From IMG/VR virus record IMGVR_UViG_3300011118_000010, positions 1 through 45,624 of that record: DNA of 45,624 nucleotides; one strand, 5' to 3'. Below, one piece after another: positions 1 to 45,624 of the stretch (its first letter is position 1; each line of letters starts with the position of its first letter). Under the pieces are notes generated by a model that was not told the origin of the DNA, searched no databases, and saw only the letters and a program-made list of their open reading frames with translations. The position numbers were made by a program, and so were the translations under genes. The stretch comes from a virus.

Positions 1-19
1 GGATGAGGCTTACGCCCCA
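1..19. repeat. Terminal direct repeat, copy 1 (circular overlap)
   Basis: Bases 1-19 are identical to bases 45606-45624. The tape-measure reading frame continues without interruption when the two copies are superimposed. This is most simply the overlap left when a circular or circularly permuted phage genome is linearised by an assembler, not a biological terminal repeat. Confidence 0.95.
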
Positions 20-1045
20 CTCGATGAGAAGGGCCTGCGTCGCGTTCTTGAGATGGTCAAGGGAGCCTTGCAGGGAGTTCATCTGCATCTCCGCCATGAT
101 GGCGGCGTCCTTCGTGCCCGTGACGTTACGTTCAAGCTCGTCGAGCGAACGGCCCGCGTTCATCAGCGTGAGCAGAGCCGCCGCACCGCGCAGTCCGAAG
201 TCTTGGAACGCGGCCCGTGCGTCCATGCCGGACTCGCGGAGGCGGTCCATAATTTCCCTGAGCGAGTGCATCCTCGGGTCGATGTCGTCGATAGTCATGC
301 CGAGCGCGAAGATGCGTGCCTTGAGGCTCTCGCTCGGGTTGAGCAGAGCCGAGAGGACACGACGCAGACTCGTCCCTGCACGCGACCCGTCGAGGCCCGC
401 GTTGTAGAGGATGCCGAGCGCGGCGGCGGTCTCCTCTATCTCCATGCCTGCGGCCTTCGCGGTCGGGCCGAGCATGGAGAGCGAAGCGTCCAGCTTCTCC
501 ATCTTGGCCAGCGTCTTGCCGATGGTCGCCGCAAACACGTTCGTCAGCCGCTCCGTCTGGTCGGTCTCGTAGCCGAAGGCATTGAGCGTAGACACGACCG
601 TCTTGGTCGTCTCGGAGAGTCCGTACTGGGTCGCGGTCGAGAGCTGGATGATGCCGGGGAGGGTGTTCATAATCTGTGCGGTGCGCTGACCTGCCGAGGC
701 CAGCTCGTACATGGCACCTGCGGCGTCGGTCGCGCCGACTCGCGTCGTGCGCCCCATCTCAAGGGCGAGCCCCCTGAGCTTCTTGAACTCGCCCTGCGTC
801 ACCCTCGCTACCGAGTTCATGTTCGCGAGGGACTGCTCGAACGCCGCCGCCTCCTTGACCGACTTCCCGAGGACGAGCGCGATTGCCGCACCGCCGACGG
901 CGAAGCCCATCGACGCACGCTTCCATCCCGCGACGAACCGTTGCGTCCTCGCGTCCATCGTGTTCATCGAGGCCATGAACTGCTTGTTTGACAGCGTGAC
1001 GATGGTACGAATCCGCATCGCCCGCCCGAGCCCGAACATAGCCAT
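1..1045 (-). CDS. Tape measure protein, N-terminal part (continues at the right end)
   Basis: The N-terminal 348 residues of the phage tail tape measure protein, which sets tail length and is threaded through the tail tube. The start is the ATG at 1045, three bases after the stop of the frameshifted chaperone frame. Residues from about 55 on (KEAAAFEQSLANMNSVAR) and the stretch through NALRR-like ASLRRVLSALLNPSESL match the conserved tape-measure core typical of the TIGR01760/PhageMin_Tail family. A hydrophobic glycine/alanine-rich segment lies near residues 45-62. The frame runs off the left edge and rejoins 44299-45624 through the 19-base overlap, giving a 783-residue protein. That is short for a tape measure and predicts a rather short flexible tail. 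Confidence 0.93.
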   Translation of the reverse strand, partial: MAMFGLGRAMRIRTIVTLSNKQFMASMNTMDARTQRFVAGWKRASMGFAVGGAAIALVLGKSVKEAAAFEQSLANMNSVARVTQGEFKKLRGLALEMGRTTRVGATDAAGAMYELASAGQRTAQIMNTLPGIIQLSTATQYGLSETTKTVVSTLNAFGYETDQTERLTNVFAATIGKTLAKMEKLDASLSMLGPTAKAAGMEIEETAAALGILYNAGLDGSRAGTSLRRVLSALLNPSESLKARIFALGMTIDDIDPRMHSLREIMDRLRESGMDARAAFQDFGLRGAAALLTLMNAGRSLDELERNVTGTKDAAIMAEMQMNSLQGSLDHLKNATQALLIEWGVSLI

Positions 1046-1048
1046 GTG

Positions 1049-1450
1049 CTACTCCTCCTCCTCGTCCTCGCTGTCGTCAGGGACAATCCCGAAGCCGAGC
1101 CAGTCGACGAACTCGTCGATGCGCCCGCTGAAGCCGAACGCGACGGTGACGGCGAGGTCGTGTGAGTCCCGGTCCTCCGTCTCTCTGGCGACCAAGTACA
1201 TCTCTACTACGTCTCGACAGTCCCGAGACTCGAAGTCGGCTCCTCCGAGATGCCAGAATCGGCAGGTGGTTCCGACGAATCTTCGGGCGACTCGTCGTCC
1301 GTGGTCGGCGGGGTCTGTGGCTCCTCCATCGCGGGGGTCGCGGTATAGAGGAGCGTGAGGCATTCCCCCAAGTACTCTCTCACGCCTCCAACCTCCATCG
1401 CCTGCTTCACGATGGAGCTGGCGAGTTGCGGACCCAACCAGTCGATGCAC
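1049..1450 (-). CDS. Tail assembly chaperone, frameshift extension (GT-like)
   Basis: An open frame in the -1 phase relative to the chaperone at 1207-1770. It overlaps that gene's 3' end and stops three bases before the tape-measure start. Long-tailed phages commonly make a second chaperone by -1 ribosomal slippage exactly here, as lambda G/GT does. The last 70 residues have normal protein character (RIDEFVDWLGFGIVPDD, ending in a run of acidic residues), whereas the overlap part is arginine-rich. The coordinates give the longest ATG-bounded stretch; the true product is probably fused to the upstream chaperone instead of starting at 1450. Known from the family: the position and arrangement. 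Inferred: the slippage itself. Confidence 0.65.
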   Translation of the reverse strand: MHRLVGSATRQLHREAGDGGWRRERVLGGMPHAPLYRDPRDGGATDPADHGRRVARRFVGTTCRFWHLGGADFESRDCRDVVEMYLVARETEDRDSHDLAVTVAFGFSGRIDEFVDWLGFGIVPDDSEDEEEE

Positions 1451-1770
1451 CAGTCAAGCTCCTGATGAATGGCGTCCGACGCGAGCTGGTACATCAGATT
1501 CTCCTCGCCCATGATGCGGGCGACCTCCGCACTACCGGCGGACGAGAGCGTGTCTGCACGGTGCGCGATTGCCAGCTCCTCCACCTTCTCGTCCTCAAGT
1601 CCCGGGTTGGCCTCACCGATGGCGGTGATGAGTGCGTCCAACGGCTCCAGCGAGGTCGCGACCATGAGCGCAGACAGAGCCGCCGTGATGTGCTGTGCGA
1701 ACAGACCCGTGGGTCTGATTTCCACGTCACCGACTTGCGGGACGTTCACTTTCGGATAGGACGTTGCCAT
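1207..1770 (-). CDS. Tail assembly chaperone (G-like)
   Basis: A protein of 187 residues starting MATSYPKVNVPQVGDVE. The ATG at 1770 is preceded by GGAGG nine bases upstream and is preferred over a longer in-frame start at 1809 that lacks one. It overlaps the end of the gene at 1727-2311. The N-terminal and central part is a compact alpha-rich segment. The last 45 residues are a proline/acidic tail (PTTDDESPEDSSEPP), as expected for a chaperone that frames the tape measure before tube assembly. The assignment rests on position directly upstream of the tape measure plus the overlapping -1 frame. There is no single diagnostic motif. Confidence 0.72.
   Translation of the reverse strand: MATSYPKVNVPQVGDVEIRPTGLFAQHITAALSALMVATSLEPLDALITAIGEANPGLEDEKVEELAIAHRADTLSSAGSAEVARIMGEENLMYQLASDAIHQELDWCIDWLGPQLASSIVKQAMEVGGVREYLGECLTLLYTATPAMEEPQTPPTTDDESPEDSSEPPADSGISEEPTSSLGTVET
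1363..1369 (-). other. Candidate -1 slippery site GGGGGAA
   Basis: On the minus strand this reads TTG GGG GAA TGC in the chaperone frame. A -1 slip would keep GGG in the P site and change GAA to GGA in the A site. From there the -1 frame is open to the stop just before the tape measure. It resembles the lambda G/GT signal G-GGA-AAG but is not a perfect heptamer. It is the best site I can see in the overlap, not a proven one. Confidence 0.35.
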
Positions 1771-2311
1771 CTCCGATAGCCTCCATGTCTGAGGCGGCGA
1801 CCTCATCAACGATGATGTAGGTCCCGCCGTGCTTCTTCATGCGCGGCTCTCCGCCACGCCGTAGCTTCTTCCAGTACGCGCCGAGGACCGACGGCACCAT
1901 CATCATCAGGAGCCGATGGTCGACGGCGTAGTGCGGCGGCATCCAGAGCTTGCCGTTGTGCCACATCCGGACCTTCTTCCGTGCCAGCACGAGCGAGCCA
2001 CGGTAGGGCTTCACCGCGAACATCACGACCGGACGGAACACCGTGTGCGGTGCGTCCGCGTCGGGCACGCCTCCTACGGTCCGGATGAAGTGCCCTTGCA
2101 CCGGAGGCCGATGTCGGTCCTCCAGCTCCTCGGGCATTTTCTCCTCCAGCTCGACCACCTTCACGTACGGGAACGCGAGGTCCAGCTCGGGGAGCGTGTG
2201 CAACAGGTCCACCTTCTTGCCCTTGAGGATGCCGCTCTTGTTCACAAGGGCCGCGATGATGTTCACGTCCGAGTGGCAGTAGCACCCGAACCTCTCCTCT
2301 TTGTAGCTCAC
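1727..2311 (-). CDS. Tail-region protein of unknown function
   Basis: A protein of 194 residues with a GTG start at 2311 preceded by GGAGGACAG. It sits between the putative tube protein and the tail chaperone, so it is probably a tail structural or assembly factor. The sequence is mixed alpha/beta with no signal peptide or membrane segment. It has a basic stretch (ARKKVRMWHNGK) and a methionine-rich patch (LLMMMVPSVLG). No family is recognised. A cysteine pair near the N-terminus (CYC) is present but has no zinc-ribbon partner. The 3' end overlaps the next gene by 44 bases. Confidence 0.7.
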   Translation of the reverse strand: MSYKEERFGCYCHSDVNIIAALVNKSGILKGKKVDLLHTLPELDLAFPYVKVVELEEKMPEELEDRHRPPVQGHFIRTVGGVPDADAPHTVFRPVVMFAVKPYRGSLVLARKKVRMWHNGKLWMPPHYAVDHRLLMMMVPSVLGAYWKKLRRGGEPRMKKHGGTYIIVDEVAASDMEAIGDGNVLSESERPASR

Positions 2312-2335
2312 GACTTCTGTCCTCCTCCGAGACCC

Positions 2336-2830
2336 CTAGCTGGCGGCGTCGGTGAGAGTTCCGAACTCTCCGAGCGTCGCGACCGCCGCCGAGCAGAGCG
2401 CGATGAGCTTCACCGCGTTGCTGTGTGCGGCTTTGCGTCCGATGCCCCAGTCTCCCGGCTCGCCTGCGATGACGTGATGCCACGCGATGGTCCGCTGGAA
2501 CCCACCGGGAGTCGTACCGTACACGATGAAGTCATCATGTACCGTCGGCGTATCCTCGCCTCCGAAGTCGTGCGGCGAGGTCCCGGTCCCGTCCGTGCCG
2601 AACACGAACAGGTCGAGGTTCTTGATGGTGGGCTCGATGGTCGTGAACGCGATGGTGTAGCCCTCCGACACGAGGTAGGAGATGACCGCGCCCGGGACCT
2701 GCTCAGGCTGGACGAGCAGGTACTCAGGCGTCCGCGTGATGACCGCGCCCTCCTCCGTCGCACCGATGTCGTCCGCTCCGAAGAACACGGTCATCGGTCC
2801 GAAACAGAGATTGCTCAAGGTGATACTCAC
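2336..2830 (-). CDS. Probable major tail tube protein
   Basis: A protein of 164 residues with a GTG start whose bases overlap the preceding stop (GTGA). It is beta-rich and has no charged clusters. Early residues contain alternating hydrophobics and the segment ITRTPEYLLVQPEQVPG, followed by KNLDLFVFGTDGTG, which resembles tube-forming proteins of long-tailed phages. It lies between tail-completion genes and the tail chaperones, the normal place for the tube subunit. The identification is by size, composition and position. A small head or tail decoration protein would be the alternative. Confidence 0.6.
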   Translation of the reverse strand: MSITLSNLCFGPMTVFFGADDIGATEEGAVITRTPEYLLVQPEQVPGAVISYLVSEGYTIAFTTIEPTIKNLDLFVFGTDGTGTSPHDFGGEDTPTVHDDFIVYGTTPGGFQRTIAWHHVIAGEPGDWGIGRKAAHSNAVKLIALCSAAVATLGEFGTLTDAAS

Positions 2831-3021
2831 TTGCTACCTCCTCCCTTCTTGGCGGGCGGCTTGCTCGTCGACCCCTTCTTCCCGCCTGCGGACGGGGTCT
2901 CTTTCTCATCCTCGAAGCGCGGGACGGTCCCCCGCGCCTTCTTCTCCTTCTCCTTCTCTTTCTTCGCCTCCGCCCGATACTTCGCCTTGAGGCGTGCGGA
3001 TGGCGACTGTCTCTTTGCCAT
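2827..3021 (-). CDS. Small lysine-rich protein
   Basis: A protein of 64 residues from the ATG at 3021, which has GGAGG five bases upstream. A longer in-frame reading exists but its extra part is arginine/glycine noise and it lacks a ribosome site. The product is extremely basic: an EKEKEKKARG coiled-coil-like run, then a PAKKGGGSK tail. It is translationally coupled to the tube gene through a GTGA overlap. Function is unknown. A DNA- or assembly-chaperone-like role is possible but unsupported. Confidence 0.6.
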   Translation of the reverse strand: MAKRQSPSARLKAKYRAEAKKEKEKEKKARGTVPRFEDEKETPSAGGKKGSTSKPPAKKGGGSK

Positions 3022-3029
3022 GCTCCCTC

Positions 3030-4523
3030 CTAGACCAGTTCCCCACCGACGAAGGACCGCGTACCGATACGGTTGACCTTCGTATAGACCTTGTCCTTCC
3101 GGTAGCCTCCGCCGACGTCCTCCTGTACCCCCTCCAGCTCCATCCACTTGATAGCCCCGCCGAAGCTGTTGACCTTCAACGCGGCCCACACCGCCTCCGT
3201 CAGAGCCTCCAGACCGTCGTCACTCGTTGCCACAGCCGAGGGGTTCGACGTCGCGAGCTGGACCGTCGGGTAGATGGCGAGTTCCCGGTACGTCATGCCT
3301 GCGATGACGACCTCGTCCCCGCTCTTGCCGTCGCCCTGTTCCTCCAACGGGCTGTCTCCCAAACAGATGAACACGCCCGCTGTCGTGTTGAGCGGGATGG
3401 TGTCCCGCTGAGACTCGTAGCAGATAATACAGCCCTTGTCCGAATCCCACCCCGTGAACGCGGAGATGGTCCCGTCCGCGTCGAGGTCGTCCTTGATTGC
3501 CGCCGCTACCTCGCGCATCGTCGACACTTCGCTCACCGCCTCCCGGTAGAATGTCAGGTTGAACGAGACGAGCCCGGGCCACGTTCGGAACTGGCTCTCG
3601 TTCGTGAGCTCCGCTCCGACGAGGAGCTTGTCTCCCGCGTTCGCGGAGATTCCGGACATGTCCCCATAGATGTCCAGCTCCGTCCACCCGCTCCAGACGC
3701 CCCCCGTCCGCAGGTTGTAGAGGAGCGTGATGTCCATGATGTTCGCGGCGAGCGGGTCATGCGTGAAGTCGCGGAGGGCCGTCATCCGCTCGAAGCTGGA
3801 GAACATCAGAGGGAGCGTCCACTGTTGCCCCGCCGCGAGCTTGATAGTCCCCGACGCAGGGACCGCGAAGCCCGGGTTGCCGATGCCGCTATCTTCCGTG
3901 CCCGCTTTCCAGATGCGCGACGCGCCTCCGACGTAGATTCCGAACGTGCCCGTGTCCGTGCGGTCGAGGTAGAGCGACTTGGCGGTCTTGTAGAGCAGGC
4001 CCGCGTCGTTCCGGACCTCTACCCACAACACCGTCCCAACGCTACGGACCACAAGGAGCCGCCACTCGTCGGTCGGGAACACCTGCTCAAGGTTCGCACG
4101 GTCATCGAGATGCAGACCGCCGTCCTCTGCGTACACCTGCGTCGCCTGTGTCGTGGCGTCAATCCCCGCCAGCACGACCCGCATCTGGTCCTCGGTCAGC
4201 GTGTCGAGCCGGATACGGAACGTCGTGTCGTCGTCGGACTCCCAGTCCCCGAGCCGCCAGAGCCAGATGAAAAACTCGGCGTCGCCCACGTCGTAGGGAA
4301 TGTCCGCGCTCATCATCTCCAGCTCGACGTCGTAGGGGAGCGTGACGTTCCCGTCCACATCGTAGTCGCCCGGGTCCGGCGTCCAGCCCCACGTCCTCGG
4401 GCCGAAGCCCGCCGTCGTGCGCGGGTCCGTCAGCGTGGCGACCGCGCCCTCCATGACCGCGTCCCCGTCGAGGTCCCAGTCCAGAAGGTCCAGCGCGAAG
4501 TTCTTGACCGCGAGCGTCGCCAC
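3030..4523 (-). CDS. Tail protein with tail-terminator-like C-terminal domain
   Basis: A protein of 497 residues with a GTG start directly after the stop of the tail-completion gene and GGGGAGGG inside that gene's end. The first 340 residues are beta-rich and look like a sheath- or tip-type beta-sandwich domain. Residues from about 345 on (STMREVAAAIKDDLDADG, then YRELAIYPTVQLATSNP, then ALTEAVWAALKVN) resemble a small tail-terminator protein, normally encoded alone between tail-completion and tube genes. That is exactly this position, so I infer a fusion of a beta domain to a terminator. No N-terminal signal is present. Confidence 0.6.
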   Translation of the reverse strand: MATLAVKNFALDLLDWDLDGDAVMEGAVATLTDPRTTAGFGPRTWGWTPDPGDYDVDGNVTLPYDVELEMMSADIPYDVGDAEFFIWLWRLGDWESDDDTTFRIRLDTLTEDQMRVVLAGIDATTQATQVYAEDGGLHLDDRANLEQVFPTDEWRLLVVRSVGTVLWVEVRNDAGLLYKTAKSLYLDRTDTGTFGIYVGGASRIWKAGTEDSGIGNPGFAVPASGTIKLAAGQQWTLPLMFSSFERMTALRDFTHDPLAANIMDITLLYNLRTGGVWSGWTELDIYGDMSGISANAGDKLLVGAELTNESQFRTWPGLVSFNLTFYREAVSEVSTMREVAAAIKDDLDADGTISAFTGWDSDKGCIICYESQRDTIPLNTTAGVFICLGDSPLEEQGDGKSGDEVVIAGMTYRELAIYPTVQLATSNPSAVATSDDGLEALTEAVWAALKVNSFGGAIKWMELEGVQEDVGGGYRKDKVYTKVNRIGTRSFVGGELV

Positions 4524-5093
4524 CTACGCCCTCCCCATGTACTGTCCGACCACGCCCGCTCGTATCTGCGCGATGAGCGCACGCATGAGCTTCGCCCGGA
4601 TTCTCGGGTTCAGCTCCTCGGGTAGCATCCGCCTCTGCGGGAGCGTCCCGTCCTTCGACTCCTCTTGATGTGCGGGCGCGTACGGGAGATGCGACCCCAC
4701 GGCAACGGCGGGCGGGACCATCGAGTAGGCCCGCACGAACGACCCCCGCAGTCGGCCCCTGTCTTGGAGTATCTTGTAGGTCTGGCTCCACGACTTCCCC
4801 TTGTTCTTCCCGCCCGTGAATACGCCCCGACCGAAGGCGTGCCGCCCGAATGCGCCGACCTTCCGGCTTCCCTTCGTCCTCCCGGCCTTCGTCGACTCCG
4901 CGAGGTCCTTCCACGGAAGGCCCGTCTGCGGGTCGCGCTCCATCTTGAACGCTTGGTCGACCTCGGTCATCAGTATCTCGCCCGCCGCCATGAGAAACTC
5001 CTTCGGGGCCATGACGTTCTTCTTGAACTGCTTCATCACGGCGCGGTAGCGAACGAGGTCGGACTGGTCGATGATGAACGCGGTCTGTGCCAT
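4524..5093 (-). CDS. Phage virion morphogenesis / tail completion protein (Phage_tail_S-like)
   Basis: A protein of 189 residues from the ATG at 5093 (MAQTAFIID), one base after the previous stop and with GGGAG upstream; a start eight codons earlier is less likely. The central block QAFKMERDPQTGLPWKDLA, followed by ILQDRGRLRGSF and the VAVGSHLPYAPAHQ plus PQRRMLP segments, is characteristic of the virion morphogenesis family typified by P2 gpS and Mu gpG-type tail completion factors. Such proteins help form the head-tail interface during tail completion. The neighbours are a head-tail connector on one side and tail genes on the other, which fits. Confidence 0.85.
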   Translation of the reverse strand: MAQTAFIIDQSDLVRYRAVMKQFKKNVMAPKEFLMAAGEILMTEVDQAFKMERDPQTGLPWKDLAESTKAGRTKGSRKVGAFGRHAFGRGVFTGGKNKGKSWSQTYKILQDRGRLRGSFVRAYSMVPPAVAVGSHLPYAPAHQEESKDGTLPQRRMLPEELNPRIRAKLMRALIAQIRAGVVGQYMGRA

Positions 5094-5094
5094 G

Positions 5095-8034
5095 CTAGTC
5101 TCCCGCCGGAATCTCACTGACGAACGGGTCTTTCCCCGGAGGGTCTCCGCCGCCGCCGCCTCCGCCGCCCACCGACGAGCCGAACGGATTGCTCATGAGG
5201 GTCGGCGTCGGAGAGGGAGGACGCGCTTCCGTCCAGCCCATGTAGACCACGCCCGTCGCCAGCTCCATTGTGCGCGTGTCAGTCGGGCGGAGCGTGCGCG
5301 TGCGGTCCAGACGGGTCAGGGCGAAATGCGGGTCCGTCCCGACCAGCCCGACCGTGTCCGTCGCCGCCGGAGGCCAGTCGGTCATGTCGAAGCCGAGCGA
5401 GTAAGCGAGCGAGTCAACCACCGTCGCGGACGTGAAGCCGATGGCGTCCGTCGAGTCGCAGTTGGCGAACACACAATGCAAGACCGAGACGTAGTCGTCG
5501 CAGTCCGCGCCGATGTTCCAGATGACTCCCTCGTCTTGGTCGATGGCCTCGTGCGCCTCGCAGTCGTAGAACGTGCAACCGACGATGCGGCACCGTCCGT
5601 CCGGCGAGTAGATGTTCGGACCGATGCCGCGGCCCCCGTTCCCGTCCACCTGCGCCCACACCGAATCGTACATGTGCATCAGGTCGATGTCCTTGAACTG
5701 ATTGCCCGAGTCCTCGTGGTAAACGACCCGGGTGACCCTGTTCCGTATCCACTCCAGCTCCTCGACGTTGGTGATTTGCGTGAGGAAGTACTGGCCCCCG
5801 TCGAGCGAATCGAAAACGCAGTCGCGGATGGTGAGCGTCCCCGTGACGCCGTCTATCTTGAACACGCCGTTGTTGAAGGTGTTCGCGCAGTCGAAGTCCT
5901 TGACCCACAGGTTGTCGAAGGTCCAGTTCTCCACGGCGGTCAGGTAGACCGCCGCAGTCGCGTCCGCGAGCGCGGTCGCGTTGCGGAGACACATCCAGCG
6001 AAACGTGATGTCGTCCGCGCCCGAGTCTGTGATGAACGGAGTCGTGGTCGTGGTCATGTTGAACGCGACCTGTGTCGGTCGGCTAATCTCAGGGAAGCCA
6101 CGGTAGACGATGTTGGCCGTCGAGAGCGTGACCGTCGCGCCCCGGGTGTAGTAGCCCGGGTAGTGGTAGACCGTGTCACCCGTCACGGCGGTCGTCGCCC
6201 ACATCGTGCGGTAGTCGTCCTCGGGGAACTCGGACGTTCCGTTCTGGAGCGTGCGTCCCGCCGTGCGGACCCACTGGAAGCGTTCCTCGGTGATGTCCGT
6301 TGCTCCCGCGTAGCTCGTAGCGAAGTCGAGCGAGTCCGTCGAACTCTTGGTCGTGTGCTTGTCGGGCCACGAGTCCAGCGTCGTGACGTAGAGCGTGTTG
6401 ATGGTATCGAGCTTCGCGTCCGTGTAGACGGTGTATGCCCGCTCCTGCCGCAGACTGCGGCGCGTCATGTCGATGAACCACGGATTCGAGATGGCGTACA
6501 GGCGATTGTCGCTCTGCGCCTCCGTCCAGTTCAGGTAGTCGTCGTCGTTCTTCGCAACGAGGTCGAACCAGAGCCGCGAGTCCGCACCGCCATACATCGT
6601 GATGTCCGTCGTGTACGTCGTGTCCGTCACGCCCTTCGCGAGGTTCTCGGCGGAGTAGATGGACCCGTTGAGCCAGACGCGGAGCGAGTCCACCGCGTGC
6701 GGCGAGTGAATCCCGATGGTGAGCGTCAGGACCTCGCCCGGGTCGCAGAGGAGCGTCGTCCCGAGGTCCTTGCCGTCGAGCTTCGCGTAGGTGATGAGCG
6801 GCCCGTTCGTGACGTAGGAGTGACCACGGGAGAGGGCGACGGGATACCACGAGGCGGGGAGACCTTCGGCCTTCATCACATAGGTCCGCCACGAGCCAGC
6901 CGCCGCCCTCCCGAGCCAACGGTTTAGCGAAGCGTTCGAGCCACCGACTGCGGGCAGGATGTCGCCCGTCGCCGCCATGACGTTCCGCCACGAGGCGTAG
7001 CTCCTCGCGTTCGGTGCGCCAGCGACACGGTCCGCCTCGTCCACGGGACAACCCATCAGAGGTTCGCACAGGAGGAACGCGTCCGGGTTTGTGAGAGTGG
7101 CATCGAATGGGCTGAACCACAGGTCGCGTGACACTCGTCGGGCTCCATTAGCCGTCGTGGTATCCGCAAGCCCCCGGACGCGATGACCTCCTGCAAGAAT
7201 GGAGAAGCCTGATAGAGAGTCGACGCGGTCGTACCAGCGTTCCGCCATGAACCCCGGCGACCGCTGACCCATGTGGGCGGTCAGTGCGCCGTCGACGGTT
7301 GGCGAGGCCGAAGTTCTCATCGGCAACACATAACCCCACACTCCGTCTTGGACCTGCGACTGGAACCAGACCGCAAGCCCGTGCTTGTTCCAGAGCGTCG
7401 CGTCGTTGTCCCGTGCGTACGCGAACGTCTCGTCGTCCCATGTGGCGTCGAGGCAGTTCATCGCGTCGAGCCCCTCCGCCTCCATCACGGCGCGGACGTC
7501 CTCGCGGTCGATGTCGTAGGCGTCATAGTCCGCGTCCGTCAGATGGACCCACGGGTCGATACAGTGCCAGCCCGAGTCCGCCATATCCACGAACTGTTCC
7601 AGCGTGCATCGTACCGTGGTGTTCACGTCCTGCCAGTCGATGACGATGGTGTCCGGCAGAGCCTCCGGCCCCATGTAGAGCCGGACCCGGATGTTGTTGT
7701 CGACGGTGTCGGGAATCGAAACGAGGAACTCGCCCGTCTGTCCGATGTAGCAGTAGGGCCATACGTCCGCCGTGTCCGGGCGCGAGTAGATGCGCGACGG
7801 CCCGCTCGGTGAGCCCGCGTGGACGTAGCAGGTATCGGTCATGTAGGACCGCGACACGTTGACCCGCGCCGGATGCGCGACAGGGTCCCCGACCAACGGG
7901 TCCCAGTACGCGATGACTCTGAGAAGATGGCTCTGGCCATGCGCGGGCAACGCGATGGCAAGCAGGGCTATCAACAGGACACACGCCACCAGAAATCGTC
8001 TGTGACGAGAGCTGAAAAGTGGAGGGGTGAGCAT
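5095..8034 (-). CDS. Secreted 979-residue protein: degenerate CehA/McbA PHP-like domain plus beta-helix
   Basis: It starts at the ATG at 8034, with GGAGG nine bases upstream; an ATG 11 codons earlier has no ribosome site. Residues 1-34 form a Sec signal peptide: RHRR, a 16-residue hydrophobic core, then ALPAHG-QS. Residues about 155-420 follow the layout of CehA/McbA-type PHP hydrolases: GWHCIDPWVHL, then DREDVRAVMEAEGLDAM, then GDILPAVGGSN and GHSYVTNGP. The family's metal ligands look lost (DPWVH for DxHxH, LDAT for TDH, SN for SD). Residues about 630-900 carry CRIVGCTFYDCEAH-type coils of a right-handed beta-helix. The tail holds an eight-glycine run. An exported protein of this size between connector and tail-completion genes is unusual. 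Function is unknown. Confidence 0.72.
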   Translation of the reverse strand: MLTPPLFSSRHRRFLVACVLLIALLAIALPAHGQSHLLRVIAYWDPLVGDPVAHPARVNVSRSYMTDTCYVHAGSPSGPSRIYSRPDTADVWPYCYIGQTGEFLVSIPDTVDNNIRVRLYMGPEALPDTIVIDWQDVNTTVRCTLEQFVDMADSGWHCIDPWVHLTDADYDAYDIDREDVRAVMEAEGLDAMNCLDATWDDETFAYARDNDATLWNKHGLAVWFQSQVQDGVWGYVLPMRTSASPTVDGALTAHMGQRSPGFMAERWYDRVDSLSGFSILAGGHRVRGLADTTTANGARRVSRDLWFSPFDATLTNPDAFLLCEPLMGCPVDEADRVAGAPNARSYASWRNVMAATGDILPAVGGSNASLNRWLGRAAAGSWRTYVMKAEGLPASWYPVALSRGHSYVTNGPLITYAKLDGKDLGTTLLCDPGEVLTLTIGIHSPHAVDSLRVWLNGSIYSAENLAKGVTDTTYTTDITMYGGADSRLWFDLVAKNDDDYLNWTEAQSDNRLYAISNPWFIDMTRRSLRQERAYTVYTDAKLDTINTLYVTTLDSWPDKHTTKSSTDSLDFATSYAGATDITEERFQWVRTAGRTLQNGTSEFPEDDYRTMWATTAVTGDTVYHYPGYYTRGATVTLSTANIVYRGFPEISRPTQVAFNMTTTTTPFITDSGADDITFRWMCLRNATALADATAAVYLTAVENWTFDNLWVKDFDCANTFNNGVFKIDGVTGTLTIRDCVFDSLDGGQYFLTQITNVEELEWIRNRVTRVVYHEDSGNQFKDIDLMHMYDSVWAQVDGNGGRGIGPNIYSPDGRCRIVGCTFYDCEAHEAIDQDEGVIWNIGADCDDYVSVLHCVFANCDSTDAIGFTSATVVDSLAYSLGFDMTDWPPAATDTVGLVGTDPHFALTRLDRTRTLRPTDTRTMELATGVVYMGWTEARPPSPTPTLMSNPFGSSVGGGGGGGGDPPGKDPFVSEIPAGD

Positions 8035-8059
8035 AAGGGCCTGCCTCCGTTCGTTCGTT

Positions 8060-8100
8060 AGGGGCATCGTACGAAGGCCAGAATCGCCTTCAAATGCCCT
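8060..8100 (-). other. Two-tier intergenic stem-loop
   Basis: The 75-base gap between two secreted-protein genes holds GGGCAT at 8062-8067 pairing with ATGCCC at 8094-8099. Inside it, GAAGGC at 8073-8078 pairs with GCCTTC at 8086-8091. No T-run follows, so it is more likely an mRNA processing or stability element than a strong terminator. A weak promoter-like TTGAAG-N16-TACGAT overlaps it on the minus strand. Confidence 0.5.
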
Positions 8101-8109
8101 AATGTGCCC

Positions 8110-8481
8110 CTATTCCGTGTGTCCGGCGAAAACCCACCGGATGTGACCCGCGTCTCCCTGCGACGTTACCTTGACCGAATCGACTCGGAACGGGAGCCGC
8201 ATTCCCTCGCCGTCGTTGATAGCCATGACGTCCGCGACGGGCGCGAAGGTCGAGTCCCCGACGGTCGTGCATTGGATGTGAATGTCGAGCGAGTCCGCGT
8301 CAATCCAGAAGAACGAAGGCGTGAACCCCGGGTCGAGTACCACGTTCGCCGCCGCCCCGAGATGCTGATGCCCGAAGTCCCACATGTCGTAGCCTTCGTC
8401 GAACACGTCGTCTGCGCTCACCGCGAGACTCGCGGGGCAGAGGACGATGGCGATGACGAGGAACCAGATGGTCCGCTTCAT
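8110..8481 (-). CDS. Small secreted protein
   Basis: A protein of 123 residues. The N-terminus MKRTIWFLVIAIVLCPASLAV-SA is a clear signal peptide with cleavage around AVSA-DD. The mature part of about 100 residues is beta-rich (SDGD-type loops, WIDADSLDIHIQCTT, VDSVKVTSQGD) and has one cysteine. It directly precedes, in the transcript, the 979-residue secreted protein, and the two are probably co-expressed. No family recognised. Its presence in the head-tail connector region suggests a moron acting at the host envelope rather than a virion part. Confidence 0.7.
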   Translation of the reverse strand: MKRTIWFLVIAIVLCPASLAVSADDVFDEGYDMWDFGHQHLGAAANVVLDPGFTPSFFWIDADSLDIHIQCTTVGDSTFAPVADVMAINDGEGMRLPFRVDSVKVTSQGDAGHIRWVFAGHTE

Positions 8482-8490
8482 GGTCGTCTC

Positions 8491-9186
8491 CTATACCCTC
8501 GCGTCTGCGAGGGCGTCTAGCAGGTCTGAGTCCACACCCCACGCCGAGACCTCGTCCTGTCCGAACACCGGAGTGTAGGCGTCGCGTGAGTGGTAGCCGG
8601 GGACCCGCGCCGAGCCGCCGAGAATGTTCGTCAGCCCCTCCGTCGCCCGCTCTATCCATGCGAGTGCCCGCTCGTACTGTGCGACGATAGCGTCGGTTGA
8701 CCCTTCGAGGTCCGTGTGTTCCAGATGCGTGTAGAACCGCGCCATCGCCACCGCTATCTGCTGGACTTCACGGGGAGGCCCGGGCCATGTCAGCGTCGCT
8801 CCGCTCGGGAGCGACCCCGTCGAAAGGACCGCCAGCTCGTCGTCCGCCGCCATGTCGCCCGCCGCCGCGACCGCGACCGTCGTCCCCGAGATGCTCGCGA
8901 CGGTCGTCTGTGTGGTCCCGAGCTTCTTGAGCGACGTGTCGTAGAAGCCGACCGTGTCGCCCACCGCGAGGAAACCCACATCTTCGAGCCCGATGGTCAG
9001 GTCGTTAGTGGCGACCCCTGTGATACGGAGCCACGGGTTGAACGGCACGCGGTAGACACACGCCAGTCCGGTGTCAATCTCGCCCATGACGCGCTCACGC
9101 ATTTCCGCGAGCGCATCGAAGTCCGCGATGTCGGAGAGGTTGGGCCACGACCTCCTGAGCTGTCCGTCTGTACAATAGGCTGGCAT
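8491..9186 (-). CDS. Head-tail connector (DUF1320/gp6-adaptor-like)
   Basis: A protein of 231 residues from the ATG at 9186 with GGAGG upstream. The N-terminus (MPAYCTDGQLRRSWPNLSDI) and the C-terminal helix pair (AIVAQYERALAWIERATEGL) are typical of small adaptor proteins that dock below the portal. A beta-rich insertion of about 80 residues (IGLEDVGFLAVGDTVGFYD) sits between the helices, making it longer than the usual 130-150-residue members. It follows the capsid gene and a 105-residue protein, matching the usual capsid-connector order. Confidence 0.72.
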   Translation of the reverse strand: MPAYCTDGQLRRSWPNLSDIADFDALAEMRERVMGEIDTGLACVYRVPFNPWLRITGVATNDLTIGLEDVGFLAVGDTVGFYDTSLKKLGTTQTTVASISGTTVAVAAAGDMAADDELAVLSTGSLPSGATLTWPGPPREVQQIAVAMARFYTHLEHTDLEGSTDAIVAQYERALAWIERATEGLTNILGGSARVPGYHSRDAYTPVFGQDEVSAWGVDSDLLDALADARV

Positions 9187-9201
9187 GGGCCTCCCCTCCT
9201 C

Positions 9202-9519
9202 CTACGTTATCGTCCGCGTATCCTCGGGTGACATCTTCTCGGTGTACTCGTCGCCTCGCTTCACGACGGGGTCCAGCGGCGTCGCCTTGTCCTGCTTCCC
9301 GTGTCTCTTGTTCCACTCTGACGCGAAGTACAGCCGGAACAGGTCCTCCCGAATGATGAGGTTGTTCCGCTTCCAGTTGATGATGACCTCGGGCGGGAGC
9401 GACGCGAGCGCGTCAGCGGGCAACTCAGCCCCGGGTTGCCAAACGCCCATGCCGTGACAGAGAGCTTCCTCCTCCGGATGGACGTACCATCGCAACTTCC
9501 TCAGCTTCTTCTTCCCCAC
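9202..9519 (-). CDS. Small protein between capsid and connector
   Basis: A protein of 105 residues. The GTG at 9519 is chosen because AAGGAGG lies six bases upstream; a longer reading adds 42 residues of low-quality sequence. It begins with a basic KKKLRKLRW patch and contains PPEVIINWKRNN and LFRLYFASEWNKR. It has no signal peptide or membrane segment. It may be a head-joining or head-closure accessory, judged by position only. Confidence 0.65.
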   Translation of the reverse strand: MGKKKLRKLRWYVHPEEEALCHGMGVWQPGAELPADALASLPPEVIINWKRNNLIIREDLFRLYFASEWNKRHGKQDKATPLDPVVKRGDEYTEKMSPEDTRTIT

Positions 9520-9620
9520 GGTTGTCCTCCTTCGGTGCGGTGCGGAGCCGACTCGGTGCGCGGAGGACACTACGCCCTCATCGACTCCGCCCGCTGGTGC
9601 GACCCCTGTCGGACGGGCCG

Positions 9621-10571
9621 CTAGATGACGTTGTCCAGCTCCCATGCGTACAGACCGTTCACGGTCTTGATGGCAGACTGGTACTCCGTCTGGACGAATG
9701 TCCCACCGCCGAGTCCCTTAGACGGGTCGAACCACTTGCGGGTCCGGGTTGCCGTCGACGTCAGCTCGTACATGAGCGACGCATCCTCAAGGGACGGGCT
9801 CGGGTTCACGTAGAGCAGGTAGACCGAGTCCGCCGTCCAGATGCCCGCCAACGCCGGAATGGTCGCACCGTCGTACGTGGCCTGCGTGATGTCCGCCGAG
9901 CTGGCCGAACACTGTGGCACGAGCACCTTCATCCCCATGAGGTTCGGAGGAAGTGAGTCGAAGGTGGCCCTTGTGTCCGTGACGTACTGCCACGCGCCCT
10001 TGTACTCCGCGCACGCGATGATGTCGTCTACGACTCCCGAAGGGATGACGATGGTGTTCGGGAACCGTCCTGTCGCCCCACGGAACGCCTCTTTGCCCGC
10101 CGCGATGTTCGTCAGCGGCATCCCGGTAGCCGCAGTTGCCCATGCGTTACCGATGGCGGTCGTGTTCGAGCTGGCGGTGATTGCCGCGACCACCGCCGCC
10201 ACTATGCGAATCTCCTTGTTCATCAGGAGCGTCCGCATAATCTTCTCTGTCGAAGTGACCAGAGGCCGGACCGCCGAGTCGCTGTTCTGCTGTGCCCTCT
10301 TGGACACAAACGCCTTCAACGCTCGTGCGACCGTGGTGTAGCTGGCCGTCGACACATGCCAGTCAATCTCCGAGGCCTCGCTCCGGTCCCCGATGGTGTC
10401 GTTGATGGGCTGGAGCTCCTCGGCTCCGAACACGAAATACTTGTCGCTCTCGAACTTCACGGGCACGGCAGGGCAGACCTCCGCGCCGATGAAGCCGGAA
10501 GCGAGTCCGGGGTACTGACTGGCGATGTTGCTGAGTGCCGCGTCGACGTGTATCTCACGCGGGTTCGCCAT
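9621..10571 (-). CDS. Major capsid protein
   Basis: A protein of 316 residues, ATG at 10571 with a strong GGAGG site. It has the features of an HK97-fold capsid subunit: an N-terminal arm (REIHVDAALSNIASQY), a central helix-rich A-domain, the VIPSGVVDDIIACAEYKGAW region, and LLYVNPSPSLEDASLMYELT leading into a WFDPSKGLGGGTFVQTE beta segment. It follows a protease/scaffold gene and a decoration-type gene and precedes the connector, the classical order. No signal or delta domain is needed because scaffold is supplied by the nested upstream product. Confidence 0.9.
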   Translation of the reverse strand: MANPREIHVDAALSNIASQYPGLASGFIGAEVCPAVPVKFESDKYFVFGAEELQPINDTIGDRSEASEIDWHVSTASYTTVARALKAFVSKRAQQNSDSAVRPLVTSTEKIMRTLLMNKEIRIVAAVVAAITASSNTTAIGNAWATAATGMPLTNIAAGKEAFRGATGRFPNTIVIPSGVVDDIIACAEYKGAWQYVTDTRATFDSLPPNLMGMKVLVPQCSASSADITQATYDGATIPALAGIWTADSVYLLYVNPSPSLEDASLMYELTSTATRTRKWFDPSKGLGGGTFVQTEYQSAIKTVNGLYAWELDNVI

Positions 10572-10622
10572 TAGAACCTCCTCACGATGGAACTACGATG
10601 TCACAACAGGAGGCTCTCAGCG

Positions 10623-10677
10623 TCCGTGAATCACGGAACAGCTCCGGCAAGGCCGGGAGGCGTCGAGCTTCCGACGC
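10623..10677 (-). other. Row of three hairpins upstream of the capsid gene
   Basis: The 109-base gap between decoration and capsid genes holds three successive inverted repeats: TCCGTG/CACGGA (10623-10637, loop 3), CCGG/CCGG (10644-10656) and GCGTCG/CGACGC (10660-10677, loop 6). None has a following T-run. They lie in the leader of the capsid message and could be RNA-processing, stability or partial termination elements that raise capsid yield. Confidence 0.55.
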
Positions 10678-10680
10678 GGT

Positions 10681-11130
10681 CTATGTGACCGCGACGTAGT
10701 AGGGGACGTTCAGATTCAACAGAATGAAGCCGACGTCCCCGTCGGTGTCCGGGTCATTGAGACAGACACCGTGGGTCATGTAGAGCGTCTGCGAGACGGC
10801 GGCACACGGCTTCATACGACCGACCGCATCGTCGAAGCAGAGGAACGTGCCGTACGCGCCCGAGCAGTCCGCGCCTGCGACGAACTTCGCCACACCGTGA
10901 ACCTGACACTCGATTCGCAGAGTGCCAGCCGTGGCCTCTGCCGCCGTGCCAGATTCCTGAGCGATGCCCGCGCACATGCCGCTGGTCGCGGTCGAAACCT
11001 TCGTGACCTGACCTACGTTGCTCGTGTCGAAGTCGACGCCCTGAAAGATGACGACGGGTCCGGCACTGACGTAGTAGGCGATGGTCTCGACGTAGGCAAC
11101 GCCGGGAACTTCCGCACTTGTGTAGGCCAT
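10681..11130 (-). CDS. Probable capsid decoration / cement protein (DUF2190-like)
   Basis: A protein of 149 residues from the ATG at 11130, preceded by a full GGAGGTGA site; a GTG three codons upstream is less well placed. It is almost all beta strand with glycine-rich turns (AYYVSAGPVVIFQGVDFD, SGAYGTFLCFDD). This is the pattern of small head-stabilising proteins encoded between scaffold and major capsid. Four or five cysteines are spread through the chain. Identification is by fold character, size and position. Confidence 0.7.
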   Translation of the reverse strand: MAYTSAEVPGVAYVETIAYYVSAGPVVIFQGVDFDTSNVGQVTKVSTATSGMCAGIAQESGTAAEATAGTLRIECQVHGVAKFVAGADCSGAYGTFLCFDDAVGRMKPCAAVSQTLYMTHGVCLNDPDTDGDVGFILLNLNVPYYVAVT

Positions 11131-11189
11131 AGATGTCACCTCCTCGGTGGCCTGTTGGTTGTCCGTGTCGTACTACGAGGGACGTGACG

Positions 11190-11795
11190 CTACTCCTCGA
11201 CCTCTGCACCCTTCGAGAGTTCAAGGACAGCCTGACGGAACGCGGTCGCGGGGTCGAGCGTCTCGCCCGAAGCCTTAGCCTCGGCCTGCAACTCAGTCGC
11301 CCGCTCCTTCGCCTTCTCGGTCAGCTCGACGTGAACCACGTCAGAGTCATCGCCCTTCTTGGTCTCAGGCTCACCCTCTCTCGGGTCCTCGTGGTTCTCC
11401 GGACCCTCCTCATCCATCTTCACTACCTCGGGCATCAGCTCGACGCTGGCCTCGAAGATGGCGAGCGGGGCGAACTTGGTCTTGACCTTGTCGTCGCCCT
11501 CGCCGGACTCGAACTCTGCCGAGCCTGTGCGGGCGAGCGACATCCACGTCTGCATGTACTTCTCGCGGTCCTTAGGCTGGACACGCTTCTTGTTCTTCTC
11601 GAAGAACGCCAGAGCGCGTGTCCGGAGTGCAGACTCGCGCTCCTTCTCCAGCTCCACCTTCGAGGCGTCCCGTTCGGTCTCCGCCGTCTCCTTCGCGGCG
11701 GTCGCCTCCTCTGCCTGACGAGCGAGGTCGAGCTTCGACTTCAGCTCCTCCTCGTCCTTCAAGCCGTAGGCTTCCAGCTCTACGGTCTTGCCCAT
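11190..11795 (-). CDS. Nested scaffold protein from an internal in-frame start
   Basis: It covers the last 201 residues of the protease gene. The internal ATG (MGKTVELEAYGLKDE) at 11795 is preceded by AAGGAGGT four bases upstream, one of the strongest ribosome sites in the window and far better than expected inside a coding region. Lambda C/Nu3 and Mu I/Z use the same nested arrangement to make excess scaffold. The product is a soluble, acidic, coiled-coil protein. That it is made is inference from the site. Confidence 0.75.
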   Translation of the reverse strand: MGKTVELEAYGLKDEEELKSKLDLARQAEEATAAKETAETERDASKVELEKERESALRTRALAFFEKNKKRVQPKDREKYMQTWMSLARTGSAEFESGEGDDKVKTKFAPLAIFEASVELMPEVVKMDEEGPENHEDPREGEPETKKGDDSDVVHVELTEKAKERATELQAEAKASGETLDPATAFRQAVLELSKGAEVEE

Positions 11796-12461
11796 GCTAC
11801 CTCCTTCCGCCACGGGCGGAGTTTCCTGCGATGGGCCCGCCTCGAACACCCCTTCGTAGGTGAACTTGGGGCGGGTCCGATTGAACGCCTCCAGCGTCGC
11901 GCCGTACATCACGGCTATCTGCTCCGCCGGAGTCGCGTCGTTGCTCTTGAGCCCCAACATCGCCGGGACCCTCACACCTAGCAGAGCGAGATGGTCGAAC
12001 GCCTCGCCTGCCTTGTAGCCGTTCACGTTGAGGTCGAACAGAAGCCCGGGCGAGATTCGCGGGAGCCCGCCCTTCCTCATCAGCTCCGCGATGACCACGG
12101 GGACCTTCTCCAGAGTGGCAAGGAGCTTGTCGCCCACGCGCCGGACGTCCTTCATCCATCCGAGCGCGACCAGACCGAGCGGCGACGGCTCGTCGAAGGC
12201 GTGAGTGCCGAACCTGAGTGGCACTCGCCACCCGAGTTTGCTAAGGCCAGCGAAGTGCGTCACGAGCCTGTCGAGGACCGTCGTGGTCGCCTCCCATTCG
12301 GTCCCGTGCATGTCGACGTGGACGCCGACCTCCGCTACCTCCACGTCCTCCAGCGTCTCCGTCTGGAATCTCTTGCTCTCGGGCGGGTCCTCGTCCACTT
12401 CCTCGAACAGACCAGCCTCGACCAACAGCTCCTTGATGGACTCTATCGTCAGCTCTGCCAT
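11190..12461 (-). CDS. Prohead protease (Mu gpI-like) with C-terminal scaffold domain
   Basis: A protein of 423 residues with an ATG at 12461 and AAGGAG upstream. The N-terminal 200 residues match Mu I-type head proteases in layout: PLRFGTH (His87), SPLGLVALGWMKDV, then GLPRISPGLLFDLN (Ser137) and LALLGVRVPAMLGL. The last 200 residues are a charged coiled-coil scaffold region (AKETAETERDASKVELEKER). An internal ATG at 11795 with its own site would make scaffold alone. The enzyme should mature the procapsid by cleaving scaffold and itself. It sits just upstream of decoration and capsid genes. Confidence 0.85.
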   Translation of the reverse strand: MAELTIESIKELLVEAGLFEEVDEDPPESKRFQTETLEDVEVAEVGVHVDMHGTEWEATTTVLDRLVTHFAGLSKLGWRVPLRFGTHAFDEPSPLGLVALGWMKDVRRVGDKLLATLEKVPVVIAELMRKGGLPRISPGLLFDLNVNGYKAGEAFDHLALLGVRVPAMLGLKSNDATPAEQIAVMYGATLEAFNRTRPKFTYEGVFEAGPSQETPPVAEGGSMGKTVELEAYGLKDEEELKSKLDLARQAEEATAAKETAETERDASKVELEKERESALRTRALAFFEKNKKRVQPKDREKYMQTWMSLARTGSAEFESGEGDDKVKTKFAPLAIFEASVELMPEVVKMDEEGPENHEDPREGEPETKKGDDSDVVHVELTEKAKERATELQAEAKASGETLDPATAFRQAVLELSKGAEVEE

Positions 12462-12487
12462 GCGATTCTCCTTGTCGGAGACAGGGG

Positions 12488-12865
12488 TCAGCGGTTCCTC
12501 GGGATGTGGTCACCATTCGGGCCGGAGCCCGTATTGTGTCCTGAGCCTGATAGGGCGGTTCCCGGTCGCGCCGACCCCTGACTCGCTACCATGTTCAGGG
12601 CCCGGGTCACTGGGTACTCGTGTCGGGCCACGCGCCGTGCTGGCCGAAGCGTGTGGCTTCTCTTGTCGTGACAGGTCTGACAGATGTAGATGGCGGGATA
12701 CAGGACCATGTCGGTCTCCGCATGGGTGACGGGGGGAATCCAGCGCGGCGAGGTCGTCCAATCGCCGCACAGCTCACAGCAGAACTCGTAGCTCCCGTCG
12801 TTGCCGAGGCGAACCCGCGTGATGGGGATGCGTGTTCGCTTCGCTCTCTTACGCCCGTGTGCCAT
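12488..12865 (-). CDS. Zinc-ribbon protein
   Basis: A protein of 125 residues. Two cysteine pairs, CCELC near residues 29-33 and CQTC near 62-65, give a four-cysteine zinc ribbon. It is preceded by a very basic start (HGRKRAKRTRIP). The C-terminal 40 residues are glycine/serine-rich and look disordered. The ribosome site is weak (AAGGA about ten bases upstream). It belongs to the insert between protease and portal genes and may be a nuclease or nucleic-acid-binding accessory. Not otherwise recognised. Confidence 0.6.
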   Translation of the reverse strand: MAHGRKRAKRTRIPITRVRLGNDGSYEFCCELCGDWTTSPRWIPPVTHAETDMVLYPAIYICQTCHDKRSHTLRPARRVARHEYPVTRALNMVASQGSARPGTALSGSGHNTGSGPNGDHIPRNR

Positions 12866-12881
12866 GTCTCAGACGTCCTTG

Positions 12882-13769
12882 TCAAGCCTTATCCTGCCAA
12901 TCCTCCGTCCACAGTCCTCCCGCGAAGTCGAGCGCGGTCCCGTCTCTCGTCCCCCGGACGGTCCCGAGCCGCAACACGACGTAGGCCAACCAGACCACCG
13001 AGGCCACGAAACAGAGCCCGGGCCACGGGAGCAGGAGAACCAGATACACCGGATACGCCGGACGCTTGTGGAGCGCGGTGTGTTGACGATGCCGCCCGAA
13101 CTGCACCGCACGCGCCAGCCGCCAGAGCTTGCGCCACGGCTCATGCCCGAAGCCAAAAGCGTCCGCCGTGAATCGCAGGACGAGCAGGCCCGAGATGAAA
13201 CCCGTCGCCTCTAACATCCCGACCGGATGGAACGCCCATACCGCAGGCAGGAACAGGAGCGGGATGACCCGGATGTCGACCGCGAGCCCGAACAGGAACC
13301 ACGCCCACACACCGTTCGGGACCACGTACGCGGCGGCAACGAGCAGGATGCCGATGCCGTGCGCTGTGCCCAGTTGCCCGTTCTCGTCCATCGACCAGAG
13401 GAACAGGGCGAAGAACGGCGCGAACCAGAGGCCGAGCCCGTCGCGTGGGCAGAGCAACCAGAACGCGGCGACGAGCGGCAGGTGTGACCCGAGCATCGTC
13501 CAGACCATCAGGGCGGCGAGACGGCTCCCATCCCACAGGCGTTGCAGAGGCCAGAACAGGAGCAGGAGCGAGCGCGGTCCGATGTAGGCCCAACGTGTGC
13601 CGGGGACCGACTGCTTCGGGCCGAACCACGGCGCGTTCAGGTTGTTCCGTGCCGCGAGAGCCTCGAAGTGCAGAGGCGCGTCCATGCCGTACTGGAGCTG
13701 GCGGTTGCTCCATCGCCAGAGGCTCAACCAGCCGAGGAACAGAAGCACCGCCGTCAGCATCTCTCTCAT
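12882..13769 (-). CDS. Polytopic membrane protein, possible lipid-linked glycosyltransferase
   Basis: A protein of 295 residues from the ATG at 13769, with GGGAGG four bases upstream and an ATGA overlap with the methyltransferase gene before it. A longer reading adds arginine-rich noise. About seven or eight membrane helices are visible (VLLFLGWLSLW, SLLLLFWPLQRLW, FAPFFALFLW, GILLVAAAYVV, LLFLPAVWAF, YLVLLLPWPGLCF). An aspartate-bearing outward loop follows the first helix. The layout resembles GT87/DUF2029-type polyprenol-phosphate-sugar transferases, but I see no decisive motif. A membrane protein inside a head-gene block is unusual and suggests a host-envelope-modifying moron. Confidence 0.6.
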   Translation of the reverse strand: MREMLTAVLLFLGWLSLWRWSNRQLQYGMDAPLHFEALAARNNLNAPWFGPKQSVPGTRWAYIGPRSLLLLFWPLQRLWDGSRLAALMVWTMLGSHLPLVAAFWLLCPRDGLGLWFAPFFALFLWSMDENGQLGTAHGIGILLVAAAYVVPNGVWAWFLFGLAVDIRVIPLLFLPAVWAFHPVGMLEATGFISGLLVLRFTADAFGFGHEPWRKLWRLARAVQFGRHRQHTALHKRPAYPVYLVLLLPWPGLCFVASVVWLAYVVLRLGTVRGTRDGTALDFAGGLWTEDWQDKA

Positions 13770-14272
13770 GCGGCCTCCCGTTCCGTGAACACCAACGCGA
13801 CCCGTCCGCTCGGTGTCGAGTGGTCCGTCATGCGGAAGCCCCACGACTCGACCTCGCGCCAGTCCACCACGACCACGTTGTGACCGGGGTCCGCTCGGAA
13901 GTGACGCGAGCGCGTGGACGGGTAGGTGATGACGAAGTTCCGGCACACCCGCGCTATCTCCATGACCGTCTGCATCTGACGCTCCGGCGGGATGTGTTCG
14001 ATGACCTCGGTACACCAGCCCCATGACACACCCTTGTCCGTGAACGGCAGACAGTGGTGACCGAGCGACGCGTCCGCAACGATGTCGATGTGGACGCCGC
14101 CTCTCACGTCGAGCGCGATGTAGTGAGCGCACCGCCGCTGGAGATGCTCGGCCCACGGCGTTGACAGGCCCGCGCCGATGTCGAGGATGACGTTCGTCCC
14201 CGGGGGCGGGAGCAGGTGTCGATACGCTTCGACCACGGCCTCCATGTTCGTGTGTTCCTCGGGACGGAGCAT
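13766..14272 (-). CDS. SAM-dependent methyltransferase (class I)
   Basis: A protein of 168 residues. Motif I is NVILDIGAGLSTPW (residues about 27-40); the acidic end of strand two is YIALDVRGG; the loop VADASLGHHCLPF and the WCTEVIEHIPPE segment match the Methyltransf_11-type fold used on small molecules or sugars. It lacks the DPPY/NPPY motif of DNA amino-methyltransferases. It is translationally coupled to the polytopic membrane protein, so the pair may modify a glycan or lipid-linked sugar. The substrate is unknown. Confidence 0.8.
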   Translation of the reverse strand: MLRPEEHTNMEAVVEAYRHLLPPPGTNVILDIGAGLSTPWAEHLQRRCAHYIALDVRGGVHIDIVADASLGHHCLPFTDKGVSWGWCTEVIEHIPPERQMQTVMEIARVCRNFVITYPSTRSRHFRADPGHNVVVVDWREVESWGFRMTDHSTPSGRVALVFTEREAA

Positions 14273-14280
14273 GTGCCCCC

Positions 14281-14505
14281 CTAGTTCACCGCTTCCGTCG
14301 CGGGCGGCATCCCCACCATCGCCTCACGCGCCGAGAGCTTGACCTCCTCGTGCTTCAATGCATCGAGCGGACGACCGCACGTCGGGCAGAGCTGGACGTA
14401 GCCTGCCTCCTCCAGCACTTCGGGCGGAGGCGAAGGTCCGCCGCACCGCGCACACCGCCAGATGGTCCGCGTGCCCGTGACCGCCTCTGTCAGATAGTCC
14501 TTCAC
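14281..14505 (-). CDS. Small zinc-ribbon protein
   Basis: A protein of 74 residues. The GTG at 14505 overlaps the stop of the preceding tiny membrane gene (GTGA), with AAGGAG 11 bases upstream. CARCGG at residues about 17-22 and CPTCGR at about 41-46 form a four-cysteine ribbon. The C-terminus is a charged helix. Such ribbons are common in phage accessory proteins; role unknown. Confidence 0.65.
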   Translation of the reverse strand: MKDYLTEAVTGTRTIWRCARCGGPSPPPEVLEEAGYVQLCPTCGRPLDALKHEEVKLSAREAMVGMPPATEAVN

Positions 14506-14615
14506 TTCGCCACAATCTCCTTCAAGTCGAGGATGATGCCGAGCGCGAGGATGAACGTCCAGATGATAAGACCACCGACCACGAACCCGCCGACTATCGC
14601 GCCTCTGCGACTCAT
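14502..14615 (-). CDS. Single-TM mini-protein
   Basis: A protein of 37 residues with GGAGG upstream of the ATG at 14615. It has an SRRG positive start, one 22-residue hydrophobic helix (GGFVVGGLIIWTFILALGII) and a short charged tail. Coupled to the zinc-ribbon gene by GTGA. It is probably an inner-membrane peptide; function unknown. Confidence 0.55.
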   Translation of the reverse strand: MSRRGAIVGGFVVGGLIIWTFILALGIILDLKEIVAK

Positions 14616-14624
14616 GCGGTCCTC

Positions 14625-17204
14625 CTACTCGATGACCCCGGACGTCCAGCCCGGGTCGCGTTGCCCGACCGCGTCGAGGAGCGTCTCCCGTGACGCGAGC
14701 TGGTACTTCATGCCCCGCACGACAGGCGTGACCATCGACCGGCATTGGTGGTGAGCCGGAGGCGGCTCGACCTCGCCTGCCCGGAACACAACGCCGTCCA
14801 TCATGTCACAGTAGTCCGACGTCCGCGAGTCGATGATGCTGGACCACTGATAGGCCTCGACCCAGTCACCAGCCTTCTTCATCTGCGAGATGCGTCCGGC
14901 GTTGTAGCCGCGCATGGACGCGTTCCGGACGATGATGCGCGTGTGCCATGGCGACGCGGTCGTGAACTTGCCGCCCGCGACCGCCTTCTGTGTCAGCTCG
15001 CCCGCGCCGACCCACTCCTTGAACAGCTCGTTGATGTTGGACTCGACCATCGCCCAGTTCCCGGTCTCGAAGCCCTTGCCGATGACGCCCTTGATACCCC
15101 GGAGCAGTTCACCGTGGTCCTCAAGGTAGAGCCCCGACACCCATGCGGCCTGCGCCTTGTAGGTCGACGCGAGACTCGCGCTCATGGGGACGAGGTTCTC
15201 CCAGTAGGCGAGCGCGTCCGTGGGGTCGAACACCAGAGACTCCGCAACACCGAACTGGAGAGGCTGTGGTCCTGCGTCGTGCCGGGAGAACTCGGCCTTG
15301 CCCTTCGACGCCTTGAGAATCTCCTTCCGTGCGTCGGTTGCGCCGTTGATGTAGGACGACACCATCGCGGTGTGCAGGCCGTCACGGAACTTGCGCTTGG
15401 CGTCACCCTTCAAGCCGCCGAACTCCCACAGGGCTTTCTCGGTCCCCGTACCGTCCAGCAGGCCCTCGCGGCGGAGCTGTTTCAACAGGACGTTCCTCAG
15501 ACGCATCATGCCGCCGATGATGTACTCGACGCCCGCGTCCTCGATGCGGTCCAGCCGCTTCCGGACCTTCTTCGGCTTGAGCCCGACGAGCCCCTCCAGC
15601 TCCGTCAGGCCACGCGACCGGGAGCCGTGGAGCCCGCGTTCGATGCGACTCCACGTCTCCCGTCGTGTCACGCGTGCCAACTCAGCACCGCGTTGAACGA
15701 TGATGGTCTCGCCGTTGTCCTGCCACGTCTCCGCTTCGACCTTGACCTTCTCCTTGCCGCCCGGAGTATCGGAGGTCTTGGCTTTGCCGCCGCCACCCTT
15801 CTTGCCTCCGGAGGGCGGGCCTTCGTCCTCGTCCTCATCGTCCCCGGACTCCTTGAAGGCGTCTGCCATCTGCTTCGCCCGTTCCTCCGCCGCCGCCTGC
15901 CGCTCGTCCCATTCCCTCTCTGAGACCTCTGCGAATCCGAGGAGCTGACGGACATGGTTCTCGTCCTCGCGGGCGACCTCCAGAATGGTCTTGCCCGACA
16001 CCGCCGAGATGAACGCCGTCACGATAGCGATGGCGTCGTCCGGGTCCTTCTCCTTCCGCTTGAAAACGGGGTACTGCTCCTCAACGTCGTAGTTGTAGTC
16101 CACCAGCGGCCTAACTATCTGCTCGTTGATGACCGTGGTCTCCTCGGTGTCCATGTCGCCCGTCACCCAGTCGAACAGCCGCTCATGGACCGTGGCCTTC
16201 GCCATCGAGCCGACCTTCGTGTCCGCCGCGATGCCGAGCTGTGACGGCACGAGGAGCCCTCGCAGGATGCCAGCGGAACAGAAGTTGTCGAACCGCTCAA
16301 ACTCCAGATGCGACGAGCCCGACTTCTCCATGAACTCCAGCGTAACGTCATCCGGCTTCGCCATCGAGGACGCCGACGTGAGCTTCGCGACCATCGTCTC
16401 GTACGCCTCGACCTCCGCAGGGAGGATGCCTCGCGGGTAGCTCATCACCGGGACGCCCGCCGCTACCTTCTCGATGAAAATGGCACGCATGGGGAACGCG
16501 AGCTGACGCGCCCGGTAGTAACGGTACACACACCGGAGCGCAGACCGCCCGTAAGGTGAACCGAACGCGTCACCCGCGTCATGCGCGTAGTGGACCCACT
16601 TGTTCCGGACAGCGGGGTCCTGCCAGTCCCACTTGTCCGTCGTGCCCATCTCGTCGTCGTAGGTCAACTGCTCGATGTTACCGAACGGGTCGAGCTTGAA
16701 CCCGTAGTGGTATGGCGGCTTCGTCTTGATGCTCTTGAGGCCCCACTTCCCGCCGAACTCGCCTTCGAGTATCTCGCCCCACACGTTCTCGGACATCGAG
16801 AAGCCCGCCCATCGTCCGGACAGGATGCCAAGCTCCACGGCCTTGAACGGTCCGTCAAGCCCCGCCAGTTGCTTCTCAACGAACACCGCGACCTCCTGTG
16901 CCGCGCCTTCCTCGACGTCGAAAGGCTCGACATCATGGCCTCCGCCCACGACCGCGAGCGCGAGGAGCCGTATGCCCGCCGCGATGGACTCGTCCTTCGT
17001 CAGCATGTCCGAGTAGACCGTCAGACCCTTCGTCTTGACGAGGTCGTCCGGGTTCTCGTCCCTGAACCAGTTGGCGAACACGGACGCGCCCACCTTGCCG
17101 ACCTCACCGCGTGGCGGCGTGCCTCCCTCCGGAGCCTTCACTCCGTAGAACGTCCGCGACCCCCTGTCGTAGCCGACGACGTATTGTCCTACCCTCATGG
17201 GCAT
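14625..17204 (-). CDS. Portal protein fused to MuF head-morphogenesis domain
   Basis: A protein of 859 residues, ATG at 17204 with GGGGAG eight bases upstream. Residues about 40-440 are a DUF935/Mu gp29-type portal (LTKDESIAAGIRLLALAV, GRWAGFSMSENVW, NKWVHYAHDAGDAFGSPYGRSALR). A low-complexity linker (DDEDEDEG, GGKKGGGGK) occupies about 460-500. Residues from about 780 on hold the Mu gpF/SPP1 gp7 signature: WSSIIDSRTSDYCDMMDG, then PPAHHQCRSMV. In most phages these are two adjacent genes. The portal forms the DNA entry channel, and MuF proteins ride inside the capsid. Confidence 0.88.
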   Translation of the reverse strand: MPMRVGQYVVGYDRGSRTFYGVKAPEGGTPPRGEVGKVGASVFANWFRDENPDDLVKTKGLTVYSDMLTKDESIAAGIRLLALAVVGGGHDVEPFDVEEGAAQEVAVFVEKQLAGLDGPFKAVELGILSGRWAGFSMSENVWGEILEGEFGGKWGLKSIKTKPPYHYGFKLDPFGNIEQLTYDDEMGTTDKWDWQDPAVRNKWVHYAHDAGDAFGSPYGRSALRCVYRYYRARQLAFPMRAIFIEKVAAGVPVMSYPRGILPAEVEAYETMVAKLTSASSMAKPDDVTLEFMEKSGSSHLEFERFDNFCSAGILRGLLVPSQLGIAADTKVGSMAKATVHERLFDWVTGDMDTEETTVINEQIVRPLVDYNYDVEEQYPVFKRKEKDPDDAIAIVTAFISAVSGKTILEVAREDENHVRQLLGFAEVSEREWDERQAAAEERAKQMADAFKESGDDEDEDEGPPSGGKKGGGGKAKTSDTPGGKEKVKVEAETWQDNGETIIVQRGAELARVTRRETWSRIERGLHGSRSRGLTELEGLVGLKPKKVRKRLDRIEDAGVEYIIGGMMRLRNVLLKQLRREGLLDGTGTEKALWEFGGLKGDAKRKFRDGLHTAMVSSYINGATDARKEILKASKGKAEFSRHDAGPQPLQFGVAESLVFDPTDALAYWENLVPMSASLASTYKAQAAWVSGLYLEDHGELLRGIKGVIGKGFETGNWAMVESNINELFKEWVGAGELTQKAVAGGKFTTASPWHTRIIVRNASMRGYNAGRISQMKKAGDWVEAYQWSSIIDSRTSDYCDMMDGVVFRAGEVEPPPAHHQCRSMVTPVVRGMKYQLASRETLLDAVGQRDPGWTSGVIE

Positions 17205-17224
17205 CTGTTACGCTCCCCCTGTCC

Positions 17225-17539
17225 TCACAAGAGACGTTCCTGTCCTGCCAGTTCCAGAGCCTCGCGCTTCCGGGTCACTATGCCTGCCCGTCGATGCGGG
17301 GCGTCGTAGCCGTTGTGACACTTCTGGCAGAGTGCGCGGAGGTTCGACCTCGTACAGTTCTCGGGCGTGTGGTCGAGATGGGCGACCGTAAGCACGACCG
17401 TCGCCCCCGTCTCCGGATGCGGCTTCCCGTTCATCGCTCCACACCACTCGCACCTGTCCCCCGCGAGCCGACGGACCTTCTTGCTAATCGCGTCCCAGTT
17501 CGTCGGGTAGCGGCTCCTTTCTTCGGGTCGTATCGGCAT
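17225..17539 (-). CDS. HNH endonuclease
   Basis: A protein of 104 residues. CEWC (30-33) and CQKC (71-74) bind zinc. HLDH at 54-57 and the N/H pair NLRALCQKCHN complete an HNH centre. It lies between large terminase and portal. HNH proteins at this place in HK97-type phages assist terminase in DNA cleavage at packaging, and the same role is likely here. A homing function is possible but the gene interrupts nothing. Confidence 0.82.
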   Translation of the reverse strand: MPIRPEERSRYPTNWDAISKKVRRLAGDRCEWCGAMNGKPHPETGATVVLTVAHLDHTPENCTRSNLRALCQKCHNGYDAPHRRAGIVTRKREALELAGQERLL

Positions 17540-17572
17540 CAGCTCTAGCCCTCTGCGGCGGTGATGAACCTG

Positions 17573-18022
17573 CTACCTGTTCTTGTGCTTGTCGACGTTC
17601 CCCTCTCCGAACGACACGTCCACGACCGTCGCCATGATACAGAGTGCGCTCTCGCCCGTGTCGATGTCGTACCGCCAGCTTGGTCCGATGTTCAGTCCGA
17701 TATGCTCCGCCAAAGGGACGTCGACCCCCATGTCCGCGAGGCTCCCGAGGAAGTAGGTCGCCGCAACATGGAACGCAACCGGCCCCTTCGCTTCCGTCTC
17801 CTCGTCGATGTCGAACTCTGCCCCGACCACGGCCCGGACATCCTTCCAGCCGATGACCGGAGCCGAGACGAAGGGTTGCCACTCCTCGGTCTCGAAGTTC
17901 CAGAGCGTGCCGACCTGCATCTCCGTCATGCCGAACCAGTCGTCCGGCGTGTCCGTATCCTCCGCCTGACACACCGCGACCGACATCGCCGCGATGAGCA
18001 GGGCCAGCATCAGAACTCTCAT
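17573..18022 (-). CDS. Secreted protein, possibly outer-membrane-associated
   Basis: A protein of 149 residues, ATG at 18022 preceded by GAGGAGGTC. Residues 1-20 (RVLMLALLIAAMSVAVCQA-ED) are a signal peptide. The mature part alternates polar and hydrophobic residues in short strands (VGAEFDIDEETEAKG, AFHVAATYFLGSL, LNIGPSWRYDID) with glycine turns, like a small beta-barrel or beta-sandwich. It sits between terminase and HNH genes, again an unexpected place for an exported protein. No family recognised. Confidence 0.68.
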   Translation of the reverse strand: MRVLMLALLIAAMSVAVCQAEDTDTPDDWFGMTEMQVGTLWNFETEEWQPFVSAPVIGWKDVRAVVGAEFDIDEETEAKGPVAFHVAATYFLGSLADMGVDVPLAEHIGLNIGPSWRYDIDTGESALCIMATVVDVSFGEGNVDKHKNR

Positions 18023-18032
18023 CCTGACCTCC

Positions 18033-19577
18033 TCACAGTAGGTCCTTCTCTGCGTCCATCACCGCCGCCATCTTCGTCTCCTGCACCTTCACCATCTTCG
18101 ACGCATGTCCGACGAGCCCCCGGAGCCGAAAGAGCGCGAACCAGAACGCCATGACAAGGTCCGTCGTCGCCGCCGGGAACCATCGAAGCTCCCGGAGGAA
18201 CGCGCACATCGGGCACTCGCAGGACGTGTTCATCCCGTCGTGCCCGCCCTTCGTCGGCAGTACGATGAGCCTCTGGTCGAACGGAGGCCCGAGACTCGGG
18301 AGCCCGATGTAGGGGTCGGACTTCTGCTTCCCGGTCGTGAACTCCTCCACGTTGAGCCAGTCGTCCTCCTGTCTCACTTGGTCGACGAGTGCCTGCTGGT
18401 AGGCGTTGTTCTCCACCATGTGGACCGTCGGGCTCCACAGCTTGTCGATGCGCTTGATGGTGTCGACCTGCTGGCGGAACGGGACACGCTTGCGTATCAT
18501 GTCGAGGACCACCACGCGCCTGTCACCGCCCATGCCGAGGACGACCGCCGCGAAGTATGACGCCTGCTCAGTCTTGCCGATGGCGAGGTCGTAGCCTGCG
18601 ACCCGGAGGCTCGTGTTGAACGGGGACTCGCCCATCGCGAGCGTCGGGTCCATGCACGCCTTGACGGACTCCCAGTTCACGATGCTCTCCTCCTCCCCGA
18701 GGGGCCAGTTGTTGAAGCCCCTGTTGAACTCGCGGTCGCCAATCTCCAGCCGCCGCTTCTCCAGTGCGGGCAGGTCCCACTTACCGGGCCAGAGTTCCCG
18801 CATCTTCGCTCCCGGCTCCTTCTGTATCCTCCAGACCTGCCACTTCCACACCGGGTTGCGCTGGAGTCCGGCGTTGGCGTCCAGTTCGTGCCACGCCGTG
18901 CCTATCGCTATCTTGCGGGTGTGCGGCTCTCCGAGCTGTACGATGTCAGCGTCAATGGCGGAGGCTATCTTCGTCCTTGTCGTCGGCTCCAGCACGCTGT
19001 TCCGGAAGTCACAGACGTCGTCGAGGATGATGAGGTCGGCACGTCCGCCCGTGGCAGAGCTGAGGATGGCACGGCCCTCGAAGCTCGCGTCCTTCTGCCC
19101 GTCCTTCCGTTTCAGGTAGAGCCTGTGCTTCGACCACTCGCTGTCCGGGTCAGGGACCATCGAGGGGAACACGGCGCGGATGCGGGGATTCCGCCTGATG
19201 TCGTTCCTGACCAGCATCACCGTCTCCATCGCCTTGTCGTCGATGTTCTGGAACAGCTTGATGCGGATGTCGGGCCACCACGCGAAGCGGGGCATGGTCG
19301 ACCGTCCAAGCTCCCACACGACACGGGCGCGGGCGATGCGTGACGTCTTGGCGTGGTCCCTCGGCGCGAGGATGCCGGGATTCAGGCCCGCCGCCCATGA
19401 GTCGTCTATGTGCTTGTCCCACGCGAGATGCAGGGGGACCGCGTCGGCGGTCCAGCCGTAGACGTACTCGCAGAAGAAGTCGAAGTTCCGTCGGGCCCAC
19501 TCCCGCCTCGCAAGCTCAATTGAGGCGCGGACTGGTCCCATCTTCTGGTGTGTCGATGAGCTTCCGTAGTTCTCCAT
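18033..19577 (-). CDS. terL: Terminase large subunit
   Basis: A protein of 514 residues. The ATPase domain carries a Walker A variant APRDHAKTS (71-79) and Walker B DLIILDD (181-187). The RNase-H-like nuclease domain is marked by VAGYDLAIGKTEQ near 345 and MVENNAYQQAL. ATG at 19577 overlaps the small subunit by 62 bases. It cuts and pumps DNA into the prohead through the portal encoded downstream. A cysteine pair (CECPMC) near residue 455 could bind zinc, an uncommon extra. Confidence 0.92.
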   Translation of the reverse strand: MENYGSSSTHQKMGPVRASIELARREWARRNFDFFCEYVYGWTADAVPLHLAWDKHIDDSWAAGLNPGILAPRDHAKTSRIARARVVWELGRSTMPRFAWWPDIRIKLFQNIDDKAMETVMLVRNDIRRNPRIRAVFPSMVPDPDSEWSKHRLYLKRKDGQKDASFEGRAILSSATGGRADLIILDDVCDFRNSVLEPTTRTKIASAIDADIVQLGEPHTRKIAIGTAWHELDANAGLQRNPVWKWQVWRIQKEPGAKMRELWPGKWDLPALEKRRLEIGDREFNRGFNNWPLGEEESIVNWESVKACMDPTLAMGESPFNTSLRVAGYDLAIGKTEQASYFAAVVLGMGGDRRVVVLDMIRKRVPFRQQVDTIKRIDKLWSPTVHMVENNAYQQALVDQVRQEDDWLNVEEFTTGKQKSDPYIGLPSLGPPFDQRLIVLPTKGGHDGMNTSCECPMCAFLRELRWFPAATTDLVMAFWFALFRLRGLVGHASKMVKVQETKMAAVMDAEKDLL

Positions 19578-19965
19578 CGGATTTCCCTGCCATCTCGTCG
19601 TCGCTCAGGTCACCTTCAGGCTGGAGCAGGTGGCGAATGGTCGACGGCTCTGCGAGCCCGAGCAACTGTATCCGCTTCGCCTCGACGTTGAGCGCGACCG
19701 CGTACAGCTCGTCGGCCATGCACCGGACGAATATGTTGTTCAGGCGGACGAGCGAACGGCCCAACTCGCGGTCGTGCCGGAACTCGGCCTGCTTCGCCAT
19801 CAGCTCGAACGCATCCCTGATGTAATTGTCGGCACACCGCTCCCCCACCTGGAAGGAATCAGCACAGTATTGCACGATGTCACGACGTCTACCGCCTGCC
19901 GCGAGTAGCTCCATGACGGTCCCGACGCGTGCCAATCGCTCTGCTTTGGTAGGCTTGTGAGACAT
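19516..19965 (-). CDS. terS: Terminase small subunit
   Basis: A protein of 149 residues immediately upstream of, and overlapping, the large terminase gene. Residues 1-60 form a helix-turn-helix DNA-recognition region (AERLARVGTVMELLAAGGRR, then CADNYIRDAFELM). A helical oligomerisation core follows (RSLVRLNNIFVRCMADELYAV), then an acidic tail. This is the normal small-terminase layout for recognising the packaging site. Confidence 0.85.
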   Translation of the reverse strand: MSHKPTKAERLARVGTVMELLAAGGRRRDIVQYCADSFQVGERCADNYIRDAFELMAKQAEFRHDRELGRSLVRLNNIFVRCMADELYAVALNVEAKRIQLLGLAEPSTIRHLLQPEGDLSDDEMAGKSDGELRKLIDTPEDGTSPRLN

Positions 19966-20263
19966 CTTCTACCATCCTCATACGCGAGCGTACGTGTGTC
20001 TCTGACCCGAGGACCCTAGTGTCCGAGTAGTACGGTGAGTCGTGGTCCCCGTTCGTGGCTTGGCGGTATGCGTACGGCCCGAGTCCCGTGCGTCCCTTTT
20101 GAGGGTGCCTTTCCTCGGGGGGCTGATAGATGATAAGGGGTGCCCGTCGTTCGCCGTGTACACATGGAATGCAGAGGCCGTCCCGTAGATAGTCGCGGTA
20201 GAACGTACACAGCTCGCAGAGGATAGCGAGAGGGTCGGCTGTCGTTCGTTCCGTGGCGGGCAC
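19889..20263 (-). CDS. Zinc-binding hypothetical protein (uncertain)
   Basis: A possible 124-residue product with a GTG start at 20263 and only a weak AGGA site. CELC (16-19) and CIPC (31-34) suggest a zinc knuckle. The last 40 residues overlap the small-terminase gene in another frame and look like shadow sequence, so the protein may be real only in its first half. A competing frame (19978-20283) has an ATG but no ribosome site and no recognisable motif. Confidence 0.4.
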   Translation of the reverse strand: MPATERTTADPLAILCELCTFYRDYLRDGLCIPCVHGERRAPLIIYQPPEERHPQKGRTGLGPYAYRQATNGDHDSPYYSDTRVLGSETHVRSRMRMVEDVSQAYQSRAIGTRRDRHGATRGRR

Positions 20264-20420
20264 CTGCTGTCCTGTGGCGGCATGTTACACCCGAGTGTGA
20301 GAGCGGAAATGAGTTCTGCGATTTACCGGAAACGTGCGAAAACGCTCTCGATTGAGCGTCTAATCGTGAATAGCCCCTCCGACGTCCTTCTCCCCTAAAC
20401 AGGTGTGCGCTTCACCAAGT
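20264..20420 (-). promoter_or_regulatory. Early-late junction (late control region?)
   Basis: Non-coding gap between the tRNA-like element and the late operon. Besides the hairpin at 20342-20359 it contains ACACCCGAGTGT (palindromic ends ACAC/GTGT) near 20287-20298. I see no TTGACA/TATAAT-type promoter in it. Late genes may therefore be reached by antitermination or by a promoter of unfamiliar sequence. Confidence 0.35.
20342..20359 (-). terminator. Hairpin terminator after the tRNA/ParB unit
   Basis: On the minus strand ACGCTC, loop AATCGA, GAGCGT is followed directly by TTT (TTTT counting the last stem base). It lies after the tRNA-like gene and before the first late gene, where early transcription should end. 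The stem is only 6 bp and the T-run short, so termination may be partial and open to antitermination. Confidence 0.6.
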
Positions 20421-20494
20421 TGGAGCGGGGTGCAGGAATCGAACCTACCCCTCCGAGTGGTTGCTCGGTGCGTCACCATTGACGCCTACCCCGC
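20421..20494 (-). tRNA. tRNA-Gly-like gene with aberrant anticodon loop
   Basis: It folds as a full cloverleaf: acceptor GCGGGGT/ACCCCGC (7 bp), D-arm GCGTC-AATGGT-GACGC, anticodon stem CCGAG/CTCGG, a four-base variable loop, T-arm GTAGG-TTCGATT-CCTGC, then T-CCA encoded at the 3' end. The ends and D-loop resemble bacterial tRNA-Gly (glyU). The anticodon loop is CAACCA, six bases without U33, which is not canonical. ACC would be the Gly-like triplet. It overlaps the last 50 bases of the ParB-like gene. It could be a decayed tRNA, a tRNA mimic or an integration-site relic. Confidence 0.75.
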
Positions 20495-21230
20495 TCTCCT
20501 CCTCGATTCGGTCAATCAGGACCATGAGCGCGGTGGTCGTGTTCTTGACCTTGTAGTCGGCCTTCGCGTCTACGACCGCCCGCCAGAAGGCGTCGAACTT
20601 CTCGATGGGCGCGAGGTAGACGTCGCTCATCACCGCTTCCTGCCGGAGCCTGTCGAGCAGGCTGTCGAACAGGAGCTTCTCGGTGTGCGTAAAGAACAGC
20701 GTCACCGCCTCGACCCGGAGCTTGCCGCCGGTGATGGCGCGGAAGTCGATTTTCTCCAGCTCTGCCATCTGCTCGCTGTCCAGCCCTGAGTAGAGGCGTT
20801 GCTCAAGCGTGTCGAGCTTCGCCCATAGCCCGACGAGAATCTGCGGGTCGTCCTCACCGACGAGCGCGTTGTGGCTCAGTTGCTTCTTGAGCCTCTCACC
20901 TTCGTTGAGACCGCTCTCGCCCACGAGGACCAGAATGTGCTTCAGACCCGCATCTCTGGCGGCTATCACGCGATGGTTGCCGGAGGTCACGACCAGCTCG
21001 CCGTTCCCGTTCGGATGCACGAGCGGGGCAGATTCGAGGACGCCGTCCTTGCTCAGATTCGCGGTGAGGCGCGAGTACGTCTCCGGCTTCATGTAGCGTG
21101 CGTTCTCCGAAGCGTCGAGGACCTTCACGTCGTTGACCCCGACGACGCGGAGCGTCAGCTTCTCTCCGAACACCTGCTCGCTGATACCCGCGAGCTTCTC
21201 GTTCAGTTCTGCGCGTGCCGCGTCGTCCAC
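20445..21230 (-). CDS. ParB/Srx-fold nuclease-like protein
   Basis: A protein of 261 residues with a GTG start overlapping the end of the methyltransferase gene and AAGGAG upstream. The N-terminal 130 residues are a ParB N-domain: PLVHPNGNGELVVTSGNHR with the GNHRVIAA signature (84-91), then LKKQLSHNALVGEDDPQ. No HTH or ParA partner is visible, so plasmid partition is unlikely. Phage ParB/Srx proteins beside DNA-modifying enzymes have been proposed to act in DNA modification or nicking. The last 17 codons lie inside the tRNA-like gene. Confidence 0.75.
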   Translation of the reverse strand: MDDAARAELNEKLAGISEQVFGEKLTLRVVGVNDVKVLDASENARYMKPETYSRLTANLSKDGVLESAPLVHPNGNGELVVTSGNHRVIAARDAGLKHILVLVGESGLNEGERLKKQLSHNALVGEDDPQILVGLWAKLDTLEQRLYSGLDSEQMAELEKIDFRAITGGKLRVEAVTLFFTHTEKLLFDSLLDRLRQEAVMSDVYLAPIEKFDAFWRAVVDAKADYKVKNTTTALMVLIDRIEEESGVGVNGDAPSNHSEG

Positions 21231-22564
21231 AGGTCAAGAATCTCCTTGAGGTTGCGCTGGCCCATCTCGGCGTAGTAGAGGAGGGCGTCCTTGCCCATGC
21301 TCTCGTAGCGTTTCTCCAGCTTCCACGCGCCTCGGTACTTCGCGCTGGTCGGCTTCTTCGTGTAGGCGACCGTGATGGCGAACCTTACGTCGTCCATGAA
21401 CGCCGTGTCGAGGATGTGCTTCATCTCTTTGCTCGCGGCACACATGATGGCCAGCTTCGACAGGCGCGGATACCGTTTGCTCGGGAGCGTCGTATCGGCC
21501 ATGAGGAGCGCGACCTCGGACTCGTTCCGGACCGTGCCCCCGAGCCCAATCTGCCGCCTGCCCCTGCACCAGATGAGGATGCCGAACACGGCCCCGTCGA
21601 GCGTGAGCGCGTAGTTCTTCTCGCCCGACGACTGCGGTGCTGGCCCGATGTAGACCGCCCGGAAGTACGCCGCTTCCGGCGCACCAATCGGGACAAGCTC
21701 GATGCGCGACTTCCGCGTAATCTCCGTGTCGTCGTACCGCTTCCACATCGGGGCTTCCGTGTTCAGGTCGCGTCCCCGGTACAGCGGCGTCAGGTCGATG
21801 TTCGAATAGAACCAGATGGACTTCGCGAACCCTCGGTAGGTCTCTGCCACAGGCGGGCCGGTGAACAGCTCGCCCTCCAAGTCGCGGGCCTCCGAGAGCA
21901 TGATGTACCGCTTGCCCGACTCGGCTATCTTCTGGCTCCACGTCTCCCCGACGGTCAGCTCCTCGTATTCGACACCATCCCACTCGAAAAGCTCGTCGAG
22001 CTTCTTGTAGAGCCGCTCGTAGCCGTGTTCGTACGTTGGGGGGGCACACAGGACGGTAACATCGTCGGGCAGGCTGTCAATGAGGGTCCAAGCGTCTACT
22101 GCGTGGAACTCGTCGAGCGCGATGTCGCGGACGTGCCGCTCGATGTTGTCTCTCGTGGTGAGGATGAGGCGGTCAGAAGCGCGGAGCATCTCGCGCCGGA
22201 CGCGCTTGTAGTGGGGCTTCTCGTAGCCGCGCACACCCGCGTATTCCAGCGCGAGGACGACGGCAACAGCGTTCCCGACGGGGTCGCCCATCAGCGGGAC
22301 CAGCCTGTCAAGGAACTCGTCGCTTTCCTTCAGGGTCAGTTGCCATTCGCGGGCCATCAGGGCGTGCCCGAGCGCAACGGAGTAGAGCGACACGTCGCAA
22401 CCCGTCAGGTGACCGGCGTAGCCGTTCAGCCGGAGCGTGGTCTCGATGGTGAAGTTGCCCGAACACAGGACGACGACCCGGTCGTTGAGGTCCGGAATGT
22501 AGGCCCTCAACACCTTGCGCCCGGGTCCGTCGACTGTGCCCTTGAAACCGCCCTGTGCCCACAT
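21203..22564 (-). CDS. DNA methyltransferase/Mom-like modification protein
   Basis: A protein of 453 residues. The N-terminal half resembles an adenine-methyltransferase fold: a SAM-loop-like VVVLCSGNFTIET (about 31-43), a YAGHLTGCDVS acidic turn, and LCAPPTYEHGYERLY (about 170-184) in place of DPPY. The C-terminal 150 residues (YALTLDGAVFGILIW, LMADTTLPSKRYPRLSKL, TSAKYRGAWKLEKRY) look like the GNAT-type domain of phage Mom-like DNA-modifying proteins. It lies three bases after DUF488 and overlaps ParB. I infer an antirestriction base-modifying enzyme. The chemistry cannot be stated, and the missing DPPY aspartate may mean a non-methyl reaction. Confidence 0.62.
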   Translation of the reverse strand: MWAQGGFKGTVDGPGRKVLRAYIPDLNDRVVVLCSGNFTIETTLRLNGYAGHLTGCDVSLYSVALGHALMAREWQLTLKESDEFLDRLVPLMGDPVGNAVAVVLALEYAGVRGYEKPHYKRVRREMLRASDRLILTTRDNIERHVRDIALDEFHAVDAWTLIDSLPDDVTVLCAPPTYEHGYERLYKKLDELFEWDGVEYEELTVGETWSQKIAESGKRYIMLSEARDLEGELFTGPPVAETYRGFAKSIWFYSNIDLTPLYRGRDLNTEAPMWKRYDDTEITRKSRIELVPIGAPEAAYFRAVYIGPAPQSSGEKNYALTLDGAVFGILIWCRGRRQIGLGGTVRNESEVALLMADTTLPSKRYPRLSKLAIMCAASKEMKHILDTAFMDDVRFAITVAYTKKPTSAKYRGAWKLEKRYESMGKDALLYYAEMGQRNLKEILDLWTTRHAQN

Positions 22565-22567
22565 CGG

Positions 22568-22936
22568 CTAGAGTCCTAGTCCTACCTGCCCAAGCTCGCC
22601 ACCTTCAACCCCGAACTCGTCTCTGAGCATGTTCCACAGAATGGTGCGGTGGCAGTTGTTGGCGTCCTTCTCGTAGCATAGGAGGACCGGCTCTCGGCCC
22701 GTGCGCTTCTCGATTTCGAGGAGCTGTGCGTAGACCTCCCCGAGCCGGTCCCTGCTCATCTGTCTCCGGTAGTTCTCGGCCCAATAGAGCGAGCCCAAGT
22801 CCTTCGGAGCCGCGAGCGTCACAATCTCTTGGGCCTTCCATTCAGCCCACTCCGGCACGGACCGACTGACCGCTACCCCTATCGTCCCCGGCGGCAACGG
22901 TCCCTTCGACCCGTAGTAGCTCGTCCATACTTTCAA
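22568..22936 (-). CDS. DUF488-family protein
   Basis: A protein of 122 residues with a TTG start at 22936, supported by the GGAGGACACG leader shared with other early genes. LLCYEKDANNCHR (about 86-98) is the conserved DUF488 signature (C-E...CHR), and the N-terminus (KVWTSYYGSKG) also fits. It is the first gene behind the promoter at 22979-23007 and shares a transcript with the modification and ParB-like proteins. The family has no settled biochemical function; the conserved cysteines suggest catalysis or metal binding. Confidence 0.85.
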   Translation of the reverse strand: MKVWTSYYGSKGPLPPGTIGVAVSRSVPEWAEWKAQEIVTLAAPKDLGSLYWAENYRRQMSRDRLGEVYAQLLEIEKRTGREPVLLCYEKDANNCHRTILWNMLRDEFGVEGGELGQVGLGL

Positions 22937-22978
22937 CGTGTCCTCCCCCCGTCTCTCGACATGTGGTCTCTAATTATC

Positions 22979-23007
22979 ATTGTAGGGTAATCGGATGGCC
23001 ATGTCAA
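22979..23007 (-). promoter_or_regulatory. Sigma70-type promoter of the modification cassette
   Basis: Minus strand: TTGACA at 23007-23002, a 17-base spacer, TACAAT at 22984-22979. The start point should be near 22972, about 35 bases before the TTG start of DUF488. Both hexamers are identical to those of the promoter at 39168-39196. Confidence 0.85.
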
Positions 23008-23034
23008 GAGCAAAGAGCGTTGCTCGTGCCGTTG

Positions 23035-23190
23035 CTACCACGACGTTGCGGGCGTCCCCTTCGGAGGCCGCGCTCCGTCCTTCTCCTTCGGCTTCTCCGG
23101 AACCTCACTCACCGGGACCTCCACGGGCTCCGGCGGCTGGACCTCGGTCTCCTCGGGCGCACGCTTCGCGGTCCTGTGCTTCTTCGACAT
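23035..23190 (-). CDS. Proline/glutamate/lysine-rich small protein
   Basis: A protein of 51 residues, ATG at 23190 preceded by GGGAGG. It is low complexity: KKHRTAKRAPEETEV, then alternating PEPVEVPVSEVPEKPKEK. Likely disordered; a PEVK-like linker or spacer peptide. It ends just before the promoter at 22979-23007. Confidence 0.55.
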   Translation of the reverse strand: MSKKHRTAKRAPEETEVQPPEPVEVPVSEVPEKPKEKDGARPPKGTPATSW

Positions 23191-23223
23191 CGTCTGCTCC
23201 TCCCTGCTAGAGACAGCCGGAAC

Positions 23224-24303
23224 CTACGCGGAGACAAGCTCCTCATAGACCCCGGCGATGATTGCACCACTCGCGGCGGTGTTGTGTTCCGACAGCCGCA
23301 ACAGCATGTCCCTCTCCAAGAGCGGCCTCCCCCGAGCGTAGCGGACGGCGAGCGCGATGCCCTCCGCTGTCGGCTCCGTGACGTAGACGTCATGCCCGGG
23401 CGTGTAGTCGGTCGGGGCCTTCCCTGCGAACTTCTCGTTGATGATGGGCGTGACCCCGAAGTTCCATGCCTCCAGAATCGGATACTCGGTGCGGCCCGTG
23501 TCGTACTCGTCGAAGAACACCATGTCGAGCAGGATGCGTGCGGAGTACGCGGCGTAGAGGAACTCGCTCGGGTCGTGGCCTTCGCCATGCACCGAGCAGT
23601 TCTTCCAGCCCGTGCGCTTCCGCACCTGCTCGTAGACGTCGTCCATGCGGTCGGTCGTCCAGAACTGGAGGTCCAGTTCCTCGTCCGTCTCCGCGAGTAT
23701 CTCCGCCGCCTTGACGATAGGCACGATGCCCTTGTTCCACCGCCAGTTGGACGTGCAGGTGATGGCGTGGTTCGGCATCGAGCTGACCGGCGTCATCGCG
23801 ACGTAGGGTTGACGGGCCCACATCGCCTTGCGGTCGAACTCCTCCGGCGGGATGTAGTTGCACTCGCGGAAGTGGGCGAAGTAGTTTGCGCCGATGAAGT
23901 GGACCCGGTCGACCGTGTCGATGAGCCGGATGAACCTCCCCTCTCTCTGGTTCACGAGCATCTCATACGGGTCATGCACTGTGAGTACGGTAGGCCCGAG
24001 GTTCTTGTCAAGTAGTTCCTCGAAGCCAAGATACACCTGTCCGGCGTTCGTGATGTGGACGACGTCGACCCGCTCGTGGAGCTCGGGCCACGACAGGATG
24101 TCCTTGCCAATCTCCATCCGCGTCCCGTCGGGCACACGCTCGCCCGTGCGCTTGATGGCGAGGACCTTCGACTCCCGCGTCTGCGCGAGCGTCCAGAGCG
24201 AGACCTCGTGCCCGAAGGCGCGGAGCTGTGCCGCAAGGTGGAGCTGGAAGCTGTTGGCCCCGGACACCCGCGAGAGCGATGGCGTGCAGAGTGCTACCTT
24301 CAT
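23224..24303 (-). CDS. Glycosyltransferase, GT-B fold (GT4-like)
   Basis: A protein of 359 residues from the ATG at 24303, sharing ATGA with the previous gene; a longer in-frame reading adds noise. The N-terminus (MKVALCTPSLSRVSGANSF) and GHEVSLWTLAQT are the first Rossmann half. TSNWRWNKGI begins the second, followed by the nucleotide-sugar E-x7-E region at GRTEYPILEAWNFG. These are hallmarks of GT4-type enzymes. It is cytoplasmic, without signal or TM segment. With the GT2 enzyme nearby it may decorate phage DNA, a virion protein or host surface glycan; the acceptor is unknown. Confidence 0.8.
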   Translation of the reverse strand: MKVALCTPSLSRVSGANSFQLHLAAQLRAFGHEVSLWTLAQTRESKVLAIKRTGERVPDGTRMEIGKDILSWPELHERVDVVHITNAGQVYLGFEELLDKNLGPTVLTVHDPYEMLVNQREGRFIRLIDTVDRVHFIGANYFAHFRECNYIPPEEFDRKAMWARQPYVAMTPVSSMPNHAITCTSNWRWNKGIVPIVKAAEILAETDEELDLQFWTTDRMDDVYEQVRKRTGWKNCSVHGEGHDPSEFLYAAYSARILLDMVFFDEYDTGRTEYPILEAWNFGVTPIINEKFAGKAPTDYTPGHDVYVTEPTAEGIALAVRYARGRPLLERDMLLRLSEHNTAASGAIIAGVYEELVSA

Positions 24304-24452
24304 GGGGCCTCCAGTATCTCGACCCGCTTCTCTAGGTCGTTGATGTCCGTGCGGAGCTGTGTGGGCCAGATGCGCGAGTCGAGCGTCCACCAGACCGCGC
24401 CGATGCTGATGGCGAGCGCGACGAACACCAGTATCCAATCTAGCCGCTTCAT
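24300..24452 (-). CDS. Single-TM coiled-coil mini-protein
   Basis: A protein of 50 residues. N-terminal helix DWILVFVALAISIGAVWW spans the membrane once, followed by a short coiled coil (TQLRTDINDLEKRVEIL). ATG at 24452 has GGAGGACAA upstream and overlaps the GT4 gene by ATGA. A similar TM-plus-coil protein occurs at 28666-28947. Possibly an inner-membrane accessory for the neighbouring enzyme. Confidence 0.6.
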   Translation of the reverse strand: MKRLDWILVFVALAISIGAVWWTLDSRIWPTQLRTDINDLEKRVEILEAP

Positions 24453-24703
24453 TTGTCCTCCTCGTCGAACAGGGCTCGGACCGAAGGTGAGTCCATCGCC
24501 CGAATCGCCTTGGCGAACTCGCACAGCCGTTTGTTTGCCTCGGTCATCGCCTCCCCGAACGCCTGCGCGTAGGCTCCGAAGCTCGTCAGAAGCGTTGCCG
24601 GATGCCGTGCCATGTAGTAGAGCCGCGACTGCCTCGCGTAGTCCGCCAGCGCGTAGTCGCCGCCGCGTCTGAGGTCGACCGTGATGGTTCCGTTGCGTCC
24701 CAT
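24449..24703 (-). CDS. Small hypothetical protein
   Basis: A protein of 84 residues from the ATG at 24703, directly behind a GGAGGACACG leader; five extra codons upstream are not needed. Predominantly helical (GAYAQAFGEAMTEANKRLCEF) with an acidic C-terminus. No family recognised. Its stop overlaps the start of the TM mini-protein gene. Confidence 0.65.
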   Translation of the reverse strand: MGRNGTITVDLRRGGDYALADYARQSRLYYMARHPATLLTSFGAYAQAFGEAMTEANKRLCEFAKAIRAMDSPSVRALFDEEDK

Positions 24704-24718
24704 CGTGTCCTCCTTCAC

Positions 24719-24788
24719 GCGAGGGGCCCCGGTCGGGACAGCACCGGGAGGACACAGACCCGCACCGTCCGTTCCGAGACCCTCTCGC
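24719..24788 (-). other. Inverted repeats downstream of the GT2 gene
   Basis: A gap of about 84 bases holds CCCGGT (24728-24733) pairing with ACCGGG (24743-24748). An outer stem GCGAG-GGG (24719-24726) pairs with CCC-T-CTCGC (24780-24788), the latter reaching the GT2 stop codon. No T-run is present. Together with the repeat at 25718-25794 it brackets the GT2 gene. Confidence 0.5.
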
Positions 24789-25687
24789 TAGTCCTCCGAC
24801 CCCCATCGTTCGATGAACCGTGCCGTATCCCTCAGCCGCCGCGTCAACACCGCCATCGCGTCCACGCTCTCCCCGGGGTCTCCACCAACGAGCGACGCCG
24901 ATGTGACGGGCCCGCGTGTCGCCAGCTCCTCATGCCAACAGTGGTTGCTCTGCACAACGTAGCAGTCGCTTCCTGTCCCGTGCTTGAGCCTCATGCAGAG
25001 GTCCGTGTCCTGACTCTCGTCCTCGTAGCCCTTGTCGAATGGTCCGTAGGTCCAGAAGTCCTCCGAGCTGACGAGCAGACACGCGCCCGTCACCGCCCAC
25101 GTCCGCACCCACCGGGGCTCCGAGAACGGAGGGCTATCCGGGTCCGCGCAGACTCCACGGTGTGCCCCTGTCCGGAAGGGACCGCGCTCAACGCCACAAT
25201 GTTGAATCCGCCCCGCGAGGTCCATGTAGTCCGGGTAGACCAGCTTCATCCCGACCGCGCAGGCGTCCTCCTGAGCGTAGCACGCGAGCATGTCCTCCAG
25301 CCATCCGCGTCGGACGATGACGTCGTCGTTGAGGAAGCAGAGGAACGCGGTCGTGTAGCCGAGCCACATCTCCGCCTCTCTCACCGCGTGGTTGTTGTGC
25401 GCGGAGAAGCTGAACGCCGTGGGGTCCAACAGGACGTGGTCCGCGACGGGTGAGAGCAAGCCCGGGGCGTCCGAGTGGGGTACGCCGTCCGCCCCTCCAT
25501 TGACACTTACCGTCGTATGGGCCAGCCCTGCCGGCGTGTGCGACCTCACCGCCTCCAACGCTCTCCGCGCACGTTCTACGCAGGTCGATAGCATGATGAC
25601 GGAGACGAGCGGACGCTCGTTCTTCGCAGGCATACCACGGACCCGACTAGCAGGGCCCTTCGCCCGCCCGTCTCCGCGTCTGTCCAT
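24788..25687 (-). CDS. Glycosyltransferase family 2
   Basis: A protein of 299 residues, ATG at 25687 behind GGAGGACAC. The GT-A fold is shown by PLVSVIMLSTCVERARRALE, the acidic metal site FLNDDVIVRRGWLEDML (DD), the TGACLLVSSEDFW strand and YEDESQDTDLCMRLK as acceptor/base region. It resembles rhamnosyl- or galactofuranosyl-type GT2 enzymes. No membrane helices. The gene stands alone between two structured gaps, cassette-like. The acceptor is unknown. Confidence 0.85.
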   Translation of the reverse strand: MDRRGDGRAKGPASRVRGMPAKNERPLVSVIMLSTCVERARRALEAVRSHTPAGLAHTTVSVNGGADGVPHSDAPGLLSPVADHVLLDPTAFSFSAHNNHAVREAEMWLGYTTAFLCFLNDDVIVRRGWLEDMLACYAQEDACAVGMKLVYPDYMDLAGRIQHCGVERGPFRTGAHRGVCADPDSPPFSEPRWVRTWAVTGACLLVSSEDFWTYGPFDKGYEDESQDTDLCMRLKHGTGSDCYVVQSNHCWHEELATRGPVTSASLVGGDPGESVDAMAVLTRRLRDTARFIERWGSED

Positions 25688-25717
25688 GTGTCCTCCCTTC
25701 TCTCAGTCCGCGAGCTT

Positions 25718-25794
25718 GCGGAGGACCGATACCTTAGAGACTCGTAGCCGCCGCCACCGACGTCCGCGAGTTAGGTCCTCGGTCGGTCCTCCGC
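25718..25794 (-). other. Large perfect inverted repeat between lipoprotein and GT2 genes
   Basis: GCGGAGGACCGA at 25718-25729 and TCGGTCCTCCGC at 25783-25794 are exact complements. Inside, ACCT..ACTCG and CGAGT..AGGT pair as a second tier. The repeat begins at the lipoprotein stop. There is no terminal T-run, so it may be an RNA stability or processing element, an attenuator or a recombination junction. Confidence 0.65.
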
Positions 25795-26207
25795 TACGGC
25801 GTTCTTGGCTCCACTAGCATCCTCGCCCGTAGCCGGGAGAGGCTCCACGGGAGCGGGTCCTCCATGTCCGACGTGACCGAGTACTCGAACGTCTCTCCGC
25901 CGATGACCGCGAGGACGTCAGACCGGAACCAGTACTCGGTCTCCTCCGCCATGTCGAACGCGAAGCGGATGGGTCCGGAGTACGGGTCCGTCCACGGTAG
26001 GTCGTCCACGAGATTGACCCATTCGGTCGTGCCGTTGACCTGATAGAAGATGTCGACCACGACATAGTCGCCCGACGGCTCGTCGAACGGCGCGGTCCAC
26101 TCGAAGTCCTGCGCTCCGAGGTTCAGGCCCGGGTCCGTGACGGGTCTCGGGCAGGCGACCGTCGTCACGAGGAACAGGACGATGGACACCGCGAGTAACA
26201 GCTTCAT
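25794..26207 (-). CDS. Lipoprotein with Fn3/Ig-like domain
   Basis: A protein of 137 residues from the ATG at 26207 with AAAGGAGG upstream. MKLLLAVSIVLFLVTTVAC is a lipoprotein signal with the lipobox cysteine at 19. The mature part (DFEWTAPFDEPSGDYVVVD, then EETEYWFRSDVLAV) has the strand pattern of a fibronectin-III or Ig-like sandwich. Anchored to a membrane facing the periplasm or outside. Typical candidates for such phage lipoproteins are superinfection exclusion or receptor masking; that role is inference. Confidence 0.75.
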   Translation of the reverse strand: MKLLLAVSIVLFLVTTVACPRPVTDPGLNLGAQDFEWTAPFDEPSGDYVVVDIFYQVNGTTEWVNLVDDLPWTDPYSGPIRFAFDMAEETEYWFRSDVLAVIGGETFEYSVTSDMEDPLPWSLSRLRARMLVEPRTP

Positions 26208-26209
26208 CA

Positions 26210-26497
26210 CTACCTCCTTTGCTCGACGAGGATACGACATGTCACCCCCTCTGCTCGCCGGACTCTGACCGTCCACGGCCCCGGCGGGCAGTCCAGCACA
26301 AACCCGATGATGCCGAGGCGGTCGCTCTCACCGTGCAGAACCGGCCCGCACGCCGTGATGACGAACGGACTGAGTGGCGACATGCCGACCAGAACGTGTG
26401 ACGATGATGCTCCTTCGGCAACGTCGGGCCACGCGCACAGCATGGTCCATGCCATGATGATGATGAGCGACGCGACGATGTACCACAGCAGTCTCAT
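26210..26497 (-). CDS. Small secreted or membrane-anchored protein
   Basis: A protein of 95 residues from the ATG at 26497, GGAG eight bases upstream. The N-terminus MRLLWYIVASLIIIMAW is strongly hydrophobic and could be a signal peptide or anchor; TMLCAW gives a possible but poor lipobox. The mature part contains two more cysteines (ITACGPVLHG, VLDCPPGPW) that could form a disulfide. It precedes the lipoprotein gene by two bases and is surely co-translated. Confidence 0.65.
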   Translation of the reverse strand: MRLLWYIVASLIIIMAWTMLCAWPDVAEGASSSHVLVGMSPLSPFVITACGPVLHGESDRLGIIGFVLDCPPGPWTVRVRRAEGVTCRILVEQRR

Positions 26498-26501
26498 GGC
26501 G

Positions 26502-27032
26502 TCAGCTCCTCTCCAGATTCCAGATGTCGAGGACCATTCCCGCCATGCGAGCGTGTACGTGCGGAACGAGCAGGACCTCACCGCGCATGTCGCCCTTCGG
26601 CGGGACCACGCGCCACGCTCCGCTACCTTCGCGGTAGCTCCTCTGCTGGTGGACCCACGTCGTGAGTTTGCCCCACTCGAACCACCAGACCCGCGCTCTT
26701 GTGATGTGACCGAGCGACGTCGCGTTCCTGACCTCTACGTAGGCGACGAGGTCCGGGGCTTCCTCCTCCGGGTAGTTGAGCAGTCCGGCCTTCCCCGCGA
26801 TGTCCAACTCAAGCGCGAAGTTCCCCGACTCCGCCATCTGTCGGTCGGTCTTGACCTCTACCTTCTGCCCGAGGAATACGAAGTCCTCGCCCCGGACAGG
26901 AGAGCGGCGGCTCCTCGTGAGGAGCCGCCGCGTGATGTTGCGTATGCATGCCGCGCAGACGAGAGCCTCGCCGCGCTTGCCGAACTCAAGGTCTGCCTCG
27001 AAGGTCTCGAAGCAGTTACCGGATGTGTCCAT
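26502..27032 (-). CDS. PD-(D/E)XK nuclease-like protein
   Basis: A protein of 176 residues from the ATG at 27032 behind GGAGGACAC. The order FETFEADLEFGKRGEALVC (early glutamates), then DFVFLGQKVEVKTDRQ (E-x-K strand), then a helix and LNYPEEEAPDLVAYVEV follows the restriction-enzyme-like fold of phage and archaeal nucleases. A CAAC pair after the first helix could bind zinc or be chance. A DNA-processing role beside the RusA-like resolvase is plausible. The promoter at 27053-27081 lies just upstream. Confidence 0.6.
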   Translation of the reverse strand: MDTSGNCFETFEADLEFGKRGEALVCAACIRNITRRLLTRSRRSPVRGEDFVFLGQKVEVKTDRQMAESGNFALELDIAGKAGLLNYPEEEAPDLVAYVEVRNATSLGHITRARVWWFEWGKLTTWVHQQRSYREGSGAWRVVPPKGDMRGEVLLVPHVHARMAGMVLDIWNLERS

Positions 27033-27052
27033 GTGTCCTCCTTCGCTGACGG

Positions 27053-27081
27053 ATGGTAGACGGACGCCCATCCGCTGTCAA
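27053..27081 (-). promoter_or_regulatory. Sigma70-type promoter upstream of the nuclease-like gene
   Basis: Minus strand: TTGACA at 27081-27076, 17-base spacer, TACCAT at 27058-27053. Start expected near 27046, about 14 bases before the initiator ATG. The -35 is perfect and the -10 weaker. Confidence 0.6.
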
Positions 27082-27089
27082 GGTCCTTC

Positions 27090-27242
27090 TCAGTGACTCG
27101 CAAGAGCGAGTGCTACAACCGCACGAATCCACGGCCAGAATATCCACCCGAGCAGGATAATCCCGCCGAATAATGCCAACGACGTCAGCGCGTTGCCGAG
27201 GTCCTTGTCCTTCTGTCGCTTGTCCCTCTCCTCCTCTGTCAT
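27090..27242 (-). CDS. Small membrane protein
   Basis: A protein of 50 residues, ATG at 27242 behind a GGAGGACAC leader. It has a charged start (EEERDKRQKDKDLG), then a hydrophobic C-terminal half with one long or two short helices (LALFGGIILLGWIFW, then AVVALALA). Probably inner-membrane; no function suggested. Confidence 0.6.
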   Translation of the reverse strand: MTEEERDKRQKDKDLGNALTSLALFGGIILLGWIFWPWIRAVVALALASH

Positions 27243-27258
27243 GTGTCCTCCTCGGAAC

Positions 27259-27402
27259 CTAGTTCCACTGTCCGCCAGCCTGCATCACGAACCAGCGGAC
27301 TATCCACGTCCAGATTTCCTCGCTCCAAATGCCGTGGGCGCAGGCCGTAGCCGTCCACACCATCACGAGCGACATCGCCAGCCCTGCCACGAGCTTCTTC
27401 AC
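27259..27402 (-). CDS. Small secreted peptide or lipoprotein
   Basis: A protein of 47 residues with a GTG start overlapping the previous stop (GTGA) and GGAGG seven bases upstream. KKLVAGLAMSLVMVWTATAC is a signal peptide with a possible lipobox cysteine. Only about 27 residues remain, rich in tryptophan (IWSEEIWTWIVRWFVMQ). Function unknown. Confidence 0.55.
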   Translation of the reverse strand: MKKLVAGLAMSLVMVWTATACAHGIWSEEIWTWIVRWFVMQAGGQWN

Positions 27403-27962
27403 TTTGCGCCTCCCTGTTCTGTTACCGTGAACCTGACGGGCGTATCGAACTCCGCCCAGTACTCACCATGCTCCGCGTTCAAGGAGCCTTCGGGGAAGCC
27501 GACCCCGATGACAATGTAGCCGAGCCTACTCCGACCATACGGACCCCCTTCCTGTTCCAGCCGCACGGTGAACCTCCGTGCATCGAATATCTTGCGCTCG
27601 ACCGGCGACTCCGTGAGTAGCACGGGTCCGCCGAGCAACGTCTCACCTGTGGCCGTGACGAGTACGAACTCGGTCGCCACTCCCCACAGCACACCATCCT
27701 CGGGCGGCTCGACGTGGAGACAGAGCCAGTCGTGCGGGTCGCGATTCATGGCGGTCGTCCGTTGCATCCCGCCCCTCTCCAGACAGGCCCGTTCCTGCGG
27801 GCCGAACATCAAGGGCGAGAGCAGATAGCACGAGTACATTCCCTTGACCCGCACGGTCGCGCCTCCGCTACTCACCGTCTGGAAAAGGTAGCCGTCGTCC
27901 GCCGCTCGCGCAGTACCATACGCGAGCAGACAGATGACAACCGCCACTACGATTCGTCTCAT
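27399..27962 (-). CDS. Secreted protein of unknown function
   Basis: A protein of 187 residues, ATG at 27962 with GGAGGGCAC upstream. MRRIVVAVVICLLAYGTARA-AD is a clean signal peptide. The mature chain is beta-rich with three cysteines (MYSCYLLSPLMFG, ERACLERGG, HDWLCLHVEPP) that may form disulfides, so it is likely periplasmic or extracellular. No family recognised. It belongs to a run of four exported products encoded within 2 kb. Confidence 0.7.
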   Translation of the reverse strand: MRRIVVAVVICLLAYGTARAADDGYLFQTVSSGGATVRVKGMYSCYLLSPLMFGPQERACLERGGMQRTTAMNRDPHDWLCLHVEPPEDGVLWGVATEFVLVTATGETLLGGPVLLTESPVERKIFDARRFTVRLEQEGGPYGRSRLGYIVIGVGFPEGSLNAEHGEYWAEFDTPVRFTVTEQGGAK

Positions 27963-27977
27963 GTGCCCTCCCTTCGT

Positions 27978-28442
27978 TCACACCATGTTCGCGACGTCGG
28001 CGTACTCCGTCGACGGGTACGGGCCGTGAATCGTAATCGCCACCTGTCCGCACTCTTGCCCCTCGCGCACCGCCACGAGCCGAGCCACGACCATGTTGTC
28101 ATCGTGGAACAGCGTGTCGAGGATTCCCTTCACGATGTTGTCCGGGTCGCCGTGCCGGAACCCCTTGAAGTCGATGCGGATGTCCACGAGGAACTGGAGC
28201 TTGTGTTCGAGCATCGGCCAGATGATGTCGAACAGCGTCGCCTTCTGCTCCGCCGTCATCGCCAGCATGACCCATTCTCTGTATCCGTAGTAGCGACCGA
28301 GCGCGTTCGGCGTGCCGTCCTTCCTCTTGGTCGTGTGCCACTTCCCGCCCTGCGTCGTCCGCGTGTACGGTCGGGGATTCCCGTCCGGCTCGTGGTTGTT
28401 CCCGACGACCGTGAAGCAGATGCGCTCCTTCTTCTCGCTCAT
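27978..28442 (-). CDS. RusA-family Holliday junction resolvase
   Basis: A protein of 154 residues. The RusA active-site block GDPDNIVKGILDTLFHDDN is intact: Asp99, Asp101, Lys105, Asp109 and Asp114-115. ATG at 28442 overlaps the preceding stop. The length is a little above E. coli RusA, with an extra N-terminal segment (KWHTTKRKDGTPNALGRYY). It resolves recombination or replication branches before packaging. Confidence 0.9.
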   Translation of the reverse strand: MSEKKERICFTVVGNNHEPDGNPRPYTRTTQGGKWHTTKRKDGTPNALGRYYGYREWVMLAMTAEQKATLFDIIWPMLEHKLQFLVDIRIDFKGFRHGDPDNIVKGILDTLFHDDNMVVARLVAVREGQECGQVAITIHGPYPSTEYADVANMV

Positions 28443-28651
28443 GCGACCTCCTTGATGTGGACGCGGAAGATTGGCATGTGACCATCCGACGCCTGTTCCT
28501 TCGGGGCGTTCGTCCGGATGTAGACCTTCTCTCCGATGGACATGCGCTCATCGACGTGGTCCCACACTTCCGGACCCGCCGTCGAGAACAGGTCTCCCGG
28601 CTCCAGCTCGTCCCCGAGAATCTTCTCGGCGCGGAACGTGACGCGCTTCAT
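28439..28651 (-). CDS. Small hypothetical protein
   Basis: A protein of 70 residues from the ATG at 28651 (GGAGGGCAC leader). Sequence KRVTFRAEKILGDELEPGD, then VYIRTNAPKEQ suggests a small beta-barrel. Coupled by ATGA to the resolvase gene, which hints at co-regulation only. Not recognised. Confidence 0.65.
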   Translation of the reverse strand: MKRVTFRAEKILGDELEPGDLFSTAGPEVWDHVDERMSIGEKVYIRTNAPKEQASDGHMPIFRVHIKEVA

Positions 28652-28665
28652 GTGCCCTCCCTGTC

Positions 28666-28947
28666 CTAGTCCTCGGCGCGGGTCGTCTCCCACACCCGGA
28701 CGGTGTCGGCGTCCGCGCCCTCTAGCTCGCTCACCCGGACGTGCAGGTCCCACATCAGGGTCTCGTGCGTCCGCCGTATCTGCACCCACGGCGGCTTGCT
28801 CATGTAGCCCGTGATGACGTCCGCCCGCTCCTTCGCGTAGTCCTTGACCTCGCGCATCTCACGACGCTCGACAGTGAGCATCACAACCGCGACGGTCAGC
28901 GCGAGGATGGCGAGCGCGAACAGGCCGTCCAGTTGGCTCCGTTTCAT
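28666..28947 (-). CDS. TM plus coiled-coil protein
   Basis: A protein of 93 residues. The N-terminal helix LFALAILALTVAVVMLTV is a membrane anchor. It is followed by a charged coiled coil (ERREMREVKDYAKERADV) and an acidic end. ATG at 28947 overlaps the upstream stop by ATGA. The topology resembles an inner-membrane spanin, but it is far from the lysis genes and no outer lipoprotein partner is adjacent. Function open. Confidence 0.6.
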   Translation of the reverse strand: MKRSQLDGLFALAILALTVAVVMLTVERREMREVKDYAKERADVITGYMSKPPWVQIRRTHETLMWDLHVRVSELEGADADTVRVWETTRAED

Positions 28948-29819
28948 ACCCACGCCTCCAGCTTCTCCATCACGTCGAAGATGTGGCCGCTGTTGTCGAA
29001 CACGATGGCACCCGGACAGAACGCCCGGGCGAACGCGACCGCCTCCACCACCCGGAACTTGGGCAGGTCGTAGGCGATGAGCCTGCCGTCCGCTGGCAGA
29101 ATCATCGGCGGCTCTCGGAACAGTCGCCACGTCACCGCGCCGTACAGACCGTTGAGCGCGACGTCCATGTCGCGCCGTCCGTCCTCCTTCTTGGTGCGCG
29201 GGAAGTTCTCGTACACCGTGCCGTCGAGGACCGTCGCCCTGTGCCAACCGTTGCCGTAGACGGTCATGTCGAGGCCCTCTCGTCCGAGATGGAACTGGAG
29301 ACCGCTCGCGAACTGGTAGAGCCCATGCCGCCACGTCGCGTCCACCGCTTCCTTGTCCTCCCTGCTCATGCCCACGAACTCATGCCTCCACGTGACCGTG
29401 TCGTGCAGGAAGTCGAGCATCAGCCCGTCCGCCTTGAAGCCGTGCGGGTCCGGACGAATCATCTCGATGTGCGCCTTGATGAGCTTCCTGCGAAGCTGTG
29501 GCATCGACTGGTCGATGAGTTGCCAAACCCCCTCTCCCACTCGTGGCGCGTCCATCCCTTCCGGCGCGTAGCCGAGAAGCCATCCGTTGCCGTCGTCGAG
29601 TATCTCCCGGATGACGTCATGCTGTGGCGTCGAGAGGTCCGGGTTCAGATACACGGTCGGGATGTGGACGTAGACCTTCATCCCCGCCTCTTGATACGTC
29701 GCCGCCGTCGCCTGCCACTCCGGCTCTCCGAACGTCCGCCACGGAAGGACCACGACATCGAACCTCGGGTCCAACTCCTGCGGCGGTGCCTCGCCTCTGA
29801 CGAAATACCCTGCTCTCAT
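28944..29819 (-). CDS. Glycoside-hydrolase-like TIM barrel protein
   Basis: A protein of 291 residues from the ATG at 29819, with GGGGGAG four bases before; an earlier in-frame start would fall inside the origin region. The pattern FDVVVLPWRTFGEPEW, KVYVHIPTVYLN, GNGWLLGYAPEG and especially FKADGLMLDFLHD, then AIVFDNSGHIFD is that of uncharacterised TIM-barrel glycosidases such as GH114 or GHL-type. There is no signal peptide, so it would act in the cytosol or after lysis. First gene after the putative origin. Confidence 0.6.
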   Translation of the reverse strand: MRAGYFVRGEAPPQELDPRFDVVVLPWRTFGEPEWQATAATYQEAGMKVYVHIPTVYLNPDLSTPQHDVIREILDDGNGWLLGYAPEGMDAPRVGEGVWQLIDQSMPQLRRKLIKAHIEMIRPDPHGFKADGLMLDFLHDTVTWRHEFVGMSREDKEAVDATWRHGLYQFASGLQFHLGREGLDMTVYGNGWHRATVLDGTVYENFPRTKKEDGRRDMDVALNGLYGAVTWRLFREPPMILPADGRLIAYDLPKFRVVEAVAFARAFCPGAIVFDNSGHIFDVMEKLEAWV

Positions 29820-30022
29820 CGCTCCCCCCTTCGGTGCATAACCGGTGGACAACTCGGTGGATAGCTGGTGGAGAGCTGTGCATAAGTCGGTCGCTCTGCG
29901 ACACTTATCAACAGCCCTCCAGAGTTACCCACCGTTGTCCACAGTTGTCCACATGGCAATTGCCCCCCGCATCTCATGGTACAGTGGGCCGTTGCGTCAC
30001 CTTATCCACATATCCACAGGCC

Positions 30023-30037
30023 CTACTACTACTACTA
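30023..30037. repeat. Five CTA trinucleotides (candidate DnaA-trio)
   Basis: CTACTACTACTACTA follows the DnaA boxes and a GGCC spacer. The complementary strand read 3' to 5' is GAT repeated five times, the canonical DnaA-trio on which DnaA extends to open oriC. Confidence 0.75.
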
Positions 30038-30182
30038 TGTACTTATGTACTTCAGTAGCAGTACTGCTTCCGAGTCCGTCCGGCTTGTGTGAGAGGGTCC
30101 TCCTGCCCCTCTTGTGGCACACATACGTGGTCCGTGAGCCACGTTCGGTCCTTGTCGAGAGGGTGATGTGGGCGGGGGCCGT

Positions 30183-30195
30183 CCGCTCGTAGCGG
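30183..30195 (-). other. Hairpin after the SSB-tip gene
   Basis: CCGCT, loop CGT, AGCGG lies 28 bases beyond the stop of the gene at 30223. It has no T-run, so it is a weak terminator candidate or a border of the origin. Confidence 0.35.
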
Positions 30196-30222
30196 GCCCA
30201 TTTGCCCCCACCCTGAGAGCCT

Positions 30223-31689
30223 CTAGAACGGCAGGTCGTCCTTTGCCGTCTGCTCTCCCGTCTCGCCCTTCATGCGGGCCATGACCGCCGCCGCGAGATG
30301 CTCCGTGCAGTACGGCGGCATGTTGACCGCGACCGAGGCGTCGACCTCCTTCGACGTCACCTGCTTGGCGCAGGTCAGACAGAGAGGCGGTCCCGGCGGC
30401 TGACTCTCCCGTTCGAGTTCCTCTCTCGTCGGTCCCGACACGTCAACCTCATCGGTGTTCGGGTCCGGCGCGGCAGGCCCTTCTGCCGTCGGCGTCGGGT
30501 CCTTCCCGTCGTTCTCTAGTTCAAGCGGGATGGAGTACTGGGCGAGCGTGTCGACGTAGCGTCCCGTCGCGAGCCAGTTCAGGACCCGCTCCCACTTCTC
30601 GTCCAGCTCCTTCGACGCCGCCATCAGGTCACCGGGGCCCATGTCCGCGAACGAGAGCTTGACGGCTAGCGTGAGGGACGCGGCAAAAGCACGCTTCATG
30701 TTGACCGCGTCGCCGTCCGACACCACACCGCTCTGCTCCGCGACCGCCGCAAGCATCCGCCGCCACTTGCCGTGGAACGTGCGGAGCTGTGCGACCCGGA
30801 CCTCCTCGTCCGACTTCTCGGGGATGCGCGGCTTCTTCGGTGCCGTCGCCTCCATGCGCGTGCCGCCTCCGCCTCCTCCCTTCCACGGCGGGTCCACCGC
30901 GAGGACACGTCCGACTGCCGCCATCTCCTTGATGAACAGCTCGACGAACGCCATCGGCAGATGTTGTTTGTAGGCGTTCCGAATCGCGAGGCTCACCGCC
31001 GCTCTCCGGGCGAACTTATCGAAGATGACCTTGCCGTTGCGGAGGGTCTTGTAGGCCGGGACGTCAGCGTAGCCGGGGAGCCGCCTTCCGGTCTCCATGT
31101 CCTTGACGTACGCGGACGCGGACCACACAGACTGCGGAACGCCCTCCGGGTCCGGAACAGGTATCAGCTCGACCTTGTCACCCTCCACTTGGAGGAGTGT
31201 AGCGTGTTCCTCCTCGTACGACCGGACGAGCTGTTTGATGCCGTTGTAGTTCAGCTCGTAGTGGGCGACGCCGTCCTTGTCCGTCCACATCACGACGCAC
31301 TCGCGCATGATGGCAGAGCCGCTCATCTCCTGCGAGACGAGGACGATGTCCATGCCCTCGATGACCTCGAACATGTCCTTGCCCTCGACTGCGAGAACCT
31401 CGTCCTTTGCCGTAGCATCCTCCTCTCCCTGTGCGTTCTGGCCCTTCGGGTTCTTCTCGCCCAACTGCTTGACCAGACGCTTGCCGCACAACTGGCAGAG
31501 ACCATAGGCTCCGTATCGCTCCGCCGCCACCAACGAGTCCAGCTTCTTCGCGCCGAAGGGACCGCGCACGCGGTGTCCGCACAGCGGCTCGTCTCCGACG
31601 TAGTAGTGGACCTTGCCTTCCTTCGCGGGCTTGGTCGGGTCCGCCTTGTCCACGGACTCCGCCCACCCCTGCTCGACTACCTTGACCAT
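30223..31689 (-). CDS. Zinc-binding DNA-metabolism protein with SSB-like C-terminal tip
   Basis: A protein of 488 residues, ATG at 31689 behind GGAGGACACG. An N-terminal zinc motif (LCGHRV, then LCQLCGKR) is followed by HYELNYNGIKQLVRSYEEEH and KVIFDKFARRAAVSLAIRNA, which weakly recall RecT/Bet-type annealing proteins. A glycine run and two charged regions come next, then CLTC with CTEH as a second ribbon. The last residues are AKDDLPF, like the SSB tip that recruits host repair enzymes. It is the only sizeable candidate replication/recombination protein and borders the origin. Confidence 0.6.
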   Translation of the reverse strand: MVKVVEQGWAESVDKADPTKPAKEGKVHYYVGDEPLCGHRVRGPFGAKKLDSLVAAERYGAYGLCQLCGKRLVKQLGEKNPKGQNAQGEEDATAKDEVLAVEGKDMFEVIEGMDIVLVSQEMSGSAIMRECVVMWTDKDGVAHYELNYNGIKQLVRSYEEEHATLLQVEGDKVELIPVPDPEGVPQSVWSASAYVKDMETGRRLPGYADVPAYKTLRNGKVIFDKFARRAAVSLAIRNAYKQHLPMAFVELFIKEMAAVGRVLAVDPPWKGGGGGGTRMEATAPKKPRIPEKSDEEVRVAQLRTFHGKWRRMLAAVAEQSGVVSDGDAVNMKRAFAASLTLAVKLSFADMGPGDLMAASKELDEKWERVLNWLATGRYVDTLAQYSIPLELENDGKDPTPTAEGPAAPDPNTDEVDVSGPTREELERESQPPGPPLCLTCAKQVTSKEVDASVAVNMPPYCTEHLAAAVMARMKGETGEQTAKDDLPF

Positions 31690-31708
31690 CGTGTCCTCCT
31701 CGGCGTCG

Positions 31709-32131
31709 CTACGCCTTCTTCGCCAGAGCCCACAGGCGGCTCTGCGGGACGTGTGAGATGATGCCCTTCATCTTGGCACCCGACGCCGCCTGACCGACCG
31801 ACCCCGGGGTACACTTGATGCCGTCCCTCTGGAGCCGTCCGTAGATTCCCGGCGTGGTCATCGGGCCGTGCTTCTTGAGGACCCGCAGGATGTGACCGAC
31901 GAGGGTTTTCTTCCCGCCCCTCACGAGCAGGACCGTCTCGCCGTTCTTGCCGCTGACCTTCTTCCTCGTGGTGCGCGGACCGCCGCGCCCCTGCTTCTTC
32001 CGGAACGTGGGCGGCTTGCTACCTTCGAGAGCCTTGACGACCGCGTCTATCTCCGCCAACTCTCTGACGAGTTGGGCCTGCGCTTCTCGCGCACTCTTGA
32101 GGAGTGCCGACTTCGCCTCTGCGTACTTCAT
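31709..32131 (-). CDS. Coiled-coil winged-helix-like protein
   Basis: A protein of 140 residues behind GGAGGACAC. The N-terminal 40 residues are a coiled coil (SAREAQAQLVRELAEIDAVV). A lysine/arginine-rich linker (RKKQGRGGPRTTRKKV) leads to a C-terminal winged-helix-like unit (GHILRVLKKHGPMTTPGIYG, then GSVGQAASGAKMKG). Such proteins in phages and actinobacteria bind DNA as nucleoid or regulatory factors. Candidate early regulator. Confidence 0.65.
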   Translation of the reverse strand: MKYAEAKSALLKSAREAQAQLVRELAEIDAVVKALEGSKPPTFRKKQGRGGPRTTRKKVSGKNGETVLLVRGGKKTLVGHILRVLKKHGPMTTPGIYGRLQRDGIKCTPGSVGQAASGAKMKGIISHVPQSRLWALAKKA

Positions 32132-32140
32132 GTGTCCTCC

Positions 32141-32344
32141 CTACATTGGGACCTCTGTTCCGCTTCGCCTATTCCAATCCTTCACCGCCTCGTGGTCGTC
32201 CTGCTCTTTCCTCCGCTCCTCCGCTCTCTCGCGGATGACGTCAGGGTCCACGCCTTCGCCACCACACTCCGGGCACGCCACCTTCTCGCCGTGCTTGCCG
32301 AGCCGGTAGCCGAACCCCTTGCAGGTGAAGCATCGCAACGCCAT
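32141..32344 (-). CDS. DnaJ-type zinc finger protein
   Basis: A protein of 67 residues from the ATG at 32344 (GGAGGACAC leader). CFTCKGFGY and CPECGGEG are two CxxCxGxG-type knuckles as in the DnaJ cysteine-rich domain, followed by a charged helix (RERAEERRKEQDDHE). Small nucleic-acid- or protein-binding accessory. Confidence 0.7.
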   Translation of the reverse strand: MALRCFTCKGFGYRLGKHGEKVACPECGGEGVDPDVIRERAEERRKEQDDHEAVKDWNRRSGTEVPM

Positions 32345-32355
32345 GTGTCCTCCTC

Positions 32356-32574
32356 TCACGGCTTCCGCGCCCATGCGGGTAGCGAGTCGCACGCCGCGTT
32401 GCCCTGCATCCGTGCCCTCGCATCCGCGTCCATGACGAGCGGCCTCGCGTCCTCGATGGCGAACAGCACCATGCCCGTCAGGATGAACAGCACCGCCAGC
32501 CAGAGCGAGATGCGAGCGGGGACATTCACCGCCCTCGCGCCCCAACCGTGTGTCCTGCGTCTGTTCTCGTACAT
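32356..32574 (-). CDS. Single-TM protein
   Basis: A protein of 72 residues, ATG at 32574 overlapping the preceding stop, with AAGGAGG four bases upstream. A basic N-terminus (YENRRRTHGWG) precedes one helix, ISLWLAVLFILTGMVLFAI, and a short outside tail with a single cysteine. Unknown. Confidence 0.6.
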   Translation of the reverse strand: MYENRRRTHGWGARAVNVPARISLWLAVLFILTGMVLFAIEDARPLVMDADARARMQGNAACDSLPAWARKP

Positions 32575-32768
32575 CACGCCTCCTTCGGCTCGAACTTCTC
32601 ACAGGCCGTCGTGTCCGGGCCCGCGTAGAAGCTAGAGCTGGTCTCGTGCCATATCAGCTCGCACCTGACCGTGCCCGCGTTGCCCTCGACCATCGGGGGC
32701 AACTTCGGCCCCGCGTGCCGACAGGCCCAACACCGCTTCCTCGGGTCGCGGTTGATGAAGTAGCTCAT
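32574..32768 (-). CDS. Small cysteine-rich protein
   Basis: A protein of 64 residues from the ATG at 32768 behind GGAGGACAC. CWACRHAG, then VRCELIWHE and TACEKF give four cysteines spaced for one metal site. This layout (CxxC...C...C) is common in small phage zinc proteins. Unknown role. Confidence 0.65.
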   Translation of the reverse strand: MSYFINRDPRKRCWACRHAGPKLPPMVEGNAGTVRCELIWHETSSSFYAGPDTTACEKFEPKEA

Positions 32769-33193
32769 GTGTCCTCCCTCCTCTTGAGCCACGCGAGGAA
32801 CTTCTCGTCCTCGCGCCACTCCTCGTTCGGTATCTCCATCGGTCCGCCCGGACCCCACAGGTCGACGAACTCGCGCCAGTGACTCACCGCGTGTCCCTTC
32901 GCTTGCATACACGATGCGGTGAGCGACGGGTCCGACAGTACGACCTCCAGCTTCCACTCATGCGGGAGCCGCAGGATTCCTTTGAGCCGTTGCGTGAGGC
33001 CCGGGTCCTCGATGAGCCGTGCCCGGATTCCCCACCGAGGATGGTCGACCAGATGCGCCCGCAGGACCGGGCCCGAGAGGAAGCCGGGGTATTCGGCATG
33101 GTCCTTCGCGTCGCGGTCCGTCGTCATCGTCTCGATGACGTATCCACGGTAGTCCGCCCACCGTGGGCCCTTCCACTTCTTGGGTCGCTTCAC
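32765..33193 (-). CDS. Hypothetical early protein
   Basis: A protein of 142 residues with overlapping stops and starts on both sides, so part of a tight operon. It has a basic N-terminus (KRPKKWKGPRWADYRGY), then PHEWKLEVVLSDPSLTASCM and a C-terminal helix rich in charge. Soluble; no family recognised. Confidence 0.65.
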   Translation of the reverse strand: MKRPKKWKGPRWADYRGYVIETMTTDRDAKDHAEYPGFLSGPVLRAHLVDHPRWGIRARLIEDPGLTQRLKGILRLPHEWKLEVVLSDPSLTASCMQAKGHAVSHWREFVDLWGPGGPMEIPNEEWREDEKFLAWLKRREDT

Positions 33194-33423
33194 TCGTCCT
33201 CCTTCCGGGAGAGCAGGCCCGCGAAGTTCTCCAGCGAGGGCAGGTTCTTGACGCCAACCCTCATGTAGAGCGACGTCGCCCTCCGCACGACCTCACTCAT
33301 GTTCCCTTCCGTCGCTTCCTCGCGCTGTCCGACCTGCGCGGCGAACTTCTCGACTTCACGCTTCCACTTCTTGGAGCAGAGGATACGGATGCTCGTCTCC
33401 GTCCCCTTGTTCGGTCGCTTCAT
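33190..33423 (-). CDS. Ribbon-helix-helix-like DNA-binding protein
   Basis: A protein of 77 residues from the ATG at 33423 with GGAGG upstream; the long reading adds noise. TETSIRILCSKKWKREVEKF forms the strand and first helix, and GNMSEVVRRATSLYMRVG the second helix of an RHH/CopG-type fold. The promoter at 33470-33498 lies 47 bases upstream, so it may be autoregulatory. The best regulator candidate of the early block. Confidence 0.65.
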   Translation of the reverse strand: MKRPNKGTETSIRILCSKKWKREVEKFAAQVGQREEATEGNMSEVVRRATSLYMRVGVKNLPSLENFAGLLSRKEDE

Positions 33424-33469
33424 GCCTATCCTCCTCGTAAGAGCGCAGGACGATTTCCCGCGTGACCCG

Positions 33470-33498
33470 ATGCTACTGCGATTGCCACTCGCTGTCAA
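33470..33498 (-). promoter_or_regulatory. Sigma70-type promoter of the RHH gene
   Basis: Minus strand: TTGACA at 33498-33493, a 17-base spacer, TAGCAT at 33475-33470; start expected near 33463. It overlaps the stop of the upstream gene. The -35 is perfect and the -10 matches four of six. Confidence 0.6.
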
Positions 33499-33848
33499 CC
33501 CCTTTTCGTGTCGTGCAGGGGGTAGAGCTGGTTCGTCGTGACCGCGACCCTCTGCCCCGAATCTAGCATGACGACAACGTCCTGCGGACCGCCGAGGACC
33601 TCGCTGTGCGTGGGGTCCTCAACTCGCCCGGGCTCGCGGTGACCGGGGACGTAGACCCGCTGTCCCCACCAGTACGCCGTGACCCTGTCACTCGCGCCGT
33701 CGTCGAGCATGAGGTCTTTGCACTTGACCGCGCAGAGCGTCCCGCTGTCCGACCTCTGGACGATGGCGAACTCGCCCTTGATAGACTGCACCGTCCCGCC
33801 GAGCTTGTGGTCCTTGCTTCGGACCGCGTCTCCGATTCCGACTCCCAT
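33495..33848 (-). CDS. Hypothetical beta-rich protein
   Basis: A protein of 117 residues from the ATG at 33848 (GGAGGACACG leader). Strand-rich with KOW/SH3-like repeats: DAVRSKDHKLGGTVQSIKGE, then GQRVYVPGHREPGRV. A small RNA- or protein-binding barrel is plausible. Not assigned to a family. Confidence 0.65.
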   Translation of the reverse strand: MGVGIGDAVRSKDHKLGGTVQSIKGEFAIVQRSDSGTLCAVKCKDLMLDDGASDRVTAYWWGQRVYVPGHREPGRVEDPTHSEVLGGPQDVVVMLDSGQRVAVTTNQLYPLHDTKRG

Positions 33849-33865
33849 CGTGTCCTCCTTCCCGA

Positions 33866-34054
33866 CTACGTCACAGACGCGCCGTCGAACCACTCTGCCA
33901 ATACCTTCCGCATGTACTCGTGGAACTCCTCCGGCTCGCCACCGGGGTCGCCGCTCTGGACAATGACTGTCACGGTCTCGTCGTACGACCGGATGCCCGC
34001 CGCCCGTTCACCCGGATGGACGATGAAGTATGAATAGACCTCTGCCTCTGCCAT
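33866..34054 (-). CDS. Small hypothetical protein
   Basis: A protein of 62 residues with AAAGGAGAAG before the ATG. Sequence YSYFIVHPGERAAGIRSYDE and GEPEEFHEYMRKVLAEWFDG; alpha/beta, acidic. Unknown. Confidence 0.6.
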   Translation of the reverse strand: MAEAEVYSYFIVHPGERAAGIRSYDETVTVIVQSGDPGGEPEEFHEYMRKVLAEWFDGASVT

Positions 34055-34066
34055 AGCCTTCTCCTT

Positions 34067-34354
34067 TCAGTACGCGTAGCCGCCTTCGATGGCGTCCGCG
34101 CACCTGTCGCAGTTCCATCCGAGATAGACCCGGACCATCTTCCCGGTCTCCGGGTCCTTCACGACCTCGGTCTTGCTCGTGCGGAGGCGCGACTTCCAGA
34201 CCGCACCGCCGACCTCGACGATGCGTCCGCACATCCCGCATTGAATGAACGCCTCGAAGCTCCCGCCCTCCATGTACCAGTCCTGCTCGTCGGGGCTCAT
34301 CTGGTCGAACTCCTCCGCCGTCATCCAGTCTCCACCGCTTCGTCCTCTACTCAT
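34067..34354 (-). CDS. Zinc-ribbon protein
   Basis: A protein of 95 residues. CGMCG (39-43) and CDRC (82-85) form a ribbon separated by a basic hairpin (KSRLRTSKTEVVKDPETGK). The N-terminus is acidic (EEFDQMSPDEQDWYMEGG). Overlaps the upstream gene by 8 bases. Unknown role. Confidence 0.65.
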   Translation of the reverse strand: MSRGRSGGDWMTAEEFDQMSPDEQDWYMEGGSFEAFIQCGMCGRIVEVGGAVWKSRLRTSKTEVVKDPETGKMVRVYLGWNCDRCADAIEGGYAY

Positions 34355-34697
34355 CGTCCTCTCCCTTCGTCGACGCCTCCTCGATGGCCTTCTTCCCGGC
34401 GTCGTACTCGGCCTGCCGCTTCTTCCTGTCCTTCCGCCACTTCCGAGCGATGGCGGCTCGGAGCTTGTCGCCCCAGTAGTCGCTACCGCGCCACGAGTTC
34501 CCGCGTGCGAACTCGATGTCGCCGTCTGCCAGCATGTCTACGTCGAGGACCGCCACACACCCCGGCTCGTCGAACACAATGCCGACGAACCGATGGCCCT
34601 TGCTGTCCTCGTCCACGTCATCCTTGAACAGCACGATGGAGAAGCCCGCTCCGCTGACGCCGTTCCTGTGGTATGCGATTTTCTCCGTCCGAAACAT
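34347..34697 (-). CDS. Hypothetical early protein
   Basis: A protein of 116 residues. The beta-rich first half (GFSIVLFKDDVDEDSKGHRF, then GCVAVLDVDMLADGDIEFAR) is followed by a basic helix (KLRAAIARKWRKDRKKRQAE). Unknown. Confidence 0.65.
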   Translation of the reverse strand: MFRTEKIAYHRNGVSGAGFSIVLFKDDVDEDSKGHRFVGIVFDEPGCVAVLDVDMLADGDIEFARGNSWRGSDYWGDKLRAAIARKWRKDRKKRQAEYDAGKKAIEEASTKGEDDE

Positions 34698-34700
34698 GGT

Positions 34701-34979
34701 CTACTCCTCCTCCTCGTCGTCGACGAGGTCTGCGAGCCTGTCGACCAGAGCGGCTCGGTCCGCCTGCGGCATCCCGTTCGTGAACTCACCGAGGGCGTTC
34801 AACAGGCGCATCCACTTGCCGCGCTCTAGGTCCTCGATGAAGCAGACCAGCTCGTGGAACTCAAGGTCGTGTGCCGCCCTCTGCACGCCGACGTTGTCTA
34901 TCATGTTGAAGCGGCCCTGCATCCTCACCATCTCCAACTGCTCCAGTACCTCTACCGGGACCTCCAGCTTCTCTTTCAC
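34701..34979 (-). CDS. DUF5049-like protein
   Basis: A protein of 92 residues. The GTG at 34979 overlaps the previous stop (GTGA) with GGAGG upstream; the longer frame adds noise. VLEQLEMVRMQGRFNMIDNV, then AAHDLEFHELVCFIED matches the DUF5049 layout seen in many phages (IR-x-G-x-xNMFD-x-x-x-V). The function of that family is not established. Confidence 0.7.
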   Translation of the reverse strand: MKEKLEVPVEVLEQLEMVRMQGRFNMIDNVGVQRAAHDLEFHELVCFIEDLERGKWMRLLNALGEFTNGMPQADRAALVDRLADLVDDEEEE

Positions 34980-35212
34980 AGGTCCTCCTCCTCCTCGATG
35001 AACTCCGTCACCGACACTGGCTCCGCGAGGACCGTCAGCCGCTCGCGAAGCAGGTATCGGAAGTGTCCTCCTCCGACCGTCACTTCGTACGTCTCCTCCG
35101 TTCCGTTCCGCCGCCACTTCGCGGGGAGCAGTCGGAGGACCGTGCCAGTGAGCCGCCGACCGCTCAGTTCATCCTTGTACTCGACGAACGTCCCGCGCTC
35201 CAGCTCGTGCAT
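34976..35212 (-). CDS. Small hypothetical protein
   Basis: A protein of 78 residues, ATG at 35212 behind GGAGGTCAC. A small beta barrel pattern (GTFVEYKDELSGRRLTGTVL, then VTVGGGHFRYLLRERLTV) and an acidic tail (FIEEEEDL). Unknown. Confidence 0.62.
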   Translation of the reverse strand: MHELERGTFVEYKDELSGRRLTGTVLRLLPAKWRRNGTEETYEVTVGGGHFRYLLRERLTVLAEPVSVTEFIEEEEDL

Positions 35213-35227
35213 GTGACCTCCTTCCCG

Positions 35228-35554
35228 CTAGACGTCGATGGCGTCCAGCACGAACCGCCGGAGTTCGTCGAGGCCGACACGCGCCTTGCGGATAGCCTCG
35301 ACGCACTCCTCGTGGTCTTGGTTCTCGGTCAGGTGACCCCACAGCTCGCCGCTCGACTCGAAGCAGTCGGGCTCCGTCTCGCACCCGACCTCGCCGCTGA
35401 CCTTCTCTAGGTCGGGGAACGTGACCGTGAGCAGGTGGTAGAGTGTTGTCTCCGCCTCCTCCAGCGTCGTGATGGCGTCGCTGTAGATGGTCTCCCGCTT
35501 CTCCTTCTCCTCCGCTATCTCACGGAGTGCCTGTGCCCTCTGTGCGCTGTCCAT
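35228..35554 (-). CDS. Hypothetical helical protein
   Basis: A protein of 108 residues with a long N-terminal coiled coil (REIAEEKEKRETIYSDAITT) and two central cysteines. Acidic overall. Unknown. Confidence 0.62.
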   Translation of the reverse strand: MDSAQRAQALREIAEEKEKRETIYSDAITTLEEAETTLYHLLTVTFPDLEKVSGEVGCETEPDCFESSGELWGHLTENQDHEECVEAIRKARVGLDELRRFVLDAIDV

Positions 35555-35563
35555 CGTCTCCCC

Positions 35564-36082
35564 CTACTCGTAGTGCGGACGATACTTCGTCCGGCTCATG
35601 TGCCTCGCCCACTCGGGCCATACCGCGAGCTTCACACCGCCTGCCATCGAGCTGATGTCGCCCCACTCCTTGTCCGCGTGCTTCTCTCTCAGCCGAGTGA
35701 TGAGCGACTGCACCCGATTCGACTGCCGCGTCACGGGCCAGAACGTCGGGACGGTGTCGACGGGTTGCCAGTTGTCCCACCACCAGCCTCCCTCCTCCGG
35801 CCCGCCCCACTCGCGGGTGATGTCGTAGGCCGTCACCCACAGGCAGAAGTTGTATCGGTCAAGACCCTGCCACCATTCGGAGAGTTTGGAGGCCGCACGG
35901 AGCATGGTCCGTGGCGTCCGTAGACGCCCGTGGTGGCACGAACACCCCGAGGTTGGGGGTGTGTGTAGGCCCCGGATGCGTCCGGTCATACAGAGGCCGT
36001 AGAACCGGAGCCGTCGGTTGTGCCACCAGACGCGAACCCTGTACTGGCGGCACGTCGCGCACCGTCTAGTGAGCCTACGCAT
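35564..36082 (-). CDS. Zinc-binding hypothetical protein
   Basis: A protein of 172 residues using the ATG at 36082 with GAGGGGG upstream. It has an N-terminal cluster of cysteines (CATC, then CMTG and CSCHHG). The C-terminal domain contains WGGPEEGGWWWDNWQPVDT, a tryptophan/glycine-rich motif seen in several phage proteins, and VQSLITRLREKHAD. Role unknown. Confidence 0.62.
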   Translation of the reverse strand: MRRLTRRCATCRQYRVRVWWHNRRLRFYGLCMTGRIRGLHTPPTSGCSCHHGRLRTPRTMLRAASKLSEWWQGLDRYNFCLWVTAYDITREWGGPEEGGWWWDNWQPVDTVPTFWPVTRQSNRVQSLITRLREKHADKEWGDISSMAGGVKLAVWPEWARHMSRTKYRPHYE

Positions 36083-36359
36083 CGGGGGCCCCCTCTCGCC
36101 GTGCAAGCTCGCACTCGAAGCACTCTACGAACTGGCTGACCGGAGCCTCGAACGCGGCCATAGCCTCCCTCTCGAAATCTAGCTCCGCCATCTCCGCTGT
36201 CGGACCCGGGCACCCGAGATAGAAGCGCACAGTCGCGGGGCTCACGTACCCGTCACGCTTGAGCATCGCCAACGCGTTCCTGACATGGCTTGTTTCCATG
36301 TCGGTGACGGCAATCCGAGTACCGTCCCGCATGACCCACTTCGGGATTCCCCTACACAT
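36075..36359 (-). CDS. Hypothetical early protein
   Basis: A protein of 94 residues. The segment TSHVRNALAMLKRDGYVSPA could be a helix-turn-helix; later MAELDFEREAMAAFE and a CFEC pair. It overlaps genes on both sides, so it is embedded in the operon. Unknown. Confidence 0.6.
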   Translation of the reverse strand: MCRGIPKWVMRDGTRIAVTDMETSHVRNALAMLKRDGYVSPATVRFYLGCPGPTAEMAELDFEREAMAAFEAPVSQFVECFECELARREGAPDA

Positions 36360-37311
36360 CGCTCACTCCCTCCATCCGCTTCTGGACCCTGTCGGCCATC
36401 CATGCCGCCGCCGTGAGGATGCGCTCGGCGTGAGCTTCGAGCTTCTCCGGGGTCGCACCCCAACCGCCGAGGTACTCGCCCGCACCGTGGACCGTGAGCC
36501 CGAGCATCTCGCAGGCGACCCACGCGACCGCCTCTGCCTCTAGCTCACACTCGTCTCGCGCCATCTTCGACCCGACGTGCTTCAGCCGGACGTGCGCCAG
36601 CTCATGCGTCAGCGTCAGCGCGGACCGCCCGTGTCCGTTTGGACCATTCAGGTTGAGGATGGTGACCTTCCCGTTCCCGTTCCCCTTCGACGCCGACCCG
36701 CCTGCGAACGACGCCCTCTCTTGCAGGTCAACCTCGATACCTGCTTCCTTCGCGACCTCGACCAGCTCGTCGAATACCGCGTCGGCCCTCTCGCCCTCGG
36801 TGTAGGCGGGTGCCTCCAGCACGAACGGCTCGTCGCCCTGCGTCTGCGAGACGTCGAACGTGTAGACCAGCTTGAAGCCGATGAGCTTGGACACCTTCTC
36901 GCCCGTGTCCTCGTCCTCGACGACAATCCTGTTCGGAGCGCAGATGGGGATGCCCACGCACCCTGCCGCGACCGGACGCTTGTGCTTGTTCCGCCAGTCC
37001 GTGAAGCCCGCCGCGAGCGTGCCGTGGTCCGCAGTCGGAATGAGGACGTACTTGTCGCTCCTGTCGAGGAGCCACGCCTTCTCGGTCTGCGGCTGGTCAT
37101 CGCGCCACGCCGGGACTTTCGTCAGCGGAGCCGAGAACCAGATGATGAGCGAGTTCAGGAACGAGTAGTGGTGGAAGCCGTGCGACCACTTCTCCGCGAA
37201 CTCTGCGAGCCGTCGCCTGTCTGTGATGACCCCGAGCGCGACCTTCTTGAGAAGCTCCTTCCCCGATGGAGCCTCCGCCTTGTGCGGGTCTGTCTTGAAC
37301 GTCCTACGCAT
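36352..37311 (-). CDS. ArdC-like antirestriction protein with zincin motif
   Basis: A protein of 319 residues. The N-terminal region FHHYSFLNSLIIWFSAP, then TKVPAWRDD and the lysine/arginine-rich strand VAAGCVGIPICAPNRIV correspond to the ArdC ssDNA-binding domain. The C-terminal half has the metallopeptidase site THELAHVRLKH (HELAH 236-240) and a downstream ELEAEAVAWVACEMLGL acidic ligand. ArdC proteins protect incoming DNA from restriction, which fits expression from the first early transcript. ImmA/IrrE-type peptidases share the zincin. Confidence 0.83.
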   Translation of the reverse strand: MRRTFKTDPHKAEAPSGKELLKKVALGVITDRRRLAEFAEKWSHGFHHYSFLNSLIIWFSAPLTKVPAWRDDQPQTEKAWLLDRSDKYVLIPTADHGTLAAGFTDWRNKHKRPVAAGCVGIPICAPNRIVVEDEDTGEKVSKLIGFKLVYTFDVSQTQGDEPFVLEAPAYTEGERADAVFDELVEVAKEAGIEVDLQERASFAGGSASKGNGNGKVTILNLNGPNGHGRSALTLTHELAHVRLKHVGSKMARDECELEAEAVAWVACEMLGLTVHGAGEYLGGWGATPEKLEAHAERILTAAAWMADRVQKRMEGVSDV

Positions 37312-37606
37312 CGTGTCCCCCCTCCTTCAGTCTCGCCCGGAGAGTTCCCATCAGTGCGTCTCTCGTCTCCCGGCTTCTCTGCTTCAACCATTCGTTCCGC
37401 CTCGCCCGTGCCTCGTCGATGGACTCAGCGACGCACGAAAACAGTTCACCCTCCGTGGTGCGGTAGTCGTACTGCACGCGCATGACCATCTTGAGCCCAC
37501 TTTTGACGTCACCGTCTGCCACCCGGCCATGAGCCTGTGCGCTCCACTCCTCCCACATCTCCTCACCTGCGGGGCAGGTGCTACACCCCTGAACGTCCGA
37601 CTTCAT
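37304..37606 (-). CDS. Hypothetical protein with CxxC motif
   Basis: A protein of 100 residues from the ATG at 37606, overlapping the preceding stop (ATGA). CSTC at residues 8-11, then GEEMWEEWSAQAHGRVADG and a basic C-terminal helix (ARARRNEWLKQRSRETRDAL). Unknown. Confidence 0.6.
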   Translation of the reverse strand: MKSDVQGCSTCPAGEEMWEEWSAQAHGRVADGDVKSGLKMVMRVQYDYRTTEGELFSCVAESIDEARARRNEWLKQRSRETRDALMGTLRARLKEGGHDA

Positions 37607-37716
37607 CGTCGCCCTCCCTTCGCGTAGTACCACCGCCAGTAGAACCACGGTCGCACCGTCGCCCACCAAAACCTCCCGGGCCTCGTCCCCCTTGACCACC
37701 GGCTGAACTTCCCCAT
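37603..37716 (-). CDS. Tryptophan/arginine-rich mini-protein
   Basis: A protein of 37 residues, ATG at 37716 behind GGGGGACACG. MGKFSRWSRGTRPGRFWWA, then RPWFYWRWYYAKGG: strongly cationic and aromatic, which resembles membrane-active peptides. Coupled by ATGA. The product is likely but its role is unknown. Confidence 0.5.
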   Translation of the reverse strand: MGKFSRWSRGTRPGRFWWATVRPWFYWRWYYAKGGRR

Positions 37717-37729
37717 CGTGTCCCCCTTC

Positions 37730-37975
37730 CTAGTAGCTGACGACCTCGGTGATGCTCTCGGGCGTCAACACCTGCCGGAGCGTGATGCCGCCCGCGTCCT
37801 TGACGTCGCTCGTCAGGTAGCGCACCTGACCGTCGTCTCTCCCGCCCATCGTCATCTCGATTCCGATGATGCGATACTCGGCGTCGCAGAAGTCCACCTT
37901 GACCTGCGACCCCGCCCTGACCGTGCCCGCCGCCGACTTGTGGCGGTAGAGCTTGTCTGCCCATACTCCTGTCAT
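37730..37975 (-). CDS. Small hypothetical protein
   Basis: A protein of 81 residues from the ATG at 37975 (GGAGGGCACA leader). Beta-rich: GTVRAGSQVKVDFCDAEYRI, then GQVRYLTSDVKDAGG. Unknown. Confidence 0.62.
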   Translation of the reverse strand: MTGVWADKLYRHKSAAGTVRAGSQVKVDFCDAEYRIIGIEMTMGGRDDGQVRYLTSDVKDAGGITLRQVLTPESITEVVSY

Positions 37976-37991
37976 TGTGCCCTCCTCTGTT

Positions 37992-38192
37992 CTACTCGAA
38001 CACCGCCGCCGGAGCGTACGGCCCGAGGTCGCTCTCGTCGGGATGCCCCCCCTCCACCACATAGACGACGTCGTCGACCTCGACCACGTCGTTGACCTTG
38101 AATTGGAGGGGCCAGCTCGGCTGAAACGCCAACAGCACTTCGCTGTCCTCGTCGAAATCCTCCAGCATGTCTCTCAGTTCCGTGACCGTCAT
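37992..38192 (-). CDS. Small acidic protein
   Basis: A protein of 66 residues. TVTELRDMLEDFDEDSEVLL followed by a beta hairpin (VVEVDDVVYVVEGGHPDES). Strongly acidic; overlaps the previous stop. The layout is shared by small phage proteins of unknown role. Confidence 0.65.
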   Translation of the reverse strand: MTVTELRDMLEDFDEDSEVLLAFQPSWPLQFKVNDVVEVDDVVYVVEGGHPDESDLGPYAPAAVFE

Positions 38193-38332
38193 CGTCGGGC
38201 TCCTTCCGGGAAGAACACCGTGCTAACCTTCTCCGCCTCTCGCTTCGTCCGGTAGGTCATAATGCCCTTCGGGAACTGCACCTTCCACTCGCGCTCGCCA
38301 GCCTTCCAAACTTCACCGTGTCTGCGTCCCAT
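38189..38332 (-). CDS. Mini-protein of 47 residues
   Basis: ATG at 38332 behind GGAGGACACG. GRRHGEVWKAGEREWKVQF, then MTYRTKREAEKVSTVFFPEG: basic, possibly a DNA- or RNA-binding beta-beta-alpha unit. Unknown. Confidence 0.58.
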   Translation of the reverse strand: MGRRHGEVWKAGEREWKVQFPKGIMTYRTKREAEKVSTVFFPEGARR

Positions 38333-38361
38333 CGTGTCCTCCCTGAGTGAGTCACTTCCGA

Positions 38362-38442
38362 CTACGCTCCCGTCGCCGTTCTGATGATGGCGACCACCAC
38401 AAAGAACAACACCCACGAACCTGCGAGCATCAGCTCGAACAT
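38362..38442 (-). CDS. 26-residue membrane peptide
   Basis: ATG at 38442 behind GGAGGACACA. One hydrophobic helix (LMLAGSWVLFFVVVAIIRT) makes up almost the whole product. Supported mainly by the perfect copy of the early translation leader. Confidence 0.5.
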   Translation of the reverse strand: MFELMLAGSWVLFFVVVAIIRTATGA

Positions 38443-38497
38443 TGTGTCCTCCTCTGTGGGGAGAGCATCCGCCCCCCCCGCCGCCCGTCTCTCCGTC

Positions 38498-38734
38498 CTA
38501 TCGCCCAAACTTCTTCTCGAAGCGGTGTATCGCATCTATCGTCCGGAGGGTGAGGTCCGCGACCTCGCTGATGTCGTTCGTGATGTGCAGGCGGTTGATG
38601 TCGTCGCTCGTCTCGTCCAGCTCCTTCTTGAGGTTCGCTCTCAGCTCTTGCAGGGCCAGCTTCGTGATGGACAGCTCGTTCAGACTCAGCTTCACCGTCA
38701 CCGTGCTGGTCGTTCCTGTGGTCGTCGCCTTCAT
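38498..38734 (-). CDS. First long gene of the early transcript
   Basis: A protein of 78 residues from the ATG at 38734 behind AAAGGAGGACACG; a 13-codon extension is unneeded. It has a threonine-rich start (KATTTGTTSTVTVKLSLNE), then two amphipathic helices (LALQELRANLKKELDE, DLTLRTIDAIHRFEKKFG). Probably a small helical dimer; a host-takeover protein is possible from its position but unproven. Confidence 0.65.
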   Translation of the reverse strand: MKATTTGTTSTVTVKLSLNELSITKLALQELRANLKKELDETSDDINRLHITNDISEVADLTLRTIDAIHRFEKKFGR

Positions 38735-38751
38735 CGTGTCCTCCTTTGTAT

Positions 38752-38830
38752 GGGGCTGGTCGGTGGTCCGCATCGCCGCTCTCGCTTGCTCATCCCACCA
38801 GTCGTTCGGCCTCGGCTAGTCACCAGCCCC
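38752..38830 (-). promoter_or_regulatory. Stem-loop in the early leader
   Basis: GGGGCTGGT (38752-38760) is the exact complement of ACCAGCCCC (38822-38830), and GGTGG/CCACC can pair inside. The stem closes 17 bases before the first gene's start codon and takes in the end of a 14-codon leader frame. Possible attenuator or riboregulator. Confidence 0.45.
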
Positions 38831-38860
38831 GTAATCGTTGTCGTTGTCCTTGTCCTTCAT
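38816..38860 (-). CDS. Possible 14-residue leader peptide
   Basis: ATG at 38860 to TAG at 38816 reads MKDKDNDNDYGAGD, rich in Asp/Asn/Lys. Its last codons form one arm of the leader stem. The ribosome site is weak, so this is a suggestion only. Confidence 0.25.
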   Translation of the reverse strand: MKDKDNDNDYGAGD

Positions 38861-39167
38861 CTTGCAAGCTCTCTGCCCCTGTCGCCCTCCACCCTCAAGT
38901 GGCTGACTCGCTGACCGTTCTGCCTTGCTACGGACTCGCTTCCGGTGGAGTGCTCACTCACTCCCCTCTCCCCTCACCCCGTAGCCGCCGTTCGATGCTC
39001 AGCTCGGCTCAAGCCTTTCTTCCGACCGTCCTCTGGTTCACTCTCTCCGGGCCGCGTCCTTCTGGCACCTTCGAGTTTGCCGTCGGGTCTTTGTTTTCAA
39101 GGAGCGCGTCAAGTGCTTGTAGTGCAAGAGGTGTGCCGGTGTTCTTGTCTTTGTTCGAACTATCTTC
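38861..39167 (-). other. Untranslated early leader
   Basis: Roughly 300 bases between the early promoter and the leader peptide. The minus-strand text is purine-rich. One open frame (ending at 39009) has protein-like composition but no start codon downstream of the promoter. A small hairpin, CTTG/CAAG, lies around 39116-39128. No gene supported. Confidence 0.4.
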
Positions 39168-39196
39168 ATTGTAATTGAAGGGCCATTGAGTGTCAA
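39168..39196 (-). promoter_or_regulatory. Main early promoter
   Basis: Minus strand: TTGACA at 39196-39191, 17-base spacer, TACAAT at 39173-39168; start near 39161. It lies in the most AT-rich stretch I noticed. The palindrome ATTGA-GTG-TCAAT (39185-39197) overlaps the -35 and could be an operator. Confidence 0.85.
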
Positions 39197-39260
39197 TAGA
39201 TATTATCATCGTATTTCTAGAAGGCTTCGGACGGGGGTCAAGAGGGGGCAAATCGGGCTC

Positions 39261-39300
39261 ATAAAAATACCCTCAGAACGGCCCGCGAGAGGTCCGTAAA
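39261..39300 (-). terminator. Probable terminator of the late operon
   Basis: On the minus strand ACCTC (39293-39289) can pair with GAGGGT (39274-39269) around a GC-rich loop, followed by ATTTTTAT. A second T-run (CTTTTTAC) lies on the other side, so it may work in both directions. It separates the last lysis gene from the early promoter. Confidence 0.5.
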
Positions 39301-39319
39301 AAGGGTGTGGTCATTTGTC

Positions 39320-40021
39320 CTACAGGGTCGGGAGACCGAGGTCGTAGTCGATGCGTTTTGCGAGGCGCGGGTGCTTTTCTGCAAGCCAGTCGGGGCGTGT
39401 GCCGAACTCGTCCATGACGCGGTAGAGCCGTGGGCGAAGCTCCGCGACGTCGTCTCCGATGTCGTCCGGTGTGATGCGTCGCAGGTCGAGGGCCTTGATG
39501 GTCGTGCGTTGCGCTCGCCTGCGTCCGAGCCGGACCAGCGTGGTCACAACGCCGTGGACCCGATGGCCCGCGTGCCGGTGCGTACACGAGTAGAGCCACG
39601 AGCAGATGTTCCAACGCTCCTGTCGCTTCCAGAACTTGAGCCGGAAGCGACGGAACAGGAACACGTCGTGCCCCGTGACCTTCGCGAGCAGACCGTCAAG
39701 GGCACACTTCGCGATGGCGAACTTGTCGTACTTGGTCCCGAGGTACTCGTCCAGCTTCGCCTCGACGACGCTATGGTCGAAGCCCTCGTCGAGGACGGCG
39801 AACGTGATGCCCCATCGTTTGGCGCAGTCGTACTTCTCCCGGTAGTCCGGTAGCTCGACCGCCCCTCCCTTGCCGAGCGACTCCACTCCGGTCCCGTCGC
39901 GGCGGAGGACGAATACATGGTCGAACAGGGTCGGGCTCTCCCCGCCTCTCTGCGTCAGGAATCGGATAAACCAGTTCAGCTTCGACCGCCCGTAGACCAG
40001 ACCGCCACTCGCGCTAGTCAT
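39320..40021 (-). CDS. Permuted papain-like (YiiX/NlpC-P60-type) hydrolase
   Basis: A protein of 233 residues, ATG at 40021 overlapping the holin candidate. Order of catalytic elements: TLFDHVFVLRRDG (His35), VESLGKGGAVEL (acidic residue/strand), then ERWNICSWLY (Cys141). His before Cys is the circularly permuted arrangement of YiiX/YebB-like hydrolases. Such enzymes cleave peptides, lipoproteins or lipid esters. It closes the lysis block, so wall or envelope degradation is likely. A basic C-terminal region (RLGRRRAQRTT) follows. Confidence 0.68.
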   Translation of the reverse strand: MTSASGGLVYGRSKLNWFIRFLTQRGGESPTLFDHVFVLRRDGTGVESLGKGGAVELPDYREKYDCAKRWGITFAVLDEGFDHSVVEAKLDEYLGTKYDKFAIAKCALDGLLAKVTGHDVFLFRRFRLKFWKRQERWNICSWLYSCTHRHAGHRVHGVVTTLVRLGRRRAQRTTIKALDLRRITPDDIGDDVAELRPRLYRVMDEFGTRPDWLAEKHPRLAKRIDYDLGLPTL

Positions 40022-40331
40022 CGTCCTCAGTCCCTCCTCCGTTCTTCGCTCTCATCGCGGCTCCCGCGACGTTGCCGACCACGACCGCCGTCGTCACCGG
40101 GAGCGCGAACGCCGTCGCGACCTTCAACACCGAGAGGGCGACATCCCACTCACCGCGCCACGCCGCGAGACCCGAACACCATGCAGTCGGAATCAAGATG
40201 CCGAGCAGAACGATGTACCCCCAGTTGACTTTCGCTCGCGTCATTCCGATGTGCTTCGCCGCCCATGCCGCCCGTTCGATGAACGGGTTGCGTCCGTTCG
40301 GGAGCTTCGGCGCACAGTCCTCGTCTCTCAT
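40014..40331 (-). CDS. Two-TM holin candidate
   Basis: A protein of 105 residues from the ATG at 40331, sharing ATGA with the amidase gene and using GGAGG in its end. Two membrane helices (WGYIVLLGILIPTAWCSGLA and LKVATAFALPVTTAVVVG) flank a short turn, with an acidic C-terminus (GGTEDDD). Position between amidase and permuted papain hydrolase fits a holin. A true holin call would need lysis timing data. Confidence 0.65.
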   Translation of the reverse strand: MRDEDCAPKLPNGRNPFIERAAWAAKHIGMTRAKVNWGYIVLLGILIPTAWCSGLAAWRGEWDVALSVLKVATAFALPVTTAVVVGNVAGAAMRAKNGGGTEDDD

Positions 40332-41029
40332 GGTTCGCCTCCCTCCTCCATGTGGGCGAGCCACCACTCGTCGCAGGCCGCGCCCACCACGAACCCGAGC
40401 TTGTTGAACAGATGCGCGTCGTCGCGGATGACCTTGCGGTCAAGAGGAGAGGACAGGGACGCGCACTCGTAGAACACGACCGGGCAGACGGGGTCGAGGC
40501 GGATGGTGACGTACACCCGCTGATGGCCTTCCGTCGAAACGGCGGGACGTGGGTCCAGACCGTCGTCGTTCGCCATCGTCAGGTCCGTCGTCTCAAGTGT
40601 CAGCGCGACGAGCCGCTCCGCGAGGTCCCGTGCCCTTTCGTTCTGGTCGTAGAACACCGTATTGACCCCGGCGGCGAAGTCGCTCTCGTCGGGGATGTAG
40701 CCGTCCGCGAACATCGTGCCCGTGCATCCGCTGTGGCGGCGACCCCGTTCTCCATGCTTCGCGTTGCTCCCGAAGTGGCAGGCGATGGCGAGGTCCGGCT
40801 GGATGCGCTCGACCATGCCGCACTTCGCGTACAGGTGGTGCGGGTACTTGTAGTTCCCCGTGACCAAGTAGCTCTGCCATCCCCGGGACAGGCACTCGAA
40901 GCTCGCACAGATGGCGACCTTCTGCGCGAGCGTCCATTCGTCGAGGAGCCCCTCAGCGTCTTGCCACCATGCTCCGGTCCTCGGGCCGTTGTGTCCGGCG
41001 ATGATAGCGACCTTGCGGACGCGAGCCAT
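40328..41029 (-). CDS. N-acetylmuramoyl-L-alanine amidase (Amidase_3) endolysin
   Basis: A protein of 233 residues. The zinc and catalytic residues of Amidase_3 are visible in order: AIIAGHNG (His13), DEWTLAQKV (Glu31), AIACHFGSNA (His85, with Asn89) and VVFYECASLSS (Glu188). A segment of unusual composition (GERGRRHSGCTGTMF) follows the second His. No signal peptide, so it needs a holin, which the next gene may provide. Confidence 0.88.
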   Translation of the reverse strand: MARVRKVAIIAGHNGPRTGAWWQDAEGLLDEWTLAQKVAICASFECLSRGWQSYLVTGNYKYPHHLYAKCGMVERIQPDLAIACHFGSNAKHGERGRRHSGCTGTMFADGYIPDESDFAAGVNTVFYDQNERARDLAERLVALTLETTDLTMANDDGLDPRPAVSTEGHQRVYVTIRLDPVCPVVFYECASLSSPLDRKVIRDDAHLFNKLGFVVGAACDEWWLAHMEEGGEP

Positions 41030-41030
41030 G

Positions 41031-41312
41031 TCAGCCTCCGAACTTGAACAGTATCCAAGTGAACGCGACCGCGACGAGGGGGCCGAACAGCGCGACGTAG
41101 CGGTCGAACTTCCGGGCCCGTATCTGGTCGCAGTCCCTCGTGGTCATCAGGCGTGCGTTTCCCTTCGGCATGTGACCCTCGACGGCGGTGAGCCGTTCGC
41201 CGTGGCCCCGCACCGTCCCGTTGACAACGTCGAGCTTGTCCCCGTTTGCTTTCGTCAGGTCGTGGACCGCCGTGAGCGTGGCGTCCAGAGCTTCGAGCGT
41301 GACCTTCGGCAT
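41031..41312 (-). CDS. Coiled-coil protein with C-terminal TM (XhlA-like)
   Basis: A protein of 93 residues from the ATG at 41312, GGAGG nearby. An N-terminal heptad region (LEALDATLTAVHDLTKANG, GHGERLTAVEGHM) is followed by a C-terminal membrane helix (YVALFGPLVAVAFTWILF). This is the topology of XhlA/hemolysin-type proteins that assist holins, and it directly precedes the amidase. Confidence 0.65.
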   Translation of the reverse strand: MPKVTLEALDATLTAVHDLTKANGDKLDVVNGTVRGHGERLTAVEGHMPKGNARLMTTRDCDQIRARKFDRYVALFGPLVAVAFTWILFKFGG

Positions 41313-41335
41313 ACCCCCTCCGTGGTCAGTGTCCT

Positions 41336-43843
41336 CTAGGTTATCTCCCCGTCGTGCTTGAAGCCGACGCCGAGGCGCGTCATCGAGATGGTCTTGGGCA
41401 GTTCGATGGAGACGCGGACACCGTACTGCCCGTCGTCGTCTCCGCCCTGCCATGTGTTCTCGCCGCCGAGGTCGAACTTCTGGCCCGTCACGCCATGACC
41501 CCACGCGACGCCGTCTCGCGTCGCGCCACAGTTGACGGCGTCGAGCGACGAGGAACTGAGCTTGACCTTGCGGATGCCGTGCGGCGAGGGTCGCGGGATG
41601 TAACCGACGGCACCGACCGGATAGTTCTCCCACCACATGCCAGCCGCGTACGGACGCCTTTGGTCCCATCCGCCGCCATAGACCGCGCCCGGATGCCAGA
41701 GTCCCGTTCCGAATGGGTCGACGTGACCGGACCTCTCCAGTAGCACGTCGCCGCTGTCCCCATTCAGAATCGACACGCCGTAGTCATACCAGTTGTTATC
41801 CTCTGCGGGTAGCGTGAACACCATGCGGAGGAACGGACAGTAGTAATCCGAGTCCTCGTCCGAGCTGACGAAGAACGGAGCCATCGGCGGAATCGCCCCG
41901 TCGAAGTAGCCCTGATGGAACACAAGCTCGTTCACGCCGAGACCGTTCGTGCTGTGGCCCCACCCGAGCAGGCAGTACACGTTGAGTCCCGCTCCACCGT
42001 CGTCGATGGCGACCATACGGAGACCGTAGTACTTTATCAGCGGCTCTGACGGGTCCCCGTAGCCGTGCCGTTGCATCGCCGTGAACACGTCCGTGAAGTG
42101 GTCGAGTGCCGCGAGTTGACCCGCGCTCGTTGGCGCGACGATGGTGCCAGCCACCCGCTTCGGTCGGTCGACGTCAATGGTGATGGGCGAGTTCTCTAGG
42201 TTCGCGTCCAGCTCCCGTAGCAGATGTGCCTCCGCCGCGTACGTCGCAGTCGAGGCGTGGAGCTTCGGCTTGATGGACCCCGAGGTATCCCACTCCTGAA
42301 ATCCGTCCCCGACCGCGTAGGCGTTCCACATGGACACCTGCGAAGCCTTGTACCACAGCTCGCTCAGTTCCGCGTAGACCGTCGCGGAGACTGCGCGTCG
42401 GCCCGTGGGCACGAACACCGAGTAGATGACCGTCTTGTCGCCGTCGCCCATGACGCCGTTCGTGTCGCCGTCCCATACCCAGTCCGCGTATGAGGTCAGG
42501 AACGGGTTGTCGAGCCCGAGGAGCCCTGCGTCCTCGGACGTCAGGATAGCCTCTAGACCTGCAATCGGCGCGTGCCAGAGGTTCCGCATCTTGTTGGTCG
42601 CCGCCGCGTGATGCCGCCAGTCACGGACCGCGTCGGAATCCTGTGCCGCCAGTTCCGCCGCCGTCCAGAACTCGGACGAGTCGCCTACCTGCACGTCGTG
42701 GTACAGCTCCCCGAGGAACTCTGCGACTTCTGCCTTGCGGTCCTCGCCGAGCCGGAGAGATGTTGTGACGCTCCCGGTCCCCACAACCCTGACGGTCGCG
42801 CTGTCGATGTAGACGTCCTCATAGACCTGCTGGTCCTCCGTCAGATAGACGCGGACTTTGGTGTCGAGAATCTCGTCGGTCCATATCTGCCGACCGAGGT
42901 TGGTGTACTGGTAGGTGACCGACCGATGGACTCCGGTCTGCTCGTTCCGATGGGCCGACGCGTATTCCCATGCTTCGGCGGGGTCCAGAGTCTCCGACAT
43001 GCGGAGCTTGGCTATCCGCCACGGGACATGGAACGGCGGAGGCATGGGGCTGACCCACAGCGTGAGGTCGCCGCCGCCGAGCTTCCGCTGGCAACGGATG
43101 AGGACGCCGTTCACGCATCGGTCCTTTGTCCATCTCGCGTCCGCCTCCGTGACGCCGTTGCCGATGGAGTACTCGGGCATGACCAGTACCGTCGAGCTTC
43201 GCTCCTTGAAGTAGAGCCGCCCGTGAGCGATGACCCCGTCGACCGGCGTGCAGAATCCGTAGAGCGTGTTCGGTCCGGCGACCTTCGCGAGAAGCTGGAG
43301 CGCACGGTCGGCGGCGGTGTCGAGGAAGTCGACCCGCCTGATGTCGTACTCCGTGCCCGCCGTGATGTCCGCTTCCTCTCCGCCCTCGACAAGATGCCGC
43401 GTGTCGAGAAAGTCGTTGACGAGCTTCACGTTCGCATTGATGGACAGGTTGTCCGTCGCGATGAACAGCGGTATCTGTCGCAGGAACGCAGACGCACCCC
43501 GACACTGGACCGTCGCCTGATGCGGGTCCGTGCCGCCGCCCATGTCGATTTCGGTGACGATGCCAACATACCGCGTGAGGACAGACGGCTCGCCGGTACA
43601 CCGCATATCAATCCTGACCTGTGTGTCGGGCTTCATGGTCGGGAGCGTCTCGCGGAGGAACGTCGCGTTCTGAGCGAGGAGCTTGATGGTCGCACGACCG
43701 AAGCCGCCGATAGCATGGTTCGTGAACGAGAACTCCGACACGGTTATCTTGTCGTCCGCGTGCGGGTCGTCCTCCGAGAGCATGTGCAAGCGTGTCGAGG
43801 AGCCATCCTTGAAGGTGACTCTGAACTGGAGCAGGTCAGTCAT
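41336..43843 (-). CDS. Baseplate hub / central tail protein, probable receptor-binding
   Basis: A protein of 835 residues. The N-terminal 350 residues (ITVSEFSFTNHAIGGFGRAT, ETLPTMKPDTQVRIDMRC, TRYVGIVTEIDMGGG, ASAFLRQIPLFIATDNLS) resemble hub proteins of the gp27/gpD class, with an extended beta-barrel. The C-terminal 450 residues are beta-rich with many tryptophans and aromatic loops (NWYDYGVSILNGDSG), suitable for receptor contact. It follows the distal tail gene and the tape measure. No collagen-like repeats or endosialidase motifs seen. Confidence 0.72.
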   Translation of the reverse strand: MTDLLQFRVTFKDGSSTRLHMLSEDDPHADDKITVSEFSFTNHAIGGFGRATIKLLAQNATFLRETLPTMKPDTQVRIDMRCTGEPSVLTRYVGIVTEIDMGGGTDPHQATVQCRGASAFLRQIPLFIATDNLSINANVKLVNDFLDTRHLVEGGEEADITAGTEYDIRRVDFLDTAADRALQLLAKVAGPNTLYGFCTPVDGVIAHGRLYFKERSSTVLVMPEYSIGNGVTEADARWTKDRCVNGVLIRCQRKLGGGDLTLWVSPMPPPFHVPWRIAKLRMSETLDPAEAWEYASAHRNEQTGVHRSVTYQYTNLGRQIWTDEILDTKVRVYLTEDQQVYEDVYIDSATVRVVGTGSVTTSLRLGEDRKAEVAEFLGELYHDVQVGDSSEFWTAAELAAQDSDAVRDWRHHAAATNKMRNLWHAPIAGLEAILTSEDAGLLGLDNPFLTSYADWVWDGDTNGVMGDGDKTVIYSVFVPTGRRAVSATVYAELSELWYKASQVSMWNAYAVGDGFQEWDTSGSIKPKLHASTATYAAEAHLLRELDANLENSPITIDVDRPKRVAGTIVAPTSAGQLAALDHFTDVFTAMQRHGYGDPSEPLIKYYGLRMVAIDDGGAGLNVYCLLGWGHSTNGLGVNELVFHQGYFDGAIPPMAPFFVSSDEDSDYYCPFLRMVFTLPAEDNNWYDYGVSILNGDSGDVLLERSGHVDPFGTGLWHPGAVYGGGWDQRRPYAAGMWWENYPVGAVGYIPRPSPHGIRKVKLSSSSLDAVNCGATRDGVAWGHGVTGQKFDLGGENTWQGGDDDGQYGVRVSIELPKTISMTRLGVGFKHDGEIT

Positions 43844-44295
43844 CAGGCCCCCGTGACACCGAACATGTCTTGCATGTAGGGTTTCGTATGGCAGGAGAGC
43901 GTGAACACCGCGTAGCTGTGCTTCGAGTTCGTCCGCTTGACGAACCCGACGTCGATACCGACGACCTTGTCGTAGACGACCTCGAACATCGACGTGGCCC
44001 CCTCAAAGACCGCGAGGTAGCGATTATCCCCTGACACCGAGGTCTGGTTCGCCATGAGCGTGTTGTAGACCGCGACGAGGTCGGTCTGATGCCCGAGGGC
44101 CGTCGTGTCATAGAGGGCGATGCGGAGCCTGATGTCAAACGCCTTCCACTTCCCGTCCGCGACGTCGATGGCCCCGTGCGCGAGTGGGACATCCACGAGC
44201 TTGTGCTTCCGCACCTGCCTCCACCCGGGCCATTCGGTTCCGATGGGGAGTTCTGTCCAGTCGCCAGTCCTCCCGACCTGTATCGAGTAGGCCAT
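43843..44295 (-). CDS. Distal tail / tail-tip protein
   Basis: A protein of 150 residues, ATG at 44295. The beta-rich pattern IQVGRTGDWTELPIGTEWPG, FDIRLRIALYDTTALGHQ, RYLAVFEGATSMFEVVYDK with a C-terminal SYAVFTLSCHTKPY resembles Dit-like or tail-tip proteins. It lies immediately after the tape measure, where the distal tail protein is expected. Its stop overlaps the hub gene. Confidence 0.65.
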   Translation of the reverse strand: MAYSIQVGRTGDWTELPIGTEWPGWRQVRKHKLVDVPLAHGAIDVADGKWKAFDIRLRIALYDTTALGHQTDLVAVYNTLMANQTSVSGDNRYLAVFEGATSMFEVVYDKVVGIDVGFVKRTNSKHSYAVFTLSCHTKPYMQDMFGVTGA

Positions 44296-44298
44296 GTG

Positions 44299-45624
44299 CT
44301 AGTTCCTTCCGATGGCGTCCATGAACTGACGACCCAGTTCCGCACCGAGGTCGGCCCAGTCCGTGTCCGAGTTCATCTCTGCCCGCTGGACCGTGATGCT
44401 GATGTCCACGGAGCCCACGCCTCCCCCACCTCCCGCCCCGAGCATCGCGGCTCCGTAGCCGCCGCGCTGTGCCCTGTAGAGGTCCACCACGGCCTCACGG
44501 CGCGGGCGGATGATGACCGGGGACTCCTCGTTCATGCCGAACGGTACACCGCCCGAGTGGAATCTGACTTGAGACAACCCCTGCAACGCGGCAGTCGCCG
44601 CCGTCGCCGCCGCCATCGCGGGGGCGAGCTTGGCCCAGTTGCTCCAGTTGAAAAACCCGCTGATGGTCAGCATCCCGAGGGTCCGGGCCTTCTCGATGAG
44701 GATGGACTGTATCGCCGCCTTCACTATCATCCCGACAATCTTGACGAGACCCTGCATGACCGCCGTTCCGAGAGACTGCATGAAGTTCTTGCCCGCCCTC
44801 AACTGCGCGGCTAGCACCTGTCCGATGTGTTCACTGACCGCCATCATCTGCTGACCGACGCGCTCGAAGGCCGCGTCCATCCGCGCCCACTCCTCGTCGA
44901 AGAAGTCGACGGTCCCCGTCAGACCCTCCTGCATCGCAAACAGGTTTTCGAGGAAGTCGTTGCGGAACATGACCCATCCACGTGCGCCTTCCGCCGGAGG
45001 TTCGGGGAAGCGTACCGCCCCGCCTCCGAGCCCGGGTTGCGTCGGACCGCCCGCTCCAGCACCAGCACCCCTTCCACCACCGCCCCCACCACCCGCAGGC
45101 ATGTTGCCGACCGACCCGACCATGTTCCAGAATCTCGACGCGCTGTCGACGCACTCCTCGTACGCGCTGTCCACTTCACCGAGGACATCCGTGACCCTGC
45201 CTCGGTACTCGTCGAGCGCGATTGCCATGCCGTTCGCGCCGAAGATGGCCTGATACATCCCGACCTTCATACCCATCCAAATCGAGTTGTGCTTGACGGC
45301 TTCTTCGAGTAGCTCTATGTTCCCTTCTTCGACGACCGTCACGAGATTCTCGAACGCGCCCTTCGCCTTCGAGTTGACGAAGTTGACGAACACGGCCATA
45401 GCGAGACTCAGGCCAGTGATTGCCGCGACAGCACCCGCCGCCGCCGCACCGATGACTGCCGCAATCTGTCCGAGGAAGGCGAGGGCAACGAGATACCCAC
45501 CCACACCCAACGCGGTCTGTGTCCCGAACGCGACCATCGCTTCGCTTGCACCGCCCATCTTCGTAGAGAGGTTGCCCATCGCGTCCGCGAGCTTCTTGAC
45601 CATCGGGATGAGGCTTACGCCCCA
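44299..45624 (-). CDS. Tape measure protein, C-terminal part
   Basis: The C-terminal 434-plus residues of the tape measure whose start is at 1045. It contains hydrophobic helices (GYLVALAFLGQIAAVIGAAA, AVAAITGLSLAMAVFVNF), likely the membrane-interacting segment released on infection. A glycine-rich linker (AGGGGGGGRGAGAGAGG) follows, then a helical region with FHSGGVPFGMNEE near the end. The stop at 44299 is followed four bases later by the distal tail start. Confidence 0.93.
   Translation of the reverse strand, partial: WGVSLIPMVKKLADAMGNLSTKMGGASEAMVAFGTQTALGVGGYLVALAFLGQIAAVIGAAAAGAVAAITGLSLAMAVFVNFVNSKAKGAFENLVTVVEEGNIELLEEAVKHNSIWMGMKVGMYQAIFGANGMAIALDEYRGRVTDVLGEVDSAYEECVDSASRFWNMVGSVGNMPAGGGGGGGRGAGAGAGGPTQPGLGGGAVRFPEPPAEGARGWVMFRNDFLENLFAMQEGLTGTVDFFDEEWARMDAAFERVGQQMMAVSEHIGQVLAAQLRAGKNFMQSLGTAVMQGLVKIVGMIVKAAIQSILIEKARTLGMLTISGFFNWSNWAKLAPAMAAATAATAALQGLSQVRFHSGGVPFGMNEESPVIIRPRREAVVDLYRAQRGGYGAAMLGAGGGGGVGSVDISITVQRAEMNSDTDWADLGAELGRQFMDAIGRN
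45606..45624. repeat. Terminal direct repeat, copy 2
   Basis: Identical to bases 1-19. See the first feature. Together the two copies show that the sequence is a closed circle or a circularly permuted concatemer unit. Confidence 0.95.

Follow-up and report, generated by a model that had tools for sequence, protein, structure and literature searches.

The window, that is, the whole stretch of DNA analysed here (an IMG/VR record of 45,624 bp), is best interpreted as an entire, circular phage genome, since its ends have 19 bp in common and a 784-aa reading frame runs unbroken over the end-to-end join. Almost all of its genes lie on the minus strand, and among them are those of a tailed phage (Mu-like portal, F and gp36 proteins, terminase, major head protein and amidase), along with a DAM-like methylase, a RusA resolvase and a ParB-like protein. 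When kin of the phage were sought by way of the terminase and the 488-aa protein listed in Table 1, IMG/VR pattern searching returned none and INPHARED none of use. At 20421-20494 ARAGORN predicts a tRNA-like gene to which no anticodon could be assigned, and the long intergenic gap at 38774-39319, possibly a promoter region or a second replication feature, holds the 50 bp with the lowest GC content in the genome (32%) together with a local change in GC skew, and is free of DnaA boxes.

The region of interest is the gap upstream of the minus-strand gene at 28944-29819. Its start codon is most likely the ATG at 29817-29819, not the TTG at 29852, so that the gap comprises exactly 29820-30222, the bounds given in an earlier sequence-only reading of the window. 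DnaA boxes were scored against TTWTNCACA, a consensus that may differ from the preference of the host's DnaA, and by this measure the gap contains seven boxes with at most one mismatch, two of them exact (at least five good boxes, one of them perfect, had been claimed before), in addition to three with two mismatches. The genome as a whole has 16 boxes with at most one mismatch, two of which are exact, and seven of the 16, including both exact ones, fall within one 240-bp stretch. These seven span under 190 bp, whereas the maximum in 40 shuffled genomes was three per 240 bp. No Rfam families were detected in the region, and no iteron array was found around the element.

Table 1. Features of the intergenic region and its surroundings (positions are those of the window).
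Feature	Position	Strand	Basis or remark
RusA-like Holliday junction resolvase	27978-28442	-	family match
Intergenic origin-like region	29820-30222		from the ATG of the minus-strand gene at 29819 to the stop of the gene at 30223
DnaA box TTATGCACC, 1 mismatch	29833-29841	-	consensus scan
Weak DnaA box TTGTCCACC, 2 mismatches	29844-29852	-	consensus scan
Weak DnaA box CTATCCACC, 2 mismatches	29856-29864	-	consensus scan
DnaA box TTATGCACA, exact to TTWTNCACA	29877-29885	-	consensus scan
DnaA box TTATCAACA, 1 mismatch	29905-29913	+	consensus scan
Weak DnaA box TTACCCACC, 2 mismatches	29925-29933	+	consensus scan
DnaA box TTGTCCACA, 1 mismatch	29935-29943	+	consensus scan
DnaA box TTGTCCACA, 1 mismatch	29945-29953	+	consensus scan
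Exact DnaA box TTATCCACA, upstream box of the unwinding element	30002-30010	+	consensus scan
Second tandem box ATATCCACA, 1 mismatch, overlaps TTATCCACA	30010-30018	+	consensus scan
GC spacer GGCC	30019-30022	+	read from the sequence
Five CTA triplets, 3'-GAT-5' DnaA-trios on the lower strand	30023-30037	+	unique run
Presumed unwinding stretch	30023-30060		about 40% GC against 64% in the genome; predicted to melt
488-aa protein, family not recognised, ends in DDLPF (SSB-like tail)	30223-31689	-	sequence

The sequence-only reading had described GGCC followed by five CTA triplets, and both are indeed present. The five triplets form the genome's sole run of at least four CTA/TTA triplets, and a search for a box (at most two mismatches) combined with a spacer of 0-16 and at least two CTA triplets returned one site in the genome and none in 60 shuffles. 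Such an arrangement of DnaA boxes, GC spacer and DnaA-trios has been named the basal unwinding system (BUS) and occurs in Bacillus subtilis and in 85% of predicted chromosomal origins (PMC8287927). According to the published rules, the boxes have at most two mismatches and often come as two in tandem, the upstream one nearer the consensus; the spacer is at most 16 bp long, with a peak at 10-13; and the trios number at least three, 3'-GAT-5' being the commonest (PMC8287927). In the phage, the exact box at 30002 and the tandem box at 30010 adjoin the trios, the spacer counted from the exact box at 30002 measures 12 bp, the five 3'-GAT-5' trios are consecutive and in the correct orientation, and the element belongs to a cluster of seven boxes, in keeping with the BUS-type arrangement that had been proposed.

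The likeness extends to the individual letters. The 28-letter core TTATCCACATATCCACAGGNNCTACTACTA was found in 20 bacterial genomes of several phyla, nearly all of them box-rich around the core, and all 28 specified letters match chromosomal origins of Binatota, Thermus, Clostridium and others. Ten of the 13 full-length dnaA loci that were examined contain the core. In these 10 it lies downstream of the midpoint of the DnaA AAA+ domain, at a distance of about 0.9-1.2 kb, which places it just past the 3' end of dnaA, the usual position of the dnaA-dnaN gap. Because of this match, the phage element is not distinguishable in sequence from these chromosomal origin cores.

Pattern scans of IMG/VR for loci with the box and trio motif and at least three exact boxes yielded 31 loci, corresponding to 24 clusters of unrelated DNA. 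Among the records whose repeated ends mark them as complete are G006 (36.5 kb), G009 (36.7 kb) and G013 (44.0 kb), and each of these carries phage structural genes. Three candidates (G012, G015 and G017) have few boxes and appear to be chance hits or weak ones, G012 and G017 lying inside ORFs. On viral contigs, box-then-trio order was found at 34 loci and the reverse order at 6; a further exact box was present at 28 of the 34 compared to none of the 6 (Fisher 2e-4), and at least two further exact boxes at 22 of the 34 true-trio loci compared to 1 of 43 scrambled-trio loci (Fisher 1e-9), both p-values being somewhat optimistic because some loci are related to each other. Raw box-trio counts showed no enrichment over the scrambled trio (34 vs 43); we read the scrambled word as one that is itself common in coding DNA, and the informative measures are therefore the box array and the order-reversed control. 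The sequence-only reading had regarded the capture of host DnaA through a complete opening element as an unusual strategy that might also titrate DnaA away from the host origin: a full element does reside in this phage, in which no DnaA gene was recognised, but the arrangement is not peculiar to it and recurs in many viruses.

Conservation was compared in other viral lineages, the phage of the window being one for which no close relative was found. Alignments of two groups of related phages show the box-spacer-trio block to be one of the best-preserved parts, with divergence in the flanks, and in L014, L071 and L075 the spacer varies while box and trios are kept. A preserved block with changing flanks is what would be expected if a DnaA-opening element were under selection. 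A repeated TATRCGGCATNNTCGCAT-type element lies between DnaA boxes upstream of the BUS in the related phages L068, L072, L077 and L189. The cultured Klebsiella phage PA45-9 (L170, 15377-15416) has an intergenic array of exact DnaA boxes, as TTATCCACAG repeats and without trios, and other Klebsiella phages of 44-46 kb gave similar matches. Among tailed-phage kin of the methyltransferase neighbour in G016, neither a box array nor a trio run was found in Eggerthella PMBT5 (whole genome) or in Bacteroides UZM3 (half of the genome covered).

When the element was used as a blastn query, gokushoviruses were matched, the lowest E-value being 2e-5. A cluster of boxes with CTA triplets behind it is present in each of the complete circular genomes KT264804, KT264801, MG945381 and MT135258. 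In KT264804 (L106, 881-1240) and in L167, L168 and L169, all complete gokushovirus or microvirus genomes, this arrangement lies in an intergenic gap. Gokushoviruses are thought to use rolling circle replication with VP4, which is annotated in KT264804 ('similar to VP4' in MG945381), and for this reason the element may act on the double-stranded form in these viruses, or have another role. A search of open-access titles and abstracts found no literature tying gokushoviruses to DnaA boxes.

A GC-skew switch at 30 kb, also anticipated by the earlier reading, was not seen in the phage genome; there is thus no sign of long-term bidirectional replication from this point, and the near one-way orientation of the genes could mask such a signal. 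Among the complete records, a detrended skew minimum lies near the BUS only in G013 (317 bp off). The phage had further been said to lack replication genes, and six-frame and ORF searches indeed recognised no DnaA, replicative helicase, polymerase or initiator family, but most early-region proteins have no known function and, being unclassified, leave room for a cryptic initiator. Lack of DnaB or PolA was rejected as a mark of BUS phages, since the counts are alike in BUS records (DnaB in 3/23, PolA in 0/23) and in control viral records (3/20 and 1/20, respectively); as their absence is common in the controls too, the missing genes of the phage are weak evidence. The 488-aa protein has a distant homologue (24%) in G083 (L199, 3247-4254), another GC-rich viral record of 46 kb with a BUS-like motif, and the two possibly represent a new family of ssDNA-binding or annealing proteins; single-sequence structure prediction of the 488-aa protein gave a mean pLDDT of 39, too low for the model to be of use.

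We consider it likely, from sequence comparison, that the gap at 29820-30222 is a functional DnaA-dependent phage replication origin with the layout of a bacterial chromosome origin. We infer for it that DnaA binds, that the strands melt, that helicase is loaded, that replication is of the theta type and that host dnaA is required. Host DnaA would occupy the array of boxes together with the tandem pair at 30002/30010, from which its filament would grow past GGCC to reach the lower-strand GAT trios; the stretch from 30023 to about 30060 would then melt, allowing the host helicase and replisome to load and to copy the circular genome, with RusA perhaps resolving recombination products ahead of packaging.

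An unrecognised phage initiator could instead be the main actor, with boxes and trios as helpers in a DnaA-assisted origin of the P1 or pSC101 type. The many early-region proteins without a family would accommodate such an initiator, some other records with the element (G019, G044 and G047) carry a DnaB-type helicase, and the gokushoviruses with the element also encode VP4; yet the element has no iteron array around it and no initiator family emerged from the six-frame or ORF searches, and we regard this explanation as unlikely. Still less probable is a titration or regulatory site, at which the boxes would sequester DnaA, or would govern how the gene at 28944-29819 is transcribed, and have no part in replication. 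The box cluster does lie directly upstream of the start codon of that gene, but neither titration nor promoter control calls for trios whose spacing, order and orientation are canonical, the same box-trio combination recurs beside changing neighbour genes, and a sigma-70-type promoter match is absent.

That the contig is chimeric or misassembled and holds a fragment of a host oriC seems to us very improbable. Such mix-ups do enter the databases: MT836067 (L107), labelled 'Bacteriophage sp.', has dnaA and dnaN-, recF- and gyrB-like genes around an oriC-like array and looks like a dnaA-dnaN fragment of a bacterial chromosome. The element of the window, however, lies between phage genes in a circular record, with dnaA, dnaN, recF and gyrB absent nearby, and independent circular phage records show the same arrangement. 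No DnaA gene was found in the 53 viral records checked, the phage of the window included, while positive controls were detected; the viral records with BUS therefore do not look like dnaA-linked pieces of chromosome.

A DnaA-dependent phage origin, our preferred reading, points to some phages borrowing the initiator of their host to begin replication. The wider proposal, on which we are evenly divided, is that many unrelated bacterial viruses, with tailed dsDNA phages and ssDNA gokushoviruses among them, each acquired a complete chromosome-type element independently and use it as an origin of their own, with host DnaA as the sole initiator and in competition with the host chromosome for this protein, which would constitute a replication class not described before. 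BUS has so far been described as a feature of bacterial chromosomes, and here it is complete, conserved and recurrent in viruses without DnaA. No published phage with a BUS element was found among open-access titles and abstracts and few subscription papers or preprints, and the novelty is provisional; one report on a Pseudomonas phage gives DnaA boxes predicted by Ori-Finder, with no mention of trios in the passages covered (PMC11512268). Viral BUS elements would offer small natural mini-origins for the study of DnaA, a direct test of whether host DnaA suffices as sole initiator of a phage, and a simple DNA signature for predicting the replication mode of uncultured phages, and they suggest a conflict between phage and chromosome over DnaA.

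The origins P1 oriR and pSC101 are non-chromosomal and DnaA-assisted, and need their own Rep protein and iterons. The phage region resembles them in having DnaA boxes in what would be a non-chromosomal origin relying on host DnaA, and differs in that a DnaA-trio opening element is present and neither a Rep or other initiator family nor an iteron array was found. With lambda-type phage origins, which are organised around iterons for the O protein, it would share the outcome, theta replication by the host replisome, although the phage has no O/P-like proteins and no iterons. No trio unwinding element is known from datA and other DnaA titration sites; the phage region has a DnaA-box cluster as they do, but combines it with trios at canonical spacing. 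From a chromosomal oriC it is set apart by its place in a 45.6-kb phage genome with no DnaA gene, no dnaA/dnaN neighbours and no GC-skew switch, and we therefore class it as BUS-type rather than as a chromosomal oriC. With the bacterial BUS it has in common the tandem boxes with the better one upstream, the 12-bp spacer, a run of at least three consecutive trios and the setting in a box cluster.
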